From Desulfurococcales archaeon (GTDB taxonomy: Archaea; Thermoproteota; Thermoprotei_A; Sulfolobales; Desulfurococcaceae), in the NCBI GenBank assembly GCA_027022365.1, contig JALVYU010000030.1:1-64000 (forward strand): a stretch of DNA of 64,000 bases. The letters are read 5' to 3'. Under the pieces are notes generated by a model. The model was not told the origin of the DNA and made no database searches. It saw nothing but the letters and a program-made list of their open reading frames with translations. How positions within the stretch are numbered: the first letter of the stretch is position 1; the number at the start of each line of letters is the position of its first letter. This document shows positions 1 to 64,000 of the stretch, piece after piece. Made by a program: the position numbers and the translations under genes.

Positions 1-678
1 GTATGCTGTGTTGCCTGTCCATACAATCCTGATCAGGCCGGGGAAGGTATCATTGACGGGGTCGTGTGCTTTGCCGTTCTCGTCAACCCATACTACTGGT
101 GCTGGGCCGTGATATAGCACTGGCTTGGTTATACCATCCTTAATGATGTATGTGAAGTACCCTGTTATGTTGTCGGGGTTCACGTATCCTAGTACTCTGT
201 AGAATCTTCCTGCGCAGTGTATGTCGTCGTAGACGCTACCATACTCAACACGGAGTTTTGCACCTATTGCTGCGAGCAAGTCATTTGCTGCCTTCTGGCT
301 GGCCGGACCACCGCCGTAGTCGCTGTCTCCTGCTACCCAGATTGCCTTATTGCCTGATGCCAGCCAATCGCTAATAGCCTTCATCTCATCAGGAGTGAAG
401 CCCGTGGTGGGCTGCCCAATGATATAGATGTCGACATCTTTCAGTTCATCGGCTGTAACGGTACCGTTTATTATTTTCCAGTTTACGAATGTTATGTTGC
501 CCATTATGTAGTCTAGGTACTTATCGCTCTCACCATGAGCAAGATCAACAGCCACTGTGATCTTATGTTCTTCCGGCGGTAGTGTTGTCTGCTGGGAATA
601 TGTTGTGATAGGGCTCATTAGAGGGACCGCCACTCCGATCAAGAACAGTGATAGGAGTATTATGGCTAAGCCTCTCAT
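1..678 (-). CDS. Secreted protein, GATase1/DUF4350-like fold (partial, 3' end cut off)
   Basis: The reading frame is open from an ATG at 678 to the window edge, so 226 residues are visible and the C-terminus is missing. It begins with a signal peptide or N-terminal membrane segment (MRGLAIILLSLFLIGVAVPL). A Rossmann-like part follows, with DVDIYIIGQPTTGF, then TPDEMKAISDWLASG and KAIWVAGDSDYGGGP. That run of strand, helix and 'lay it on the table' loop resembles the glutamine-amidotransferase-like DUF4350/ThuA folds, but I see no catalytic Cys-His pair, so an enzyme activity is not supported. It diverges from the ABC importer that starts at 905. A TATA-like stretch near 702-712 (minus strand) would place transcription almost at the ATG, so a leaderless mRNA is possible. 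The family assignment is inference from the fold pattern. Confidence 0.6.
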   Translation of the reverse strand, partial: MRGLAIILLSLFLIGVAVPLMSPITTYSQQTTLPPEEHKITVAVDLAHGESDKYLDYIMGNITFVNWKIINGTVTADELKDVDIYIIGQPTTGFTPDEMKAISDWLASGNKAIWVAGDSDYGGGPASQKAANDLLAAIGAKLRVEYGSVYDDIHCAGRFYRVLGYVNPDNITGYFTYIIKDGITKPVLYHGPAPVVWVDENGKAHDPVNDTFPGLIRIVWTGNTAY

Positions 679-844
679 GGCTATCGACCATAAGGTTCAC
701 AATACCTAAAACTATTTCTGGGAATTTTCATAGTAGCCCATACCTTATAACTCTAATCATTTAAGCTTCAAGGTCGTCTCAAAGAAAACCTTGTTCCCGT
801 AGAGAAGCGTCATCGTGGTTCAGTGGTTTGATTTAATAATGATA

Positions 845-856
845 CCATATATCTAA
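845..856 (+). promoter_or_regulatory. TATA-like box of the ABC importer operon
   Basis: The AT stretch CATATATCTAAT lies about 25 bases before a plausible start of transcription near 875, which leaves a leader of about 30 bases before the ATG at 905. The GGTGA ribosome binding site at 895-899 would be inside that leader. Confidence 0.4.
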
Positions 857-904
857 TACATAACAGTCGAAGTAGTTTAGAATGAGCTATCCCGGGTGAC
901 GGAG

Positions 905-2683
905 ATGCTTTCAAGAAAGATTGCCTCCCTACTCCTCGCAATAGCCATAATCTCAGCATCCCTCGCCGCTACAGCGACAATGGCCGCGCAGTTCTATACA
1001 ACAAGCAGTGCCGGATGGCCATGGGGTAACGCCCCTGAGCCGTTCCCCTGGCTGAACTGGTTAGCATCGCTACCTCATAAAACAGGAGTCTCTCTAACCA
1101 TTATTACTAGGCATGAAGCCACTGTAATAAACGAGGCAACAAAGGCGTTTCTAAGTAGCCCCGTTGCGCAGAAGCTAGGAATCAAGAACCTCATCGCTAT
1201 CTATGCGGGCCCCGAACTATGGAAAACCTATATCGAGGAAGCATACAAGGCCAATAGACCCATCGACATAGCCTGGGGCGGTGGACCTACGCTGTTCAAC
1301 TACATCGACCAGTGGGGCTACATCCAGCCATTAGACAACAAGACCTACCCCGAGTTCGACGCCGTACTATATGAGCTGTCAAAGATACCTAAGGAGATAG
1401 CAGGTGCTCCAACATATAAGGTGGGGAAGGACGGCCTAGTACATTGGATCGGAGCAGCTATCAGTAGCTTCGGTATAACGATCAACAAGGATAAACTGAA
1501 GCAGTGGAATGTCCCTGCCCCCATCTACTGGATCAACATGACTAACCCTATCTATGCCAAGTACCTACCCGATGTACAGATGCTAGGTATAGCTGACCCG
1601 ACCAAGAGCACCAGCAACACGAGAATGTATGAGATAATTCTACAGGCGTACGGATGGGATAAGGGATGGCGGGTGCTAACACTAATGGCTGCCAACTCAA
1701 AGATATATGATAGCAGTAGCGCAGTGAGAGACGGTGTAATTAGAGGAGAAATAGCGGCGGGAATCACTATAGATTTCTACGGCTATACCGCAATGCACCA
1801 AAACCCCGCATGTGAATACATCATCCCACCCGGCCAGAGCATCGTGAACGCAGACCCGATCGCAATCCTCAAGGGCACCAGATACCCAGTAGCAGCCGCG
1901 GCCTTCACAGCATGGGTACTGAGCCAGTACGGCGGTCAGCAGGTATGGCTACTGCCCGACATCAACAGGCTACCGATCAACCCACTAACATTCCAGACCC
2001 CTGAAGGGAAGAAGAGGCCTGACCTATACGAGGCATGGAAGAAAGCAACAAGCAGCAAGGTAATCAACTTCAATGAGACGCTGGCAGATAGTACAGAGAG
2101 AGCAATGCAGTTCTACTTCAAGGCAACACTCGTCAACGCACATGACACTCTGCAGAGCGTATGGGCAGCCATAGCCAAAGCCTACCTTAACCACAAGATC
2201 AACAAGGAGCAGTTCGAGAAGCTCGTAGGCATACTGACGGCTCCATTCCCGTTCAAAGACCCGACAACTGGCAAAATGGTAACATTCACGACAAAATACG
2301 CGATCTACATTAACCCGAAGCTATCAAGCGGTTCAATCTACCAGGCATTGATGAATGAGTGGGAGAAAGGAGCACGTATGAGATACCAGTTCGCGTACCA
2401 GGCACTACAGGACGTACTCGCAGGTAAACCGATACCCACACCGCCATGGCAGACAAGCACGCAGACAACAACAACTACGACAACAACGAGCCCGGCAACC
2501 AGCCCAACAACCACTACGCCACAATCACCGACTACTACATCACCGACACAGACCACCACAACACCTTCACAGACAACAACAACTACGACAAGTGGTGGTA
2601 TAAGCGCTGGTGAGATCGTGGCCATAGTAGTGGCGATAATCATAATTGTCGCGATAGTAGCCTATTACGCTAAGAGGAAGTAA
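905..2683 (+). CDS. ABC importer substrate-binding protein, Thr-rich linker and C-terminal anchor
   Basis: Extracytoplasmic binding protein for the permease and ATPase just downstream. It has an N-terminal signal peptide (about 28 residues, ending near ATMAAQ) and a large bilobed domain with features of family 1 (iron/phosphonate/polyamine) binding proteins such as DIAWGGGPTLFNYIDQWGY. A 46-residue linker made almost only of Thr, Ser, Pro and Gln follows (about 517-562), then one membrane helix and a cytoplasmic AKRK end. Archaeal binding proteins are often tethered in this way, with the linker probably glycosylated. I chose ATG 905 over GTG 896: GGTGA at 895-899 is five bases upstream of 905, and the GTG lies inside that site. 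The substrate is not shown by the sequence; the permease type suggests iron or a small charged solute. Confidence 0.85.
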   Translation: MLSRKIASLLLAIAIISASLAATATMAAQFYTTSSAGWPWGNAPEPFPWLNWLASLPHKTGVSLTIITRHEATVINEATKAFLSSPVAQKLGIKNLIAIYAGPELWKTYIEEAYKANRPIDIAWGGGPTLFNYIDQWGYIQPLDNKTYPEFDAVLYELSKIPKEIAGAPTYKVGKDGLVHWIGAAISSFGITINKDKLKQWNVPAPIYWINMTNPIYAKYLPDVQMLGIADPTKSTSNTRMYEIILQAYGWDKGWRVLTLMAANSKIYDSSSAVRDGVIRGEIAAGITIDFYGYTAMHQNPACEYIIPPGQSIVNADPIAILKGTRYPVAAAAFTAWVLSQYGGQQVWLLPDINRLPINPLTFQTPEGKKRPDLYEAWKKATSSKVINFNETLADSTERAMQFYFKATLVNAHDTLQSVWAAIAKAYLNHKINKEQFEKLVGILTAPFPFKDPTTGKMVTFTTKYAIYINPKLSSGSIYQALMNEWEKGARMRYQFAYQALQDVLAGKPIPTPPWQTSTQTTTTTTTTSPATSPTTTTPQSPTTTSPTQTTTTPSQTTTTTTSGGISAGEIVAIVVAIIIIVAIVAYYAKRK

Positions 2684-2725
2684 GGCTTAGTTATACCTCA
2701 AATAGTTTACCAAATAATTTTTTAA
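2684..2725 (+). terminator. Possible T-rich terminator after the binding-protein gene
   Basis: A run of six T (AATTTTTTAAT, near 2717-2722) follows the stop at 2683. Archaeal termination usually needs only T-rich stretches. It may separate the abundant binding-protein message from the permease. Confidence 0.3.
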
Positions 2726-2812
2726 TCGATTCAATCAATTCTCAAATAGGCCAAACTAAGATTGGAATAAGGAATTTAATCCCGTAGCCCAACATAATTT
2801 ACAAAAGCCATT

Positions 2813-5038
2813 GTGGCGGGGATGCCATTGCAAGAACGCTTGTTTGGCGTTAAAGACACGTTTATAGCTGGCGCCATAGTAGCGTTCTTCTACTTGTTAT
2901 TCACCCAGGAGCTAGGATACCTGACAGGGTATGCCGAGATATTGTGGTGGTTAGTAGCCATACTATGGGCTGCAGTACTGTTCAAGAAGGGTTTCGATTA
3001 CTACCGAATAATGAATAGTTTTGGTCTATCCTTCCTAGTAATAATAGGATTTATATTCGTCTTCTTCGACCTAGCGCTGAAGTTCGAGGGAATACCCAGA
3101 GCTATAGCGTTGTTCCTAATACCCCTAATGACGGTTGCCGTTCTAGGATATATCCATGACAAAATAACGACCGCTAGGGAGCTGAGGCGACGTAGGAAGA
3201 TAAAAGTACCCGTCAATAAGAGGGTTAAGACGACACTCTACAAGCTCGACCCAATAATGATAGTGTTCATTGTGGTAGGCTTCAGCATTCTGATAACATT
3301 CTTGTTAGTCCCAGTATTCATGATGCTATTTAACAGCTTTGTAGTTCCACCTGGTGAGCCGTTCTACTATAATTTTGTATACATATTTAACAATCCACCA
3401 TATGTAAAGCATATGTTACTACCCGGCGAGGCTTCATGGTATGCTGTGATACCTAGTGGTAATACAAGTATTATAATCTTTAAAGGAATTAATTACGGAA
3501 TAGTTGTTAACAGCTTGATCAACTCGACAATAGTTACGACGGTAGCAACGTTTCTCGGCATACTCGTTGCATTCGTGCTGGCAAGATATGATTTCCCCGG
3601 CAAGACGTTCTTTAGAGTATTAGCTATGGTTCCATTGTTCATAACACCTTTCGTGAACGCTTATGTTGTAAGAATATTGTTCGGTCCCCAGGGCCCGATA
3701 TCGATGCTGACCCAGGCGTTGTTCGGGTACCAGATCGAGATCAAGGATCTGGCCGGTATTGCGATGGCACAGATAATGGCTTTCTACCCTATAGTCTATC
3801 TTAACGCCTTCTCTAGCTTCATAAGCATCGATCCAAGTATGGAGGAGCAGGCGGAGAACCTAGGCAGCAAAGGGGCTAAGCTATTCTTCACGGTCACACT
3901 ACCATTGGCACTGCCCGGCATCATCGCCGGGAGCATACTTGTCTTTATATTCAGCCTCGAAGACCTGGGCGCCCCTATAGTGTTCCAGTACCCATGGGTT
4001 ATGAGCTACCAGATATACAGTAGCTTTACCTCAGAGACAGGAATAGTCTCGCCCCAGATAGCAGCCCTAGGATTCATAATGCTATTCATTGCAGTCCTAG
4101 CATTCCTTGCCGTACGTAGCTTCGTCAGCATGAGATCATATGCTATGATAAGCCGTGGAGGCCGCTGGAAACCACGCGTCAGGAAGCTTGGCTGGAAAGG
4201 ACTACTATTCGTATACCTGGTAATGCTACCACTCATAATCTTCACGGCAATGCCACAAATAGGCGTCATCCTCCTAGCCTTCAACATCATACCGCCCTAC
4301 GGCTTCAAGATACAGCTCGACAAGGCCACAGCCAAGTACTTCATAGGAATATTCACTAACCCGACATACTTCCAGTACATCAGGAACACGCTGACCTACG
4401 CGGCAATGGCAGTTGTCCTCGCAACGATCATATCGATAATCATAGCCTATAGTGTCAGCAGGACTAAGATAAGGGTTATAACACCGATCATGGACACACT
4501 GGCCACAATCCCACTAGCAATACCGGGACTCGTCATTGCACTTGGATACTTCTACTTCTTCTCAACGTTCTTCCGCGGAACACCGCTGGATCCTACATCT
4601 GTGACGACCTTCCAGGCATGGATAGTGCTGGTTATAGCTTATACCATACGTAAACTACCATTCGTTGTCAGGTCGGTGTACGCTGGGTTCCAGCAGGTGC
4701 ACGAGGCGCTCGAAGAGGCGTCACTGAACCTAGGTGCCAGTAGGACGAAGACAATATTCAGAATAGTATTGCCGATGATTACGACATACATTATAAGCGG
4801 TATCATTGTAGGCTTCATATACATCACGACAGAGGTCAGCACCAGTATCACGATAGGCGGACTAAACCCAGCACAGGCTCCAATGACATTCATAATGAAG
4901 AACATCTACTATGGAGGGACAGTATACGGTGTACAGTACGTGGCATCAATGGGTGTGCTACTGATACTATTCCAGTTGATAGCAGTGTTGATAATCACGG
5001 TAGTGCTAAAGCAGAGGTATGCATTCATAGGTGTCTAA
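2813..5038 (+). CDS. ABC importer permease, two fused permease domains
   Basis: Membrane channel of the importer. At 741 residues it holds two complete MetI/BPD-type permease domains in one chain, as in FbpB-type iron transporters, so one polypeptide can serve as the whole channel. The two ATPase-contact (EAA) loops are visible: EEQAENLGSKGAKLFF near residue 345 and EALEEASLNLGASRTK near residue 632. About four extra membrane helices (residues 15-110) precede the first domain. The start is unsure: GTG 2813 has no clear ribosome site, and ATG 2822 is directly preceded by GGCGGGG. A TATA-like TAATTTA near 2795-2801 would fit a leaderless start at 2822. The ATPase gene follows after 61 bases. 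Family assignment is secure, substrate is not. Confidence 0.88.
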   Translation: MAGMPLQERLFGVKDTFIAGAIVAFFYLLFTQELGYLTGYAEILWWLVAILWAAVLFKKGFDYYRIMNSFGLSFLVIIGFIFVFFDLALKFEGIPRAIALFLIPLMTVAVLGYIHDKITTARELRRRRKIKVPVNKRVKTTLYKLDPIMIVFIVVGFSILITFLLVPVFMMLFNSFVVPPGEPFYYNFVYIFNNPPYVKHMLLPGEASWYAVIPSGNTSIIIFKGINYGIVVNSLINSTIVTTVATFLGILVAFVLARYDFPGKTFFRVLAMVPLFITPFVNAYVVRILFGPQGPISMLTQALFGYQIEIKDLAGIAMAQIMAFYPIVYLNAFSSFISIDPSMEEQAENLGSKGAKLFFTVTLPLALPGIIAGSILVFIFSLEDLGAPIVFQYPWVMSYQIYSSFTSETGIVSPQIAALGFIMLFIAVLAFLAVRSFVSMRSYAMISRGGRWKPRVRKLGWKGLLFVYLVMLPLIIFTAMPQIGVILLAFNIIPPYGFKIQLDKATAKYFIGIFTNPTYFQYIRNTLTYAAMAVVLATIISIIIAYSVSRTKIRVITPIMDTLATIPLAIPGLVIALGYFYFFSTFFRGTPLDPTSVTTFQAWIVLVIAYTIRKLPFVVRSVYAGFQQVHEALEEASLNLGASRTKTIFRIVLPMITTYIISGIIVGFIYITTEVSTSITIGGLNPAQAPMTFIMKNIYYGGTVYGVQYVASMGVLLILFQLIAVLIITVVLKQRYAFIGV

Positions 5039-5099
5039 TCATGATTTCTTCCCTTAATCCTCTTGAAAGAAACACATTTCCCTGGGATGGTGATATGAT

Positions 5100-6182
5100 T
5101 TGACCAGAGTCAGACTCGAAAATATAACCAAAGTTTACGGATCAGTTGTTGCAGTAGATAGAGTAACGCTAGAGATCGAGAGCGGAGAATTATTCACACT
5201 ACTAGGGCCTTCGGGATGCGGTAAGACAACAACGCTCAGAATAATCGCTGGCTTCGAGGTGCCGGAGGAGGGCAAGATCTACTTCGACGACGAGGATGTC
5301 ACTTTCCTGAAACCATATAAGCGCAACACCGCCATGGTGTTCCAAAACTATGCGTTATGGCCCCACATGACTGTGTTCGATAACATAGCATACGGACTTA
5401 GGATCAGGAAACTACCACCCGAAGAGATAAGGAGAAGGGTTAAATGGGCCCTCGAGCTTGTTAAGCTGGAAGGACTGGAGAACAGGTACCCGCTACAATT
5501 GTCGGGTGGCCAGCAACAGAGAGTCGCACTCGCCAGGGCACTTGTGGTCGAGCCACGAGTACTATTGTTGGACGAGCCGCTCTCTAACCTCGACGCTAAG
5601 CTAAGGATAGAGATGAGAGAAGAGATCAAGAAGCTACAGAGGAAACTAGGCATTACAACAGTCTACGTAACACATGACCAGCTAGAAGCTATGAGCATAA
5701 GTGACCGGATCGCCGTGATGAATAAAGGCAAAGTTCTACAGTATGGACCGCCACGCCAGGTATACTTCCGGCCGACAAATCTCTTCGTTGCCGACTTCCT
5801 TGGACGTAGCAATATCCTCTATGGTAAGGCAGGCAAACAGCATGACGGCTACATAGACGTATACTTACCTGATCTAGATGCCACATTGACAGGTGTTCCA
5901 GTAAAAGAGATAACAAGCCGCGATGTAGCCGTTGTAATACGCCCCGAGATAGCAAGGCTCGTCGAGAAACACGAGGCAGTTGAGAACAAGCTTGTCGGCA
6001 GAATAGATCTCGCGATGTTCCTCGGCGATAAGGTTGAACTGAGAGTAGGCATTGGTAAATCAAGTCTTATAATATATATGAGCAATCTCTACGAGCCCAC
6101 CCTAGGCTCGGAAATCACATTCTATCTGCCGAAAGACAGTTTGATCGTACTGCCTGCAGAGAAGCCCCTCAATAAAGAGTGA
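5100..6182 (+). CDS. ABC importer ATPase, PotA/FbpC type
   Basis: Energy-coupling subunit of the importer, cytoplasmic. Walker A GPSGCGKTT is at 36-44, the Q-loop FQNYALWPH from 81, the signature LSGGQQQ at 134-140 and Walker B VLLLDEP at 154-160. A C-terminal beta-barrel (TOBE-like, about 240-350) completes the MalK/PotA/FbpC architecture. TTG 5100 is the start: GGTGAT at 5089-5094 is five bases upstream, while the ATG at 5096 runs straight into a stop. The gene closes the three-gene set. Confidence 0.9.
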   Translation: MTRVRLENITKVYGSVVAVDRVTLEIESGELFTLLGPSGCGKTTTLRIIAGFEVPEEGKIYFDDEDVTFLKPYKRNTAMVFQNYALWPHMTVFDNIAYGLRIRKLPPEEIRRRVKWALELVKLEGLENRYPLQLSGGQQQRVALARALVVEPRVLLLDEPLSNLDAKLRIEMREEIKKLQRKLGITTVYVTHDQLEAMSISDRIAVMNKGKVLQYGPPRQVYFRPTNLFVADFLGRSNILYGKAGKQHDGYIDVYLPDLDATLTGVPVKEITSRDVAVVIRPEIARLVEKHEAVENKLVGRIDLAMFLGDKVELRVGIGKSSLIIYMSNLYEPTLGSEITFYLPKDSLIVLPAEKPLNKE

Positions 6183-6329
6183 GATAATAAGTATTTTTGA
6201 AATAATTAATACAAAAACAACCCATATTTTTTCTGTTATTAACAATATATACAGGCATGTAAATGAACACAAGTATATTGATTACAAACATATCCTAACC
6301 CTTAAATCACCTAAAGAACAATAATGGAA
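6183..6329. other. AT-rich intergenic stretch before a GC-rich island
   Basis: The bases after the ATPase stop are AT-rich and hold no credible gene. A T6 run near 6229-6234 could end the importer transcript. CTTAAAT at 6301-6307 is a TATA-like box about 25-30 bases before the GC-rich element at 6330. Confidence 0.4.
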
Positions 6330-6396
6330 TGGATGAGGTGCCTCCTCGCGCCTGACCGTGGGGGATGAGGAGACGGGTGAGCTCACCGATCGAATC
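6330..6396 (+). ncRNA. Candidate small RNA, GC-rich island (C/D-box-like layout)
   Basis: A GC-rich block stands out in AT-rich non-coding DNA and starts about 25 bases after a TATA-like CTTAAAT. It holds two copies of GGATGAGG (6331-6338 and 6363-6370), an exact CTGA at 6352-6355 and a CTCA at 6382-6385. The order and spacing (C, 15 nt, D', 7 nt, C', 13 nt, D) match an archaeal C/D-box guide RNA, but both C boxes have GG where UG is expected and the last D box is CTCA, not CTGA. A perfect 12-base palindrome GGTGAGCTCACC is at 6376-6387. It could instead be a different structured RNA or a regulatory site. Confidence 0.35.
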
Positions 6397-6565
6397 TATA
6401 TGTATAAATAGGTAATGCAATACATAGGTTTTACAGTCCCACTAACATTTTCCGTAGAAAAAACTATAGTATTTCATAATATATCTTACATATTCCTCTA
6501 TATATCCTGGGAGAGATAATGTAATATATCACTAGCTATCATAAACTGATTTTCAGGGGATAAAA

Positions 6566-7042
6566 GTGGGAGACTGGAAGAACAGTATCGTGATAAACGG
6601 CAGGACGAGGATCGTATATGAGTACGTCTATGAGACGCCAAACAAGATATCAATACTATATCATAACAGGATAAGTGGTAATTGGCGTAGATACGTGTTG
6701 GAGCTCCATGATGGCATAATCCACGCCGAGGACCTGGAGGAGGCGCTTGAGCTTTCCAAGTACCTCTACAAAATAGTGTCAGAACGCGCATCAATACCGA
6801 ATCTGCCAGTGTACGCCCTACTGATAACTCTCTCGAGAAGAATAAAGGGCCTAGCCTTCAACTGTAAGTCAAGAAAGGAGCTATGTCCGCTAAGGATCTA
6901 TAGGTTTGACAGAGACGGTGTTCGGAGAGAGCTCAGCGTCTCTAGCATGATCGAGCAGATGTATAGGATATCGAGAAAATACGGACTCGCAATAGTCATA
7001 AGGACAAAGCACAGACAAGTCGTTACTTCGCCCGCAGTCTAA
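6566..7042 (+). CDS. Unrecognised 158-residue protein
   Basis: No family recognised. The protein is soluble, basic and mixed alpha/beta: a beta-rich N-terminal third (SIVINGRTRIVYEY, ISILYHNRISGNWRRYVLEL), then helices around EDLEEALELSKYLYKIV, and a basic C-terminus. It has two cysteines near residue 100. GTG 6566 is preceded by the ribosome-site-like AGGGGAT about six bases upstream. Its last 20 bases overlap the end of the convergent gene at 7023-7769, so its C-terminal residues share DNA with that gene on the other strand. Confidence 0.65.
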   Translation: MGDWKNSIVINGRTRIVYEYVYETPNKISILYHNRISGNWRRYVLELHDGIIHAEDLEEALELSKYLYKIVSERASIPNLPVYALLITLSRRIKGLAFNCKSRKELCPLRIYRFDRDGVRRELSVSSMIEQMYRISRKYGLAIVIRTKHRQVVTSPAV

Positions 7043-7769
7043 GGATCTCCTTGCCGATCTTTTCCAAGACATCAAACATCTTCTTTCTCTTCTTTATTTT
7101 CTCACAAGGAGAATAATCATGTATCTCCCTGCATCTCTCATAGAGCTCGCTCAAGAAAACAGAGACATTACTATATATTCTCTCCAGACTACTAGGCTCT
7201 TTAATGGTGTTCATGGCCTGCACAAGGATCTCCTCGATGAGATCTGCTAGGCTGAAGAGTAATTCCTCATTGACGAGATAAGAATGTGGAGCTAGTTCGA
7301 CGAAGCCTGTAAGTGCCTCGCTTGCCGCTTGTGAATCAATTATACCACTTTGTATCAACATGTTTATTAGGTCTGCCAATTTATCCGGTGGAAACGAGAG
7401 TATTGTTGAATAAAGCATTGTCTTGTAGAGCTCGTCGAGGTTGACACTCTTGGGCTTCGCTGATAAAGTGCTTAAAACTAGTCTCGAAGCATCATAGTAC
7501 TTCTCCATAAAACCTAGTAACTCCACTACTAGTGCAATACCATAGAGACGCCATAGCCCCTCATCAATATGTTCGATCTCCTTCTTAACGATCTTAAGCA
7601 GATCTTCTAACACTTCGGGATTAGCCCGGAGTTTTTCAACAATACTGTTGATAAGAGAAGAATCACTGGTCCTAAAGATCTGTTTTAACGATTCATATAT
7701 GTCTTCGAAGCTCCTCGTCTTTATAGAGTCAATGAGTTTTTCTTCTATTATCTTCATATTCTGAGCCAT
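7023..7769 (-). CDS. Unrecognised all-helical protein
   Basis: About 248 residues, predicted to be almost wholly alpha-helical, with repeated leucine-rich amphipathic helices (EDIYESLKQIF, SLINSIVEKL, LEDLLKIVKKEI) that look like a HEAT or TPR-type solenoid. No enzyme motif is visible. It lies just after 7789-8421 on the same strand, so the two are probably co-transcribed. I prefer ATG 7769; a longer form from TTG 7805 would overlap the upstream gene by 17 bases and has no ribosome binding site. Confidence 0.6.
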   Translation of the reverse strand: MAQNMKIIEEKLIDSIKTRSFEDIYESLKQIFRTSDSSLINSIVEKLRANPEVLEDLLKIVKKEIEHIDEGLWRLYGIALVVELLGFMEKYYDASRLVLSTLSAKPKSVNLDELYKTMLYSTILSFPPDKLADLINMLIQSGIIDSQAASEALTGFVELAPHSYLVNEELLFSLADLIEEILVQAMNTIKEPSSLERIYSNVSVFLSELYERCREIHDYSPCEKIKKRKKMFDVLEKIGKEILRLRAK

Positions 7770-7788
7770 AATCCTTGATCCTCTACCG

Positions 7789-8421
7789 CTATTTTTCCTG
7801 CTCAATACACGCTCTTAAGTCGATGTTGTATGATATTGAAGCTTTCGTTGAACTGGTCTTTATCCATCCATATAGATACACTTTGTAGTTACCATATTCG
7901 CTCGGATCAGTTATATTGATATACGCTATTGTCGGCCTATGATGTAATATCCCGTAAGTGAGTTGTTCTCCTGTATTGGTGTTTACTAGAACGAGTTCTA
8001 ACATGTAATCTGATATCCCTTCCATAGACATATTAATTATCATGACGAACCTCCTGTATGGCTGGATAAGCGTTAAACCATTTATGAAGTAGCCTGGATA
8101 CTTGAGGGCACCAAATAATGCGTAGAGATCCGTGCCGTTATAGAGTTTTAGGCCTGCATCGCAGAAAACATAGTATTTTCCGGTCTCTAGATCGTTAAAG
8201 TTCAACTTATCAGAGAGGTACATTAGGTGCCTAGAGCTCGCCATGGCTCTCTTGAGGTCTGGCTCAAATATCTTATTGATGGCTTTCGTGAAGGGTTCGG
8301 GGCTTGTCGTTGTTTTGACAAGGTTTTCGCCGTATTTTCTACCCATATAGAACGATGTTGCGGCTACTCCCAATAATATGACCGCAAATATTATGATTAT
8401 TATAAATGATCTTTTCTCCAT
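7789..8421 (-). CDS. Unrecognised membrane-anchored protein, single N-terminal helix
   Basis: After a few charged residues (MEKRS) there is one strongly hydrophobic helix (IIIIIFAVILLGVAATSFY), then MGRKYG and an extracytoplasmic domain of about 180 residues. The outer part is beta-rich near its end, with several Asn-X-Thr/Ser sites (NITD, NMSM, NGTD) that fit a surface location. ATG 8421 is chosen over GTG 8430 because GGTGA lies five bases before it. It diverges from the nucleoside-binding protein at 8597, and the regulatory repeat at 8481 lies between them. No function can be given. Confidence 0.6.
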   Translation of the reverse strand: MEKRSFIIIIIFAVILLGVAATSFYMGRKYGENLVKTTTSPEPFTKAINKIFEPDLKRAMASSRHLMYLSDKLNFNDLETGKYYVFCDAGLKLYNGTDLYALFGALKYPGYFINGLTLIQPYRRFVMIINMSMEGISDYMLELVLVNTNTGEQLTYGILHHRPTIAYINITDPSEYGNYKVYLYGWIKTSSTKASISYNIDLRACIEQEK

Positions 8422-8480
8422 TTCTGTCACCGTCTTCTAATTAGTTAAAAATGGGTATGGCTGGTTATAATCATTAATTC

Positions 8481-8499
8481 TGTACAATTCTTTTGGACA
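8481..8499. promoter_or_regulatory. Near-palindrome shared with 24882-24900
   Basis: TGTACAATTCTTTTGGACA has half-sites TGTNCAA and TTGNACA around five bases, the size of a dimeric regulator site. A copy with one changed base lies at 24882-24900. This copy sits about 40 bases before the TATA-like box of the nucleoside-importer binding protein, in the divergent spacer with 7789-8421. Confidence 0.45.
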
Positions 8500-8537
8500 C
8501 ATTATTTCTAGAGAGCATCATCTGATCATGGAAAAGA

Positions 8538-8547
8538 GTTTATTTAT
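8538..8547 (+). promoter_or_regulatory. TATA-like box of the nucleoside-binding protein gene
   Basis: GTTTATTTAT is about 25 bases before a likely transcription start near 8568, giving a leader of about 29 bases with GGTGGT at 8586-8591. Confidence 0.45.
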
Positions 8548-8596
8548 TCTGGCCGAGAAAAGACAATTTAAGCACTATTGTTCCCGGTGGTAGTGA

Positions 8597-9895
8597 TTGA
8601 AGGCTATAGCTAGATCTGCCTTAGCCATAATAGTCGTAGCCATTATAATTATAGCAGGTCTCGCCATATACTTCGCATCAACACAGCAAAGAGGAACAAC
8701 ACCTACAACAACTACGCCGTCACCAACCACAACAGCCACCCAGACCACAGCGACGACAACAACGACTACGACAGCGGCTGTAAAGAAAGTTAATGTGGCA
8801 GTAGTTTTCGACGTCGGTGGAAGAGGAGATCTCAGCTTCAATGACATGGCATACCTCGGAGCGGTGAGGGCAGAGAAAGAACTGGGGGCACATATAGAGT
8901 TCATCACGCCTAGAAGCACCGCTGATATGCAACCATTGCTCGAGCAGCTCAGCAAGAGTGGAAAATACGACTTAATAGTGCTGATCGGGTTCCTATGGAC
9001 CGATCCTCTTAACAAGACCGCTGATAAGTTCCCTAACCAGAAGTACGCGCTGATAGACTCGACAACAGGTGTTGTCAGGAAGAACGAAGTGGACATACTG
9101 TTCCGCGAGCAGGAGTGTGCGGCACTCGTAGGAATACTAGCATCTGCCATGGCCCTAAAACTCGGAGGTAATACTGTCGCAGCATTAGCTGGCATGGATA
9201 TACCGCCTCTATGGAAGTTCCACATAGGCTATCTCTTCGGTGTCAAGTACTTCGAGAAAGAAACAGGGAAGAAGATTAACTTCCTATGGCAGTACACTGG
9301 AACCTTCACTGACACCCAGAAAGGCTATACTGTTGGTATGCAGCTGATTCAGCAAGGCGCTAGGGTGATCTATGGACTGGCGGGCCTGACTCACCTGGGA
9401 ATGTTCAATGCTGTCAAGGACTGGGACAAGCAACACCCAGATCATATAGTACTTGCCATCGGACAAGACGCTAGCCAGGAATGGATCGATCCATACCACA
9501 TACCTATAAGCGGTGCTAAGCGTGTTGACGTCGCAGTATTCACCGCGATCAAGATGGTCGCTACAGACAACTGGAAGCCAGGCATAGTAACCCTGGGACT
9601 CAAGGAGGGAGGTGTAGGCATCTGGGATCTTAACGGTGTGAGGTACTTCGCTGAGCTAGCTTACAAGGAGCACAAGACCAGCCTAACGCCCGATGAGATC
9701 GTCAAGATAGTGAATGAGACAAGGCACAAGTATATACCCGAGTATGCATGGCAGCTAGTCGACAAGCTCAAACAGATGATCATAAGTGGACAGATAGCGT
9801 TCAAGACACCGACAACGCATGACGAGTACCAGAAGATCATACAGGAGCTACAGAATGGGAACCTCGACGCAGCCCTCGAAAAGGGCCACATATAG
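8597..9895 (+). CDS. BMP-family nucleoside-binding protein, membrane-tethered
   Basis: Extracytoplasmic receptor of the importer encoded by the next three genes. Residues 7-27 form an N-terminal membrane helix, 31-60 a Thr-rich linker, and from about 63 the BMP/PnrA domain begins with VAVVFDVGGRGDLSFND, the family's typical opening. Known members (PnrA, the B. subtilis BmpA-type receptors) bind purine and other nucleosides, so nucleoside import is the best reading. The tether is N-terminal, the opposite of the binding protein at 905-2683. TTG 8597 is preceded by GGTGGT five bases upstream. A T-rich stretch at 9929-9940 and a new TATA box suggest it may be made in excess of the membrane parts. 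Confidence 0.88.
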   Translation: MKAIARSALAIIVVAIIIIAGLAIYFASTQQRGTTPTTTTPSPTTTATQTTATTTTTTTAAVKKVNVAVVFDVGGRGDLSFNDMAYLGAVRAEKELGAHIEFITPRSTADMQPLLEQLSKSGKYDLIVLIGFLWTDPLNKTADKFPNQKYALIDSTTGVVRKNEVDILFREQECAALVGILASAMALKLGGNTVAALAGMDIPPLWKFHIGYLFGVKYFEKETGKKINFLWQYTGTFTDTQKGYTVGMQLIQQGARVIYGLAGLTHLGMFNAVKDWDKQHPDHIVLAIGQDASQEWIDPYHIPISGAKRVDVAVFTAIKMVATDNWKPGIVTLGLKEGGVGIWDLNGVRYFAELAYKEHKTSLTPDEIVKIVNETRHKYIPEYAWQLVDKLKQMIISGQIAFKTPTTHDEYQKIIQELQNGNLDAALEKGHI

Positions 9896-9925
9896 CCAGG
9901 CTAGAAAGGATCTTCTTCCAAAACA

Positions 9926-9941
9926 TAAACATTATTTTTAT
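9926..9941 (+). terminator. Possible T-rich terminator
   Basis: ACATTATTTTTATTC lies 30 bases after the stop of the nucleoside-binding protein and just before the next TATA-like box. Confidence 0.3.
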
Positions 9942-9951
9942 TCTCATCCGC

Positions 9952-9965
9952 TTATTTATTTATAC
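9952..9965 (+). promoter_or_regulatory. TATA-like box of the nucleoside importer ATPase/permease operon
   Basis: TTATTTATTTATAC would place transcription near 9984, twelve bases before GGTGGT at 9996-10001 and the TTG start at 10010. Confidence 0.45.
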
Positions 9966-10009
9966 TAAACCAAGACCGCTCTTTACAGAAATATAGGTGG
10001 TCGCTCTCA

Positions 10010-11518
10010 TTGCCGGAGCCTGCTGTTGAGATGCTTCATATCACAAAAATATATCCGGACGGCGTTGTCGCTCTCCGCGACGTAGACTTCGTTGTTTACA
10101 AGGGAGAAATCCATGGACTGCTAGGAGAGAACGGTGCTGGTAAGACCACTCTCATGAGAATCCTATATGGAGAGATCAAGCCAACAAAGGGAGAGATCAG
10201 AATCTTCGGCAAAAAAGTAAAGTTCAGAGGCCCGTGGGATGCGATCAAACACGGCATAGGAATGGTGTATCAGAAATTCACATTAGTACCAACATTCACA
10301 GTCATAGAGAACCTTCATCTCAGCCACCTTGCTATTAACCCTAAAGCTACAATATCGGAGACAAGGAAAAAAGCTGAAGAACTAATGGAGACTGTTGGGC
10401 TCAAAGTCCCCCTGGATACCGTTGTTGAAGATCTTCCTATAGGTGTTCAGCAGAGAGTAGAGATTATTAAGACACTATTGCGAGACGCCAAGATACTTAT
10501 CCTCGACGAACCAACCAGCGTACTGACACCTATCGAGACAGAAGAACTCTTCAAGACACTGGCACGGCTGAAAGAACTTGGAATAACAGTCATATTCATT
10601 ACACACAAGCTTAAAGAAGTCAAACGCGTTACCGATAGAATAACTGTTCTTAGAAGAGGTAGAAAGATAGACACAGTCGAGACGGCGAAAGTTACTGAAG
10701 TAGATCTGGCGAGGATGATGGTTCAGAGAGAAATAGTGTTAAAGATCGAGAAAAAACCAGCAAAGCCTGGCCGAATCGCCCTTGTGATCGAGGATCTATG
10801 GGTTAGAGACGAGAGAGGCATCGACGCAGTAAAAGGGGTATCACTCGAGCTACGTGAGGGAGAAATACTCGGCATAGCGGGAGTTCAGGGTAATGGTCAG
10901 AGAGAACTCGCAGAAGCAATAGCCGGGATAAGAAAGATCTACAAGGGAAGGATAAAGCTGTACGACAAGGACATAACGCGTTTCTCGACACTTGAGCGAT
11001 ACAGAAACGGTCTGGCGTATGTCCCCGATAGCAGGGCTGTAGGACTGGTACTAGACATGTCTTTACGCGAGAACGTGGTTCTAACAAATATCTACAGGAT
11101 ACTGGGCAAGCTAGGCTACCTCGACTGGGGAAAAGGGGATGAGATAGCAAGGAAGGTTGTGGAAGAACTCGAAGTTGTTACGCCAAGCATACTAACTCCC
11201 GTTAAGTACCTTAGTGGTGGAAACCAGCAGAAAGTAATGGTTGGAAGAGAGATTGTTAGAGAGCCGCAAGTGTTTATTGTCGCCGAGCCTACCCAGGGAC
11301 TCGACGTCGGCGCAACAGAGTTCATAAGAAAGATGCTTGTAAAACTAAGGGACGAGGGCAAAGCCATTCTTCTGATCTCAACGGATCTAGACGAAATCCT
11401 GCAGCTCAGCGACAAGATAGCGGTTATCTACGAGGGCAAGATAATGGCGGTAGGTAAGCCGGAAGAGTTCACCCTCGAAAAACTCGGTCTCCTAATGGGT
11501 GGTGTACATGCCGAGTAA
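10010..11518 (+). CDS. Nucleoside ABC importer ATPase, double domain
   Basis: Cytoplasmic energy subunit, 502 residues, with two ABC domains in one chain as in RbsA/MglA and the nucleoside transporter ATPase NupO. The first half has Walker A GENGAGKTT at 39-47 and ILILDEPTS as Walker B. The second half has the degenerate Walker A typical of this group (GVQGNGQREL) and a normal signature LSGGNQQK. TTG 10010 follows GGTGGT by eight bases. It overlaps the first permease gene by 11 bases, so translation is likely coupled. Confidence 0.9.
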   Translation: MPEPAVEMLHITKIYPDGVVALRDVDFVVYKGEIHGLLGENGAGKTTLMRILYGEIKPTKGEIRIFGKKVKFRGPWDAIKHGIGMVYQKFTLVPTFTVIENLHLSHLAINPKATISETRKKAEELMETVGLKVPLDTVVEDLPIGVQQRVEIIKTLLRDAKILILDEPTSVLTPIETEELFKTLARLKELGITVIFITHKLKEVKRVTDRITVLRRGRKIDTVETAKVTEVDLARMMVQREIVLKIEKKPAKPGRIALVIEDLWVRDERGIDAVKGVSLELREGEILGIAGVQGNGQRELAEAIAGIRKIYKGRIKLYDKDITRFSTLERYRNGLAYVPDSRAVGLVLDMSLRENVVLTNIYRILGKLGYLDWGKGDEIARKVVEELEVVTPSILTPVKYLSGGNQQKVMVGREIVREPQVFIVAEPTQGLDVGATEFIRKMLVKLRDEGKAILLISTDLDEILQLSDKIAVIYEGKIMAVGKPEEFTLEKLGLLMGGVHAE

Positions 11519-12584
11519 AGATGGGTTCTTCCAAAAACTCAGGGCTAGATTCAGGGCCAGAGCCCAAGACTATGGCATGGCTGCTCTCGAGGTGTTCTTA
11601 TCTGCCGCTATAGGCTTTCTTGCAGGTGCCCTGGCTCTGCTGGTTCTAGGATACGATCCCCTCAAGGTCTACGAGGTACTGTTTTCATGGGGATACACTG
11701 ATATAGGCTATCTCCTCTTGAAGTCGACTCCACTGATAATGACAGCAATAGCGTTCAGCATACCAGCACTAGCCGGCGTATTCAACATCGGTGGCGAGAG
11801 CCAGCTATACGTCGGCGCTCTCCTCGGCCTCCTTGTCGCCTACTATATCCATAATGCTCCCCTAGCAATCGTAGCGGCAATCCTAGGAGGAGCCGGCCTT
11901 GGCCTCTTCATAGCATTGCTGAGAGTCTATCGCGGCATAAATGAGGTAATCACAGCAATAATGGTTAACTGGATAATGTACTGGCTCCTCGCATACCTTG
12001 TAACGGGGCCGTTTAACAACCCGAAGCTTCCACAGCAGAGCGTGCCTGTGCCGAAATCTGCCCAGATACCCGTATTTAGTATTGGAGGAGTCAATATTGC
12101 TGGCTCATTCATCCTGGCAGTTATAGGTGCGCTGGTGATCTACTACATAGTATTCTACACGAAGACAGGATATATAATGAGGGTCTCAGGCCTATCACCT
12201 GCCTCCGCGAAATATGCGGGTTTCAGCCCCGAGAAAGCAATATTGACGTCAATGCTTATCGGCGGCGCTGCGGCTGGCTTCGGTGGAGCACTACTAGTAT
12301 TGGGGGACGTGCACAGCATAGACACAACACTATCAGCTGTATACGGCCTGGGATTCACTGGAATCGGTATTGGATTGCTCGGCAGAAACAACCCGATAGG
12401 AATAATATTCGCTGCAATATTCTTTAGCGGCCTACTAATAGGCGGCCAGTACGTCGAGCTCTTCTTGAATGCTCCGCCGAACCTATCTGACTTCCTGATA
12501 GGAGTAATAGTGATCGCACTTTCTATCCCCTACGCCTACAGGTTCATAATAAGCTGGATTAAGAGGAGGAGGATGGCGAAATGA
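11508..12584 (+). CDS. Nucleoside ABC importer permease 1
   Basis: Integral membrane protein of the BPD_transp_2 class (YufP/RbsC type), about nine helices. The cytoplasmic N-terminus is basic (SKDGFFQKLRARFRAR). Typical family features include FNIGGESQLYVGALLG near residue 85 and the coupling region YIMRVSGLSPASAKYAGFSPEKA, shown here only as landmarks. ATG 11508 is chosen because GGTGGT (11498-11503) lies four bases upstream; the GTG at 11499 is inside that site. It pairs with 12581-13507 to form the channel. Confidence 0.88.
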   Translation: MPSKDGFFQKLRARFRARAQDYGMAALEVFLSAAIGFLAGALALLVLGYDPLKVYEVLFSWGYTDIGYLLLKSTPLIMTAIAFSIPALAGVFNIGGESQLYVGALLGLLVAYYIHNAPLAIVAAILGGAGLGLFIALLRVYRGINEVITAIMVNWIMYWLLAYLVTGPFNNPKLPQQSVPVPKSAQIPVFSIGGVNIAGSFILAVIGALVIYYIVFYTKTGYIMRVSGLSPASAKYAGFSPEKAILTSMLIGGAAAGFGGALLVLGDVHSIDTTLSAVYGLGFTGIGIGLLGRNNPIGIIFAAIFFSGLLIGGQYVELFLNAPPNLSDFLIGVIVIALSIPYAYRFIISWIKRRRMAK

Positions 12585-13507
12585 TCACGGGAGCGGACAT
12601 CATAAATCTCTTATCTTCAACACTCATATCAATGGTGCCGATACTGCTGGCCAGCGTAGGAGAGATAATCACCGAGAAGAGCGGGGTAGTTAACATCGGG
12701 TTAGAGGGGATCTTCATAATATCATCGTTTGCGGCCACGGTGGTTGCATACTATACTGGCGACCCATTACTCGCACTGCTTGTCGGAACCATTGTTGGCT
12801 CGCTCTCGGGCCTACTACATGGGGTTATAAGCGCTTATCTAAACGGCGACCAGATAATTGCAGGCGTCGGTTTCAACAGCTTCGCCTACGGGCTAGCACT
12901 AATGATCATGGTTGCTCTCTGGCAGAGCTACGGTAGTAGTCCAACCGTCAAGACTCTTCCAATGATACTCGTACCCGTCGCTGGCACGACATTGTACATA
13001 CCACCATTAGCGATCGCCGCCTTCATAGTAGCCGTACTAGCCCATTATTGGCTAAACAAGACACGCAGCGGTCTAAAAGTACGTGCATGCGGAGAGGACC
13101 CGAGAAGCGCCGAGTCAATGGGTATAAATGTCAGGAGGACAAGACTCTACGCTACGATCCTAGGTGCAACCCTTACAGGGCTGGGAGGCGCCTACTTGAC
13201 TGTGTGGTGGATAGGCCAGTTCACAAAGTTCATCAGTGCTGGTAGAGGATTCATTGCACTGGCAAACGTCGCCTTCAGCAACTGGAACCCATTACTGGCG
13301 ATACTAGGTGCACTGATATTCGGGTTCTTCAGCGCGCTCTCGATATTCCTACCGCTCAAGCTACAGCAGATATACCATGTCCAGTATACTGCCCAGATAT
13401 ACCTGTTCAATACAATACCCTACATAGCAACACTAGTAATAGTAGCCTTCATAATGAAGAGGGTAAGGATGCCGCGTGCACTTGGAAAGCCATACATAAA
13501 AGAGTAA
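12581..13507 (+). CDS. Nucleoside ABC importer permease 2
   Basis: Second channel subunit, 308 residues and about eight or nine helices, YufQ type. It has the family's opening GEIITEKSGVVNIGLEGIF and the coupling segment VRACGEDPRSAESMGINV near residue 170. Its ATG overlaps the previous stop by four bases (ATGA) and follows a GGAGGA site. Its TAA stop directly abuts the stop of the convergent dehydrogenase gene with no base between them (TAA at 13505-13507, then the minus-strand stop at 13508-13510). Confidence 0.9.
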   Translation: MITGADIINLLSSTLISMVPILLASVGEIITEKSGVVNIGLEGIFIISSFAATVVAYYTGDPLLALLVGTIVGSLSGLLHGVISAYLNGDQIIAGVGFNSFAYGLALMIMVALWQSYGSSPTVKTLPMILVPVAGTTLYIPPLAIAAFIVAVLAHYWLNKTRSGLKVRACGEDPRSAESMGINVRRTRLYATILGATLTGLGGAYLTVWWIGQFTKFISAGRGFIALANVAFSNWNPLLAILGALIFGFFSALSIFLPLKLQQIYHVQYTAQIYLFNTIPYIATLVIVAFIMKRVRMPRALGKPYIKE

Positions 13508-14509
13508 TTATATGAGAAGATGTATCTTCACCACTCTACGATCAAAGCTTTTTTCGAACCCCTTAACTCCGTCCTCAAGCCTATACTCGGCGGAAACCAG
13601 GTCATCTACGCGTACAATACCTTTCCTCAGCAACTCTATCGCTTTAGGAAACGGCCCACACCTGCTTCCAATGATCCTGGCTTCCTTTACAACCAGTGCC
13701 GTATAGTCTAGGGAAACCCTTGATCCATGAGTGCTCTTCGCTGCGATAACCCCTCTTGGCCTAACGATTCTTATGGCCAGGTCTACGCCAGCATTACTCC
13801 CAGAAGCCTCCACTACATAGTCGAAACCGGCTCCTTCAGGAGTATATTTCTCTAAGGCATACTCTGCATCCCCCGGAGACAATACTTCATCGGCGCCAAG
13901 CCGTTCGGCCAAGCCAGCCTTGGGGCTTCCTGGCCGTGCAAAAGCAACGATCACCTCGGGCTCATATTGTCTGAGTACCTGGATGGATAACAAGCCTATA
14001 GTACCAATACCGATCACAGCCATCCGCGACCCCTTACTGGGTGGGGCCATCTCAGTCATCTCGACAACAGCCGCCAATGGCTCCACAAAGGCGGCCTGCT
14101 TATCTGTTAAGCCGTCCACACTATGTAGAAGGTCCTGCCTTGTCAGCACGTACTCGGCCATACCCCCATCAATACTTATTCCGATTGTCTGCCTGTAGGG
14201 GCAATGAGTGGGCATGCCCTTCCTACAGTACCAGCATCTCCGGCAATGAACATTTATCTCGGTCGTTACCCGCTTCCCTACAAGGTCTTCACTGGCCTCA
14301 TCGCCAACCATATCAACAACTCCGGCAATCTCATGGCCAGGTATCAGTGGTAGCTTGAAAGGCCTGTATGTCCCCTTGTAGAAAGCTTTATCTGTACCAC
14401 AAATACCTACTCTCTTAACCCGTATCCTTACCCAATCCCCCTTGGGCACGGGATCGGCTACTTCTTCTAGCCTAAGATCACCTGGTCCATGGAGCACAAG
14501 GGCCTTCAA
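13508..14509 (-). CDS. Zinc-dependent medium-chain dehydrogenase
   Basis: Cytoplasmic NAD(P)-dependent alcohol or polyol dehydrogenase, 333 residues. Catalytic zinc ligands are Cys37 (GICGTD), His59 and Glu60 (PGHE). The structural zinc site is complete, with Cys89, Cys92, Cys95 and Cys103. The Rossmann motif GIGTIGLLS starts near residue 166. The family includes threonine, glucose, sorbitol and simple alcohol dehydrogenases, and the sequence alone does not decide among them. It is not clearly linked to its neighbours, which are on the other strand. Confidence 0.85.
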   Translation of the reverse strand: MKALVLHGPGDLRLEEVADPVPKGDWVRIRVKRVGICGTDKAFYKGTYRPFKLPLIPGHEIAGVVDMVGDEASEDLVGKRVTTEINVHCRRCWYCRKGMPTHCPYRQTIGISIDGGMAEYVLTRQDLLHSVDGLTDKQAAFVEPLAAVVEMTEMAPPSKGSRMAVIGIGTIGLLSIQVLRQYEPEVIVAFARPGSPKAGLAERLGADEVLSPGDAEYALEKYTPEGAGFDYVVEASGSNAGVDLAIRIVRPRGVIAAKSTHGSRVSLDYTALVVKEARIIGSRCGPFPKAIELLRKGIVRVDDLVSAEYRLEDGVKGFEKSFDRRVVKIHLLI

Positions 14510-14729
14510 GATATGTTCTCACCCAGAATTAACGTTGGTTAGCATATTCTTGTTAAGGGTTTTTATCTTCATGGCAGACCGGTAATTTGTAATGCATATA
14601 GCGAGAATATGTCTATAAGGATAGGTATTAATAACCACAAATATGACATAAACTATTTCTCGAACAACGTTAGAGAAAAAATACCGCTAAAGAAAACATC
14701 TATACTAATGCGCTCGGAGGAATATTGTT

Positions 14730-14945
14730 ATGGATTTGCCGATGCTCCTAATAATTGGATTCATACTCGGAGTAATAATCGCGTATTTGTTAGGAGTAAA
14801 GAATAGGGCGGTACTGTTTCTGGCGGGATTAGCTGGTGCCATACTAGCCCCGATCCTTATAACAGTCATAACAGCTTTGATCCTATTGGCGATAATCGGC
14901 TTGGTAGTATTAATAATACTAGTGATAATCGGGCTACATACCTAG
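14730..14945 (+). CDS. Small hydrophobic membrane protein, 71 residues
   Basis: Two or three membrane helices fill nearly the whole protein (LPMLLIIGFILGVIIAYLLG, then VLFLAGLAGAILAPILITVI and a long Ile/Leu/Val helix). No family recognised. GGAGGA at 14716-14721 lies about eight bases before ATG 14730, which supports real translation. It stands alone between the dehydrogenase and the phosphorylase. Confidence 0.6.
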   Translation: MDLPMLLIIGFILGVIIAYLLGVKNRAVLFLAGLAGAILAPILITVITALILLAIIGLVVLIILVIIGLHT

Positions 14946-15018
14946 CTATCGTTACCCGGGATTCCTCCTTCTTTAAACCATAGCCCGACGAATTATTCTT
15001 AGTGGAGGGGCTGATTCC

Positions 15019-15741
15019 TTGGACAAAACACTCCACATAGGTATACCCATTAGAAGGGTGCCAAGCAAAGCTGTAGTTATGGGTGATCCTGAGAGAATAG
15101 ACTTAGTACTAGAGCTGATGGATTCGTGGAGAGACCTAGGCCTTCGGAGAGGATACCGGGGCATAGTGGGAAAGATAGGCGCCAACATGATCGGAGTATA
15201 TAGTCACGGCATAGGAGGCCCGTCGGCAAGCATAGTCTTTGAAGAACTAGTGAAAGCAGGGGTAAAAACCATAGTCAGGCTCGGAACATGTGGTGGGCTC
15301 CGAGAAGATATTAAACCCGGAACAGTAATCGTAGCCACGGCTTCTGGCGTTAGGAAAACGGGTTGCTCGACAAACATGTACGCCGGAGACAATACTCCCC
15401 CAATAGCTCCGGATCCCTTATTGGTCTCAAGAATTTATGAAAGCCTAAAAGCGAGCGATGCTAATGTCTTGCTGGGACCAGTTTTCACAAGTGATGCTTT
15501 CTACGCCGAGGCACCAGGCCTTGCAAGAGAGCTGGCTGGACTTGGATATATAGGCATAGATATGGAGACGGCAATACTGTATTACCTCTCGTGGATGAGG
15601 GGTTACCGGGCTGCATCGGTTCTTATAGTGAGTAACAACCTTGTAGCTAATACCGATGAGTATCTCTCAAATCAAGACATGATAGATACGATAAAGAAAG
15701 TATTCAAAACCATAGCAGAAACACTCACCGGTGAGAAGTGA
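15019..15741 (+). CDS. Nucleoside phosphorylase, PNP/UDP family
   Basis: Cytoplasmic enzyme that splits a nucleoside with phosphate into base and ribose 1-phosphate. The phosphate loop MGDPERI is at 21-27, VRLGTCGGL at 86-94 and the ribose/base site DMETA at 181-185, all typical of the hexameric PNP/uridine phosphorylase family. Length 240 is normal. Whether it prefers uridine, purine nucleosides or methylthioadenosine cannot be told here. TTG 15019 has GGAGGGG about nine bases upstream. It overlaps the HD gene by one base. With the importer at 8597-13507 it suggests nucleoside use. Confidence 0.9.
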   Translation: MDKTLHIGIPIRRVPSKAVVMGDPERIDLVLELMDSWRDLGLRRGYRGIVGKIGANMIGVYSHGIGGPSASIVFEELVKAGVKTIVRLGTCGGLREDIKPGTVIVATASGVRKTGCSTNMYAGDNTPPIAPDPLLVSRIYESLKASDANVLLGPVFTSDAFYAEAPGLARELAGLGYIGIDMETAILYYLSWMRGYRAASVLIVSNNLVANTDEYLSNQDMIDTIKKVFKTIAETLTGEK

Positions 15742-16343
15742 TGAATACAATAATAGATGATATAAAGAGACTCGTCGAGAAGCTCATGGGCAATGATTTC
15801 GCCCACGGATACCCGCACGTGGCTCGTGTGAGAAGATATGCTTGGCTCATCGTAGACAATGAGGGACTCAATATCGATGAAACTGTGCTGGAACTAGCCG
15901 TTCTCCTACATGATATCGGTAGGAGGATCGGCGAGCCCCACGCCTATTATTCGGCTCTGCTCGCCCGATCAATACTTGCAGAGAAAGGGGTGCCGGCCAA
16001 TAAGATCGAGAAGATAACCAATGCGATTCTCTATCACAGTTTCAGCTACGCCAGGAGAAACAATATAGAGCCCCTCAGTGATGAGGCCAAAGTATTGAGC
16101 GATGCAGATAAACTCGATGCTCTTGGAGTCGTCGGTCTCGTAAGAGTATTCTTGTTTGGTGCCGAACACAATAGGGGATTCGAGGACAGCATAAAGCATT
16201 TCCGTGAAAAGATATTCCGGCTCAAAGATCTTATGCACTACCAGTACTCTAGAAGACTAGCCAGAGAACTAACCATGAGAACACGTAAAGCACTAGAAAT
16301 GCTCCTCGAAGAAACAGGTTATAAGGAGCAGTGGAAGATTTAA
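15741..16343 (+). CDS. HD-domain metal-dependent phosphohydrolase
   Basis: About 200 residues. The HD-type metal ligands are visible: His in HGYPHVARV, the His-Asp pair in VLLHDIGR, and a later Asp in VLSDADKLDALGV. This small class (YedJ/COG1418-like) hydrolyses phosphates of nucleotides or related compounds. Its ATG lies in the stop codon of the phosphorylase gene (TGATG-type coupling) with GGTGAG just upstream, so the two are made together and it may act on nucleotides or sugar phosphates from the same pathway. GTG 15738 is an alternative start. Confidence 0.85.
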   Translation: MNTIIDDIKRLVEKLMGNDFAHGYPHVARVRRYAWLIVDNEGLNIDETVLELAVLLHDIGRRIGEPHAYYSALLARSILAEKGVPANKIEKITNAILYHSFSYARRNNIEPLSDEAKVLSDADKLDALGVVGLVRVFLFGAEHNRGFEDSIKHFREKIFRLKDLMHYQYSRRLARELTMRTRKALEMLLEETGYKEQWKI

Positions 16344-16411
16344 TTATATCAATTCTCCTCTAAATTATTTTAAGATATATTGTACGCCCTCGTCTATATA
16401 GAGGTGTAATT

Positions 16412-17224
16412 TTGGCTGACCCAATAGGCTCACTGGAGTATCTCCCAGGCATTATTCTAGGGCTCATCATCGTGATAATATTCCTGTCAATGAGTATAAA
16501 GATCGTTCGTGAATACGAGCGAGCAGTAATATTCCGTCTCGGCAGACTCCTAGGAGCTAAAGGCCCCGGCATATTCTTCATCATCCCTTTTGTCGACAAC
16601 TTCATCAAGGTAGACCTGAGGCTAACAACAGTAGATGTACCGGAGCAGCAGATCATTACAAAGGATAATGTCACTGTTGGTGTCGACGCAGTGGTTTACT
16701 ATCGTGTATTCGACCCTGTACTAGCCGTTACTAAAGTTGAGGATTACAACTACGCCGTGATGATGATGGCCCAGACAACCCTAAGAGATATCGTCGGGCA
16801 AGTGGAGCTCGACGAGCTTCTCACAAGGCGTGAAGACATAAATAAGAGGCTACAAGCCATCCTAGACGAAGTAACTGATCCATGGGGTATAAAGGTAACG
16901 GCGGTCACGCTGAAACAGGTGAGACTACCGGAGTCAATGCTCCGTGCGATGGCTAAGCAGGCAGAGGCTGAGAGATGGAGGCGTGCAAAGGTTATCGAGG
17001 CCGAGGGTGAGAGACAAGCATCAAAGATACTGGCCGAAGCAGCAAAGTTCTATGAAGAACACCCAGCAGCTCTCAGGCTACGTGAGCTACAGACACTGAT
17101 AGAGGTTGCTAAGGAGAAGAACATGATAGTCATAGCGCCGAGCAGTCTCGGAAGAGACATCGAAACACTAGGTATAGCATTAGGAGCTACAAAAGGTCCT
17201 AGACTCCGTACAACAACGGAATAA
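16412..17224 (+). CDS. Stomatin/prohibitin-type membrane protein (SPFH)
   Basis: Membrane-bound scaffold protein of the slipin class, 270 residues. One N-terminal membrane helix (about 11-30) is followed by the SPFH domain (REYERAVIFRLGRLLG), then a charged helix that can form a coiled coil (AKQAEAERWRRAKVIEAEGE). A hydrophobic stretch near 235-260 corresponds to the segment cut by the partner protease in Pyrococcus (PH1511). TTG 16412 follows AGGTGTAAT. The NfeD-type protease gene lies 20 bases downstream, the standard pairing. Confidence 0.9.
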   Translation: MADPIGSLEYLPGIILGLIIVIIFLSMSIKIVREYERAVIFRLGRLLGAKGPGIFFIIPFVDNFIKVDLRLTTVDVPEQQIITKDNVTVGVDAVVYYRVFDPVLAVTKVEDYNYAVMMMAQTTLRDIVGQVELDELLTRREDINKRLQAILDEVTDPWGIKVTAVTLKQVRLPESMLRAMAKQAEAERWRRAKVIEAEGERQASKILAEAAKFYEEHPAALRLRELQTLIEVAKEKNMIVIAPSSLGRDIETLGIALGATKGPRLRTTTE

Positions 17225-17244
17225 GTCTTCATGGGCGATGTGAA

Positions 17245-18600
17245 GTGAGAGGAATTGAACCAATTATTTTTCTTTCTAGGATCACCCTCTTCCTCATAGG
17301 ATTATCTCTCCTCCTAACTGGTGCTGTTGGTCTAGCTCAGAGCCAGGGTATGCATAGCTTCGTCGTTGTAAAGATAAATAGTGAGATAACATATGGTACG
17401 GCATACCTTGTCCAAGAAGCCATCAATGAGGGGGAGAAGCTCGATGCTCCTGTGATAATTATTCTTGACACTCCAGGAGGACTGCTGGCGGCTGCCCAGG
17501 ACATCATAGAGTATATAAGGAATAGTAATGTCCCGGTAATCGGGTATGTTTACCCGGTCGGCGCAGCCGCTTGGAGTGCAGGGACGCTAATACTCATGGC
17601 CACACATATAGCTGCGATGGCGCCCGGAACCAATATAGGGGCTGTCCAGCCGGTCCTCTACAATCCTACGACCGGGGAGTATCAGCCGCTCAATATGTCA
17701 AAGGTGATAAACCCTGTTGTATCGATGATAACAACTCTTGCACAAGATAGGGGTAGAAACGTTACAGCCGCTAAGAACTTCGTTCTCCACGATTTAACGC
17801 TCAATGATCAGCAGGCGCTTAAATACCATGTCATCGATCTGGTCGCGAGGAATATAGATGAACTGCTGGCAAAGATTAATGGGTGGAAGGTCAAACTAGA
17901 TAATGGTAGAGAGTACGTGATCAATAGTAGTAATGCCCACGTAATATATTACAGCGGTAGCCTCAGAGCAGCAATAGTCACGGCAGTAAGCGATCCCATA
18001 GTGAACAGCCTCTTAATGACAATAGGCGTTCTAACATTAATATTCAGTATATTGTCCGGCCACCTGCTCTTCGTACCAATAGCTGCGGCCTTAATAATTA
18101 TTAGTCTTCTTGGCATGGGGTTTAATCCCAACATGATAAGCCTAATACTTTTAATAATAGGTGCCATCGCATTAGCTATAGAAATACATACACCGGGATT
18201 CGGCGTTCTTGGATTTACTGGGATCGTATTGATAGCATTAAGCATAGCTCTCCTACCAGTACTTAATCCCGGGTGGCTCGTAGCTCCAAGCTATCAAAGG
18301 ATGCTGTTCTGGACAGGGATCAGCATAGGCATTGTCCTAGGGATATTCATGGGCATAATGCTATACAAGGTATTGAAGGCGAAACTACAACCGCCAAAGC
18401 TTAAGACCCTTCCCCTCGGAATCATCGGTAAAGCGATCGACGACATACCTGCTAATGGTCAAGGATTCGTGTTGATTGAGGGAGAATACTGGAGAGCCAC
18501 GAGCGATGAAGATATCAGGAAGGGCGAAAAAATAATTGTGATCGGCAAGGAAGGACCAATACTTAAAGTCAAGAAGCTTGAGGGGGAAGCCCAGGGCTGA
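17245..18600 (+). CDS. NfeD-type membrane serine protease (stomatin partner)
   Basis: Membrane protease of the PH1510 type, 451 residues. After an N-terminal membrane segment comes a ClpP-fold domain with DTPGGLL near 75 and the catalytic serine at about Ser111 in AAAWSAG. Lys153 lies 42 residues on, close to the Ser97-Lys138 spacing of PH1510, so it is the probable dyad partner. Four or five membrane helices follow (about 235-375), then an NfeD OB-fold domain (GIIGKAIDD onward). The known relative cuts the stomatin encoded beside it, and the same role is inferred here. Confidence 0.9.
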   Translation: MRGIEPIIFLSRITLFLIGLSLLLTGAVGLAQSQGMHSFVVVKINSEITYGTAYLVQEAINEGEKLDAPVIIILDTPGGLLAAAQDIIEYIRNSNVPVIGYVYPVGAAAWSAGTLILMATHIAAMAPGTNIGAVQPVLYNPTTGEYQPLNMSKVINPVVSMITTLAQDRGRNVTAAKNFVLHDLTLNDQQALKYHVIDLVARNIDELLAKINGWKVKLDNGREYVINSSNAHVIYYSGSLRAAIVTAVSDPIVNSLLMTIGVLTLIFSILSGHLLFVPIAAALIIISLLGMGFNPNMISLILLIIGAIALAIEIHTPGFGVLGFTGIVLIALSIALLPVLNPGWLVAPSYQRMLFWTGISIGIVLGIFMGIMLYKVLKAKLQPPKLKTLPLGIIGKAIDDIPANGQGFVLIEGEYWRATSDEDIRKGEKIIVIGKEGPILKVKKLEGEAQG

Positions 18601-18677
18601 AAAACGATCCATTATCCAGGTTTATTATGCTGGATAATACTATATTCTAACGGATATACATCCATGGGTGCCCCCAG

Positions 18678-19283
18678 TTGGTGCGCCGCCTAGTTATTAA
18701 TATATATCTATTATTCATATTCATCCTCTTGTTCATGATATACTGTGTGGTCACGGGTCATTTATCCCTCGCAGTAATAACTGGTTATGCAGGCCTAGTT
18801 ATCCTTATCCCTGTGCTCTATAGGAAGAGAATATGTCTAGTCGTGGCGCACGGTATTTTCTCTAACATAATGATTACTTATAGTTTGTTCGCAGTAGTTG
18901 GTACTAGTCTCGGTACCGTAGACGCACTCGTTAGTAGTTGGAGAGCCAAAGCGTTCATATGGCTTGCATTCATAACTATACTGATGGTGTATATCGATAT
19001 CGCAACTCTTCCGCTATACCTTGTTGTCAGCGGCATTATAGGTATGTATGGCGGTTTTTGGAGTATTACTTGGGCGATACTCTGGAAATCAACAGGGCAT
19101 ATCATAGATTACAACATATGGGTTATGCCCGACACCTATCTCCCAGAGATCATATACTGGCCCATAGTGTTTAGTTCGATAGCAATATACTTTATAGCGA
19201 TGATCTATAGCTATAGGAGGAAAGAAGTAATAGCCGAGGAAAGATCCAGGAGGTGTAAGAACATTCATTTAAAAACCATCTAG
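18678..19283 (+). CDS. Unrecognised multi-pass membrane protein
   Basis: About 200 residues with five or six hydrophobic helices and a basic C-terminus (RRKEVIAEERSRRCK). No family recognised. The start could be TTG 18678 or GTG 18681; GGGTG at 18666-18670 fits either. It ends eight bases before the convergent phosphodiesterase gene. Confidence 0.6.
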   Translation: MVRRLVINIYLLFIFILLFMIYCVVTGHLSLAVITGYAGLVILIPVLYRKRICLVVAHGIFSNIMITYSLFAVVGTSLGTVDALVSSWRAKAFIWLAFITILMVYIDIATLPLYLVVSGIIGMYGGFWSITWAILWKSTGHIIDYNIWVMPDTYLPEIIYWPIVFSSIAIYFIAMIYSYRRKEVIAEERSRRCKNIHLKTI

Positions 19284-19290
19284 CCTTTTC

Positions 19291-19851
19291 TCATGGGAGC
19301 TTGATGACTTTATCAAGTCTTCTCAACGTATTACGATGATCTAGCTCGTAGAGTGTTATCTTGAGCTCTTTGCCGTTAACCTCTATGATCATCATGCTAG
19401 GCTTCATGGATCCTCCGGCACCGCCCCAAGCACCTGTGAGGCTACCTGGGTTCAAGAGCAATCTTTTCTTGTCCAGGCTCCACTTTATGAATGGGCTATG
19501 CGTATGACCCGTGAGAAGCACGTCTACATCTAACGATACAGCTATTCTTGTCAAGTCCCTCGTGTTTCCCCTAGGATATATTCCGTGGCCGTGATGTACT
19601 CCAAACCTTATCCCATCCACAAGGAACCTGGCTGTCCTGGGAAGGGGTAGGTAGTCCATGTTTCCCTCTACATAGAATGTTTTCTTACCTAGTCCGAGAA
19701 ACCAGTCGAGCACTTCTTTGCCTGTGAAATCACCAGTGTATACGGCTATATCCCAGGGTTTCCCCCCCTCGATGATCTCTTTTAGCTTGTCCGGCACTTT
19801 TTCCGCTCTGTCGGGTATATGGGCGTCTCCGATTACTAGTATGTATGGCAT
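19291..19851 (-). CDS. Metallophosphoesterase, YfcE/MJ0936 type
   Basis: Cytoplasmic two-metal phosphodiesterase, 186 residues, normal length for the group. Metal ligands are clear: Asp9 and His11 (GDAHIPD), Asp41 (YTGDF), Asn64 (VEGNMD), His87 or His89 (GVHHGHG) and His116/His118 (LTGHTHS). Known relatives cleave phosphodiester bonds in model substrates; the natural substrate is unknown. GGAGGCGAT is five bases before the ATG. The gene lies 121 bases inside the end of the upstream membrane-protein gene in another frame. Confidence 0.9.
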   Translation of the reverse strand: MPYILVIGDAHIPDRAEKVPDKLKEIIEGGKPWDIAVYTGDFTGKEVLDWFLGLGKKTFYVEGNMDYLPLPRTARFLVDGIRFGVHHGHGIYPRGNTRDLTRIAVSLDVDVLLTGHTHSPFIKWSLDKKRLLLNPGSLTGAWGGAGGSMKPSMMIIEVNGKELKITLYELDHRNTLRRLDKVIKLP

Positions 19852-20491
19852 AGTTTATCGCCTCCGAGTACTTCCTATCAAAATCCCTTATCCACTCAAA
19901 TATACTCGATACTTCTCTATGGGGTGGGAATCTTATCATGTTTGCTCTTGTGTTGATAAGAGTGTTTTTAAGCTCTATATGGGGTGCTGTCACGTTTGCT
20001 TCTCCAAAGACGGTCTTGCTTATTTTATATCTTTTTATGAATTTATAGTGGAACATCGGCTTCCTACTCCTTATTATTTTATGATATGTTTTCGGCTTTA
20101 GTACGAAGATGTTTAGTCGGCCGGAAATATATGCTGCGTACAACTGTACTCCGCTGATATATTGTATCGCTAACGGGATCTTCGTCGAGGGTATGGAGTA
20201 TCTTGATATAAGGCCTTTCGATAACCGCAGTATGTTTGCTAGGAATATTTCATCGTTCTTGCTGATACTGGGGTGGCCTATGAAGGCCGCTACAAACTGT
20301 ATTATCCCCACTATGAATGCGAAGAGTATGGTTGTGCCGTAAGGGATGAATTGTAGCAGTTCAGCGATAACTAGTGCGATAAGGGAAAATGCTAGGGCAA
20401 TTATGCCTCTCATATTTCTTTTATGTAGACCCACATAGCATGGTCTTGGGAGATCCTGTGAATCCCACCAATTCTTTTTCTCTTTCTCCAT
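19730..20491 (-). CDS. Unrecognised membrane protein with abnormal C-terminal overlap
   Basis: Residues 30-75 form two membrane helices (IIALAFSLIALVIAELLQFI and a following segment); the rest is soluble and basic. No family recognised. The reading frame runs 121 bases into the phosphodiesterase gene. The overlapped tail (about 40 residues, rich in Arg, Gly and Ser) looks like frame-shifted phosphodiesterase code, not a protein domain. A TAA stop in the neighbouring frame lies six bases before the phosphodiesterase ATG, which suggests that the gene once ended near 19858 and lost its stop by a frameshift. ATG 20491 is the start. Confidence 0.55.
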   Translation of the reverse strand: MEKEKKNWWDSQDLPRPCYVGLHKRNMRGIIALAFSLIALVIAELLQFIPYGTTILFAFIVGIIQFVAAFIGHPSISKNDEIFLANILRLSKGLISRYSIPSTKIPLAIQYISGVQLYAAYISGRLNIFVLKPKTYHKIIRSRKPMFHYKFIKRYKISKTVFGEANVTAPHIELKNTLINTRANMIRFPPHREVSSIFEWIRDFDRKYSEAINYAIHTSNRRRPYTRQSGKSAGQAKRDHRGGETLGYSRIHW

Positions 20492-20638
20492 TATGCTCAG
20501 CCACCGCTAGGATCAGCTGGGTAACCGCGCCTTCATTGCCATTATAGGGCTCAGGCTCCCCGAAAAATCATCATCTAAGCGTTATATGATACAGTGTTTG
20601 TTCGGGTTAAAGATATTACTGCCTAACATTTATCATTG

Positions 20639-20647
20639 TTTTAAATA
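20639..20647 (+). promoter_or_regulatory. TATA-like box before the ferredoxin-ATPase cluster
   Basis: TTTTAAATA is followed eight bases later by the inverted repeat at 20655-20670 and by a predicted transcription start near 20668. A lone half-site CCTAAC lies upstream at 20622-20627. Confidence 0.5.
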
Positions 20648-20654
20648 GTTAGTT

Positions 20655-20670
20655 GTTAGGTTACCCTAAC
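20655..20670. promoter_or_regulatory. Inverted-repeat operator GTTAGG-N4-CCTAAC, copy 1
   Basis: GTTAGGTTACCCTAAC lies between the TATA-like box and the ribosome site GGTGAT of the first gene of the cluster, where a bound protein would block transcription. The same half-sites and spacing recur at 22919-22934, before the NifX-like gene. Confidence 0.6.
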
Positions 20671-20681
20671 GGTGATCTATT

Positions 20682-21065
20682 ATGGATATAGAAGCAACAA
20701 TAATAAGATACATAGGCGGCAAAACCGGCTGCATAACGCCATTCAAACTATCAAGAATATTAGGACTAGCCGAAGCATACTACATGGCCGATCATGGAGA
20801 GAGGTTGACCGGTCTAAAATATATCTGTACACTTGGAACATTCTACATAGAAGGATTTGAAGAGCTAATAAAGGACTGTTTCGAACGGAACCCGGAGAAG
20901 CATTGTCTAGAGTATAAATGTGGAGAAGTTGAGTTGCCGGAGCATATTTCCATGTATGTTGACAAGGCGATACAGGATCTGGATACCGAGGATCTCGATG
21001 AGATAAATCGGAGAGTCCTAGATAACCCGTTCTTTAAAAAACTTTGTAACAAACAAACGGGGTGA
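20682..21065 (+). CDS. Small Panacea/SocA-like protein, possible regulator
   Basis: A 127-residue protein. Residues 16-60 (PFKLSRILGLAEAYY, then HGERLTGLKYICTLGTFY) resemble the Panacea/SocA domain (KLxKLLYfa...pltg..Y....GP), best known from antitoxins and phage-linked proteins. The C-terminal half is acidic and has three cysteines (at about 62, 70 and 75) that could bind metal. It is the first gene of the cluster with two ferredoxin-ATPases, and an operator lies just before it, so it may sense or regulate the cluster. The domain match is from memory of the pattern and is moderate. Confidence 0.5.
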   Translation: MDIEATIIRYIGGKTGCITPFKLSRILGLAEAYYMADHGERLTGLKYICTLGTFYIEGFEELIKDCFERNPEKHCLEYKCGEVELPEHISMYVDKAIQDLDTEDLDEINRRVLDNPFFKKLCNKQTG

Positions 21066-21072
21066 AAACATA

Positions 21073-21957
21073 ATGATTAATATCGCTGTGACGGGAGGGA
21101 AGGGTGGTACGGGGAAAAGTCTTGTCGCAACTAGCCTTGCAATACTACTATCCAAGAATATAGATGGCCTGGTTCTGGCCGACACTGATCTGGAGGGCCC
21201 CAACGACCACGTCATACTGGGTATCGAGGAGCTTGAGAACCAGGAGTCTATAACATTGTTTCTACCATTGATCGACACCACTAAGTGTACCCGGTGCGGG
21301 GTATGCGTGAAGATATGTGATACGGGCGCCCTATTCATGGCTGGGAGAGCCTACCCAATAGTTTTTCCCCGGCTATGCAGTGGATGTAAGGCATGCTACT
21401 ACGCCTGTCCATACGGCGCGATCAGGGAGGCTGGCCACGTCTTAGGCTACACCTACGTGACCCCAGTCTGTTTCGGCAACGGATGCTTTAAGCTCGTCAC
21501 CGGCATGCTACTTGAGGGAGAGGAGCACACGCCTCCCGGCGTATATAGGACGCTCCAACGAGCATTGGAACTAAAACCTGAACTGCTCATCGTAGATACT
21601 GGTGCTGGCACAGGAAATGCTGTATCAATGGCTTTCAGAGACTCTGACCTCGTGATCGTCGTAACCGAGCCTACGCCGCTTGGAGCACACGATCTAGACT
21701 CCATCCTCGAGGTAACCGATGCGATGAATAAACATGTATGGCTTATAATCAACAGGCACGGTATAGGAGATGTTACGATATTGGAGACGGTTCTTCATAG
21801 GCATCGTGTGGAGAAAATATTTCGTATACCCTACGATAAAGCCGTTGCCGAAGCCTATGCTTATTCCAAGCCCCTCATAATCCATTATCCTAAATCACCC
21901 GCATCCAAAGCTCTCATAAAGATATCGGATGAACTCATGGGGTGGATAAAGCATTGA
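21073..21957 (+). CDS. MinD-type ATPase with inserted ferredoxin domain, copy A
   Basis: P-loop ATPase of the MinD/Mrp/CooC group, 294 residues. The deviant Walker A GGKGGTGKS is at 8-16. Between the switch regions is a two-cluster ferredoxin insert: Cys72, 75, 78, 82 and Cys102, 105, 108, 112, each a CxxCxxCxxxC set for [4Fe-4S]. A Walker B-like LLIVDTGAG follows the insert. Relatives (COG1149) occur in anaerobes beside NifX-like genes, and a role in iron-sulfur or metal cofactor assembly is assumed but not proven. It overlaps copy B by four bases. Confidence 0.85.
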   Translation: MINIAVTGGKGGTGKSLVATSLAILLSKNIDGLVLADTDLEGPNDHVILGIEELENQESITLFLPLIDTTKCTRCGVCVKICDTGALFMAGRAYPIVFPRLCSGCKACYYACPYGAIREAGHVLGYTYVTPVCFGNGCFKLVTGMLLEGEEHTPPGVYRTLQRALELKPELLIVDTGAGTGNAVSMAFRDSDLVIVVTEPTPLGAHDLDSILEVTDAMNKHVWLIINRHGIGDVTILETVLHRHRVEKIFRIPYDKAVAEAYAYSKPLIIHYPKSPASKALIKISDELMGWIKH

Positions 21958-22928
21958 TCGAGATAAGCATAGCTAGTGGTAAGGGTGGTGTAGGCAAGAG
22001 CCTACTAGCATCTCATTTAGCCCTTCTCCTATCGGGTAAGAGGAGACTAGTAGCCGTTGACGCTGACGCCGAGGCACCCAACATGAACATTGTCCTCGGA
22101 ATAAAGGACTGGGATAGGGTAATTGAGCATCATGAGGGGAGAAGAGCATTTATTCTCGACAATAAATGTACGGGGTGCGGAGAATGCTTGAATGCCTGCC
22201 AGTTTGGAGCAATAAGAGTGGTTGATGGGAGATATGTTGTTGATAGATGGTTGTGCGAGGGATGCTATACCTGTAGCCTCGTATGCCCGGTGAAAGCAGT
22301 AAGGTTCGAGAGAGATGTTCTTGCGGGATGGATAAGGATCAAGGAGAAAACACGGTGGGGCTTCCCACTAGTGTCAGCTGAAATAGTTCCCGGGAGACCC
22401 AATAGTGGTAAACTGGTTACCGAGGCTCGTAACACAGCGAGGGAGCTGTTTAGAGAAGCAGAGCTCATGATCCTGGACTCGGCAGCAGGGATAGGGTGCC
22501 AAGTAATTGCGAGCCTTGCGGGGAGCCATGCAGCAATACTTGTTGCTGAACCCACACGGGCAAGTATAAGTGATCTAAAGAGGATCGTAAGGCTTACCCA
22601 GCACTTTAGAATACCATCAATGCTAGTGATCAACAAGTATGACTTAAACTCGCAACTCTACAGAGAGCTGAAGAGGATCGCCCACGAGAACAAACTATAT
22701 TACCTAGGCGAAATTCCTTATGATGAAGAAGTCCCACGCTCCTATGTATCCATGAAGCCCCTCATAGAATACAATCCTGATTCGGGGGCCGCTATAGCAA
22801 TTAGAAGGATTGCCGAGAGACTCGATAATATCTTGTCAAGGTTTGATGAGTGGCGCCTGGAATACCTACCTGAAGCTTATAAGCCGTTCGAACCCATAGT
22901 TATTAGACCGGATAAAACGTTAGGATAA
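21954..22928 (+). CDS. MinD-type ATPase with inserted ferredoxin domain, copy B
   Basis: Paralog of the preceding gene, about 324 residues. Walker A ASGKGGVGKS lies at 7-16, with ferredoxin cysteines at 72, 75, 78, 82 and 101, 104, 107, 111, almost the same positions as in copy A. I chose TTG 21954 over GTG 21942: it gives the same distance to the P-loop as copy A, and GGTGGAT sits seven bases upstream. Two different subunits suggest a heterodimer. The last codons and stop overlap the operator at 22919-22934. Confidence 0.85.
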   Translation: MIEISIASGKGGVGKSLLASHLALLLSGKRRLVAVDADAEAPNMNIVLGIKDWDRVIEHHEGRRAFILDNKCTGCGECLNACQFGAIRVVDGRYVVDRWLCEGCYTCSLVCPVKAVRFERDVLAGWIRIKEKTRWGFPLVSAEIVPGRPNSGKLVTEARNTARELFREAELMILDSAAGIGCQVIASLAGSHAAILVAEPTRASISDLKRIVRLTQHFRIPSMLVINKYDLNSQLYRELKRIAHENKLYYLGEIPYDEEVPRSYVSMKPLIEYNPDSGAAIAIRRIAERLDNILSRFDEWRLEYLPEAYKPFEPIVIRPDKTLG

Positions 22929-22934
22929 CCTAAC
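22919..22934. promoter_or_regulatory. Inverted-repeat operator GTTAGG-N4-CCTAAC, copy 2
   Basis: GTTAGGATAACCTAAC overlaps the stop codon of ATPase B and precedes the NifX-like gene by 18 bases. A GATAAAA stretch at 22911-22917 could be the matching TATA box, so the last gene may have its own controlled promoter. Confidence 0.55.
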
Positions 22935-22952
22935 ATGTGAGGGTGGTAAAAA

Positions 22953-23285
22953 ATGGTTAGAATAGCTATTCCGACCGAGAAGGGCGGCCTCGAAGACAGT
23001 ATTTATCCGAGATTCGGCAGAGCCCCAACATTCACGATCATAGATATAGAGGAGAAACAAGTCAAAAACGTCAAAGTAATCGAAAACCCAGGCTATAGAG
23101 CATCCGGAGGAGCGGGCGTGAAGGCAGTACAGCTCCTAGCAAATGAAGGAGTAGAAATAGTGATGGGGCCAACGCCCGGTCCGAACGCCTATTTTGCACT
23201 AAAGAATGCCGGCATAAAACATTATCCTGTGCAAGGCCTTAATGTAAGAGAGGCTGTCGAAGCATTTCTAAGAGAAGATGATTAG
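22953..23285 (+). CDS. NifX/NafY-like metal-cluster-binding protein
   Basis: Small cytoplasmic protein of the dinitrogenase iron-molybdenum cofactor family (COG1433), 110 residues, RNase H-like fold. Landmarks are MVRIAIPTEKGGLEDSIYPR, FGRAPTFTIIDIE and the GVEIVMGPTPGPNAYFAL region. No nif genes are in the window, so nitrogen fixation is not implied; such genes commonly accompany ferredoxin-ATPases in anaerobes. The ATG follows GAGGGTGG by five bases. Confidence 0.85.
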   Translation: MVRIAIPTEKGGLEDSIYPRFGRAPTFTIIDIEEKQVKNVKVIENPGYRASGGAGVKAVQLLANEGVEIVMGPTPGPNAYFALKNAGIKHYPVQGLNVREAVEAFLREDD

Positions 23286-23385
23286 CGGCGAAAACAATCA
23301 GTCGGGTGTGTTGATCTCATCCCTAGCGGTCGTGCCGGGAGTAATTCATCACCATGGATGAAATGATAACGCCGCATTTTTATCT

Positions 23386-24117
23386 CTACCGTCCACGTAG
23401 GATTTTCAATAACCTAAAGTTATAGGGAAGCGGAACCAGTACGCCTGCTAATCCACCGAATATTTTACGGTTATAGATCTTTTTCATCTCCTCCCACAAC
23501 TCGTGGTCTCCAGCCAAATAGTAGTCTATTACGGACTGCATTATGTCCGTGTAAACATATATGTCGAGAAACGGGTTATCAGTTATCAACTTAATTGATG
23601 TTGTGACGAGAAAAATGAAGAGGTCCCAGGCATGGTGTACTTTGTTCCTAGACTTTATAGCCTGTTCCGCGTCAATAAAATAGACCTTTTTCCCGCTTAT
23701 GATGAAGTTTTGGAACTTGGTGTCACCTAGTGCATAGCCATAATCATGTATACTCCTAATAGCCCATGCAACATCCCTGTAGTCTCTTTCATCAAGCCCT
23801 GGAACGAATTTTTCGCCCTCAATAAATTCTCTAACAAGCCTGATTTCTCCCCAATCGATCAGGATAGGGCGTGGAACAGGAATCTTGCCAGCCAACTCCC
23901 TCAGAAAAACAGATTCTCGCTCCAATCTTTCGCGAGGAACAAATGTGAATGGAAAAAGGGTTAGTGGCAAGCTAGCAGATTTAATGATAAACCACTTAAG
24001 GAGACCTGGCGTACGATCATATTTTTTCAAAGCATATTTTACACCATTAATCATTATGACTTGTGTCTGGCTGAAAAGTTCGTCCAATATATCTAGTAGT
24101 CCTCTCCTTTTCTCCAA
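23386..24117 (-). CDS. Small atypical protein kinase (RIO/Bud32/Kdo-like)
   Basis: About 243 residues with a minimal kinase fold. The ATP-binding lysine is Lys31 or Lys32 (VKYALKKYD), the catalytic loop is GDTKFQNFI with Asp132 and Asn137, and the metal-binding Asp is Asp149 (VYFIDAE). There is no typical activation segment. The pattern is closest to the RIO, Bud32 and lipopolysaccharide-kinase branches. It is not the Bud32 of the KEOPS complex by its catalytic loop (HGDLTTSN expected). Substrate unknown. Confidence 0.7.
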   Translation of the reverse strand: MEKRRGLLDILDELFSQTQVIMINGVKYALKKYDRTPGLLKWFIIKSASLPLTLFPFTFVPRERLERESVFLRELAGKIPVPRPILIDWGEIRLVREFIEGEKFVPGLDERDYRDVAWAIRSIHDYGYALGDTKFQNFIISGKKVYFIDAEQAIKSRNKVHHAWDLFIFLVTTSIKLITDNPFLDIYVYTDIMQSVIDYYLAGDHELWEEMKKIYNRKIFGGLAGVLVPLPYNFRLLKILRGR

Positions 24118-24157
24118 TTCGAGAAGTCACCGCGAGAATAAATTAATGGTAATATCT

Positions 24158-24442
24158 CTAGTCATAGAGATCCTCGGGTATTTCGATAATGCGTTTACCC
24201 GCTACCACCTGGTCTACACTATGAATAGCTCCTCCCAGCTCCTCTATGACCATCCTGATCTCGCCATAATCAATATCCTGGCCCTCAATAACAACAATTA
24301 TGTTCTGGGTCTCAACATCTACCTCTTTAACAGTAATGTTCACAGCGTCAACACCCTCTACCTTGGAGAGGTTCTCGGCTACATCCACGATGCTGGGGCC
24401 TTTAATAGGTACCAGTACGTCGAGCACGAGACGTTTTATCAA
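24158..24442 (-). CDS. DUF211 protein
   Basis: About 94 residues with the ferredoxin-like fold of DUF211 (MTH889 type): LVLDVLVPIKGPSIVDVAEN, then VEGVDAVNITVKEVD and IRMVIEELGGAIHSVDQV. The family is archaeal and bacterial, with no firm function; a ligand or metal binding oligomer has been suggested from structures. I chose TTG 24442 because the upstream extension falls in promoter-like AT-rich DNA and the family is about 95 residues. GTG 24460 is an alternative. It is divergent from rpl13e with overlapping promoters near 24500. Confidence 0.75.
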   Translation of the reverse strand: MIKRLVLDVLVPIKGPSIVDVAENLSKVEGVDAVNITVKEVDVETQNIIVVIEGQDIDYGEIRMVIEELGGAIHSVDQVVAGKRIIEIPEDLYD

Positions 24443-24573
24443 GGCCTCATCAATCACCACAATACAGTATGGAATAGACCGGGTATTAAGCATAATGGGA
24501 ACAGGATAAAAATTATAATAAGAAGCATAGTATCCCGAATAATAGAGAATATATTCGCTGATGGTGTTCGGAT

Positions 24574-24822
24574 ATGGCAGGAGAAGTAGTCCCACCAGAA
24601 CCAATAGTGAAAAGACCTATACTGAGAAAACATGGAGGCCTAGACCAAGGAACCCGCGTAGGGAGGGGCTTCAGCAAAGGAGAACTAGAGGCGGTTGGCC
24701 TCGATTTTAAGACAGCTATGAAGCTCGGCCTCAGAATCGATGCGAGGAGAAGGAGCGTCCACGAATGGAACATACAGGCTCTAAAAGAGTATCTAAAGAA
24801 GATCGGCTATTTGAAGGAGTGA
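24574..24822 (+). CDS. rpl13e: Ribosomal protein L13e
   Basis: Large-subunit ribosomal protein, 82 residues, with the family core RVGRGFSKGELEAVGLDF and LGLRIDARRRSVHEWN. In archaea this protein is mainly found in the Thermoproteota, which supports the organism placement. The N-terminus has the usual PIVKRP and a basic tract. It is not in a larger ribosomal operon here. Confidence 0.9.
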   Translation: MAGEVVPPEPIVKRPILRKHGGLDQGTRVGRGFSKGELEAVGLDFKTAMKLGLRIDARRRSVHEWNIQALKEYLKKIGYLKE

Positions 24823-24881
24823 ATTTATCTTTTATATTTCATTCAACATTATTTTACAGATGATCGCCCGTGGATCATTGA

Positions 24882-24900
24882 TGTACAATTCTTTTGAACA
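24882..24900. promoter_or_regulatory. Near-palindrome shared with 8481-8499
   Basis: TGTACAATTCTTTTGAACA differs in one base from the copy before the nucleoside-binding protein. It lies 60 bases after rpl13e and about 60 bases before a TATA-like GTTTTAAAG at 24955-24963, so it may control the candidate RNA at 24984. Confidence 0.45.
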
Positions 24901-24954
24901 TTGTAGAGGTATAGGAAATCTGTAAAGATCATCCAGTAATTACAAGTGATCATT

Positions 24955-24963
24955 GTTTTAAAG
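24955..24963 (+). promoter_or_regulatory. TATA-like box before the candidate RNA
   Basis: GTTTTAAAG lies about 25 bases before the first GC-rich base (24984) of the island that follows. Confidence 0.45.
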
Positions 24964-24983
24964 TTCAAGTAAGAACGATGTAT

Positions 24984-25050
24984 GGGTCCTAGGGGGAGTC
25001 ACCCCTGTTCATCCCATCCCCTGCTCGGGGGTGTTACAGGGGCCGGTCAT
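24984..25050 (+). ncRNA. Candidate structured RNA with alternative hairpins
   Basis: A sharp GC-rich block inside AT-rich non-coding DNA, starting where a transcript from the TATA-like box at 24955 would start. Inner hairpin: CATCCCC (25015-25021) with GGGGGTG (25027-25033), loop TGCTC. Outer stem: CCCCTG (25002-25007) with CAGGGG (25037-25042). A competing stem uses the same CCCCT (25002-25006) with AGGGG at 24991-24995, so the two forms exclude each other. No reading frame, tRNA or C/D boxes. It could be an independent small RNA or a long leader of the gene at 25302. Confidence 0.45.
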
Positions 25051-25301
25051 ATTAGTTCTTAGGCCAAAGCTCTTTAATATTTTGTTCAACATTTTAATAT
25101 TGACATAATTGGTGGGACATTAATCCCACAAAGTCATTCTATACATTATAAAAAATTTCAAAAATAATCGTGGGTATACTGAAATTTTTTCTCCGTACCA
25201 CATAAATTTATTAAGACACTATCTGATGGAGCTTCAAGAAGTAAACATAATATCCATGAGAGGCCCTAACTAGAAACTCGGCAAGAGCGGAGGACAGAGA
25301 A
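25051..25301. other. AT-rich spacer between the candidate RNA and the next gene
   Basis: No gene is seen. The stretch 25075-25170 is very AT-rich, with several TATA-like tracts, and an SD-like GGAGGA lies just before ATG 25302. Confidence 0.4.
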
Positions 25302-25646
25302 ATGACTCTATCATTATATAATGATGTAGCTGGAGAAGTCAGCAAGATATCGGACAATATTATGGAGATCTCAATCAGATCCCGTAGCAGAGTTGTAAGT
25401 GTAAAGCTAGACGAAACCACAATCCATATACTCGATAAGCAGGTCAGACGGATTAATGCGCGGAGCCGTAGCGAAGTAATCAAGGCATTAATAAAGGCTT
25501 TTGTATACGCAATGTCAGAACTGGAAGCGCGTACAAATAGCGAACCCTATAGGCTGAAAATAGTGGTAAGCGTTGAAGACGAGTTTACGGGCAAGACAGG
25601 TAAGGTAATAGTTAAGCTTCCAGATACTAGTGTTGTCAGATATTAG
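25302..25646 (+). CDS. Ribbon-helix-helix DNA-binding protein
   Basis: About 114 residues. Residues 29-75 fit a ribbon-helix-helix fold: the strand VVSVKLDETTIHILD, then INARSRSEVIKALIKAF. The remaining C-terminal part is beta-rich and may bind a ligand or partner. Such proteins usually act as dimeric repressors. GGAGGA lies eight bases before ATG 25302. It converges with the winged-helix gene downstream. Confidence 0.65.
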   Translation: MTLSLYNDVAGEVSKISDNIMEISIRSRSRVVSVKLDETTIHILDKQVRRINARSRSEVIKALIKAFVYAMSELEARTNSEPYRLKIVVSVEDEFTGKTGKVIVKLPDTSVVRY

Positions 25647-25696
25647 TTTAGTATACTAGTGTAGCTGACAGCTTATCAAAATAATGCTATTGAGAA

Positions 25697-26092
25697 TTAT
25701 TCTTCGCTTGTCCCAGATGTCCCGCTCGAATTCTTCAGTTTCTCAACAATAAGCCTCACAATATCCGCGGGTAAACTTATCTGGTGTGCAAGCTGTTCTA
25801 TAGGGACACCACCATATTCCTCTAATGCCTCCTTAACCGCTGTTATTGCCTCAATATAGTAGACTTTTCTGCTTATCCTTCTCCGGGCTATTAGGCCGAG
25901 CCTATTAAGCTCTGCAAGATATCTTGACTCTATTGTTCTAGGCCTTCCAGTAACTTTTGCGAGATCTTCGGCCGTGGCTTTCTTGAGTTCTATTACTGCT
26001 TTTAGAGTTCGCCACAGTGGCGGTGAGAGGATAATTCCTCTTTTCATAAGAAACCTTATATCGTATATACTACAGAATTCCTCGTTTGACAT
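25697..26092 (-). CDS. Winged-helix transcription regulator
   Basis: About 131 residues. A winged helix-turn-helix spans about 25-75 (LWRTLKAVIELKKATAEDLA, then TIESRYLAELNRLGLIARRR with the wing VYYIEA). A second small helical part (PIEQLAHQISLPADIVRLI) looks like another helix-turn-helix. The C-terminus is a Ser/Gly/Thr tail. A TATA-like AATTATTTAA on the minus strand near 26147-26156 fits its promoter. Target unknown. Confidence 0.7.
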   Translation of the reverse strand: MSNEEFCSIYDIRFLMKRGIILSPPLWRTLKAVIELKKATAEDLAKVTGRPRTIESRYLAELNRLGLIARRRISRKVYYIEAITAVKEALEEYGGVPIEQLAHQISLPADIVRLIVEKLKNSSGTSGTSEE

Positions 26093-26397
26093 AGGTTTTT
26101 CCCTCTTGTTATCCTCTTCAACAAGCTTTATTTTGTTTTATTGCTTAAATAATTTTCTCTATTTCCATTAAGATGTTGTGTTTTATCATTAAGTTATACC
26201 TATTCTGAATGAATTCATTGATCTTTATTCTAATTCTTGTTTGTAATAAAACATTATTATCTAGAGGGAACTGTCATATAGAAATATAACATATCATAAA
26301 TTATGAAAACTGTAAAGGAATGTTTTAGGTAAAGAAAAGATAAAGCATATACTATAATACCGGATAAATAATATCTAAAACCATTGAGGTGACTACC
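26093..26397. other. Divergent AT-rich spacer with two promoters
   Basis: The 305-base spacer between two divergent genes has no reading frame worth calling and no clear RNA. It holds the minus-strand TATA-like tract near 26150 and a plus-strand one (CATATACTATAA, 26346-26357) about 25 bases before the expected start of the PhoU-like gene transcript. Confidence 0.45.
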
Positions 26398-27063
26398 ATG
26401 AGCTCTTGGTCTTGGCTCGCGGGTAGGAGGCTAAAGGAGATAGTTAATAAGAGTTTCAAGCACCTGGAGCTCGTCAACAATGTTGTTTCCATGCTCGACG
26501 AGATAATTAGTGAGCTCCTCAAGAACAATGTAAATGCTGGTTTAGCTAAATTTGATGATCTGAACAAAATGGAAGAAAAAGCAGATGTCGTGAAGCGAGA
26601 AATATTCGTGGAGCTTAGGAGCGGCTACATACATCCCCTGGATCGCGAGGATCTTCTACGTTTGATACTTACGGCGGACGATATAGCCGCCTATGCGAAA
26701 GCCGCTACCCGTAGACTCGTGATAATATATAGGCTTGGATATACTGTTCCGGGAGAGCTGTTAAAGATACTCAAAAATATGACGAGCAAGATAGTTGAAG
26801 CTTCAAAACTGATTATCGAGGCAGTAAACACTATTGGTCACGACCCGTCGAAGGCATTGTCGATAACGCATAAGATCGAGGATATAGAGGAGAACGTTGA
26901 CGATCTACGTATGGAGGCCTATAAATTTCTCTATAAGATGTGCAAGGACAGAATAGGGATCGAGTGCATATTGTACAAGGAGGTCATCGATGACGTAGAG
27001 AATACAAGCGATCGCTGCGAAGACACTGCCGACGTAATTAGAATTATAGCCGTATCGATATAA
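26398..27063 (+). CDS. PhoU-like protein, DUF47 family
   Basis: About 221 residues, all-helical, with the PhoU-like repeats (DDLNKMEEKADVVKREIF and HKIEDIEENVDDLRMEAYKF). DUF47 proteins usually sit beside a Pit-type phosphate transporter and regulate it; no such transporter is in the window. ATG 26398 is chosen because GGTGA lies five bases upstream and the GTG at 26389 is inside that site. Its stop is 45 bases from the convergent aminopeptidase. Confidence 0.85.
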   Translation: MSSWSWLAGRRLKEIVNKSFKHLELVNNVVSMLDEIISELLKNNVNAGLAKFDDLNKMEEKADVVKREIFVELRSGYIHPLDREDLLRLILTADDIAAYAKAATRRLVIIYRLGYTVPGELLKILKNMTSKIVEASKLIIEAVNTIGHDPSKALSITHKIEDIEENVDDLRMEAYKFLYKMCKDRIGIECILYKEVIDDVENTSDRCEDTADVIRIIAVSI

Positions 27064-27108
27064 TGTTGATGTGATTAAAAAGACATAACAACATTTTATG
27101 CGGAGCAC

Positions 27109-28614
27109 TCATCGCTCCTTATGCTTCTCCATTATGTAGTATATTAGAAGCCTTACACCCCATCCTGTAGCGCAGTCCCTATAGTATGGCTTCTTAGGTA
27201 GCCCGTTCTCGACATATGCTACCCCAGCGATATCCAGGTGCGTCCATTTACCGGGGTCTTCGAGGAACTTGCTGAGGAATGCGGCAGCCGTTATTGCTCC
27301 CGCTGGCCGCCCGCCAATATTGTTCGTGTCTGCGAATGTGCTCTTCAGCTGTTCATAGTATTCCTTCCACAGAGGCATTCTCCATAGTTTCTCGCCGATC
27401 TTCCGGCCGATCTCGTAGAGTTTCTCGGCTAGCTCGTCATCGTTTGTGAACAAGCCTGCGGCATAATTGCCGAGCGCGATCACTATTGCTCCCGTGAGGG
27501 TCGCGAAGTCGAATATCTTTGACGGCCTATAGGTTTTCTCTATGTAGGAGAGCGCGTCCGCCATGATTATTCTTCCCTCTGCATCAGTGTTGCCGACCTC
27601 TACTGTCAGACCATTGTACATTCTGATGATATCGCGTGGCTTGTAGGCTTTAGGGCCTGGCAGGTTCTCCACGGCCGGCAGAGCCACCACGATGTTCACG
27701 GGGAGCTTGAGTGATGCAGCCGCTTTGATGATCCCAAGAGCTACTGCTCCGCCGCTCTTATCGTACTTCATCCTCTCCATCGACTGTGCCGACTTGAGGT
27801 CTAGTCCGCCTGCATCGAAAGTAACCGTCTTTCCAACGATCCCTATGTCCCACTCGTCCGCTTCTCTCCCCTTGTACTCGAGGATTATGAGCCTGGGCGG
27901 TACGCCTCCACCACTCCCTACAGCTAGTATACCGTTCATCCCCATCCGTCTAAGGTCATCTACATGGAACACCTTTATGCCTAAGCCATAGGTTTCTGCG
28001 AGCTTCCGGGCCTCCTTCTCTACTTCTTCGGGGTTCATCTGAGAGCTGGGGGTATCCGCTATTAGTCTGGCGTAGTTCACGGCGTCTGCCAATAGAGTTG
28101 ATCTCCTGATGATCTCATATGCCCCGCTTATTTCTTCCGGGTAAACAATTGTCAATGATTTAATAGTCTTCTCTCTCCGTTCCTTAGCCTTAAATAATTC
28201 TCCAGGATCATAGAGGGCTATCTCTGATGCCTCGATACATTGTGCAAGGACATCGCCGGGATCAAGATCGATTGACTTATCGAAATAAACAACTATATCT
28301 TTTGCCTTTAGATCCTCAAGCACTCTAATTATTTTAGCACACGCGATCCTTATAGATTCAAGGCTCGGCTTTTCACCCAAGCCTGCCAATACAAGACGTG
28401 CATAGCTTTTAGGAAGATATGTTATCCTGATCTCGCCCTCCTCAGCCTTAAAGTCTCCCTCGCCGATAACCTGGTTAATCACGTCTTTCCACGACTCCTT
28501 GATAATGTCCGGTATGATGGGCTCACCACTGCTTTGAGGAACAAGCACAGCGAGGGTATCGGCCTCGATGCCTAGAGGTGTGCCCTGCTTAAAGCTGTAG
28601 TTAAGCCTAGCCAC
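27109..28614 (-). CDS. pepA: Leucyl aminopeptidase, M17 family
   Basis: Cytoplasmic two-zinc aminopeptidase, about 501 residues. The M17 signature NTDAEGRI is present, along with VTFDAGGLDLK and the catalytic region KYDKSGGAVA. The active site Arg is in the same NTDAEGR motif. The N-terminal macro-like domain is normal in length. GTG 28614 follows GGTGGT by four bases and is preferred over GTG 28623. It removes N-terminal residues from peptides, a role that fits peptide-using hyperthermophiles. Confidence 0.92.
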   Translation of the reverse strand: MARLNYSFKQGTPLGIEADTLAVLVPQSSGEPIIPDIIKESWKDVINQVIGEGDFKAEEGEIRITYLPKSYARLVLAGLGEKPSLESIRIACAKIIRVLEDLKAKDIVVYFDKSIDLDPGDVLAQCIEASEIALYDPGELFKAKERREKTIKSLTIVYPEEISGAYEIIRRSTLLADAVNYARLIADTPSSQMNPEEVEKEARKLAETYGLGIKVFHVDDLRRMGMNGILAVGSGGGVPPRLIILEYKGREADEWDIGIVGKTVTFDAGGLDLKSAQSMERMKYDKSGGAVALGIIKAAASLKLPVNIVVALPAVENLPGPKAYKPRDIIRMYNGLTVEVGNTDAEGRIIMADALSYIEKTYRPSKIFDFATLTGAIVIALGNYAAGLFTNDDELAEKLYEIGRKIGEKLWRMPLWKEYYEQLKSTFADTNNIGGRPAGAITAAAFLSKFLEDPGKWTHLDIAGVAYVENGLPKKPYYRDCATGWGVRLLIYYIMEKHKER

Positions 28615-28679
28615 AATGACCACCAGGCATATATCTAGGTGCTTACGCGGTAATAAAGACGAGGCAATTCATGTAGCAT

Positions 28680-30245
28680 CTAGTACAGGCTTGACTTAGG
28701 TGGGCAATGATCAATTATTAAAGAAGACTGAACAGTAGTGTTAAGCCCAACAAGGTTCATCGCTGTAACGACTACAACGTATCTCCCGTCGGGAAGGTTT
28801 TCTTCTATATCGAGGACTGCTTCCCTGCCCGAGATATGGAAAACAATGGTTTTACTTGTTTCTTCACCCCTTACCTCGACCTTGATCAGGAGCACCCCTG
28901 TATCGTTATCAATAGCCTTAACATTTAGATCGAGAGCTCTACTTACACCATCGTTGCTTCTAAGCTTGATCTGTAGATCTGGAGGAGTATTATCTCGGGG
29001 GCCGAAATACGATATATTGAACAGATCCAGCGTATTGTTTCCCAACACTACGATATAGTATTGGTTCGAATCAATACATCCGAGCCAGGCCACGCGGGGA
29101 AGGCTAGTGTTTAGGCTCCAGATAAAAAGCGATGCAAGGCTCATTATCTTTGTCGAGTCCTTGTCTACAATGAGTACCTCCTGGCCTCCATCCCCATTTA
29201 TGTCAGGGAGAACAACTGGTTGTCCATAACCTATCGACTTAACTGATCGCCAGAACCACCCAGTGACGATGTCGTATATTTTGACGTCCCCTGTAGAATT
29301 GAATACTAGGAGTTTATCTAAGGTTACCAGAATATCTACCGGACCAGCGAGGCTTTTCTCGTAGAGTTCACGGTAGACGCCCATCAGGTATGCATGAACA
29401 CTATATGTTTCCCTGCCTAGAAGCGATAATGTCTTCTCAACAATCAAGGCCAATACTCTGTTGCCATGATCGACAAGGATGGTCTTATCTGGGAGAGCAT
29501 TTGTCAGTGTTAGGCCCATCTTATAGTTGCCGTAAGATAGGCTGATCCTTGAGATGAAACGTGCCCTGACCTCGTCTTCGTGGACGACAATTGTTTCCGT
29601 CGAGCCCTGCGATAACGTGGGTGTTTCCACCCATGGGTTTATTGTTGGTACGGGAGCGTTAACCGCTAGGTACGCTGTGCCTTCATCGAATATTATCTCG
29701 GTGCTATTGTTTTTGAGGCTCCACTCAAGTATTATCGTTGAGAAGTTTTCATCGAGAATATCGAGTCTATAAAAATAATAAACTATTGTGTCATTGATTA
29801 GCTCGAACCCCCTTGATAACCTGTACCCGCTAGGTATGCGTATTTCCCTACCTGCGTAACTGGTACCATTTATCCATAGATAAGGCCTTGCATAAATGGT
29901 TTCATTGTCCCGGGTATACGTTATGATCAGTAATGCAGGAGCAGTATTGTTAAATCCTATGGTGAAGTTCACGTGGCTTCTCGTGGTTAGATTATAGATA
30001 AGCTTGTTTAATACAGGATCATATATTATGACCTGGTTCTTAGAACCTACTATAATATAATATGTATTATTGGTTCTGATAACGTTACCATAACCACTTG
30101 TACCACTGATTTTTAGCCCATGTATTTTCCTGAGAAGATAGAAGCCGGGCGGCGTGATCGGCTGGGCTTGAATAGGGGTGGGAAGGACTAGTAGGTGTGA
30201 CAGAATGATCGCAAGTGCGAGTATTAATAACAATCGCTGTATCAA
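28680..30245 (-). CDS. Secreted beta-propeller-like surface protein
   Basis: About 521 residues. A signal peptide (LLLILALAIILSHLLVLP, ending near PIQAQ) is followed by a beta-rich domain with many Asn-X-Ser/Thr sites. Near residue 345 there is an FG-GAP/integrin-type calcium loop (DINGDGGQEVLIVD), typical of a propeller blade. The C-terminal 110 residues form an Ig-like domain (TPPDLQIKLRS onward). No C-terminal anchor is visible, so it is secreted or held by other proteins. Function unknown. Confidence 0.7.
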   Translation of the reverse strand: MIQRLLLILALAIILSHLLVLPTPIQAQPITPPGFYLLRKIHGLKISGTSGYGNVIRTNNTYYIIVGSKNQVIIYDPVLNKLIYNLTTRSHVNFTIGFNNTAPALLIITYTRDNETIYARPYLWINGTSYAGREIRIPSGYRLSRGFELINDTIVYYFYRLDILDENFSTIILEWSLKNNSTEIIFDEGTAYLAVNAPVPTINPWVETPTLSQGSTETIVVHEDEVRARFISRISLSYGNYKMGLTLTNALPDKTILVDHGNRVLALIVEKTLSLLGRETYSVHAYLMGVYRELYEKSLAGPVDILVTLDKLLVFNSTGDVKIYDIVTGWFWRSVKSIGYGQPVVLPDINGDGGQEVLIVDKDSTKIMSLASLFIWSLNTSLPRVAWLGCIDSNQYYIVVLGNNTLDLFNISYFGPRDNTPPDLQIKLRSNDGVSRALDLNVKAIDNDTGVLLIKVEVRGEETSKTIVFHISGREAVLDIEENLPDGRYVVVVTAMNLVGLNTTVQSSLIIDHCPPKSSLY

Positions 30246-30297
30246 CGCATGTGCACCGGGATAAAGATAGACTAGACCAGGATTAAAAACAAGTCTG

Positions 30298-31617
30298 CTA
30301 TCTCGTTAAAAGGTGGAAGCCGAGAGACGTTCTTCTTTTCCTCTTGAATAGCTTCATGGTAAATATCTTTTCCGTCCCTATGATCCTGGATGCGATGTAT
30401 AGTACTATGATGGCGTAGGCCCACGAGGAGAAACCAGCCACTAGCTGAGCAGTATAATTACCGGCCAGGCCGAGACTAAGTATGAATACAAGGTTAGCAA
30501 ACGGAATAGCCGCTATGGCTGTCTGCTGTATAGGGCTCATGCTTGTTATATCTAGGAATAAGCCGATGAAGATTGACAGCATTAGTGGTGCAATAATGTA
30601 TCCACTAATTATCTGTGCGCTCCTAACATCGTCCACAAACATTGCTAGTAGAAGAGCTACTCCTAGGGCTAGGAAGAGCGTGCCGAACCCAGCTATGACC
30701 AGGACTGCCGGGGTCTGCACCCCCACAGCTTTTACTAGTGCTGATAAAGCGATTGACGAGGATGCACTACTGTTTGTTGCACCGAGGCTTGACATCTGGG
30801 AGAAGTACCAGGCCATTATGGCGAAGTATGCTCCGCCACCTATTAGGCTAACTATGAATGCAGCGGTTACTTTCGCGGCGATGAGGCTGAACCGGCTAAG
30901 AGGAAGGGTTAGTAGGGTCTCCAGCATCTTCTGTTCTTTTTCAACAGCGATACTCGTAGCTGATAGCTGGGCTACGAAGCCTGCGAGTAATCCTATTATT
31001 AAGGGTACGAAGAGGCCGAGCATAAGCAGTGGCCCGGTCACTTGTGACGGTTCAATATTCTTTATAATGATATTCCCGATAACAATGTTGCTTGTACTGT
31101 TCACGGGGGAAGACACGTACTCCGGCGATAGCCCGGCTTTCTCAAGGATCTGCTTTGACAACATGTCGGAGTACTGACGTATTATTCCATAAACCTTGTA
31201 TCCCATCATCATACTTGTGAAGCTGATCCCCCTGATCTTATAGTATACCTGGAGATACGCCGTGTATCCTCTGGTCAGGTTTTCGGAGAACCCTTTCGGG
31301 ATAACTAGGATGCATAAGGCATTATCGTAGTTCTTTATGGCGGAGTCTATATCGTTGTATCTGGTCACAGTGTATTTATGGCTTGTCAAGTAATTGATGA
31401 AGTTCTCCGCCCAATACCCATGATCTAGATCAACTAATAATATTTCGCCGCCCGGCTTCATCGCCTGCTTCACGGCCTGCGTTGTCATTGCACCCATAAT
31501 ACCGTACATCAATCCCGTTAGGACTACTGGGACAATAATCATAGTTATTAGTATCTTGGGATCACGGATAATGCTCTTCATCTCCTTAATGAATATGGTT
31601 AAGAACGCGCTCCTCAT
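30298..31617 (-). CDS. ABC-2 type exporter permease (NatB-like)
   Basis: Membrane subunit, 439 residues. One N-terminal helix (about 18-40), a large outer loop (about 50-190) and then five or six helices, the NatB/YhaP layout. VEKEQKMLETLLTLPLSR is the usual cytoplasmic landmark after the loop. Its ATG overlaps the ATPase stop (ATGA). Relatives export sodium, drugs or peptides; the substrate here is not shown. The divergent PadR gene may control it. Confidence 0.85.
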   Translation of the reverse strand: MRSAFLTIFIKEMKSIIRDPKILITMIIVPVVLTGLMYGIMGAMTTQAVKQAMKPGGEILLVDLDHGYWAENFINYLTSHKYTVTRYNDIDSAIKNYDNALCILVIPKGFSENLTRGYTAYLQVYYKIRGISFTSMMMGYKVYGIIRQYSDMLSKQILEKAGLSPEYVSSPVNSTSNIVIGNIIIKNIEPSQVTGPLLMLGLFVPLIIGLLAGFVAQLSATSIAVEKEQKMLETLLTLPLSRFSLIAAKVTAAFIVSLIGGGAYFAIMAWYFSQMSSLGATNSSASSSIALSALVKAVGVQTPAVLVIAGFGTLFLALGVALLLAMFVDDVRSAQIISGYIIAPLMLSIFIGLFLDITSMSPIQQTAIAAIPFANLVFILSLGLAGNYTAQLVAGFSSWAYAIIVLYIASRIIGTEKIFTMKLFKRKRRTSLGFHLLTR

Positions 31618-32357
31618 ATCTCCTCGCCTCCAACGATCTTCGCGAAAACCTCCTCTAGGTTCTCCGCCCCATACATACTCTTGAGCTCGGCCGGTGAGCC
31701 CTCGGCGACGATGCGGCCCTCATGTATTATGCCGACACGATCGCAGAGGTACTCCACCTCCAGCATGTTGTGGCTGCTCAGTAAGACCGTTACGCCGTAT
31801 TCTCTCGTGTATTTCTTGATGATTCTCCTCACCCTCGTCGAGTTTATAACGTCGAGCCCGCTTGTGGGCTCATCTAGGATTGCCAGTTTTGGATGTACCA
31901 TGAGTGTCTTGGCGATCAGAAGTCTCCTCAGCATCCCCTTGCTGTAGGTCTTGATCTTGTCCTTGATCCTCATCCCGAGACCACTGATCTTCCATGCCTC
32001 CTGGATCATCCGCCTCTTCTCCTGCTCGTCCTCAGCGTAAAACGAGGCTATGAAGTCTAGGAACTCCAGGCCTGACAAGTATTTATATGCTCCCGCTTCT
32101 TCGGGTAGGTAAGCTATGAGTCTCCTGACTTTCTCCGGCTCGCTCTTCACATCATATCCGTAGATCCTCGCCGTCCCGCTCGTCGGCTCAAGGATGGTGG
32201 CGAGTATTCTGAGGGTTGTTGTTTTGCCTGCTCCATTCGGGCCTATTAGCCCGTATATCTCACCCTCTTCCACGGTAAAGCTAAGGCCTTTCAGCGCCTC
32301 TTTTCCGCCAGGATACACTTTATGTAGGTCGTTGACCTCTACTACTTGTGTGGGCAA
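31614..32357 (-). CDS. ABC-2 type exporter ATPase
   Basis: Cytoplasmic ATPase, 247 residues, partner of the permease that overlaps its end. Walker A GPNGAGKTT is at about 38-46, the signature TYSKGMLRRLLIAKTL (S-K-G-M variant, common in CcmA-type exporters) and Walker B LAILDEPTSGLD. TTG 32357 follows AAGGTGTAA. The start of transcription probably falls in the inverted repeat at 32386-32404. Confidence 0.9.
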   Translation of the reverse strand: MPTQVVEVNDLHKVYPGGKEALKGLSFTVEEGEIYGLIGPNGAGKTTTLRILATILEPTSGTARIYGYDVKSEPEKVRRLIAYLPEEAGAYKYLSGLEFLDFIASFYAEDEQEKRRMIQEAWKISGLGMRIKDKIKTYSKGMLRRLLIAKTLMVHPKLAILDEPTSGLDVINSTRVRRIIKKYTREYGVTVLLSSHNMLEVEYLCDRVGIIHEGRIVAEGSPAELKSMYGAENLEEVFAKIVGGEEI

Positions 32358-32385
32358 GCCTTATTACACCTTGATCACAAACTGT

Positions 32386-32404
32386 TACCTCGGAGTCAGA
32401 GGTA
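32386..32404. promoter_or_regulatory. Inverted repeat in the exporter/PadR divergent spacer
   Basis: TACCTC (32386-32391) and GAGGTA (32399-32404) are separated by seven bases. The site lies at the likely transcription start of the exporter ATPase (minus-strand TATA-like GAAATAATACC just upstream) and above the PadR gene TATA box, a good position for PadR to control the exporter. Confidence 0.4.
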
Positions 32405-32418
32405 TTATTTCAAACATC

Positions 32419-32428
32419 TAATATATAA
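32419..32428 (+). promoter_or_regulatory. TATA-like box of the PadR gene, leaderless mRNA likely
   Basis: TAATATATAA would start transcription near 32449, only about three bases before ATG 32452. This rules against the GTG at 32443 as start. Confidence 0.5.
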
Positions 32429-32451
32429 ACTCTGCTCAACCAGTGATCATA

Positions 32452-32808
32452 ATGGACAGGGAGAAAATCAAGCAAAGAATACTGAGAGATCTACGGCTAG
32501 GACTATACAAGTTGATAGTACTCAGTATCATCTACAAATACGGGCCTATACACGGCTATAACCTAAGGAAGAAGATCGAGGAATTATCCCGCGGACTACT
32601 AAAGCCCAGCGAGAGCACAGTATACGATACACTCAAAAAGCTGGAAAAACTCGGATTAATCGAGAGCTACTGGGTTGCATCATCTGGGTATCCAATGAAA
32701 AAGTACTACCGTGTAAAGGCTGAAAACCAAGAACTTATTATAGAAATAATCCGTGAAGCCCTCAAAGAGGGGGAGATCATAAGTAGGATACTCCGTGATA
32801 TACCATGA
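32452..32808 (+). CDS. PadR-family transcription regulator
   Basis: About 118 residues. The PadR winged helix is clear: GLYKLIVLSIIYKYGPIHGY, then SESTVYDTLKKLEKLGLIES and the wing with KKYYRV. A short C-terminal dimer helix follows. PadR proteins often repress exporters and respond to small hydrophobic compounds, and the divergent ABC-2 exporter fits. Its stop overlaps the DUF1648 gene by four bases, so the two are co-translated and that membrane protein may belong to the same response. Confidence 0.85.
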   Translation: MDREKIKQRILRDLRLGLYKLIVLSIIYKYGPIHGYNLRKKIEELSRGLLKPSESTVYDTLKKLEKLGLIESYWVASSGYPMKKYYRVKAENQELIIEIIREALKEGEIISRILRDIP

Positions 32809-33518
32809 CGGATCAAGTTAGTCTAGTCCTGGATATATACGTGGCCATATTCGTGATAGCGGGTTTAATAACAATAATTATCGGCTTATATGGAAAAGTC
32901 ACGCCGTTCCTAGGGCTGAGAATAGGCTATATTTATGTGTCTAGGAGGCTATGGCGAAAATACAATATCGTCACGGGAATCTCGTCGATAATCTATGCAC
33001 TAATACTCTACATTATATCTATATGGTTCAACAACATATTACTTATCATGATATCTCCGCTACCCTACCTAGCATTACTCCTCATAATAGTTTTCATGGC
33101 CGAGCGGGAAGCCGAGCGAGAAAGCCTCAGGACACCGCAGGAGACCAGGGGAATAGAGTTCAAGAAAGGATTCAGGACGGCTATTCCAGCTATAATTATA
33201 AGCCTTATTGCATACGTTTCCTCTATAGCATACATTATTCTATCATACCCGCTTCTCCCATCCAGAGTTGCATCGCATTTCGGCCCAGGAGGACAACCAG
33301 ATGGCTTCATGGCTAAGAATGCCCTACTATTAACGAGTTTCCTAGCAATACTTGTGCTCGCAGCTATAACCTTCTTCCTAGCCTATTTGGGCATCAAAAA
33401 ACCGGAGGCCTTACATGAAATGGGACGCGACAGTGAAGACCGTGGATGCTCTCTTCGTATTCCTAGCATACATCAACGTGATCGTATCTCTAGCCCTTGT
33501 AGACACAGTATACTATAA
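32805..33518 (+). CDS. DUF1648 membrane protein, N-terminal part
   Basis: Six or so membrane helices. The DUF1648 motif is visible near residue 150-175 (SRVASHFGPGGQPDGFMAKN). After residue 203 the sequence loses its membrane character and ends in a polar tail (MGRDSEDRGC...), while the neighbouring frame (33415-33645) keeps coding membrane helices. The simplest reading is that one gene of about 279 residues has been split by a frameshift near 33415. SdpI-type relatives act in export or immunity. Overlap with the PadR gene is four bases. Confidence 0.7.
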   Translation: MTDQVSLVLDIYVAIFVIAGLITIIIGLYGKVTPFLGLRIGYIYVSRRLWRKYNIVTGISSIIYALILYIISIWFNNILLIMISPLPYLALLLIIVFMAEREAERESLRTPQETRGIEFKKGFRTAIPAIIISLIAYVSSIAYIILSYPLLPSRVASHFGPGGQPDGFMAKNALLLTSFLAILVLAAITFFLAYLGIKKPEALHEMGRDSEDRGCSLRIPSIHQRDRISSPCRHSIL

Positions 33519-33645
33519 CCTAGAGGGAAAACACCTTCTGCCGTCTGGAGCAGCAGTATACTTGTTCGTGCTACCAACAATAGTATTCCTAGCTATAACC
33601 TTCTACTACGTTGTGAAAGGATACCAGAAGCCCTATCTACCCTGA
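33415..33645 (+). CDS. DUF1648 membrane protein, C-terminal part (split gene)
   Basis: A 76-residue product with two membrane helices (VDALFVFLAYINVIVSLALV and AAVYLFVLPTIVFLAITFYY) and a short basic end. It continues the membrane protein upstream in the next frame and overlaps it by 104 bases. It has its own GGAGG site six bases before ATG 33415, so it could be translated as a second polypeptide. It also overlaps the convergent DUF364 gene by 13 bases. Confidence 0.6.
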   Translation: MKWDATVKTVDALFVFLAYINVIVSLALVDTVYYNLEGKHLLPSGAAVYLFVLPTIVFLAITFYYVVKGYQKPYLP

Positions 33646-34409
33646 CCACGTACATCCACGACGAACTTCCTACTATAACGTAGTATCCACCTAGTACCAT
33701 GACCAAGCTTCAACCCGCTAATGACCTTCTCGGGATCCATGACATAGCATCCCGCTATACGGGTAATCCCTGTATCCTTGAGAAAAACCGGGTGAAGCTG
33801 AGCCGTCGGGCCGACAAGCACTTTCTCTCTTGCTCTACTGGTCATGCTCAGTACATAGTCCATCGAGCCATTAACCAGCGCCGAGCCTGTAATGAACACT
33901 ATGTCGGCGCGGCTCCCCATGAATGATATATATGTCCCCGGCAACGAATCACTTCTCCTACAAGGATCATCCTCGAGGACAAGTACCTCCCGGGCCCTGC
34001 CGCGGACACGCTCAACCAGCGGCCTAATGTCGCCGATAAATAAGACTACGTCTTCATCACTGATGTCTACTGCATCCGATGCATCAACATCATTGTCTAG
34101 ATCAATAGGGCCCGTTTTATCGTATAGGTACTGAGAATACGTGTTGAGCAACGCAAATCCGATCTGCCGCTCATATGGTTCACTTGATAGGATATATTTC
34201 ACTAGATCCGCCGGGTTAATGAATTCAATATTAGGTGGTCTCCTACGGAGATGATCGGTAAACGTGTGTGATAATCCAAGATACTCCTTAGCCCCTATTC
34301 TTACTAGGGCATAAGTGTATCTAAGACAGATACATGCATCGATAATTTCTATAGGCGTGTGTTCATATGCTTGCTCTATATTTTTCACCAGACGATCATA
34401 AAACTTCAT
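33633..34409 (-). CDS. DUF364/DUF4213 protein (putative metal-chelating)
   Basis: About 258 residues. The N-terminal half fits DUF4213 and the C-terminal half the DUF364 Rossmann-like domain (EDVVLFIGDIRPLVERV, ADIVFITGSALVNGSMDYVL, KVLVGPTAQLHPVFL). This pair is annotated as a possible heavy-metal or cobalamin-precursor binding module; no function is proven. It ends in the convergent 13-base overlap. Confidence 0.75.
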   Translation of the reverse strand: MKFYDRLVKNIEQAYEHTPIEIIDACICLRYTYALVRIGAKEYLGLSHTFTDHLRRRPPNIEFINPADLVKYILSSEPYERQIGFALLNTYSQYLYDKTGPIDLDNDVDASDAVDISDEDVVLFIGDIRPLVERVRGRAREVLVLEDDPCRRSDSLPGTYISFMGSRADIVFITGSALVNGSMDYVLSMTSRAREKVLVGPTAQLHPVFLKDTGITRIAGCYVMDPEKVISGLKLGHGTRWILRYSRKFVVDVRGQGR

Positions 34410-34649
34410 TATGGCGCCACCATTCGTTGATTGGCCGTGCTAACCTAAATGCGTATCTCGGCGGAAAAACTATAAAATCTTATAATGCAGGCTTGATTCT
34501 CCATATATAGAGTCTCATCTGGATATATCGGATACTACTTTGTTGCTCCCGAGAAAAAAGCATGATGCACCATTTATTAGGTTAGATCAGGCTGGCGCCT
34601 AAGAATACGATAAAATGTAGCCGCTCTAATGACAAAAACAACAAGGAGC
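34410..34649. other. Non-coding spacer, no gene seen
   Basis: No credible coding frame. CGATAAAATG at 34608-34617 is a TATA-like box about 35 bases before the GC-rich island. Confidence 0.4.
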
Positions 34650-34731
34650 AAGGGTCCGTGCCCGCTTACTGCTTTTCTCGGCATCGCCCTATGAAGGGGG
34701 CTTCCATCCCGGGTTCCTCTTCATCCCATGT
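34650..34731 (+). ncRNA. Candidate small RNA, GC-rich island
   Basis: A GC-rich block in a 432-base AT-rich spacer with no gene. A hairpin of GCCCT and AGGGGGC (one bulged G, loop ATGA) lies near 34686-34701, and a CCCGGG follows. It shares GGGTCC near its start and TTCATCCCAT (34720-34729) with the candidate RNA at 24984 (there at 24984 and 25008). Strand is uncertain; a minus-strand TATA-like GTTTTATCC lies at 34733-34741. No tRNA, SRP or RNase P landmark was found. Confidence 0.35.
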
Positions 34732-34841
34732 AGGATAAAACGACATAATAGTTAATCAAGGTTTCTTATTAAGGAGAAAATGATGAGTAGGTATGAAGGT
34801 AATAAGATAAAAGAAAAAATAACAGTACTAGGTATTTAGCC
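34732..34841. other. AT-rich spacer
   Basis: No gene seen. An A6 run near 34814 would give a T-run on the minus strand just after the peroxidase-like gene. Confidence 0.3.
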
Positions 34842-35195
34842 TTATTTTTCGCTTGTGTATTCCTTTATGGCTTTCTCGACGAGCTGAACATATGCAAGAG
34901 CAGGTCCGCCGTTCATAACTACTGCTACCCATGACGCCTCCATGATTTCCTCCGGTGTAGCGCCAGCTTCAAGTGCTGATTTAACATGGAGTGCTATGCA
35001 CCATTTACAGTGGGCGACAACACTTAACGCCACAGCTATAAGCTCCTTGGTCTTGGTATCTAATGCTCCGGGCTTATTAACTGTCTGGAGGAGATTAAGG
35101 AACGCTCTCGTCTGGTCTGGAAATTCTTTAAGCCATTTCTTGAAGGATTCTTGAAACTCCTGGCTAAGCTCTCGCATCAAGCCCGATTCACCCAT
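34842..35195 (-). CDS. Carboxymuconolactone decarboxylase-like (AhpD-type) protein
   Basis: About 117 residues, helical, with the redox CxxC of AhpD-like proteins: Cys63 and Cys66 (AHCKWCIALH) with His70. Relatives act as small thiol peroxidases or reductants, and oxidative protection is the likely role in this anaerobe. ATG 35195 and ATG 35177 are both possible starts; GGGTGA stands before the second. It is divergent from the mre11 operon. Confidence 0.85.
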   Translation of the reverse strand: MGESGLMRELSQEFQESFKKWLKEFPDQTRAFLNLLQTVNKPGALDTKTKELIAVALSVVAHCKWCIALHVKSALEAGATPEEIMEASWVAVVMNGGPALAYVQLVEKAIKEYTSEK

Positions 35196-35232
35196 TTATG
35201 AATATAAAGAAATAGAACATTATAAGCATTAA

Positions 35233-35240
35233 TTTTTATA
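35233..35240 (+). promoter_or_regulatory. TATA-like box of the mre11-rad50-nurA-herA operon
   Basis: TTTTTATA would start transcription near 35262, 13 bases before the strong ribosome site AAGGAGG at 35275-35281. Confidence 0.45.
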
Positions 35241-35291
35241 CCAAACTATATAGTATGGGTATGCGGCTCGTTTAAGGAGGTTTAACCCGGT

Positions 35292-36611
35292 TTGCTGATC
35301 GCGCATCTAGCAGATACACATCTCGGTAAGAAACAATACCACTTAGAGTGGAGGGAACAAGATTTCTATGATGCTTTCACATATGCTATCGAGCAGGCAA
35401 TAAGCGAACACGTTGATGCGATCATTATTTCCGGCGATATGTTCGACACATACAAACCACCTAACCGGGCAATAAAAATCGCCCGTGATACTCTTAAGAG
35501 AGCAGCGGACAAGGGGATCAAAATATACAGTATCCTCGGCGAACACGATACCCCCAAGACAAGGGACTATCCACCACAAGTACTAGTTCCCGAGATCAGG
35601 CTTCTCGGCATAAACGATTACATGGATATCATTGAGAAGGATGGGGCAAAGTACACGATAGCTGGAATAATACATCATCCCCCGACACAGAGGGGGCTAG
35701 CGAACCTGAAGAAAAAGATTAAACAAATAGCGGTTGATGCTGAGGGCAAAACCTTACTCATGCTCCACCAGACAATAATCAATTTCTTCAAGCTCGAGAG
35801 GGGTCTGGAGATACACGAGATACCCGAGAACATAAGCTATGTCGCCATGGGCCACCTGCACTGGAGAAAACTATACCGTAGAAGCAATGGCCAACTCATA
35901 GCATATCCAGGAAGCCTCGAGATAACGAGCGTGGACGATATAGATGATTGGAAGAAAAACGGTAAAGGCTTCTACATAGTTGACCTGTCGGGAGACCGGC
36001 CGGAGGCCGACAAGATAGATGTTCCGGTCACGCCACAGGAGAAAATAGTGCTCGAATACCCCAAGCACAGGATAATGCTTGCAAAGATTATGCCTGAGCT
36101 CCGAAAACACGCGGAAAGCGGCAAGCTGATCATCCACGTAATCCTTCATTTACCCAGGAAGCTTGAAGCCTCGCCGGAGACAGAGATAAGACAGATCATA
36201 TCCAGGGAGCTGGGCGGAATAGAAAAACTACACATAACGTGGACGAGGAGATACATCGGCGAGGAAGACGAGAAAGCAATAGAGGAGCAGCTCGAAGAAC
36301 AAGACCCCAAAGAGATAGAGAAGAGTGTTATCTCGATAATTCTGGCCGACAACAAAGAGCCAGACAAGGAACACTTGGAACTAGCAGAGACAATAGTAGC
36401 GCTCAAAGACATGCTCGCCAACGACGACCTCATCAACGCGCAGCACCTAGTCGAAGAGATAGCGAGACACGAGTACTGGCTAAGAAAGATCAGGCTCCCT
36501 CAAGCCACGATAATCACAGTAACCAAGACCATTACCAGTACAAGGACGAGTAGGCCTAGAGAGGCGTCTAGGAAGCCTATGAGGCTAGACGAGTTCCTAA
36601 GAGGAGGATAA
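35292..36611 (+). CDS. mre11: DNA double-strand break nuclease Mre11
   Basis: Nuclease subunit of the Mre11-Rad50 complex, which processes DNA ends. Metal-site residues are Asp8 and His10 (ADTHLG), Asp49 (SGDMFD), His85 (LGEHD), His159 (MLHQTI) and His188/His190 (MGHLHW). At position 84 there is Glu where most Mre11/SbcD proteins have the metal-binding Asn (GNHD). The C-terminal third is charged and helical, for Rad50 contact. TTG 35292 has AAGGAGG upstream. It is the first gene of a tight operon, five bases before rad50. Confidence 0.95.
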   Translation: MLIAHLADTHLGKKQYHLEWREQDFYDAFTYAIEQAISEHVDAIIISGDMFDTYKPPNRAIKIARDTLKRAADKGIKIYSILGEHDTPKTRDYPPQVLVPEIRLLGINDYMDIIEKDGAKYTIAGIIHHPPTQRGLANLKKKIKQIAVDAEGKTLLMLHQTIINFFKLERGLEIHEIPENISYVAMGHLHWRKLYRRSNGQLIAYPGSLEITSVDDIDDWKKNGKGFYIVDLSGDRPEADKIDVPVTPQEKIVLEYPKHRIMLAKIMPELRKHAESGKLIIHVILHLPRKLEASPETEIRQIISRELGGIEKLHITWTRRYIGEEDEKAIEEQLEEQDPKEIEKSVISIILADNKEPDKEHLELAETIVALKDMLANDDLINAQHLVEEIARHEYWLRKIRLPQATIITVTKTITSTRTSRPREASRKPMRLDEFLRGG

Positions 36612-36616
36612 ACACC

Positions 36617-39454
36617 ATGAGGGCCCAATACACGATAAAAAAGATAATCCTAAAGAACTTCATAAGCCACCGCGAAACAATCATTGATTTCGATCAAGGA
36701 GTAACCGTGCTAATAGGCCCAAACGGCGCAGGCAAGACAAGCATACTAGAAGCAATATATTTCGCCCTAACAGGCAAGGGATGGAGAGCCCAGCGGAGAA
36801 AGAAAGACCTCATCAATACCAGTGCGCGGGAAGCAACCGTAGAGATGATCATGAGTATAGGGGATAACGAAGAACTATACATCAAGAGGAAAATACCGGG
36901 GACACCCACTGACACGATCCTCCAACTAAGAGTCGACGGAAAAACAGTGGATACAGCTAGGGGTGAAGCACAGGTAAACGAGAAGATAAGGGAAATACTG
37001 GGGTTAGACCCGGAGAAGCTGAGGACGATAGCGATAATACCGCAGGGAGGAATAACGAGGCTATTCACAGATCTTACACCCAGCGAGAGAAAGAAGATCA
37101 TAGATACTCTTCTAGGAATAGATGATTACGAGAAAGCATATCAGAACATAGCAGAGCTGGATCTCAAAGCACCAAAACCCCTAGCATCAATAGGGATAAT
37201 AACCGCGACGCCCCGCCAATCAATGATCAAGAACCTCGAGAAATATCTTGTCGAGACAATACCGCGTGAGACAAGAGAAACAAAACAACAGCTGGATAGA
37301 CTAGCAAAGGAGAAGAGCAACGCGGAGAAAGAGATCAAGAGGATCGAGGAAGAAATTAGGAAAATAAATGAGGAGCTCGAAAAACTTGAAAAAGAAGTCA
37401 AAGAGCTCGAAGAAACAAGGATAAAGTATGAGAAGCTGAAGACCATAATAGAGAGGCTATCACGAGAAATAGGCGAGCTCAGCAACAGGATAAAGGAATA
37501 CGAAGAAAAGATCAGAGCGATAGAAGAAAAACTAGTTCATATGAAGCATGTAGAGAAAATACTTGAAATGGAGAAGGAATACAGCGAGTACAGGCACAAG
37601 AGAAAGCGGCTCGAAGAACTCATCGAGAGAAACAAGGAGATCGAAGAGGAGATAAAGAGGCTAGAGCCGATTAAAAAGCGGCTTGAACAACTCATATCTA
37701 GGATCAAGAAGCCCCTCGAACAACTAGAGAAGGAAGCTGAGGAGCGCAAGAACACGATCAAAGAGAAACAGGAGCAACTCGAAAAACTAGCTGGAGAACT
37801 AGAAGCGCTAAAACACGAAGAAGCCGGTCTAGCGAAAGAACTTGAGAACCTGGAGAGCGAGATAAAGGATTTCCTAAGGAAAACAATCAACTTGCTAGAG
37901 ATCAAGGTGACCGATCCAAGGAGAGTTCCCGACATAGTACTAGAGAAGACGATGAAGCTGATCGAAGAACATGATAGATTGAACGAAGAACTCAAAACAA
38001 TAGAGAAAAAGATCGGCGAGTTAGAAGCACTTAAGAAGCAAGAAATGGAGAAACTCGAGATACTTAGGGGGACGGGAGAAGGAAAATGCCCGCTATGCGG
38101 GCAGCCGTTGACAGAGGAACATAGGGCCGAAATAATCAAGAAGACAAGGGAGAAGATAAAACGTATCGGTTCAGAGCTTGATGAACTCGTGAATACAAAG
38201 AAAAAACTAGAGAATAGGCTAAAAACTTTAGAGAACCTAATCGATCAGGCCAGGAACCTGGCGGCTCTCGCCGAACGGGTTAAATCCTTCCTGGAGAAAC
38301 GCGATGTCCTCGAGCCAAAATTGAAAGTTCTGAGAAGAACGATAGTCGAGAAAACTAGGATAAGGGCGGAAATCGAGAAGGAAATCAAAGATCTTGAGGC
38401 GAGCCTCGAAGAAATAAACAACATGATAAATGATGCCAAGCTCTACAATGACCTCGTAAAACTGTCACCCCCGAAGAAACTCGATCTCCTCAAAGAGGAG
38501 AAGAAGAGGATCGGCGATGAGATAACAATGCTGAACCAGTGGATAAATAGTTTCGAGGACAAAATGAAGAAACTGATAGAAGGCAGGAGCGCTGATTATG
38601 AGGAAGTATTTGCCGAAGCAAGGGCAAAATATGACAAGCTAGTCATGCTGGCCGGCCAGAAAGAAGAGCTCGAGAAAGCCCTTGATAAGATCAGGGAGGA
38701 GAAGAAGACCAAGGAGAAGGAGCTCGAGAAGCTCGCCTCTGAATTGGAGAAGCTGAAGAGTAAGATCGAGGAGCTTGAGAAGGCGAAAAAGAGGAAAGAG
38801 GAACTCGAAGAGAAAAAGGAAGAGCTTCTCCGGAGGGAAGCAGAGCTCAGAGCCAGAATAGAGTCTTTGAACGAGAGGATCGAGGAGCTGGGAGAGAAGC
38901 TCGAAGAGCTACGCTCTAGGGAAAGAGCAGTGAGGGAAATACTCTACAAGCTAAAGATCCTACAATGGATCAGGGACAACATCCTACACAGGGACAAGGC
39001 CCCTGCCCTCCTCCGGCGCCGCTATACGAGGTTAATAGAGGCGCTTATGCGCGATTATATCCGTGTATTCGAGCTAGGATACAACGATGTAAGCATCGAT
39101 GACGACTTCAACATATATCTCAAAGCACCCGGATCGAGGACACCGATCGAGATAGCCCGTCTTAGCGGGGGAGAAAAAGTAGTGGTCAGCCTAGTCGCAA
39201 TGCTTGCTCTACACAAGGTTGTCGGAAGCGATAGGCTAGGGTTCCTTATCCTGGACGAGCCTACCGAGTTCCTCGACGATGAGAGGCGGAGAAAACTCAT
39301 AGAGCTCCTCAAGAAGTTCGGGGGCGGGAAGATCATAAAGCAACTCATCATAGTGACACATGACGAGGAGATCAAGGAGGCAGCAGAGACACTCTACCGT
39401 GTAGCGAAGACGAATGGGTACTCGCTGGTTGAGAGAGTCGAGATAGGTGAGTGA
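36617..39454 (+). CDS. rad50: DNA repair ATPase Rad50
   Basis: SMC-like ATPase, 945 residues, that holds DNA ends with Mre11. Walker A GPNGAGKTS is at 34-42. Two long coiled coils, rich in Glu, Lys and Leu (about 195-485 and 505-810), flank the zinc hook CPLCGQPL with Cys491 and Cys494. The signature LSGGEK is at about 849-854 and Walker B FLILDEP at about 878-884. Length is normal for archaea. Its last bases overlap the ribosome site of nurA. Confidence 0.97.
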   Translation: MRAQYTIKKIILKNFISHRETIIDFDQGVTVLIGPNGAGKTSILEAIYFALTGKGWRAQRRKKDLINTSAREATVEMIMSIGDNEELYIKRKIPGTPTDTILQLRVDGKTVDTARGEAQVNEKIREILGLDPEKLRTIAIIPQGGITRLFTDLTPSERKKIIDTLLGIDDYEKAYQNIAELDLKAPKPLASIGIITATPRQSMIKNLEKYLVETIPRETRETKQQLDRLAKEKSNAEKEIKRIEEEIRKINEELEKLEKEVKELEETRIKYEKLKTIIERLSREIGELSNRIKEYEEKIRAIEEKLVHMKHVEKILEMEKEYSEYRHKRKRLEELIERNKEIEEEIKRLEPIKKRLEQLISRIKKPLEQLEKEAEERKNTIKEKQEQLEKLAGELEALKHEEAGLAKELENLESEIKDFLRKTINLLEIKVTDPRRVPDIVLEKTMKLIEEHDRLNEELKTIEKKIGELEALKKQEMEKLEILRGTGEGKCPLCGQPLTEEHRAEIIKKTREKIKRIGSELDELVNTKKKLENRLKTLENLIDQARNLAALAERVKSFLEKRDVLEPKLKVLRRTIVEKTRIRAEIEKEIKDLEASLEEINNMINDAKLYNDLVKLSPPKKLDLLKEEKKRIGDEITMLNQWINSFEDKMKKLIEGRSADYEEVFAEARAKYDKLVMLAGQKEELEKALDKIREEKKTKEKELEKLASELEKLKSKIEELEKAKKRKEELEEKKEELLRREAELRARIESLNERIEELGEKLEELRSRERAVREILYKLKILQWIRDNILHRDKAPALLRRRYTRLIEALMRDYIRVFELGYNDVSIDDDFNIYLKAPGSRTPIEIARLSGGEKVVVSLVAMLALHKVVGSDRLGFLILDEPTEFLDDERRRKLIELLKKFGGGKIIKQLIIVTHDEEIKEAAETLYRVAKTNGYSLVERVEIGE

Positions 39455-39456
39455 AC

Positions 39457-40638
39457 ATGTCTGAGTCTATGATATACGAGGCCCTCGGTAGGCGGAGAGA
39501 CGAGATAATCGGTAAATTGAAAAAGATAAACTTTGACGCCCTGGAGGACATTGTGCGTAAGTACTGGAGGCCCTACCAGCCTAGGACGATCAAGGATCGG
39601 AGCGCAGCGGCTGTGGACGGCGGTGAGGGGAGGAAAGAGTTCTTCGGCTACACCCTATACATAGTCTCAGGGGTCTCCATAGTTTACGCTTCAACGCCGA
39701 GACAATATGGTTTCGTCGATATAGACATCCTGCACCCTCCCAGCATAGGCGAAAGGATAAGCCTGTTCCGCGAGATCCTTGAAGGACGCGCGGGACTCAT
39801 GGCGGCCAGGGAAACAGATACCCTGTTCCTCGACGGAAGCCTTAGATCAATAATGATAGCGCCCCGCCCCCTTAGAGAAGAAACAATGCCTAAAACCATT
39901 AGCCGGGCCCACGAGCTATTCGGTGAGAACGTATTCCAAGACCTAGAAGCTACTGTGCTGGAAAATCTATACGACTATGAGAACACATGGTATAACCCCA
40001 TAACAAGCCATACATTCATGAAGGATAAGACCCTGACAGACGAGCACAATGACGCCATAATACTTGTCGAGTACATCGAGAAACTAATCATCTATAGGGA
40101 GCTGCTAAAGAAGATGAAGAAGGGAGAGAACATCCTCGTCTATATCTCGAAGAGGAGTAGAGCGCAGAACTATTTCAAAGACATTGATAAACAACTTCTA
40201 CCCCCCGGAACGCCTTTGCCGAGCGATATCGTGTTGTTCCAGTGGTTCACGAGCGAGCCGGGATATAGCATACCGATCATACCAGAGGAAACCCGTGAGG
40301 CTGGGAGGAGATTCAAGGTAATGCCAAGCGTAGTCGGGCTCAGAGAATTCTATGATAGGCTAAGAATAGCGATAACATATGTTAGACTAGTAGAGGACGG
40401 CCCACTACTCAAGCTAGAGATACCTGTTTTCGGCTGGAAGGGGGAACTGGAGGGCCTAGTCGAGAAACTAATGGATAAACTCTACACGTCTTCATCACCC
40501 AGCGACGGATATCCCTACCCCTTGATCGAGGTGGACAAACAGGCAAAGATACCACGGGCCGTGGTAGATAATGTGGCCTTGCTTCTAGGCTTATCTCCCA
40601 TCCCAAGCGGGAGAGAGGTGCTTGGAGAATGGCGTTAG
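39457..40638 (+). CDS. nurA: 5'-3' nuclease NurA
   Basis: About 393 residues, RNase H-like fold. AVDGGEGRKEF near residue 48 holds the first metal-binding Asp. It resects DNA ends together with the HerA translocase. ATG 39457 is preferred: GGTGA lies about six bases upstream, inside the end of rad50. It overlaps herA by ten bases. Confidence 0.92.
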   Translation: MSESMIYEALGRRRDEIIGKLKKINFDALEDIVRKYWRPYQPRTIKDRSAAAVDGGEGRKEFFGYTLYIVSGVSIVYASTPRQYGFVDIDILHPPSIGERISLFREILEGRAGLMAARETDTLFLDGSLRSIMIAPRPLREETMPKTISRAHELFGENVFQDLEATVLENLYDYENTWYNPITSHTFMKDKTLTDEHNDAIILVEYIEKLIIYRELLKKMKKGENILVYISKRSRAQNYFKDIDKQLLPPGTPLPSDIVLFQWFTSEPGYSIPIIPEETREAGRRFKVMPSVVGLREFYDRLRIAITYVRLVEDGPLLKLEIPVFGWKGELEGLVEKLMDKLYTSSSPSDGYPYPLIEVDKQAKIPRAVVDNVALLLGLSPIPSGREVLGEWR

Positions 40639-42197
40639 AGCCCCTAGGCCTTGTCGTCGGGGAGGCCAAGAATGTGGAGATAACGTTTACGGCGAATAGG
40701 CCTCCCCAAGTAGGAGAATATATCTTGGTAGAATATCCGAGAACAAACTGTTACGAGACCATGGATTGCAGCTATGTCCTGGGAATAGTCGAGGCGAGCC
40801 TTATAGGTAATCCCATGATGAATAATCTCTCTGTCAAGCCAGACCATGTCGAGAAAGCATTGCAGTTCGGAGCAGAGAGGCACATCTACATGGTTGGGAA
40901 GGCCCGGCTACTCTCATGGGTTGAGCCCCTCGCAGAGAAGAAGGTTCTCTACGCACCAAAATATCCTCCAATGCCAGGTGCAAAAGTATATAGAGCGGAC
41001 GATCATACATTGCAAGAGGTATTCAGCTGTAAGGAAAACAAGTGTATACCAATAGGTAGGCTTGTAAACCACCCCAACGTAAAGGTCAACATAGACGTTA
41101 ACGCCATCATGAGCAGGCACCTGGCAATACTCGCTGTAACGGGAGCTGGAAAATCCAACACCGTGGGGGTACTGCTTGATAGGATAGCCGAGAACCTTGG
41201 AGGAACAGCTCTTGTAATAGACATGCACAACGAGTACGGAAACATAGCGGGCGACAAGACAAAGATACTAGCTCCAAGACTTAACCCAGCCAGTCTCAGC
41301 GTCTGGGAATACTACTCCCTCCTAGGCCTCGACGAGAATGCATCAAAACAGCGCATGTACTTTGCCAAAGCATATGACGAGACAACCAAGGATAAAGAAT
41401 ACCTCAAACACCCAGAAGAATTCATACCAAAACTAAGAGAGGCGCTCGAAAAGTTCACAATGAACAAGAGCTACGCTAGTGACAAGAGATCAATAATTGA
41501 CGTAATAAACAAACTCGACGAGCTCATGAGGAGATACGGTGGAACAGTCCTCTCGCCCGAGGCCCCGATCAATATCGAGACCTACGTCGAGCCCGGGAAA
41601 ATAAACGTGCTACAACTAGGTAGCGTAGACGAAGACGTAGCTGACGCCGTGACCTACCATTACCTGAACAGTCTATTGGCTAAGAGAAAAGAATACGTTA
41701 CATCCAACGGGAGATCCGGGTATCCCGTACCAATACTCATAGTTATCGAGGAAGCCCATATACTCATACCCCGCGACCGTAGAACATTAACAAAGAGCGT
41801 TGCAGCCCGCATAGCACGTGAGGGCAGAAAATTCGGCGTCGGATTAACTCTGGTGAGCCAGAGACCCAAAAACATAGATGAGGATGCGCTAAGCCAGACG
41901 AACAATAAGATAATATTGAAACTCGTGTCCCCGGAGGATCTTAGATATGTTCAGAGAGCGAGCGAGACACTAAGCAATGAGCTACTAGAATTGCTCCCGG
42001 CCCTCAATGTTGGAGAAGCTGTTCTCCTCGGAATGATGATACCCATACCCGCAATAGTCAAGATAGACAAACACAGGCATAAGAGCAAAGGATCAGATAT
42101 CGATGCTGTCGAAGAGTGGAGTAAATACAGTAACGAAATAAAGGGAAAGGAGAACGAAAACGAGCTGGACGGATACGACGACTTCATAATGACCTAG
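40629..42197 (+). CDS. herA: DNA translocase HerA
   Basis: Hexameric FtsK/HerA-type ATPase, 522 residues. An N-terminal HAS barrel (about 5-110) is followed by the motor domain with Walker A VTGAGKSN (about 170-177) and Walker B LIVIEEAH (about 369-376); the sensor and arginine-finger regions (REGRKFGVGLTLVSQRPK) are present. It drives end resection with NurA. The acidic C-terminus (EEWSKYSNEIKGKEN onward) is likely flexible. This gene order, mre11-rad50-nurA-herA, is common in archaea. Confidence 0.96.
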   Translation: MALEPLGLVVGEAKNVEITFTANRPPQVGEYILVEYPRTNCYETMDCSYVLGIVEASLIGNPMMNNLSVKPDHVEKALQFGAERHIYMVGKARLLSWVEPLAEKKVLYAPKYPPMPGAKVYRADDHTLQEVFSCKENKCIPIGRLVNHPNVKVNIDVNAIMSRHLAILAVTGAGKSNTVGVLLDRIAENLGGTALVIDMHNEYGNIAGDKTKILAPRLNPASLSVWEYYSLLGLDENASKQRMYFAKAYDETTKDKEYLKHPEEFIPKLREALEKFTMNKSYASDKRSIIDVINKLDELMRRYGGTVLSPEAPINIETYVEPGKINVLQLGSVDEDVADAVTYHYLNSLLAKRKEYVTSNGRSGYPVPILIVIEEAHILIPRDRRTLTKSVAARIAREGRKFGVGLTLVSQRPKNIDEDALSQTNNKIILKLVSPEDLRYVQRASETLSNELLELLPALNVGEAVLLGMMIPIPAIVKIDKHRHKSKGSDIDAVEEWSKYSNEIKGKENENELDGYDDFIMT

Positions 42198-42203
42198 AAT
42201 ATT

Positions 42204-42608
42204 CTAATCCTCTTTTTCCGTACTTCTCAACAAGAACGGATCCTTGAATATATCAGATAACTTGACCACGCTGGTTTCCCCCGATTTCACACTATGCATC
42301 ACAATAGTTATCCCGGGGTTAAACTCCGCGAGTACCTGGCGGCAGGCACCACACGGCGGTATCGGGTGCTCGAGATCGGTGACTATCGCAATGGCTATTG
42401 GTTTCCTCTCACCATTAGAAACCATCGATGCTACAGCGTTTCTCTCAGCACATATTGTCAGCCCGTAGCTCGAATTCTCGACGTTAACGCCATAATATAT
42501 TGATCCCTGGTCGGTCAGTATGGCGGCCGCGACATGGATGTTGCTATATGGCGCGTAACTGTATCTTAGATGCTTCTTCGCCTCCTCTATTAAGAATTTG
42601 TACTCCAT
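42204..42608 (-). CDS. cdd: Cytidine deaminase
   Basis: Cytoplasmic zinc enzyme that turns cytidine into uridine. Zinc ligands Cys53, Cys86 and Cys89 and the catalytic Glu55 are seen in CAERNA and PPCGACRQ. 134 residues, the tetrameric short form. ATG 42608 is chosen because AGGGAA/GGTG lies just upstream and the longer N-terminal extension has no family support. Its stop converges on herA with seven bases between. It would feed uridine to the phosphorylase at 15019. Confidence 0.93.
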   Translation of the reverse strand: MEYKFLIEEAKKHLRYSYAPYSNIHVAAAILTDQGSIYYGVNVENSSYGLTICAERNAVASMVSNGERKPIAIAIVTDLEHPIPPCGACRQVLAEFNPGITIVMHSVKSGETSVVKLSDIFKDPFLLRSTEKED

Positions 42609-42670
42609 TTCCCTGCACCAAACTATGATGTTTTTCTTACATGAATTGTTTCGGGTCAAGTACCCTATCT

Positions 42671-43864
42671 TTAACCCTTTCGCTTGGAGATGATTTTCCA
42701 GAGTCTCGTCAATAGGATCGGAGTCAATATGCTTGTCACGTATATCAATATAATAACTCCTGCTACGACCTCATCGTTCAATACACCATATGCTAGGCCA
42801 AGACTAGTAATGACTAGCGCTACCTCCGCACGCGGGATCATCCCTATGCCTGTGAAGAGTGATTCCGGAAAGGACAATCCGCTCAGCTTAGCTGCCAGGC
42901 CGCAGCCGAGTATCTTGCTTATGATCGCCACAGCAACGATGACAATGATCGGTACTATGTATTCTAGGTGGGTGAGGTAAGGCTTGATATCGATCATAGC
43001 CGCTGATAATACGAAGAAGATGCTCGAGAAAATGTTTGGTATAAGGCTGAAACGCTCGATAATGGCTCTGGCGCCGCGTACCTCGCTGAAGGCGAGGCCC
43101 ACGGCATAGGCGCCGACTACGAGGCTTAGATTAACCTTCACGCTCGCCCATGCAACGATCAGTGTGAGGGCGAATAGTATCGATATAATAGTGTCCTGTA
43201 GGTGCCCCAGTCTTGTCAGCCATCGCCAAATACCAGCACTGCCCCTATGGAGTGCTAGTATGAGGAAAACATAGAAGGTTATTGCGACTCCAGCGGTTAC
43301 TAATAGGTCCTCGATGCGTGCACCACCACTGCTTACCATTGCTACAGTTAGGCCGAGGACTATAAGGCCGCCGACATCATCGAGTACAGCGGCTCCGAGT
43401 ATTGAAGATGCTATAGGGTGAGCTATAGCTCCTATATCTGACAAAACCTTGACGGTTAAGCCGACACTGGTGGCCGTGAGAACCGCTCCTATGAACAAGC
43501 ATGTAGCCTGGGGATAGCCTAGGAGGAGGCCCGCGGCGTAGCCCATGAGGAAAGAAGAGATTATTCCGCCGAATGCTATCCAGAAGCTATGGTGGAGGCT
43601 CTTCATGAACTCAGTGAACTTTGTCTCCATCCCCGCTAGGAATAGGAGACTTATGATACCGATCCATTTCAGGAGATCGAGCTCCTCAACAATATTCGGC
43701 GTCAGAATATCCAGGATGCTTGGTCCTAGAACTAATCCAGCAAGTATATCACCAAGAACTGGTGGATAGCCCCTCCAGCTGATCAGCTCCTCGAAAACCT
43801 TGGCAACAACTATGATAACTGCGAGCGCCAATAATAGATCAGCTACCGCGGCTTCACTGGCCAC
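42671..43864 (-). CDS. CPA2-type Na+(K+)/H+ antiporter
   Basis: Membrane antiporter, 397 residues and about 12 helices, of the KefB/NapA group. The paired-Asp site that defines electrogenic or proton-linked exchange is LDD at 161-163, and the crossing-helix Thr in TATSVG is at 131. There is no TrkA-N regulatory domain. It helps control ion balance. GTG 43864 is the start; its ribosome site is weak. Confidence 0.88.
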   Translation of the reverse strand: MASEAAVADLLLALAVIIVVAKVFEELISWRGYPPVLGDILAGLVLGPSILDILTPNIVEELDLLKWIGIISLLFLAGMETKFTEFMKSLHHSFWIAFGGIISSFLMGYAAGLLLGYPQATCLFIGAVLTATSVGLTVKVLSDIGAIAHPIASSILGAAVLDDVGGLIVLGLTVAMVSSGGARIEDLLVTAGVAITFYVFLILALHRGSAGIWRWLTRLGHLQDTIISILFALTLIVAWASVKVNLSLVVGAYAVGLAFSEVRGARAIIERFSLIPNIFSSIFFVLSAAMIDIKPYLTHLEYIVPIIVIVAVAIISKILGCGLAAKLSGLSFPESLFTGIGMIPRAEVALVITSLGLAYGVLNDEVVAGVIILIYVTSILTPILLTRLWKIISKRKG

Positions 43865-44081
43865 TCCTTATTCCCCGCGTTGTCCAATATATTTCACATA
43901 ATACAGTTCACAGTATTAATAAATAGAATGAAGGTCCCACGAATTCTAATTAAATAATGGATTAGTTCAAGTGTAAAAACCATATTCTCAAATTTTTCTG
44001 GGAAAAGTCCTTGATAGGGCGTTGTCAAACGATGTGGTTTTCTTCATAACTTATCCCAATGATTAATATGTTCATATTTTA
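43865..44081. other. AT-rich spacer, no gene seen
   Basis: The stretch has stop codons in all frames and only AT tracts that could be promoters or terminators for the flanking minus-strand genes. Confidence 0.35.
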
Positions 44082-45014
44082 CTACCATAGGCCTTGATCC
44101 CAGATGAACTCTATGACCTCATCATGGGAGGGAACACTATGGCTTCCAAGCCTCGAGACTTTCAGTGCAGCAACAGCATTTGCGTAGATGAGGGCTTTCT
44201 TCAAGCTATAGCCCCTAGAGAGGCCTAGGAGTAGGCCTGCCGCGAAAGCGTCTCCAGCCCCCGTGGTATCAACAACTTTTTCGACAGCGAATGCTGGTAG
44301 CTCGTACTCCTCGCCCCTCCTAGTCTTAGCGTATACACCCTCTTTACCGCGCTTAACGACAACCATTTCCGGGCCATACTCGAGAAGCTTTTCGGCCGCC
44401 TCCTTATAGTCCTCGAGGCCAGTGAGGCTCTTTGCCTCATACCTGTTCGCCAGTATTATATCGACTTTTTCTAGTAGCTCCTTGAGGTTCTCGGCCCCTT
44501 TCCTAGCCAGTACTCTGCCGGGATCCCATGATACAGTAGCACCTGTTTCGTGAGCTATACTTGCAGCGACTATGCTTGTATCGGGCCTAAGACTCGCTAT
44601 GTGCACGTACTTCGCCCTGCTGATCAGGGCTCTGTCCAAGTCGCTTGGTTCAAGCTTCTCGGTAGCGCCCTTGAACCCATACATGATCACTCTGCCGGTC
44701 TTATCTATTATGACGATGGTGAACCCTGTGTCTGCGATACATACTCTGACCCCGGAGACATCCACCCCGTGCCTCATGAGCTCATCCACGACCATTCTTC
44801 CGAAATCGTCGAGGCCTAGCTTCACTATTATTCCGGATCTACCGCCTAGCTTGGTGATATCTATTGCAACATTAGCGGCAGAACCGCCTACACCTCTTGC
44901 CTGCCTCAAGATAGGGCTCTCCTGATCCGGGTTGGCGAAGAACTCTACAATGAATCTTATATCGACCAGTGCGTGGCCGACAGTTACAACGTCTAGGTCT
45001 TTCTTGCCCGTCAT
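44082..45014 (-). CDS. PfkB-family sugar or nucleoside kinase
   Basis: Ribokinase-like enzyme, 310 residues. The substrate glycine pair GVGGSAAN is at about 41-48 and the ATP/anion-hole motif DTTGAGDA is at 249-256, with Asp255 as the catalytic base. Known archaeal members act on 6-phosphofructose, ribose 1-phosphate, nucleosides or ketodeoxygluconate; these cannot be told apart by eye. Next to an FBP-type aldolase it could be a PfkB phosphofructokinase, as in Aeropyrum; with RuBisCO in the window it could be ribose-1-phosphate kinase. It is probably co-transcribed with neither, as 111 bases separate it from the aldolase. Confidence 0.85.
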   Translation of the reverse strand: MTGKKDLDVVTVGHALVDIRFIVEFFANPDQESPILRQARGVGGSAANVAIDITKLGGRSGIIVKLGLDDFGRMVVDELMRHGVDVSGVRVCIADTGFTIVIIDKTGRVIMYGFKGATEKLEPSDLDRALISRAKYVHIASLRPDTSIVAASIAHETGATVSWDPGRVLARKGAENLKELLEKVDIILANRYEAKSLTGLEDYKEAAEKLLEYGPEMVVVKRGKEGVYAKTRRGEEYELPAFAVEKVVDTTGAGDAFAAGLLLGLSRGYSLKKALIYANAVAALKVSRLGSHSVPSHDEVIEFIWDQGLW

Positions 45015-45125
45015 TTCTATATCCCTACAATAACATATTATTTGATCAAATCTGTAAAATAAGGTTCTATTAATGAATAATACTCAAAGATTTCCTAACC
45101 ATGATTTTATCCGTGAAAAATAGGC

Positions 45126-45953
45126 TTACCTTATGAGCTTAACCGCCTCCTCGGGCGTGAGGCCCTCGTGTACAATTGCTATAACTGCTTTCATCATAGC
45201 CTTCGGGTTCGGGTGCTGAAACACGTTTCTCCCTACTACTACGCCTTTACCGCCGGCGGCTATCACGTTATAGACATCCTGTAGGAACTCTATCTCTTTC
45301 TCGCGCTTCGGCCCGCCGCTCATGAGTACAGGGACTCCTGAGGCCGCCTTCACTACTTCTGCAAAGCTATCCCTGTCTCCAGTATAGTATGTCTTTATTA
45401 GGTCGGCGCCGCTCTCCGCCGCGGCTCTTGCACCGTACTTCACTACCTCGACATCATACCTGTTCGTTATCGCTGGGCCTCTCGGATATGCTAGTTGGAG
45501 GCAAGGCAAACCGTATGATTCGGCCGCATTTCTTATAGAGAACCATCTTTCAAGCATTACGTCTTCGAACTGGCTCCCCCAGTAGACGGTCGCAGCGACA
45601 GCATCTGCTCCAAGGGCTACTGCTTCTTCTACGTAGCCGAAAGTACTCTGCAGCAGCCGCTCTTCCTTCGGCCTTAGGTTGGATTTACTCGTGATCTTTA
45701 TTATCATGGCTGTTCTGCCAGCCCATATATCATAGGTTAGCCTGGCCATGCCGGGAAGCATCATTATCGCGTCTACTCCGGCCTCAACAACGGCCTCTAT
45801 TATCGGCCTCGGATCTATCTTCTCACCGGGGAAATCTCTTGGTCCATGCTCTACTCCATGGTCGAAAGCAAATATTACCGCTTTTCCGTCGTTCCCAAGT
45901 ATCCTTTTCAGTCTAACAGTTTTCCCTACATGTGTATAGGTGGGTAGAACCAT
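45126..45953 (-). CDS. DhnA-type class I aldolase (FBP aldolase family)
   Basis: Barrel enzyme of the archaeal class I fructose-bisphosphate aldolase family, about 275 residues. The landmark [16 protein letters not shown] lies at 28-43 and the Schiff-base lysine is probably Lys187 in [16 protein letters not shown] and [13 protein letters not shown] form the phosphate site. Relatives also make aminodideoxyheptulosonate for the aromatic pathway, but the HG-x-E-H pattern favours the FBP group. ATG 45953 is preferred because GGTGA stands five bases before it. Confidence 0.87.
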
Positions 45954-46097
45954 GAACATCACCCATGTTATGATATATTGTCATCGTCGTGAATAAGATT
46001 ATCTAAAACCAAATATTTAAACATATAATTATATAATCTCGTGGATGCAAAGAAAAGAAAGAGAAAAGAATATTGAACTAATTGTTTAAATGATTCT

Positions 46098-47183
46098 TTA
46101 AATCGCTAGCTCCTCGAGGAGTTTCTTCCTATCAACAAGCTCTCTCTTCTTCTTGAACAGCCTTGTGCTGAAGTATCTTGCCGCGTAGTCAGGCAGTATA
46201 GTCACGATCTTCTTTCCTTCACCGAGGTTGTACTTCCTAGCTACCTTGATGGCGCATACCACGTTTGCACCGCTACTGATACCGACTGGTAGTGCTTCCA
46301 GCCTGGCGATCTTCCTGGCCATCTCTATTGCCTCGTCACTAGTGGCTGTTACAAAGTCGTTTAGTAGGTACTTGTACCTCTTCACTATGTCCGGTACGAA
46401 GCCGTCGCCCACACCCTCGATCTCGTGGCGGCCCCACGGGCCCTCCTTGCCGGTCTTGAACCATTCTGCAGCTACCGGGCACTCGGCCGGCTCAGCGCCA
46501 ACGACTATTACATCGCGGCACTCCTCCTTAAGCCTCTTAGCTACGCCCATCAGTGTTCCGCCAGTACCTACCTGGGCCACGAATGCGTCGGGACAGCCGA
46601 TCTGGTCCAGGATCTCCTTACCGGTTGTCTCGTAGTGTGCCTGTACGTTTGCCTCATCACCCCACTGGTCAAAGAGGTAGTACTTGTCGGGGTTCTCGGC
46701 GGCTAGCTTCCTGGCTGCCTCTAGTGCTTCTCCAGCATTGCTCTCACCGCCTGGAGTGAATAGGAATTCTGCGCCGAACAGCCTCATGAGCAGGAATCTC
46801 TCTGCGCTCATCTCCTCGGGTATTACTATGAGTACCTTGTATCCTAGGTAGCTCCCGATGGCGGCGAAAGCTATTCCTGTGTTACCGGTTGTCGGTACAA
46901 CGATTGTCATTCCGGGCTTTAGTTCTCCTCTCTCCTCAGCAGCCCTGATCATATAGTAGGCCATCCTGTCCTTGACACTGCCTGTCGGGTTCATGAATTC
47001 TGCCTTAGCCCATATCTCAGCCTTGACGTCTTCGGGCACTACTCGGGATAGTTTAATAATAGGTGTTTTACCGATGCATTCGATTACATTGTTGCATACT
47101 CTTAGGCTCAACCAGTCATCCCTCCCGGGGTATGTTTTTCTTGAGACTATTTGTTGTGCCAGCTCATTAATAATACTAACCAT
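46098..47183 (-). CDS. Cysteine synthase-type PLP enzyme
   Basis: PLP enzyme of the cysteine synthase fold, about 361 residues. The PLP lysine is Lys72 in GSVKDR, the phosphate cradle is VGTGGTLMGV, and the substrate loop is TTGNTG. The C-terminal basic stretch (FKKKREL) and longer size resemble the O-phosphoserine sulfhydrylase of Aeropyrum more than bacterial CysK, so it may make cysteine from O-phosphoserine and sulfide. Cystathionine beta-synthase is a less likely option, since there is no CBS domain. It is in the same broad area as the sulfate activation genes. Confidence 0.85.
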   Translation of the reverse strand: MVSIINELAQQIVSRKTYPGRDDWLSLRVCNNVIECIGKTPIIKLSRVVPEDVKAEIWAKAEFMNPTGSVKDRMAYYMIRAAEERGELKPGMTIVVPTTGNTGIAFAAIGSYLGYKVLIVIPEEMSAERFLLMRLFGAEFLFTPGGESNAGEALEAARKLAAENPDKYYLFDQWGDEANVQAHYETTGKEILDQIGCPDAFVAQVGTGGTLMGVAKRLKEECRDVIVVGAEPAECPVAAEWFKTGKEGPWGRHEIEGVGDGFVPDIVKRYKYLLNDFVTATSDEAIEMARKIARLEALPVGISSGANVVCAIKVARKYNLGEGKKIVTILPDYAARYFSTRLFKKKRELVDRKKLLEELAI

Positions 47184-47329
47184 CAATACCTTGTTATAAG
47201 GTCATGGATTAGCTCTGGCCACGGCTGATATTAGGTGATCTAACCCTCTGCGGGAATATCAATTTCTATCTAATAGTCTTTAGTTGATGAAGGCCGCCTC
47301 GTCTCTATTCAATCCATTATATTAAAACA

Positions 47330-47341
47330 TTATAATATATA
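47330..47341 (+). promoter_or_regulatory. TATA-like box of the molybdenum hydroxylase operon
   Basis: TTATAATATATA would start transcription near 47361, giving a leader of about 35 bases that holds GAGGTGA at 47383-47389 just before the ATC at 47396. Confidence 0.5.
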
Positions 47342-47395
47342 TTCTACTATGATTCTTAGAATATGTTAGATTAGTTCTCGCCGAGGTGAACCAGC

Positions 47396-48283
47396 ATCGC
47401 AAAATTCAGTCTATACAGGCCGAAAAGCCTAGATGACGCCCTGGAATTCCTTAGCAACAATGCTGGCCTTGTGAAGCCCCTGGCGGGCGGCACCGAGCTA
47501 CTACTCCTGATCCGGGACAAGAAGATCCCTACACCAAAGTACCTGCTAGACCTGAACGCCATAAGGAAAGAGCTGAGCTACGTAAAGCTCGAAGAAGACA
47601 AAGTGAGGATAGGCGCGGCCACAACACTCTATGAGCTGAGCCAATCCATTCTCCATAAGGATAAGAGGTATGCCGGCTTCGTCGACGTATTCTACGGCTT
47701 CGCAACCATGGCTATGAGATTCTACGCGACGATAGGTGGAAACATATTATCCGCCACACAATACAATGACTACCTTACACTCCTCACAGTCTATGAACCG
47801 GAACTAGTGTTGGTCAGCAAGGAGGGGGAGAGGAGATTAACGCTCGAACAACTAGTCTTAGACAAGCGTAAACTAGCCATAAAGCCTGACGAGCTCCTCA
47901 AAGAGATCATAATCCCTGTCCCGCCGGAGAACACCAGTAGTAGCTTCATGAAATTCGACCGAAGGAGAATACTGATCGCCGGCGTGGTCACCGGCGCGGT
48001 TCTCCTAACACTCAATGATAACGTGATTGAGGACGTCAAGATATCCTTTGACATGATACGGGAGAAACGCGTACCGGGACGCGCAAAGAAGACAGAGGAG
48101 TTCCTGCGAGGCAAAGAGCTCAGCGAAGAAGTGGTCGAGGAAGCAGCGGAGAAGATCTTGCCCAGCGAGATGGAGAGAGTATCAGACTGGTGGACGACGG
48201 CGGAGTACAGGCTAGACATGTCCAAGGTTGTTTTAAAGCGCAACATATTCCGCGCCGCGAGAAGGATAAGGGGTGGGAAGTGA
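47396..48283 (+). CDS. Molybdenum hydroxylase, FAD subunit, with probable AUC start
   Basis: FAD-binding medium subunit of a xanthine dehydrogenase/aldehyde oxidoreductase type enzyme, about 295 residues. The family's N-terminal FSLYRPKSLDDALEFLSN is followed by the FAD motif LAGGTELL. Between the in-frame TGA at 47387 and GTG 47471 there is no ATG, GTG or TTG, yet the conserved N-terminus is encoded from 47396. There the codon is ATC, six bases after GGTGA (47385-47389), as in normal starts of this genome. A start at GTG 47471 would cut off the conserved first strand. Its TGA overlaps the next ATG by one base. Confidence 0.8.
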   Translation: MAKFSLYRPKSLDDALEFLSNNAGLVKPLAGGTELLLLIRDKKIPTPKYLLDLNAIRKELSYVKLEEDKVRIGAATTLYELSQSILHKDKRYAGFVDVFYGFATMAMRFYATIGGNILSATQYNDYLTLLTVYEPELVLVSKEGERRLTLEQLVLDKRKLAIKPDELLKEIIIPVPPENTSSSFMKFDRRRILIAGVVTGAVLLTLNDNVIEDVKISFDMIREKRVPGRAKKTEEFLRGKELSEEVVEEAAEKILPSEMERVSDWWTTAEYRLDMSKVVLKRNIFRAARRIRGGK

Positions 48284-48822
48284 TGGTCGAAACAATACGT
48301 GTAAACTTAAAGGTTAATGGGAAACAATACGTACTCGACATACCGCCGGACGAGAGACTCATAGACACACTACGCTACAGGCTGGGATTCACGAGCGTCA
48401 AAGAGGGATGTGGACGAGGCGAGTGTGGATCATGTATTGTACTCGTCAACGGCCTTCCGAGGCACAGCTGTCTAACACTGACAGCGACACTGGATGGCGC
48501 GGAAATACTCACGGTCGAAGGACTGGCTCCCGAGGGCAAACTACACGCTATACAGGTAGCGTTCCTCGAGACGCGTGGAGTGCAGTGCGGGTTCTGTACT
48601 CCGGCCTTCATGCTTCTGACTAAGGCTCTCCTCGACAAGACCCTCGATCCCAGCGACGAGGAGATCAAGCAGTGGCTGGCCAGCGCTATCTGCCGCTGTG
48701 GAAGCTACCACTACTACTTCAAGGCCGTCAGGAAGGCTGCCGAGTACTTGAAGAAGGGCAAGATATTGTTTGACGAAAAAGAAGTTAGGAAGAACCTCTA
48801 CAAGCTCCCCCTCCTGAGGTGA
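48283..48822 (+). CDS. Molybdenum hydroxylase, [2Fe-2S] subunit
   Basis: Small iron-sulfur subunit, 179 residues, with two [2Fe-2S] domains. The plant-ferredoxin-like cluster uses Cys43, Cys48, Cys51 and Cys63 (CGRGECGSC), and the helical domain uses Cys102, Cys105, Cys137 and Cys139 (CGFC and CRCGSY). It carries electrons from the molybdenum subunit to FAD. It lies between the FAD and molybdenum genes with one-base and six-base junctions, so all three are made together. ATG 48283 follows GGGTGGGAAG. Confidence 0.92.
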   Translation: MVETIRVNLKVNGKQYVLDIPPDERLIDTLRYRLGFTSVKEGCGRGECGSCIVLVNGLPRHSCLTLTATLDGAEILTVEGLAPEGKLHAIQVAFLETRGVQCGFCTPAFMLLTKALLDKTLDPSDEEIKQWLASAICRCGSYHYYFKAVRKAAEYLKKGKILFDEKEVRKNLYKLPLLR

Positions 48823-48828
48823 TAATGT

Positions 48829-51234
48829 ATGTCTAAGCCCGAATACGTCGAAATAGTTGAGAAGGTCTTCGACAAGACAAGGTCTAAGCCTACCAAGGAG
48901 TTCAAGTACATTGGTAAAGAGATACTGAGATGGGATGCGATCTCGAAAATACGTGGCGAGAAAATATTCGTTGCCGACCTGATAAACTTGTTCAAGAACC
49001 CGGTATTTGTATACAGTGTGAGGACAAAATACGCCCACGCAAGGATAAAGAAGATCGATGTCAGTGAGGCCGAGAAATACCCCGGCGTAATCAAAGTGCT
49101 AACCTATAAGGACATACCCGGCATAAACGATGTAGGATACGTAATACCGGATCAGCCCCTCCTCGCGGACAAAAAGGTGAGATACATAGGAGACACGGTG
49201 GCCCTAGTAATAGCCGAGAGCCTCGAGAACGCCCGTGACGCGGGAGAACTCGTCAACGTGGAGTACGAGCCCCTAGAAGTAATCCTTGACCCCCTAAAGA
49301 TCGTTGAATGGGGAGGCCTGAGGGAGAAAGAACACACACTCATACATGATGAGCGCGGATCAGATGTAGTATCAAGATATAAGATCAGGGCTGGAGACAT
49401 AAAGAAGGCTGAACAAGAGGCAGCAGTAGTCATAGAGAACGAGTATAGGACCCCGATGCAGGAGCACGCCTACATAGAGACCGAGGCGGCAATAGCGATA
49501 CCCGAGCCGAACGGAGGAGTAACGATCTACGCTAAAACACAGTGCCCATTTGACACACGCAGAGCCGTGGCACAAGTGCTCGGCCTACCCTTCAACATGG
49601 TTAGAGTGATAGCCCCCAGCCTCGGAGGAGGATTTGGCGGTGCAGAAGACGTCGGCAACGAAATAGCGGCCAAGGCAGCCCTAGCAGCACTGGTTACGAA
49701 GAGGCCGGCAGTAGTACTGTTCACAAGAGAAGAAAGTATCATAGGCCACGCGAAAAGGCACCCGATGATAGCCAGGTATAAGCACATGGCGGCCAGAGAC
49801 GGGACCCTCCTAGGAGTAGAAGCAGAGATCATACTCGACACCGGAGCATATGCTAGCCTAGGCCCGTTCGTCGGATGGAGAGCAATAGTACACAGCACAG
49901 GACCCTACAGGGTAAAGAACGCCAAGATAGACCTAGCAGTAGTCTACACCAACAAGGTATACGCGGGAGCATTCCGTGGATTCGGCAACCCACAGGTATC
50001 ATTCGCGGTCGAGAGACAAATGGATCTGCTTGCCGAGGAGCTAGGGATAGACCCTGTCGAGATAAGGCTGAAGAACGCGCTCCGCAACGGAGACCGGACA
50101 GTCCACGGCCAGCTCCTAGACCACGGCGTAGGCCTCGTTGAGGCGATACAGAAAGCGGTCGAGGCCGCCAACTGGTACGAGAAGAGGAAGCTATACGCTA
50201 ACCAGAAAGGCCTTCTGAGGAGAGGAATAGGCATAGCGGTAATGTACCACGGCAACAGCATAGGTGCCGAGGGAGCAGACTTCAGCAGCGCCACCATCAT
50301 AATACAGCGCGACGGAAGCATAATCTTCAGGACGGGCCTGACGGACTTCGGCCAGGGAGCTATACAGGGTATAGTCAACATAATAGCCGAGACACTGGGA
50401 GTACCGCCAACATACATCAAGGTAGAATGGCCCGACACCGCCGCAACGCCCGATGCAGGCCCGACGGTGGCGTCTAGATCAACGGTCATGGGCGGTAACG
50501 CGGCCCTAGTAGCAGCATACAGGCTGAGGCAGAGGCTGAACAGGCTGGCCTCGGAGCTCCTAGGATGTGATCCCGAGAAAATAGTGATTGATGCACCAGA
50601 TGTCTACTGCTCCGATGACCCAGAGAACAAGATAACATGGCAGGAACTAGTAGAGCAGAGCTTCTGGAAAGGCGTGCCGCTACAGGAGTTCGGGTACTTC
50701 AGAGCACCACCGGCAGAATGGGATGAGGAGACCGGGCAGGGAGCACCATACATGCACTACACGTTCGGAGCTATCATAAGCGATGTAGAACTAGACATGG
50801 AGACAGGAGTAGTTAGGGTTAAAGAAGCGGTGACAGCCTACGATATAGGCCGCCTCATAAACAAGACAGGAGCAGACCTGCACGCTATAGGAGGCTATAT
50901 CCAGGGAATGGGCTACGCTCTCATGGAGGACCTATACTATTCGCCCGACGGCAAAGTCTATAATGTCAGCCTATCAACATACCACGTACCAACAGCGCTG
51001 GACATACCTGAAAAGATAACGCCAATATGGGTAGAAGCAGGATTCAGGAGGGGGCCCTACGGCGCGAAAGGATTGGGAGAGCCATCAATCGTAGCGATAG
51101 CGCCAAGCATAGCTAACGCAGTAGCCCATGCACTGGGCGGCGGAGTACAGGTTAGCAAAGACGTGAACAAAATACCGCTAACACCCGACTATATCTACAG
51201 CATAATAAAGAAGTATAAGCTACTCGGAAAGTAG
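48829..51234 (+). CDS. Molybdenum hydroxylase, molybdopterin subunit
   Basis: Large catalytic subunit, 801 residues. Molybdopterin sites are LGGGFGGAED near 268 and GAFRGFGNPQ near 380; the base that starts the reaction is probably Glu751 in GLGEPS. The AYxCSFR loop with the Cu-Mo Cys of aerobic CO dehydrogenase is absent, so it is not a CO dehydrogenase. Aldehyde oxidation (as glyceraldehyde oxidoreductase) or purine or xanthine hydroxylation are the options. No XdhC-type maturation gene is seen in the window. GGTGAT is six bases before ATG 48829. Confidence 0.92.
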   Translation: MSKPEYVEIVEKVFDKTRSKPTKEFKYIGKEILRWDAISKIRGEKIFVADLINLFKNPVFVYSVRTKYAHARIKKIDVSEAEKYPGVIKVLTYKDIPGINDVGYVIPDQPLLADKKVRYIGDTVALVIAESLENARDAGELVNVEYEPLEVILDPLKIVEWGGLREKEHTLIHDERGSDVVSRYKIRAGDIKKAEQEAAVVIENEYRTPMQEHAYIETEAAIAIPEPNGGVTIYAKTQCPFDTRRAVAQVLGLPFNMVRVIAPSLGGGFGGAEDVGNEIAAKAALAALVTKRPAVVLFTREESIIGHAKRHPMIARYKHMAARDGTLLGVEAEIILDTGAYASLGPFVGWRAIVHSTGPYRVKNAKIDLAVVYTNKVYAGAFRGFGNPQVSFAVERQMDLLAEELGIDPVEIRLKNALRNGDRTVHGQLLDHGVGLVEAIQKAVEAANWYEKRKLYANQKGLLRRGIGIAVMYHGNSIGAEGADFSSATIIIQRDGSIIFRTGLTDFGQGAIQGIVNIIAETLGVPPTYIKVEWPDTAATPDAGPTVASRSTVMGGNAALVAAYRLRQRLNRLASELLGCDPEKIVIDAPDVYCSDDPENKITWQELVEQSFWKGVPLQEFGYFRAPPAEWDEETGQGAPYMHYTFGAIISDVELDMETGVVRVKEAVTAYDIGRLINKTGADLHAIGGYIQGMGYALMEDLYYSPDGKVYNVSLSTYHVPTALDIPEKITPIWVEAGFRRGPYGAKGLGEPSIVAIAPSIANAVAHALGGGVQVSKDVNKIPLTPDYIYSIIKKYKLLGK

Positions 51235-51239
51235 CTCCC

Positions 51240-51282
51240 GATTCTTTAACCTAATACTCTTTTTCATTTCTTCCCCTCTCCT
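51240..51282 (+). terminator. T-rich stretch after the hydroxylase operon
   Basis: Several T-runs (ATTCTTTAAC, CTCTTTTTCATTTCTT) follow the stop at 51234 within 45 bases. This is a usual form of archaeal terminator. Confidence 0.35.
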
Positions 51283-51383
51283 TCCAATAATAGATTGCAT
51301 TGTATTCAGAACACTTAGAGGCGGAGACGGAGATATTATAGGGTAATTGCTTCTAGGACCCCAGAAAAGGTTCTCGTGGTTGT

Positions 51384-51392
51384 AAAAAAGGA
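51384..51392 (-). terminator. T-run after rbcL
   Basis: On the minus strand, CCTTTTTTACA begins just after the rbcL stop (51399). Confidence 0.35.
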
Positions 51393-51398
51393 CTTGTT

Positions 51399-52730
51399 TT
51401 AGACCGGCTTGGCGAACCCCCATTTCTCGAGGGCGCGTGCCAGCTCCTTGTGTGTCTTGGCGTACTCGTCGAGAGGTATTCCTTTCAGTATAGCTTCTAG
51501 AGACTGTCTTACAGCAGCTGCTCCCGCACGCGGCCCGTCGGGGTGGCCCAGCGTTCCTCCGCCGACCTGTATTACCAGGTCTGTGCCTAGGGCCTCGATC
51601 ACGCCGGGCAGGTTCCCAGGATGCAGTCCTCCAGACGAGACCGGCATGGCTGGCTTGATGTGATGCATTGGCTGTTCTAGGTGGAACTCGTCGTCCGGGT
51701 CTGGCTTGAAGTGTGTCTCCCTAAGAATTCTCGCGTATCTTATGACATCGATCTTTCCGCCCTCCAGCTTGCCTACGCCGGCCGTACCGATATGGAGCTG
51801 GTCTACCCCGATGATCCTATATAGTTTTGCTAAGACGTACATGGATATACCATGGTACGGGTTGCGGGTGAATGCTGCGTGCATTGCGCGGTGAGCATGT
51901 ATTGCTAGACCGTATTCCTCGGCAAGGTCACGTATGTAATTGAGTGCCCCCCAACCAGTAACGACGACATCCACCATTACGTAGGGGTTGCCATAGTCTG
52001 CGACCAGTTTGAGTCTTCTCTTCATCTCCCTTATATCACTGGTTATGTTTGCGAACCAGACCTTTTTTTCACCTGTCTCTTTCTCCGCCTTATCGATTGC
52101 TCTCATGATGGCTTTTGCTCTCTTCTCGAAGCTACAGAAGCTCGGGCTCGTCAGGTTCTCGTCGTCCTTAATATAGTCCATCCCGCCTGTGAGGAGCTCG
52201 ATTGCCAGCTTCTCTACTTCTTCGGGTGAATAGCCTACTTTCGGCTTAGGCACTGTTCCCACGATGGGCCTGTCGTAGACCTTGAATATGTCTCTGACTC
52301 CCTTGATACCCTTGCTGGGCCCCTTGAAGTCCTCGAGGAATACTTTGGGGAAGTATATGTCTTCTAGTCTTAGCCCCGCGACTCGCTTCATCCCGAAGAC
52401 GTTGCCGGCGACGCTCGCTAGGAAGCCTGGCAGGTTGCCCTTCTCGAACAGCTCCACCGGATAGGCTATTCTCACGATCCATGAGCCGTCGCCGAGGTCT
52501 TTGAAGTAGTAAGCCTTCGCGCTTAGCTTCTTGACTCTCTCCGTGTCGTACCATGGATATAGTGTTGTCCAGGTACCAGTACTGCTCTCGGCCGCTACTC
52601 CTCCAGCCGCGTCCTCGATGGTGAATCCCGGCGCCGGCTTGATCCTGAATACAGCGATCACATCGTTATCGGGATCAGGGGTGTAGTTCTTATCAATATA
52701 CTGCTTGTATGGCTCGAAACTGTGATGCAA
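51399..52730 (-). CDS. rbcL: RuBisCO large subunit, archaeal (form III type)
   Basis: Ribulose-1,5-bisphosphate carboxylase, 443 residues. The active-site lysines are at 162 and 164 (GTVPKPKVG); the lysine that is carbamylated is Lys188, with the metal ligands Asp190 and Glu191 in MDYIKDDENL. SGGLHPG and GGGTLGHPDG at the C-terminus form the phosphate sites. All these are conserved, so it is a true RuBisCO, not a RuBisCO-like protein. No small subunit or phosphoribulokinase is seen, so in archaea the likely role is use of ribose from nucleotides. TTG 52730 follows GAGGGGG by five bases. Confidence 0.95.
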   Translation of the reverse strand: MHHSFEPYKQYIDKNYTPDPDNDVIAVFRIKPAPGFTIEDAAGGVAAESSTGTWTTLYPWYDTERVKKLSAKAYYFKDLGDGSWIVRIAYPVELFEKGNLPGFLASVAGNVFGMKRVAGLRLEDIYFPKVFLEDFKGPSKGIKGVRDIFKVYDRPIVGTVPKPKVGYSPEEVEKLAIELLTGGMDYIKDDENLTSPSFCSFEKRAKAIMRAIDKAEKETGEKKVWFANITSDIREMKRRLKLVADYGNPYVMVDVVVTGWGALNYIRDLAEEYGLAIHAHRAMHAAFTRNPYHGISMYVLAKLYRIIGVDQLHIGTAGVGKLEGGKIDVIRYARILRETHFKPDPDDEFHLEQPMHHIKPAMPVSSGGLHPGNLPGVIEALGTDLVIQVGGGTLGHPDGPRAGAAAVRQSLEAILKGIPLDEYAKTHKELARALEKWGFAKPV

Positions 52731-52780
52731 AAGAACCCCCTCTTCAATGCTTGTATTCTATATTGTTATGGTATTGGGAG

Positions 52781-52793
52781 GATTAAATATTGT
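52781..52793 (-). promoter_or_regulatory. TATA-like box of rbcL
   Basis: On the minus strand CAATATTTAATCC lies about 25 bases before a likely transcription start near 52762, with a leader of about 30 bases before TTG 52730. Confidence 0.5.
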
Positions 52794-52828
52794 AGTGTCA
52801 AATAATGGGCTGGAAAACGGTAGATGTG

Positions 52829-53977
52829 CTAGTGGACGAACGGATCCTTGAAGCTGAGAACTACTTTCGCAACCTCCGGCCTCATCATGTACTCCGGAGG
52901 CATTTTGCCCTCACGGATCATTTTCCTAAGCTTGGTGCCGCTAATCCTTATCCTGTATTCTTCGGGGTGCGGGCATATCTTCTCATTGACCATACCGCCG
53001 CATTTCTTACAGTAGAATGCTTCCCTGATGAAGAGAGGCACAATCCCTAGGTCTGGGAACTCGTCGAATATCTCCCATGCCTCGTAAGGACCATAATAGT
53101 CTCCCACACCTGCATGGTCTCTCCCCACTATGAAGTGCGTGCAGCCGAAATTCTTCCTAACTATAGCGTGGTGTACTGCCTCACGCGGCCCAGCGTACCT
53201 CATGTTCATGACTAGGCCCGCTAGGACGGTCACGTTTTCGGGGTAATAGTGCTTGATCAGGGCCTCGTATGCCGCGAATATGACCTCGTCTCTATAATCA
53301 CCGGGTTTCTTCCAGCCTATCAGGGGGTGTATGAGGATGCCGTCCGTGAACGTGAGGGCGGCCTTCTGGACATACTCGTGTCCTCGGTGAGGCACGTTCC
53401 TCGTCTGGAACGCGACGATCTTTTTCCACCCTTTCTCTCTGAAGAGTATCCTTGTCTCGGCGGGCCAGAGAATCCTGTGTATAAGGGGGTGCTCGAGATC
53501 CTTAATGAGATCGATCGCTCCTCCCACGAGAAGCTCCTTCATTTCAAACGTCTTCTTTACCCCGGGATGACCCGTGTCCAGGGTCTTGTATACGCTTTGC
53601 GCGTGCTTCTTCTTATCCCAGCCGTAGATCTCCTCGACCCTCATAACCGCTACTGGCTCCCCGCCATAATATAGCGCTATGTCGTCGCCCTCCTTGACAC
53701 CGCTGATCTCTTCGGGATCGACATCCAAGACTATGGGTATCGTCCAGGGTAGATCATTGCTCAGCCTCATATCGTCGAGGACATAGAGGTAGTCCTCCTG
53801 TAGCATGAAGCCCTCCAGCGGGCTAAAAGCCCCGTGCGCTATGTCGAGTACGTCGATGTATCTTTCATAACTTATATCGATTCTTTGAAGCTCACCCGCC
53901 TCGGCTCTAAGGTGCTCGAGCCTCTTGCCACGGGCAACTCTGTTTACAAGTTTTCCTCCATGGGGTCTTGAGACCAT
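52829..53977 (-). CDS. sat: ATP sulfurylase (sulfate adenylyltransferase)
   Basis: Makes adenylylsulfate (APS) from sulfate and ATP, or runs in reverse. 382 residues. The nucleotide sites are QTRNVPHRGH at 191-200 (HxGH, His197/His200) and GRDHAG at 285-290; a zinc site has Cys323, Cys326, Cys335 and His337. It lies 23 bases after the ribbon-helix-helix gene and is probably in its operon. With the APS kinase across the palindrome at 54277 it points to PAPS formation. A PAPS or APS reductase is not in the window, so the final product is not certain. Confidence 0.95.
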   Translation of the reverse strand: MVSRPHGGKLVNRVARGKRLEHLRAEAGELQRIDISYERYIDVLDIAHGAFSPLEGFMLQEDYLYVLDDMRLSNDLPWTIPIVLDVDPEEISGVKEGDDIALYYGGEPVAVMRVEEIYGWDKKKHAQSVYKTLDTGHPGVKKTFEMKELLVGGAIDLIKDLEHPLIHRILWPAETRILFREKGWKKIVAFQTRNVPHRGHEYVQKAALTFTDGILIHPLIGWKKPGDYRDEVIFAAYEALIKHYYPENVTVLAGLVMNMRYAGPREAVHHAIVRKNFGCTHFIVGRDHAGVGDYYGPYEAWEIFDEFPDLGIVPLFIREAFYCKKCGGMVNEKICPHPEEYRIRISGTKLRKMIREGKMPPEYMMRPEVAKVVLSFKDPFVH

Positions 53978-54000
53978 GTACCTTCACCTCTCCATATGGG

Positions 54001-54240
54001 CTAGATGTAGCCGAGCCTTCTCAGTTTCTCGAGGATCTTTTTCTTGTCTTCCTCGCTGAACGGCTCCTCGTATCTGGCCTCCTCGTGTGCCGCGACAACT
54101 TCTCTCAGGACGTAGGTAACGTACTGGCTGACGCTCGTGAAGCCCGTGTCCTTGATGAGCTCCTTGATCCGGTTATATAGTGTGATGGGTATTGAGACCG
54201 TCGTGTACTTGCCTCTTTTCTCCGGTTCTCTAGGAGACAT
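54001..54240 (-). CDS. Ribbon-helix-helix protein, probable repressor of sulfate activation genes
   Basis: A 79-residue protein with a ribbon-helix-helix core: KYTTVSIPITLYNRIKELIK and TGFTSVSQYVTYVLRE, followed by an acidic/helical tail (FSEEDKKKILEKLRRLG). These proteins bind palindromes as dimers or tetramers. It is the first gene of the sat operon and 37 bases from the perfect palindrome at 54277-54300, so self-control and joint control of sat and cysC are likely, but not shown. Confidence 0.8.
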   Translation of the reverse strand: MSPREPEKRGKYTTVSIPITLYNRIKELIKDTGFTSVSQYVTYVLREVVAAHEEARYEEPFSEEDKKKILEKLRRLGYI

Positions 54241-54276
54241 GATAGTCCACTCTCCCTATGGGAGCGTCCGTAGTTT

Positions 54277-54300
54277 TTATTAATTAAGCTTAATTAATAA
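54277..54300. promoter_or_regulatory. 24-base perfect palindrome between RHH-sat and cysC
   Basis: Both halves are TTATTAATTAAG read inward, centred on AAGCTT. It lies 37 bases before the ribbon-helix-helix start and 27 bases before the cysC start. It also holds TATA-like tracts on both strands, so a bound repressor would shut both promoters. This is the most symmetric site in the window. Confidence 0.7.
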
Positions 54301-54326
54301 CTGTTCCGACGATAGAGGTGTAGGTG

Positions 54327-54878
54327 TTGGGAGAGAATCCCAAGTGCCTCGATAAAGGCATCGTTGTCTGGCTGACAGGTCTTCCGGGAAGCGGTAAGAC
54401 TACTCTCGCCACAAGAGTAGCCGAGAAGCTAAGGAGGGAAGGCTACAGAGTAGAAGTTATTGATGGGGACTGGGCGAGAAAAACAATCAGTCTCGGAGCA
54501 GGCTACACCAAAGAGGAGAGGAGAATACACCTCCATAGAATAGCGTGGGTGGCAAGACTGCTTGCACGCAACGGCGTCATAGTTCTATGTAGCTTCGTAT
54601 CGCCATATAATGATGTACGAGAGATGATAAAGAACATTATCTCAGAAGAAGTACCCTTCAAACTAGTCTATGTCAAGTGCCCTGTAGAAGAATGTATACG
54701 CAGGGATCCCAAGGGCCTATATAAGAAGGCCTTGAGGGGAGAGATCAAGCATTTCACCGGGATAAGTGACCCGTTCGAGGAGCCGGAGAACCCGGATCTC
54801 GTGATAGATACTTACCGCGACGATATCGAGACAAATACCGGGAAGCTCTACAGGTTTGTGAAAGAACTTATCGAATAA
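54327..54878 (+). CDS. cysC: Adenylylsulfate (APS) kinase
   Basis: Phosphorylates APS to PAPS. About 184 residues, P-loop GLPGSGKTT at 18-26, then VIDGDWARKTIS and the family landmark KGLYKKALRGEIKHFTGISD. The last helix with DPFEEPENPDL closes the fold. TTG 54327 is favoured over GTG 54324, since GGTGT stands five bases before it. It is divergent from the sat operon, whose product it uses. Confidence 0.92.
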   Translation: MGENPKCLDKGIVVWLTGLPGSGKTTLATRVAEKLRREGYRVEVIDGDWARKTISLGAGYTKEERRIHLHRIAWVARLLARNGVIVLCSFVSPYNDVREMIKNIISEEVPFKLVYVKCPVEECIRRDPKGLYKKALRGEIKHFTGISDPFEEPENPDLVIDTYRDDIETNTGKLYRFVKELIE

Positions 54879-54976
54879 GCGCTTTCTAGGCTAGGAACTA
54901 TCACGTATCATTTTTAATTATAGTATCGTCATTAAGATACATTGACCTATAACGGCGTTATCCTGGGAGAAAACCA

Positions 54977-56155
54977 ATGAATAAAGCCAGGAAGACCCTA
55001 GCGGGAATAGCGATATACACGGCTTTCCGAGGAGTAGCTTTCTCCTCATTCCAGGTACTCCTACCGCTCTATCTAGTCAGCATAGGCTACAAGGTAGCGG
55101 ATCTAGGTCCGCTCGCAACCTACGCCACGGTCGCCACTGCCGTATTTTTACCCTTCATAGGGCATATGGTAGACGCAGGACACCCAGTAACAATAGGCAC
55201 TCTATCAGGAATAATACTAGCCCTAAGCCTCTTAATCCCCGGTCTCTCCTCCTCGTATCTTTCATTCATACTCGTCTACATCCTGAACTCATTATCACTA
55301 ATGATGTGGCAGCCGGCCAGAATATCTGTGGTCGGTAGAATCGTACAATCTGGAAGCCTGGGCAGGACATACGCTGTGTTCACGGCTGGCTTCAACATAG
55401 CGAGAATAATCACTCCATTCGTAGCCGTCACGATCGCTTATGCCATAGGATATAGGAGCACCATGGCCTTAATGTCCATATTCCCGCTTACAGGCGCCCT
55501 CATATACTGCCTGACGGCAAGGCAGGTAGAGATCAGGAAGAGGAAGGTCGAGATCAGAAGCTTGTTTGAAACATACAAGAATGTATACTGGATACTGAAG
55601 CAATACCCTTATCTCTCCCTTTTCTCGTTCTTCGATATCTATGGCTGGCGCCTATGGTTCCCAATGCTCAACGCTTATCTCAAGAAAGCCGTAGGACTGG
55701 ACGATATGGGTGTGGGCCTCTATAACAGTATATTCTCGGCATCAATGCTTGCATCCTCGTATCCCTCCGGATACCTGACGGACAGGATAGGGCCGAGGAA
55801 AGTACTCGCCCTCAACGAGATGCTAGGCATAGCGACGGCGCTCCTCCTCGCACAACACACGCCCATACTAGCCTATATCGCATCGATAACAATGGGGATA
55901 AGCATAGCTTTCTGGATAAACGGGTACAACACCATAACAACACTGCTCATGGGGCCGGAGAAAGCAGGTATTATGAGGAGCAGTATTGATGCTGCGAGAA
56001 CCATAGTATCAGTACCAGCACCAGCGCTGGGCAGCACGATCTATAGTCTAGTCTCTATTTCCGCCCCATTCTACCTAGGCACTGTCTTCATGGGCCTCGC
56101 AGCTCTTTCGATCCTGCTCGTAAAAGGCGGTAAGGAGAAAGATACTCCTAGTTAG
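54977..56155 (+). CDS. MFS transporter
   Basis: Twelve-helix transporter, 392 residues, of the major facilitator superfamily. The loop 2-3 motif is the degenerate GHMVDAGHPVTIG near residue 65, and GYLTDRIGPRKVL near 260 is the usual loop 8-9 sequence. It is close to groups that export drugs or small acids. Substrate unknown. The SPFH operon starts 24 bases later, but no functional link is shown. Confidence 0.85.
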   Translation: MNKARKTLAGIAIYTAFRGVAFSSFQVLLPLYLVSIGYKVADLGPLATYATVATAVFLPFIGHMVDAGHPVTIGTLSGIILALSLLIPGLSSSYLSFILVYILNSLSLMMWQPARISVVGRIVQSGSLGRTYAVFTAGFNIARIITPFVAVTIAYAIGYRSTMALMSIFPLTGALIYCLTARQVEIRKRKVEIRSLFETYKNVYWILKQYPYLSLFSFFDIYGWRLWFPMLNAYLKKAVGLDDMGVGLYNSIFSASMLASSYPSGYLTDRIGPRKVLALNEMLGIATALLLAQHTPILAYIASITMGISIAFWINGYNTITTLLMGPEKAGIMRSSIDAARTIVSVPAPALGSTIYSLVSISAPFYLGTVFMGLAALSILLVKGGKEKDTPS

Positions 56156-56178
56156 CACTACTAACAACACTGATTCAC

Positions 56179-56760
56179 ATGTGCCAAGTAAAAATACAAA
56201 TACCTCAAGAAACCAGTAAAAATACAAGCCCAGGAGATTCGGGGAAACAGGTTTTGACGAAAAAATCGGCCCTGCTCGAGAAAATCCTAGATAGGATCCC
56301 GGGCTTTTCAGGCTATAGGAAGAGGGAGAAAATACGTGAAGACGACAGGATAATAAGATCATATATTGTCTCAGTCCTCGAAAACACAATACAATATATA
56401 GAGGACGCCCAGGCCAGCCTCGTAGACATAAACTATGACAAAGCAGTAGCCCTGGACAACCTGCTAAGAAGACTTAGGCTCCTCACCGACAAGATCAGGT
56501 GGGCGCCCCACGGGTACCAGCCACACTACTATATCGTGAAAATAGAGGAAGCAGACCTGGAGAAGCTTAGATCCATAGATGCGGAGATAATTGGTCTCGC
56601 CGAACAATTATCCAAGATAGCCTCCAACATAGCGGAGAAGGCTACGGCCGGCCAGGTTCCCGACCCCAAGGATCTAGTAGGAATGAATGATTTGGCCAAG
56701 AAAATACATGGTTTTCTCGAAGAAAGAAACAAGATACTCATGGGGCTAGGTGAGAAGTAA
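56179..56760 (+). CDS. Helical partner protein of the SPFH/zinc-ribbon operon
   Basis: First gene of a four-gene operon. About 193 residues, mainly helical and charged, with a core GYRKREKIREDDRIIRSYIV and a later RLRLLTDKIRW. I recall similar proteins (GYxxKExxREADxxLR) beside SPFH proteins in bacteria, possibly coiled-coil partners of the PspA kind, but the family is unnamed and unproven. ATG 56179 has no clear ribosome site; TTG 56254, before LTKKSALLEKI, would remove a low-complexity N-terminus. Its stop overlaps the next ATG by one base. Confidence 0.65.
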   Translation: MCQVKIQIPQETSKNTSPGDSGKQVLTKKSALLEKILDRIPGFSGYRKREKIREDDRIIRSYIVSVLENTIQYIEDAQASLVDINYDKAVALDNLLRRLRLLTDKIRWAPHGYQPHYYIVKIEEADLEKLRSIDAEIIGLAEQLSKIASNIAEKATAGQVPDPKDLVGMNDLAKKIHGFLEERNKILMGLGEK

Positions 56761-57824
56761 TGGTTATAGACAAGATAGGTAAGGGAATGGGCTGGCTCGC
56801 CCGAAAGACGAGCGGCTTCGAGCCAAAAGTGATCGAGTGGAAGGATGCTTCGCCAGACGATATCGTCTGGAGATACCCCGACGAAGTCATACCGTGGGGT
56901 AGCGTCGTAATAGTCAAGGAGTGGGAACGCGCAGTGTTCTACCGGGACGGGAAAGTATACGGTGTCCTCGGGCCGGGAAGGCATGTCCTAGACACGCAGA
57001 ACGTGCCGTTCCTGAAGGGCCTAGTCGAAGGCCTCTACGGGCAGAGCATCTTCCGCGCAATAATCATCTATGTCAATATAACACGTAAGCAGGGGAGGTT
57101 CGGCGGACAGAGCCAGACGGTAGAGCTAATACCCGTCAAGTTCCATGGAAGCTACTATTACAGGGTAGACGACCCCGGCTTGTTCGTCAACAAGGTAGTA
57201 GGCCCAGACGATAGGTACACGACCGAGGAGCTCGACGAGTATATCCGCGGATACTTCCTCACAAGACTCATGGCGTTTCTGAGCCAGTCAAGCGTACGCG
57301 ACCTCTACATGAAGGCTGCCGAGGCGGGTAAGAGGGCCTTAATGGCTCTACGACCAGCATTCAGAGAGATAGGCTTGGATCTCGAAGACCTCGTATTCGA
57401 GGGACTCGACGTCCCGCCGGAGTACCGTGAGAGGATGTTCTGGATACTACAAGGAACAGCTGCACAATACCTCGTACAGCAGGAGACCGCCCGGAAGTTC
57501 GCCGAGGCAATAAAAGACACGAAGGCCGGCGGAGCAGTACTTGGTGCAGGAATGGTCGCGATCCCGTGGGCCCTCCAGCCGCCACCGCCAACAGCTTATC
57601 AGCAGCCCCCGGGTCAGCCCCAGCAAGCAGCGCAACAGCCACCAAGCCCTGCAGCCGGAGCAGGCGGGTATACGCCTAGATGCCCGTACTGCGGTAAAGC
57701 TCCTGTCCCTGCGGGCGCGAAGTTCTGTCCATACTGTGGCCACCAATTGAAATGGTGTCCTAACGGCCACGTTGTCCCCGTGGAGGCCAACTTCTGCCCT
57801 ATATGTGGCGCTAAGGTGCAGTAG
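56760..57824 (+). CDS. SPFH protein with C-terminal zinc ribbons (COG4260 type)
   Basis: About 354 residues. The SPFH/stomatin-like domain (about 30-240) lacks an N-terminal membrane helix; landmarks are VIEWKDASPDDIVWRYPDEV and GVLGPGRHVLDTQNVP. A Gln/Pro-rich linker (about 278-303) leads to a C-terminal treble of zinc ribbons with the pairs CPYC, CPYC, CPNG, CPIC (about 308-354). This is the COG4260 'virion core protein/YdjI' group, with no firm function. It differs from the stomatin at 16412 and sits in another operon. Confidence 0.8.
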   Translation: MVIDKIGKGMGWLARKTSGFEPKVIEWKDASPDDIVWRYPDEVIPWGSVVIVKEWERAVFYRDGKVYGVLGPGRHVLDTQNVPFLKGLVEGLYGQSIFRAIIIYVNITRKQGRFGGQSQTVELIPVKFHGSYYYRVDDPGLFVNKVVGPDDRYTTEELDEYIRGYFLTRLMAFLSQSSVRDLYMKAAEAGKRALMALRPAFREIGLDLEDLVFEGLDVPPEYRERMFWILQGTAAQYLVQQETARKFAEAIKDTKAGGAVLGAGMVAIPWALQPPPPTAYQQPPGQPQQAAQQPPSPAAGAGGYTPRCPYCGKAPVPAGAKFCPYCGHQLKWCPNGHVVPVEANFCPICGAKVQ

Positions 57825-57826
57825 TC

Positions 57827-58990
57827 TTGACCGAGGATCAGTCCCTTGTACAGGCCTTCAGATGTAGCCGTTGCGGGGCACCATTGGATGTAACGCCGGA
57901 AACAATCATAGCTGTTTGTAGGTATTGTGGATACCCTAACGTGTTAGTGGATAACCTGCCCGAGGAAGAGATTACAAGTATAAGGGTCGTCCCCAGTCTT
58001 CCTGAGAAAGAAATACTCGAGAAGGCCATGGAGAGGACGAGGAGAGATCCCGATCTCAAAGGCATAGCTGATCAGATAAGATGGAGGAAGCCCTACGGAG
58101 TATACATGCCCTTCTACACGGTCACAGCAAGCCTCGACCTAGAATACTGGATGAAGCTAAGGGTAAGATATGTTGAGAACGTTAGACGTGGAAACAGGTG
58201 GGAGACAAGGACGTATAGCAGGACAATAGATGTATCTGGAAAGGTAAGTCTCCACGACGAGAAAATACCCATCCTAGCGAGAAAGGGCGTCCACGGGTTC
58301 AGTGTCAAGGCGATGGGGCTCCACTACATCAACAAGAACCCAGACACTGTTCCTCTGTCCGGTCTCGACTGGAAGAAATACGGGCTAAACACGCTATCAG
58401 CTGAGTTCTCGAGGAGCGATGCCGAAGATATAGCCCTCGAGATAGGGTTGAACAGGCTGAAAGCCAGGGCTTACGAGGAGGCGGTCTCCAGGGCGAGGGG
58501 CTGGAGAGGCAGGGTCGTGAACGTCAAGGTGTTGGCGAGGCGCTACAACCTAGATATAAAGAAGCTAGAAGTTGAGCCGCTCACACTTGTCCCTTACTGG
58601 AGGCTCACCTATGAGTACCGGGGCGGTATATATCGTTACTATGTGAGCGGCTGGGACGGCGAAGTAGTGATCGCGGAGGAGCCTGTTCTACCGAAGCACA
58701 GGATAGGCTATCTCCTCGCAGGGATAGGTGGGGGAGGATTATCATCGCTCGGAGCAGTCATGGCAGCCACTGCTCAGACACATACCACGGCTTTCCTTGG
58801 AGCAATATTCTTCGTGGGAGGGGTAATCCTATCCTACACGATGGGCCGGAGAATACTGAGCACGGTCAGAGTAGAATCGCCGTACGGAGGCAGTGAGGGG
58901 ATCGAGGAAGAGGTTGAGAAAGTATTCGAGAAAGCAGAGAGCCTATTCGACATGGTTACGGGCGCCCCCATCATAGGAGGTGATGTCTAG
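57827..58990 (+). CDS. Zinc-ribbon membrane protein A
   Basis: About 387 residues. The N-terminal zinc ribbon has CSRCG and CRYCG (about 13-38). A soluble beta-rich part follows, and two membrane helices near 295-345 end the protein with a short acidic tail. It resembles the next gene in layout (zinc ribbon first, two helices last), so they may be distant paralogs. TTG 57827 starts two bases after the SPFH gene ends. The function is unknown. Confidence 0.7.
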   Translation: MTEDQSLVQAFRCSRCGAPLDVTPETIIAVCRYCGYPNVLVDNLPEEEITSIRVVPSLPEKEILEKAMERTRRDPDLKGIADQIRWRKPYGVYMPFYTVTASLDLEYWMKLRVRYVENVRRGNRWETRTYSRTIDVSGKVSLHDEKIPILARKGVHGFSVKAMGLHYINKNPDTVPLSGLDWKKYGLNTLSAEFSRSDAEDIALEIGLNRLKARAYEEAVSRARGWRGRVVNVKVLARRYNLDIKKLEVEPLTLVPYWRLTYEYRGGIYRYYVSGWDGEVVIAEEPVLPKHRIGYLLAGIGGGGLSSLGAVMAATAQTHTTAFLGAIFFVGGVILSYTMGRRILSTVRVESPYGGSEGIEEEVEKVFEKAESLFDMVTGAPIIGGDV

Positions 58991-59919
58991 TGGCTGTCAT
59001 GATGAGGGAGAAAGAAGGAATGGTCGAGATAAGGTGCCCATATTGTGGAGCCGAGTACAGGGTGCCCAGGGGATCAGTTTATGCCACATGCCCCTACTGC
59101 GGGACAACCGTGAAGATAAGCGAGCAGAGAGTCGAGGAGAAACACTATGTGTTCCGCCTAATGATAGACAAGAACAGGGCCTACAAAGACATAGTCGAGT
59201 ATGCTGAACAACAGTGGAACAGTGTCCGCGGACTGGTTGAGAAGGCTTCAATGAATAAGGCGGTTCTCCACTATCTCCCACTATATATTATAAGGATAAA
59301 TATCAGGGTGGAGGCCGAAGAGGGGAGGGAATATAAGAAGTACGTCTCAGCCCTAGCGATGAAACAACCCCCATTCCCCCTACCACCCGACTACGGGTTC
59401 CCCGTGAGGGGTAAGGACACGTTCAAGCCATCAATAATAAAGAATACGAGATACTATATGCCGGATATACCCCCATCACTGATCGTATCGAGGCTTAAGG
59501 CCGAGTACTTGGAAGAGGCCAAGGAGTTTGCCGAAGCGCTTGGCGGCGCAAATATAGTGGATGAGTCAGGCATGGAGGGCGTAGCACATTACCCGTTCTG
59601 GGAGATACACTACAGGTACAAAGACAGGATCTATAGGGGAGTAATAGACGGGGCAGACGGTACAATAGTGTATCTAGAATACCCGCTGAGCACCACAGGC
59701 AGGATAATGACACTATCCGCAGGAACAACGATCCTGCTCGGATGCACCGGGCTCGGAGCAGGGATAGGTGTCCTGGCAGCTCATCCTCTCCTGGGGGTAG
59801 CGGCTGGGCTAATAAGCGGGATCGCCGGAGCCGTGAGATTGTTAACAGCTTCATTCTCCATAATAGGCAGATACAGATATAACCCGGCCGAGGAAGGCTA
59901 CCTAGCCCCTATCCGCTGA
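58990..59919 (+). CDS. Zinc-ribbon membrane protein B
   Basis: About 309 residues. Zinc ribbon with CPYCG and CPYCG (about 15-40), a middle soluble domain, and membrane helices at about 235-280. It is related in layout to protein A. AGGAGGTGAT lies five bases before GTG 58990, the best ribosome site of the window, and its start overlaps the previous stop by one base. It ends the four-gene operon. Confidence 0.7.
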   Translation: MAVMMREKEGMVEIRCPYCGAEYRVPRGSVYATCPYCGTTVKISEQRVEEKHYVFRLMIDKNRAYKDIVEYAEQQWNSVRGLVEKASMNKAVLHYLPLYIIRINIRVEAEEGREYKKYVSALAMKQPPFPLPPDYGFPVRGKDTFKPSIIKNTRYYMPDIPPSLIVSRLKAEYLEEAKEFAEALGGANIVDESGMEGVAHYPFWEIHYRYKDRIYRGVIDGADGTIVYLEYPLSTTGRIMTLSAGTTILLGCTGLGAGIGVLAAHPLLGVAAGLISGIAGAVRLLTASFSIIGRYRYNPAEEGYLAPIR

Positions 59920-60006
59920 CACACGTATAAAAACCTCTCAGTTACGTGTTTCTTTTATTAATAGGATCATCCAAAGTAATCATCCAGGCAGGAATGGTGA
60001 ACGGTT

Positions 60007-61371
60007 TTGAAGCCCCGAAAAGCAGTGGTTGTCGGCCTAGATTGTGCTCCTCCCCGGATCCTATACGATGAGCTACGAGACGAGCTACCGGTTCTCGGCA
60101 AGCTTGTGGCCGAGGGCCAAAGATACCTTATGAGGACATGTCATCCCCCAATAACTATACCCGCCTGGATGGTCATGGCCACCGGGAAGCTACCCGGCGA
60201 GCTCGGAATATATGGTTTCAGGCATAGGAGGCTTGGAAGCTACGAGGACATGTACATCGCTAACTCCCGGCTGATCCGTGAGGAACCGATATGGAAAGCC
60301 CTGGGGAGAAAAGGGCTGAACAGCATAGTCGTGGGAGTACCTCCCAGCTACCCGCCCCGCCCGATTAGAGGCTACTTGATAAGCGACTTCATAACACCCG
60401 ATCCCAGTAAGCCCTATACATGGCCCCCAACGCTGAAGAGAGAAATAGAGGCGAGATACGGCCCATATATATTCGACGTCCTGTACAGGACGGAGGACAG
60501 GGACAGGGTCAAGAAAGAACTCTGGGATATGACGACACAGCATTTCCGGGTCCTCGAATACTTGGTCACCCGTAAGAAATGGGATTTCTTATGGTTCGTA
60601 GAGATAGGCACGGATAGAGTACACCACGCTTTCTGGAAGTACTGGGATAAACAACACCCCAAGCACGAGCCAGGGAATAAGTACGAGGAAGTCATACCAG
60701 AATACTATAAGCTGGTCGATAAACTGTTGGGCCCGCTCCTCGAGAAAATACCGCGTGATACTCTAGTATTCATAGTGTCGGATCACGGGGCCAAAGCGAT
60801 GAAGGGAGCATATGCGATAAACCAGTGGTTGATCGAGAACGAGTACTTGGTGCTCAAGAAAAAGCCGGAGAAGCCAGGCGAAGACCTCAAGCCCAACACG
60901 ATAGACTGGGAGAAAACCAGGGTATGGGCATGGGGAGGCTACTACAGCCGGTTCTTCATAAACATCAGGGGGAGAGAGCCCCGCGGAACAGTTGACCCGG
61001 AGGATGTCCCGGGCCTCATAGAGGAGCTGAAGAAAGGCCTCTCAAAACTAGGTGGGCCAGCGGGCAAGAAATGGGATAATAAAGCATATACCCCAGCAGA
61101 AATATATCCGGAGGTAAAGGGTGATCCCCCGGATCTCATGGTGTACCTCGACGACCTCTCCTGGAGACCTGTAGGGACGATCGGTTGGCCTAGTCCGTAT
61201 CTTGAGGAGAACGACAAGGGCCCCGACGACGCAATGCATGACTGGATAGGTGTCTTCACCATATATGATCCTGAGGGAACCATTGAGGCTGGCGATAATG
61301 GCGTGATAAACATTCATGAAATAAGAGGCGTTATCGAGAACATGATCCTGGGAGACAATGCTAGAACCTGA
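60007..61371 (+). CDS. Alkaline phosphatase superfamily enzyme (AP/phosphodiesterase type)
   Basis: About 454 residues. The metal/nucleophile region is VVGLDCAPPRILYDEL followed by CHPPITIPAWMVMATG, where the Thr of PITIPAW is the probable nucleophile. VFIVSDHGAKAM is the typical second metal motif. This group (COG3379) contains predicted phosphodiesterases, nucleotide pyrophosphatases and phosphomutases. It is cytoplasmic: no signal is seen. TTG 60007 is preceded by GGTGA six bases upstream. It overlaps the convergent winged-helix gene by 11 bases. Confidence 0.85.
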   Translation: MKPRKAVVVGLDCAPPRILYDELRDELPVLGKLVAEGQRYLMRTCHPPITIPAWMVMATGKLPGELGIYGFRHRRLGSYEDMYIANSRLIREEPIWKALGRKGLNSIVVGVPPSYPPRPIRGYLISDFITPDPSKPYTWPPTLKREIEARYGPYIFDVLYRTEDRDRVKKELWDMTTQHFRVLEYLVTRKKWDFLWFVEIGTDRVHHAFWKYWDKQHPKHEPGNKYEEVIPEYYKLVDKLLGPLLEKIPRDTLVFIVSDHGAKAMKGAYAINQWLIENEYLVLKKKPEKPGEDLKPNTIDWEKTRVWAWGGYYSRFFINIRGREPRGTVDPEDVPGLIEELKKGLSKLGGPAGKKWDNKAYTPAEIYPEVKGDPPDLMVYLDDLSWRPVGTIGWPSPYLEENDKGPDDAMHDWIGVFTIYDPEGTIEAGDNGVINIHEIRGVIENMILGDNART

Positions 61372-61657
61372 TACCTATGCTTCTCAGAAGCCTCCTAACC
61401 CTCCTCAACTCCTCCAATACCTCGGCCCCCTTCGGTGTGAGATCGTAGAAAACCCTGTCGTCCTCAATGATCTTCTTTACAAGGCCCTGCTCCTCGAGAT
61501 GCTCCAGCATATTCTTCAGCCTATCATATGGTAGGCGGGCACCGTACATTATTCTCGTCGGGCTTGTCGGGCCCTCCTCAGCTATAGTGTTAAGTATATC
61601 GTAGACTATGCCAGCCTGGCTCCTATACCTGGAGAGAGTCTTCGTCCTCCTCGTCAT
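61361..61657 (-). CDS. Winged-helix regulator
   Basis: A 98-residue winged-helix protein: the helix-turn-helix RIMYGARLPYDRLKNMLEHL, recognition helix EEQGLVKKIIED, wing RVFYDLTP and a C-terminal helix (AEVLEELRRVRRLLRSIG). It is the second gene of an operon with the membrane protein before it (four-base overlap), with GGTGAT six bases before its ATG. A 22-base inverted repeat lies upstream of the operon and may be its site. Confidence 0.75.
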   Translation of the reverse strand: MTRRTKTLSRYRSQAGIVYDILNTIAEEGPTSPTRIMYGARLPYDRLKNMLEHLEEQGLVKKIIEDDRVFYDLTPKGAEVLEELRRVRRLLRSIGIRF

Positions 61658-62337
61658 CCCAGCATCACCCTCGCGAGAACTATCAAGAGCGCTATGGGCC
61701 TCAGCACCTCGCCCGCAAGGAACAATAGAGGTGTACCAACAGATTCTCCGGCAAGCCTTAGTATATGACTTGCCAGGAAGACTATGTAAGGCCCTACACT
61801 ACCACCGCCTTTTCTCGCCAATATGATAATGCCTATCAAAAGACCCGCACTAACTAGATCAGAGGCCATGCCGACCATCAGGCCGGGAGCTACTATGAGA
61901 CCGGGGAGTTTCTCTCCGCTCCCCTGCTCAAACCTGACGTATTCGCCCGAAAGTCCCAGCAGGATGACAGCGTAGGATATCGGGAAAAATACACTTGCCA
62001 ACAATACTAGATTCCACGAAACCCCGAACCTGTCGCCTGGCCATGGACTATGACGCCACCCCCCAAGGTGATGCCACTCCATATGCCTTGGCTCCTCCTG
62101 TAGCTGGAGAACAGGATTTACCGGGTAGAGAAGAGCTATTAGCGCGGCAGCGAAACCTAGAACCAGAGCTACACACATTACCGCGTAGCCTATTCCTAGC
62201 CTGAACAACCCCTTGTCCTTGATCTTCCTGGCAATCCCCATTGCTTTAACTGCAATGATTAATGATATTGCAGCACTAATGATCTCTAATAGGGCCAGCA
62301 TAGTGAAGACAGCGTAGTATCCTATATGTCCGTCCAC
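61654..62337 (-). CDS. Unrecognised multi-pass membrane protein
   Basis: About 227 residues with six or seven helices. Between helices two and three is a His/Trp-rich outer loop (MEWHHLGGWRHSPWPGD) that could bind a metal or sense a ligand. GTG 62337 is a weak start. It is read with the winged-helix gene and diverges from the Cys/His-rich secreted protein at 62490. No family recognised. Confidence 0.6.
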   Translation of the reverse strand: MDGHIGYYAVFTMLALLEIISAAISLIIAVKAMGIARKIKDKGLFRLGIGYAVMCVALVLGFAAALIALLYPVNPVLQLQEEPRHMEWHHLGGWRHSPWPGDRFGVSWNLVLLASVFFPISYAVILLGLSGEYVRFEQGSGEKLPGLIVAPGLMVGMASDLVSAGLLIGIIILARKGGGSVGPYIVFLASHILRLAGESVGTPLLFLAGEVLRPIALLIVLARVMLG

Positions 62338-62391
62338 GCCTCAACACCATTCTCCTTGATCATTATACTTCCTTATCCCTAATTACTATTG

Positions 62392-62399
62392 GTTTAAAC
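62392..62399 (+). promoter_or_regulatory. TATA-like box of the Cys/His-rich protein gene
   Basis: GGTTTAAAC lies directly before the inverted repeat at 62403-62424; transcription would start near 62420, inside the repeat. Confidence 0.4.
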
Positions 62400-62402
62400 T
62401 AG

Positions 62403-62424
62403 ACGATTTGTACATACAAATCGT
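62403..62424. promoter_or_regulatory. Inverted repeat operator, ACGATTTGT-N4-ACAAATCGT
   Basis: A perfect repeat of nine bases around ACAT. It is just downstream of the TATA-like GGTTTAAAC, in the spacer between the membrane/winged-helix operon and the Cys/His-rich protein gene, as expected for a repressor site. Confidence 0.6.
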
Positions 62425-62489
62425 GTACACATAGGTTGAAACCATGTTAAAACCTATTCTAAGGAAGGATATTTGCAGAGGTGAAGGGC

Positions 62490-62999
62490 ATGAAGGCCGT
62501 ATCAATGCTCGCGGGGATATTGATTGGACTAGCCATAGCGGGAGTAGCTGTTCCAGTAACCTATGGAGTCATAACACATAGTTGGGCGCAGAACACGGCA
62601 CACACAATGAACGGGTGTGAAGACTGTGCATCGCATCACGAATACATGGCTAAGCACTCCGAGTATGTCCATAGCGGTTGCAACGGCAACTGTGATCGTG
62701 ATAGAGATCGAGATTACCTAAGGAATGCTACTGTTGTGACCGGGACTATAGTATCAGTAGACCCGGATAACGGCACTCTAGTACTAGATACTGGTGACAA
62801 GACCATAGACATAATTGTACATGGCAAATGGAGTGACGGTGAAAACGTATTAAACTATAGTGATCTATTATCCAAGCTAACAACGGGAACAACTGCAAAC
62901 ATAACAATCATTATTACCTGTCACGGAGACATACATGCGATCAAGATAATAGTTGATAATCAAGAATACTATATGGTAAGAGGGCATACATACCACTAG
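62490..62999 (+). CDS. Secreted or anchored Cys/His-rich protein
   Basis: About 169 residues. An N-terminal hydrophobic segment (MLAGILIGLAIAGVAVPV) is followed by a Cys/His-rich stretch with NGCEDCASHHEYMAKH and SGCNGNCD, then a run of alternating Asp-Arg. The rest is a beta-rich domain (VVTGTIVSVDPDNGTLVLD) that looks like an OB or KOW-type barrel. The Cys/His part could bind a metal outside the cell. ATG 62490 is preferred as GGTGA lies five bases before it. Family unknown. Confidence 0.65.
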   Translation: MKAVSMLAGILIGLAIAGVAVPVTYGVITHSWAQNTAHTMNGCEDCASHHEYMAKHSEYVHSGCNGNCDRDRDRDYLRNATVVTGTIVSVDPDNGTLVLDTGDKTIDIIVHGKWSDGENVLNYSDLLSKLTTGTTANITIIITCHGDIHAIKIIVDNQEYYMVRGHTYH

Positions 63000-63087
63000 A
63001 TATACCTAGGCATTTCCTATATTGTCATGCTTATCAAGAAACTGTTTTTTACAAGAGAAGCCCAGATACACTACCGGTGCAGCTGTT

Positions 63088-63696
63088 TTGAAGAAGAAAT
63101 ACAAGATCATAGCAATGATCATTGTCGTCGGCGTAATTGTAGCTGGCATAGCATACTACTATTTATACCTATCAGGGCCTCCCCTAAAGGATCCCCTGGT
63201 CTGGAGCCTCGTCAAGAACGCGCCAAACACTATCAAGTTCTATAGCCCAGCATTCAAGAACGGGGGCTTCATCCCGAACAAGTATTGTGTCGGGGACGAG
63301 AACAAGAACCCGCCACTAGTTATTGGGGGGATACCGAATAACACCAAGGCCCTCGTCATAGTAATGTATGATCCAGACGCACCACACGGGACATTCTATC
63401 ACTGGATACTATACGACATACCTCCCACAGTACACAAGATACCAGAGGGACTACCGAGATACCCTGTTGTTCCACCATATGGCCTGCAGGGAATCAACAG
63501 CTTCGGCCACGTAGGCTACGATGGCCCAGCTCCTCCCCCTGGGCATCTGCACCACTACTACTTCGTGGTAATGGCGCTGGATCAGCCAATAAACCTTAAT
63601 GAGGGCGAGCCGGTTGAGAAAGTCCTGGATGCCTGTAAAGGCCATGTGATAGCTTACGGGTACTTCTACGGAGTATACGAGATCATGGCTGGTTAG
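63088..63696 (+). CDS. PEBP/YbhB-family protein, anchored
   Basis: About 202 residues. One N-terminal helix (IIAMIIVVGVIVAGIAYYY) anchors or exports a phosphatidylethanolamine-binding protein fold with the ligand-site motifs YDPDAPHGTFYHW and GHLHHYYFVVMALD. Bacterial and archaeal relatives are of unknown function, sometimes kinase or protease inhibitors. TTG 63088 is chosen, as GGTGC lies seven bases upstream; the longer form from 63022 adds an unlikely N-terminus. Its stop overlaps the next gene by four bases (convergent). Confidence 0.82.
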   Translation: MKKKYKIIAMIIVVGVIVAGIAYYYLYLSGPPLKDPLVWSLVKNAPNTIKFYSPAFKNGGFIPNKYCVGDENKNPPLVIGGIPNNTKALVIVMYDPDAPHGTFYHWILYDIPPTVHKIPEGLPRYPVVPPYGLQGINSFGHVGYDGPAPPPGHLHHYYFVVMALDQPINLNEGEPVEKVLDACKGHVIAYGYFYGVYEIMAG

Positions 63697-64000
63697 CCGC
63701 TTCTCCATAAATCATATAGTTTCTTGAGCTTCTCAACGGGTTCCCTGCCCCAGTCATAATCTATCCTGAGATCGATTATCTTATCATACAGTATGCCGTA
63801 CTCGGTCTGCCCCACCACTAGTAGAGCGGCTGTCTTGTCGCCCCTCCTATCACCGCCCAAGCTGGAGCCGTGCTGGAGAGCTATGAGTAGTGAGCGCGGG
63901 AGACCATGTGTTCCGAGGTTCTCGTCGAATACCCTGCACATAGTCTCCGGTATATCTGGGTCTGCTACGAGGTTTGCGATGCAGACAGAGTATCTCCCGA
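63693..64000 (-). CDS. DUF1028 protein, C-terminal part (5' end beyond window)
   Basis: The frame is open to the window edge, so only about 102 residues are seen. The C-terminal landmarks of the DUF1028 group are clear: GGDRRGDKTAALLVV, YDKIIDLRIDYD and the end VEKLKKLYDLW. Upstream, GRYSVCIANLVADPDIPE continues the family. It has the Ntn-hydrolase fold of unknown function. No start can be given. Confidence 0.85.
   Translation of the reverse strand, partial: GRYSVCIANLVADPDIPETMCRVFDENLGTHGLPRSLLIALQHGSSLGGDRRGDKTAALLVVGQTEYGILYDKIIDLRIDYDWGREPVEKLKKLYDLWRSG

Follow-up and report, generated by a model that had tools for sequence, protein, structure and literature searches.

The gene for the FAD-binding subunit of a molybdenum hydroxylase in the window, a stretch of 64,000 nucleotides from a Desulfurococcales archaeon, very probably starts at the AUC codon at position 47396, where a Shine-Dalgarno sequence would direct initiation by the ordinary initiator tRNA; we take this start to be stable in the lineage and its weakness to be probably selected. 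The position of the start codon is strongly supported, without protein or ribosome-profiling data. The feature is lineage-wide and common to ribosomal stalk protein P1 (aL12), and is wider than stated in an earlier note on this DNA, which had dealt with the FAD subunit.

The FAD-subunit frame opens without a canonical start codon

Reading the frame of the FAD subunit codon by codon, we found no ATG, GTG or TTG between the in-frame TGA at 47387 and the GTG at 47471, exactly as the earlier note had claimed. The TGA is followed by ACC AGC ATC GCA AAA TTC AGT CTA TAC AGG CCG AAA AGC CTA, in which ATC occupies positions 47396-47398 of the plus strand, and then by GAT GAC GCC CTG GAA TTC CTT AGC AAC AAT GCT GGC CTT GTG, in which CTG lies at 47441 and GTG at 47471-47473 (plus strand). 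The ATC, which we infer to be the start, is the first conserved codon and stands, again as claimed, six bases downstream of GGTGA (47385-47389). This pentamer belongs to the Shine-Dalgarno sequence GAGGTGA (47383-47389, plus strand), whose last three bases form the in-frame stop, and both motif and spacing are kept in nearly all relatives. An A+T-rich, TATA-box-like region at 47320-47346 (plus strand; TATTAAAACATTATAATATATATTC), conserved in the sister species, is the inferred promoter region of the operon.

From the ATC, the gene extends on the plus strand to 48283 (stop TGA at 48281-48283) and encodes 295 amino acids of an FAD-binding subunit of the aldehyde/glyceraldehyde/CO-dehydrogenase type. 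Membership in this family was met by a PF00941 match above the curated cut-off (E=5.7e-36; 123.8 bits versus 27) together with adjoining genes for the 2Fe-2S and molybdenum subunits, these neighbours being identified by motif reading; the best NCBIfam model, glyceraldDH_beta, scored under its own cut-off. The FAD_binding_5 protein is present in a single copy, in an operon with the order FAD subunit, 2Fe-2S subunit, molybdopterin subunit. The 2Fe-2S gene (48283-48822, plus strand) has an ordinary start, in contrast to the ATC in the same operon: the FAD stop and this ATG overlap in the sequence TGATG, and a separate GGTG lies seven bases upstream. Because of this overlap in the window's genome, the FAD start could, by inference, also influence the 2Fe-2S subunit. 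The molybdopterin-binding large subunit (48829-51234, plus strand; 801 amino acids, ATG start) was taken from the list of open reading frames and identified by motif reading, without a family-library scan.

Relatives carry near-cognate codons at the same site

The earlier note had proposed a search of close relatives, and this search found the ATC and its leader to be identical in the sister species, with ATA, ATC or ATT (collectively ATH) at the site in most others without a canonical alternative. The closest relative, G004 (MAG contig JALWQP010000036.1), shares 96% protein identity and reads GAGGTGA-ACCAGC-ATC-GCA; identity between the two species reaches 97.5% over the 40 bases that precede the start, compared with 70-93% in blocks further upstream. 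In 16 of the 27 FAD genes, that of the window among them, the frame contains no ATG, GTG or TTG ahead of the conserved N-terminal residues. The start site was ATC in L002, L003 and L016, ATA in L004, L005, L010-L012, L018 and L021-L023, and ATT in L006 and L007. In L008 and L009, which we take to be Staphylothermus, the site was TTA, a third-base variant of TTG, again without an in-frame ATG, GTG or TTG. In-frame stops lie just upstream of the site in most of the relatives with ATH or TTA. In one gene, L019, GAGGTGA is likewise followed by six bases and then by ATG, which anchors the alignment of the start site. About 10 of the 27 genes have a potentially usable in-frame GTG, ATG or TTG at the site or a few codons before it and are ambiguous or ordinary. 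On the FAD protein tree, the differing third bases were scattered over several branches.

Ribosomal stalk protein P1 appears to have the same kind of start

We screened 607 reciprocal-best ortholog pairs between the window's genome and the relative G021 for genes in which conserved residues lie ahead of the earliest canonical start available. Roughly half of the window's genome was covered, together with this one complete relative, and overlap filtering was applied. Only two real genes lacked a canonical start in both genomes, namely the FAD subunit and P1. The other matches were rRNA shadows, antisense frames or genes with doubtful ends and were discarded.

The P1 gene of the window's genome lies outside the window (G000:C26:286943-286623, minus strand; family loci L180-L209) and reads GGGGTGA GGAGCG ATC GAG TAC ATC, giving I-E-Y-I-Y-A compared with M-E-Y-I-Y-A in other archaea. 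Residue 2 aligns with profile position 2 of the NCBIfam model TIGR03685, indicating that the isoleucine codon occupies the position of Met1. At model position 1, the 30 family genomes had ATC (16), ATA (12) or ATG (2). No in-frame canonical start existed at all in 21 of the 28 ATH genes, and the remaining 7 had a potentially usable in-frame GTG, ATG or TTG at the site or a few codons before it; GGTG 6-7 nt upstream of the ATH codon was typical. A consensus fold of the P1 leader gave no conserved RNA structure.

Pattern searches in 214 genomes of the order found P1 genes with ATH and a normally spaced GGTG in families f1, f4, f5, f9 and f10 and in one genus of f3, and ATG, with a few GTG, in f2, f7, f8 and f11 and in the remaining f3 genomes. 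A phylum-wide search added further ATH cases outside the order, in f12, f16, f33, f48 and f57, most of which are ambiguous in that the ribosome site contains a GTG in the frame of the gene. The case for P1 is stronger than that for the FAD subunit. Three sequence-level criteria for a near-cognate start of the infC kind, namely the lack of a canonical in-frame start (in the window, in 16 of 27 FAD genes and in 21 of 28 P1 genes), a normal distance from the ribosome site and a conserved position, were fulfilled.

Canonical codons prevail elsewhere in the genome

Across 0.9 Mb of the window's genome and the complete G021 genome, ATG, TTG and GTG stood out as the commonest codons 6-7 bases past GGTG, which agrees with the earlier description of GGTGA as this genome's usual ribosome site at its usual distance. 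ATA, ATC and ATT showed no enrichment after ribosome sites in the same sequences, remaining at background level apart from a handful of genes. A genome-wide relaxation of start usage was rejected on the ordinary codons found after ribosome sites in these sequences. A tRNA scan, partial for the window's genome, yielded no candidate for a special initiator tRNA and only the ordinary Met(CAU) and Ile(GAU) species for AUN codons.

Two further genes are unusual in single genomes. The Tsr3/DUF367 gene of G021 (C1, near 1148831, minus strand) has ATC 7 nt past GGTG without a canonical start, and its orthologue in the window's genome has ATG. The gene for the PCNA sliding clamp (G000:C26:359129, plus strand) has an apparent CTG start after GGAGGTGATGA; the G021 orthologue has TTG.

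Alternative readings of the start region

The alternative that retains most weight, though we judge it improbable, is that translation starts at an out-of-frame ATG, GTG or TTG beside the Shine-Dalgarno sequence and enters the main frame by a +1 shift within the first codons. Such a codon stands exactly 7 nt before the P1 ATH, abutting GGTG, in 17 of 28 genes (for example, L197) compared with a background of 19/194 (9.8%), a bias that is large even though the species are not independent, and several FAD genes are alike in this respect. The family's aRF1, moreover, apparently uses a real +1 shift. Nevertheless, the out-of-frame codon abuts GGTG without a spacer, so that the ribosome site could not serve it, and the supposed shift point has neither a shared slippery codon nor a shared stop. 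The codon is also absent from the window gene and its genus, from g16, f5 and f10 and from several f9 genomes; there, the sole remaining candidate is the GTG within the Shine-Dalgarno sequence. For P1, the lack of a spacer, the lack of a common slippery codon and the absence from several genera together make a +1 shift unlikely; in the FAD leaders of the relatives, we found no RF2-like arrangement, in which a start with a ribosome site is followed by a slippery codon at a stop.

The aRF1 gene had been flagged in one genome by the ortholog screen and lies outside the window (G000:C26:216801-216833, minus strand; compare, for example, G021:C1:1020498-1020530). The gene opens, in 31 of 40 family genomes, with ATG or GTG, one codon, CTT or TTT, TAG and then C or T, and its remainder lies in the +1 frame. 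In genes with AGY as the second codon, a TGA just upstream closes the coding frame, so that no in-frame canonical start is available. GGTG precedes the ATG or GTG by 6-8 bases in most genomes matched by the pattern search. Judging from the arrangement of the frames, translation of aRF1 in this family appears to shift into the +1 frame at the gene's own UAG. The CTT-TAG-C of aRF1 mirrors the site of bacterial RF2 (CTT_TGA_C; consensus YTT_TRA_C, PMC3711429) and the release-factor site CUU UAG C of Mimivirus (PMC3521657); such autoregulation of release factors has been stated to be absent from archaeal homologues (PMC3521657).

We consider it very unlikely that the FAD subunit starts further down, at the GTG at 47471 or the CTG at 47441, with the conserved upstream codons untranslated. 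The GTG is the first canonical codon in the frame; however, neither it nor the CTG, which lies within the conserved region, has a ribosome site. The FAD_binding_5 match begins at 47402 with profile position 2 of 170; counted from the ATC, the conserved domain thus starts with residue 3. In the solved homologue 4zoh_B (CO dehydrogenase medium chain), chain residue 5 aligns to the same residue 3 of the query (E=2.4e-30), so that a start at 47471 would cut into the fold. These alignments support the earlier claim that the conserved N-terminus is encoded from 47396. The 25 codons that would be lost show protein-level conservation in about 27 genes, form part of the FAD domain from Pfam position 2 onward and are present in the solved homologues. 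Compared with the sister species, 4 of these codons differ synonymously and 1 non-synonymously (32 and 11, respectively, in the 271 codons of the rest of the gene), indicating that the stretch evolves as coding sequence. The earlier note had likewise put the loss at about 25 conserved residues for this start.

Equally slight is the chance that the AUH codon is the start but is decoded by an Ile-tRNA, and hence as isoleucine, instead of by initiator Met-tRNA. AUH encodes isoleucine, and its third base seldom turns to G; against this, certain species, and entire sister families, have ATG in place of ATH with nothing else changed, and Staphylothermus has TTA. We know of no archaeal initiation with Ile-tRNA.

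Finally, a recent mutation or sequencing error that turned ATG into ATC in this assembly, for which it can be said that the two codons differ by one base, is already refuted by the relatives: the independently assembled sister species has the identical ATC although its coding sequence differs elsewhere, and others have ATA or ATT. The earlier note had offered two options; its truly non-standard start is therefore supported, and its mutation of ATG to ATC is rejected. The note had named relatives with ATG combined with a sequencing error here as grounds for refutation; one distant relative, L019, does have ATG, but the sequencing error did not hold.

A proposed mechanism for initiation at AUC

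Under the reading we favor, initiation at AUC 47396 by the ordinary initiator tRNA, the strong Shine-Dalgarno sequence GAGGUGA would set the small ribosomal subunit with AUC in the P site. The initiator Met-tRNA (anticodon CAU) would then pair with the first two bases, and we infer that a mismatch at a third base A, C or U is tolerated. The recurrence of AUA, AUC or AUU (or UUA) at the FAD start in most Desulfurococcaceae-like relatives, and likewise of AUA or AUC in P1, would make this a stable lineage feature, in which near-cognate codons likely set or regulate output. The position of the codon, the lack of alternatives and the conservation were observed directly; methionine as the first residue, the reduced strength of the start and its regulatory purpose are inferred.

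Close species swap A, C and T at the third base and seldom gain G, even though ATG is one mutation away and works in some species. This pattern points to selection for a start weaker than AUG but does not prove it. A codon conserved for isoleucine would likewise vary only within ATH, and the lack of G among the third-base changes therefore cannot by itself demonstrate that a weak start is selected. In addition, the TTA of Staphylothermus fits the near-cognate rule more poorly, and P1 is presumably highly expressed, which is odd beside a deliberately weak start.

In Sulfolobus, aIF1 discriminates against non-canonical start codons (PMC6237735), and AUH starts should accordingly be sensitive to initiation fidelity. 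By analogy, it is conceivable, if doubtful, that the AUH starts of P1 and the FAD subunit were selected as a stringency-sensing control, with output following initiation fidelity as set by aIF1 and related factors. If true, the dose of the stalk and the oxidoreductase operon would be tied to the accuracy of initiation, comparable to the AUU of bacterial IF3.

Comparison with known systems

Direct protein evidence is missing; the results nonetheless point to conserved AUH starts in at least two genes over a group of archaeal families, kin to known near-cognate starts such as the AUU of infC. Archaeal start codons are taken to be AUG, GUG and UUG, a rule largely enforced by annotation pipelines, and P1 and the FAD subunit are consequently likely to be truncated or missing in the annotations of the whole group of families. 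Literature searches, limited to open-access papers, gave no earlier description of AUH starts in the P1 or molybdenum-hydroxylase genes of archaea. Species with AUA, AUC, AUU, UUA and AUG at one site offer a natural comparative system for archaeal initiation fidelity and its possible regulatory use.

Relative to other molybdenum hydroxylase FAD subunits (CO dehydrogenase medium chain; 4zoh_B), the protein has the full domain and shares the order FAD, 2Fe-2S, Mo; the start codon alone is unusual. In bacteria, infC, the gene for IF3, starts at AUU, and further AUA, AUC and AUU starts exist. The AUU of infC serves feedback in that IF3 rejects such starts. The archaeal starts resemble those of the infC type in the third-base mismatch to the initiator tRNA, the strong ribosome site and the evolutionary conservation. 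They differ in being archaeal and in belonging to a metabolic enzyme subunit and a stalk protein rather than to an initiation-factor gene, and a feedback loop has not been shown. With canonical archaeal Shine-Dalgarno initiation, in which aIF1 takes part in start selection (PMC6237735), they have GAGGTGA at its usual spacing in common, whereas the start codon itself is one that such discrimination disfavors and yet is kept over many species.
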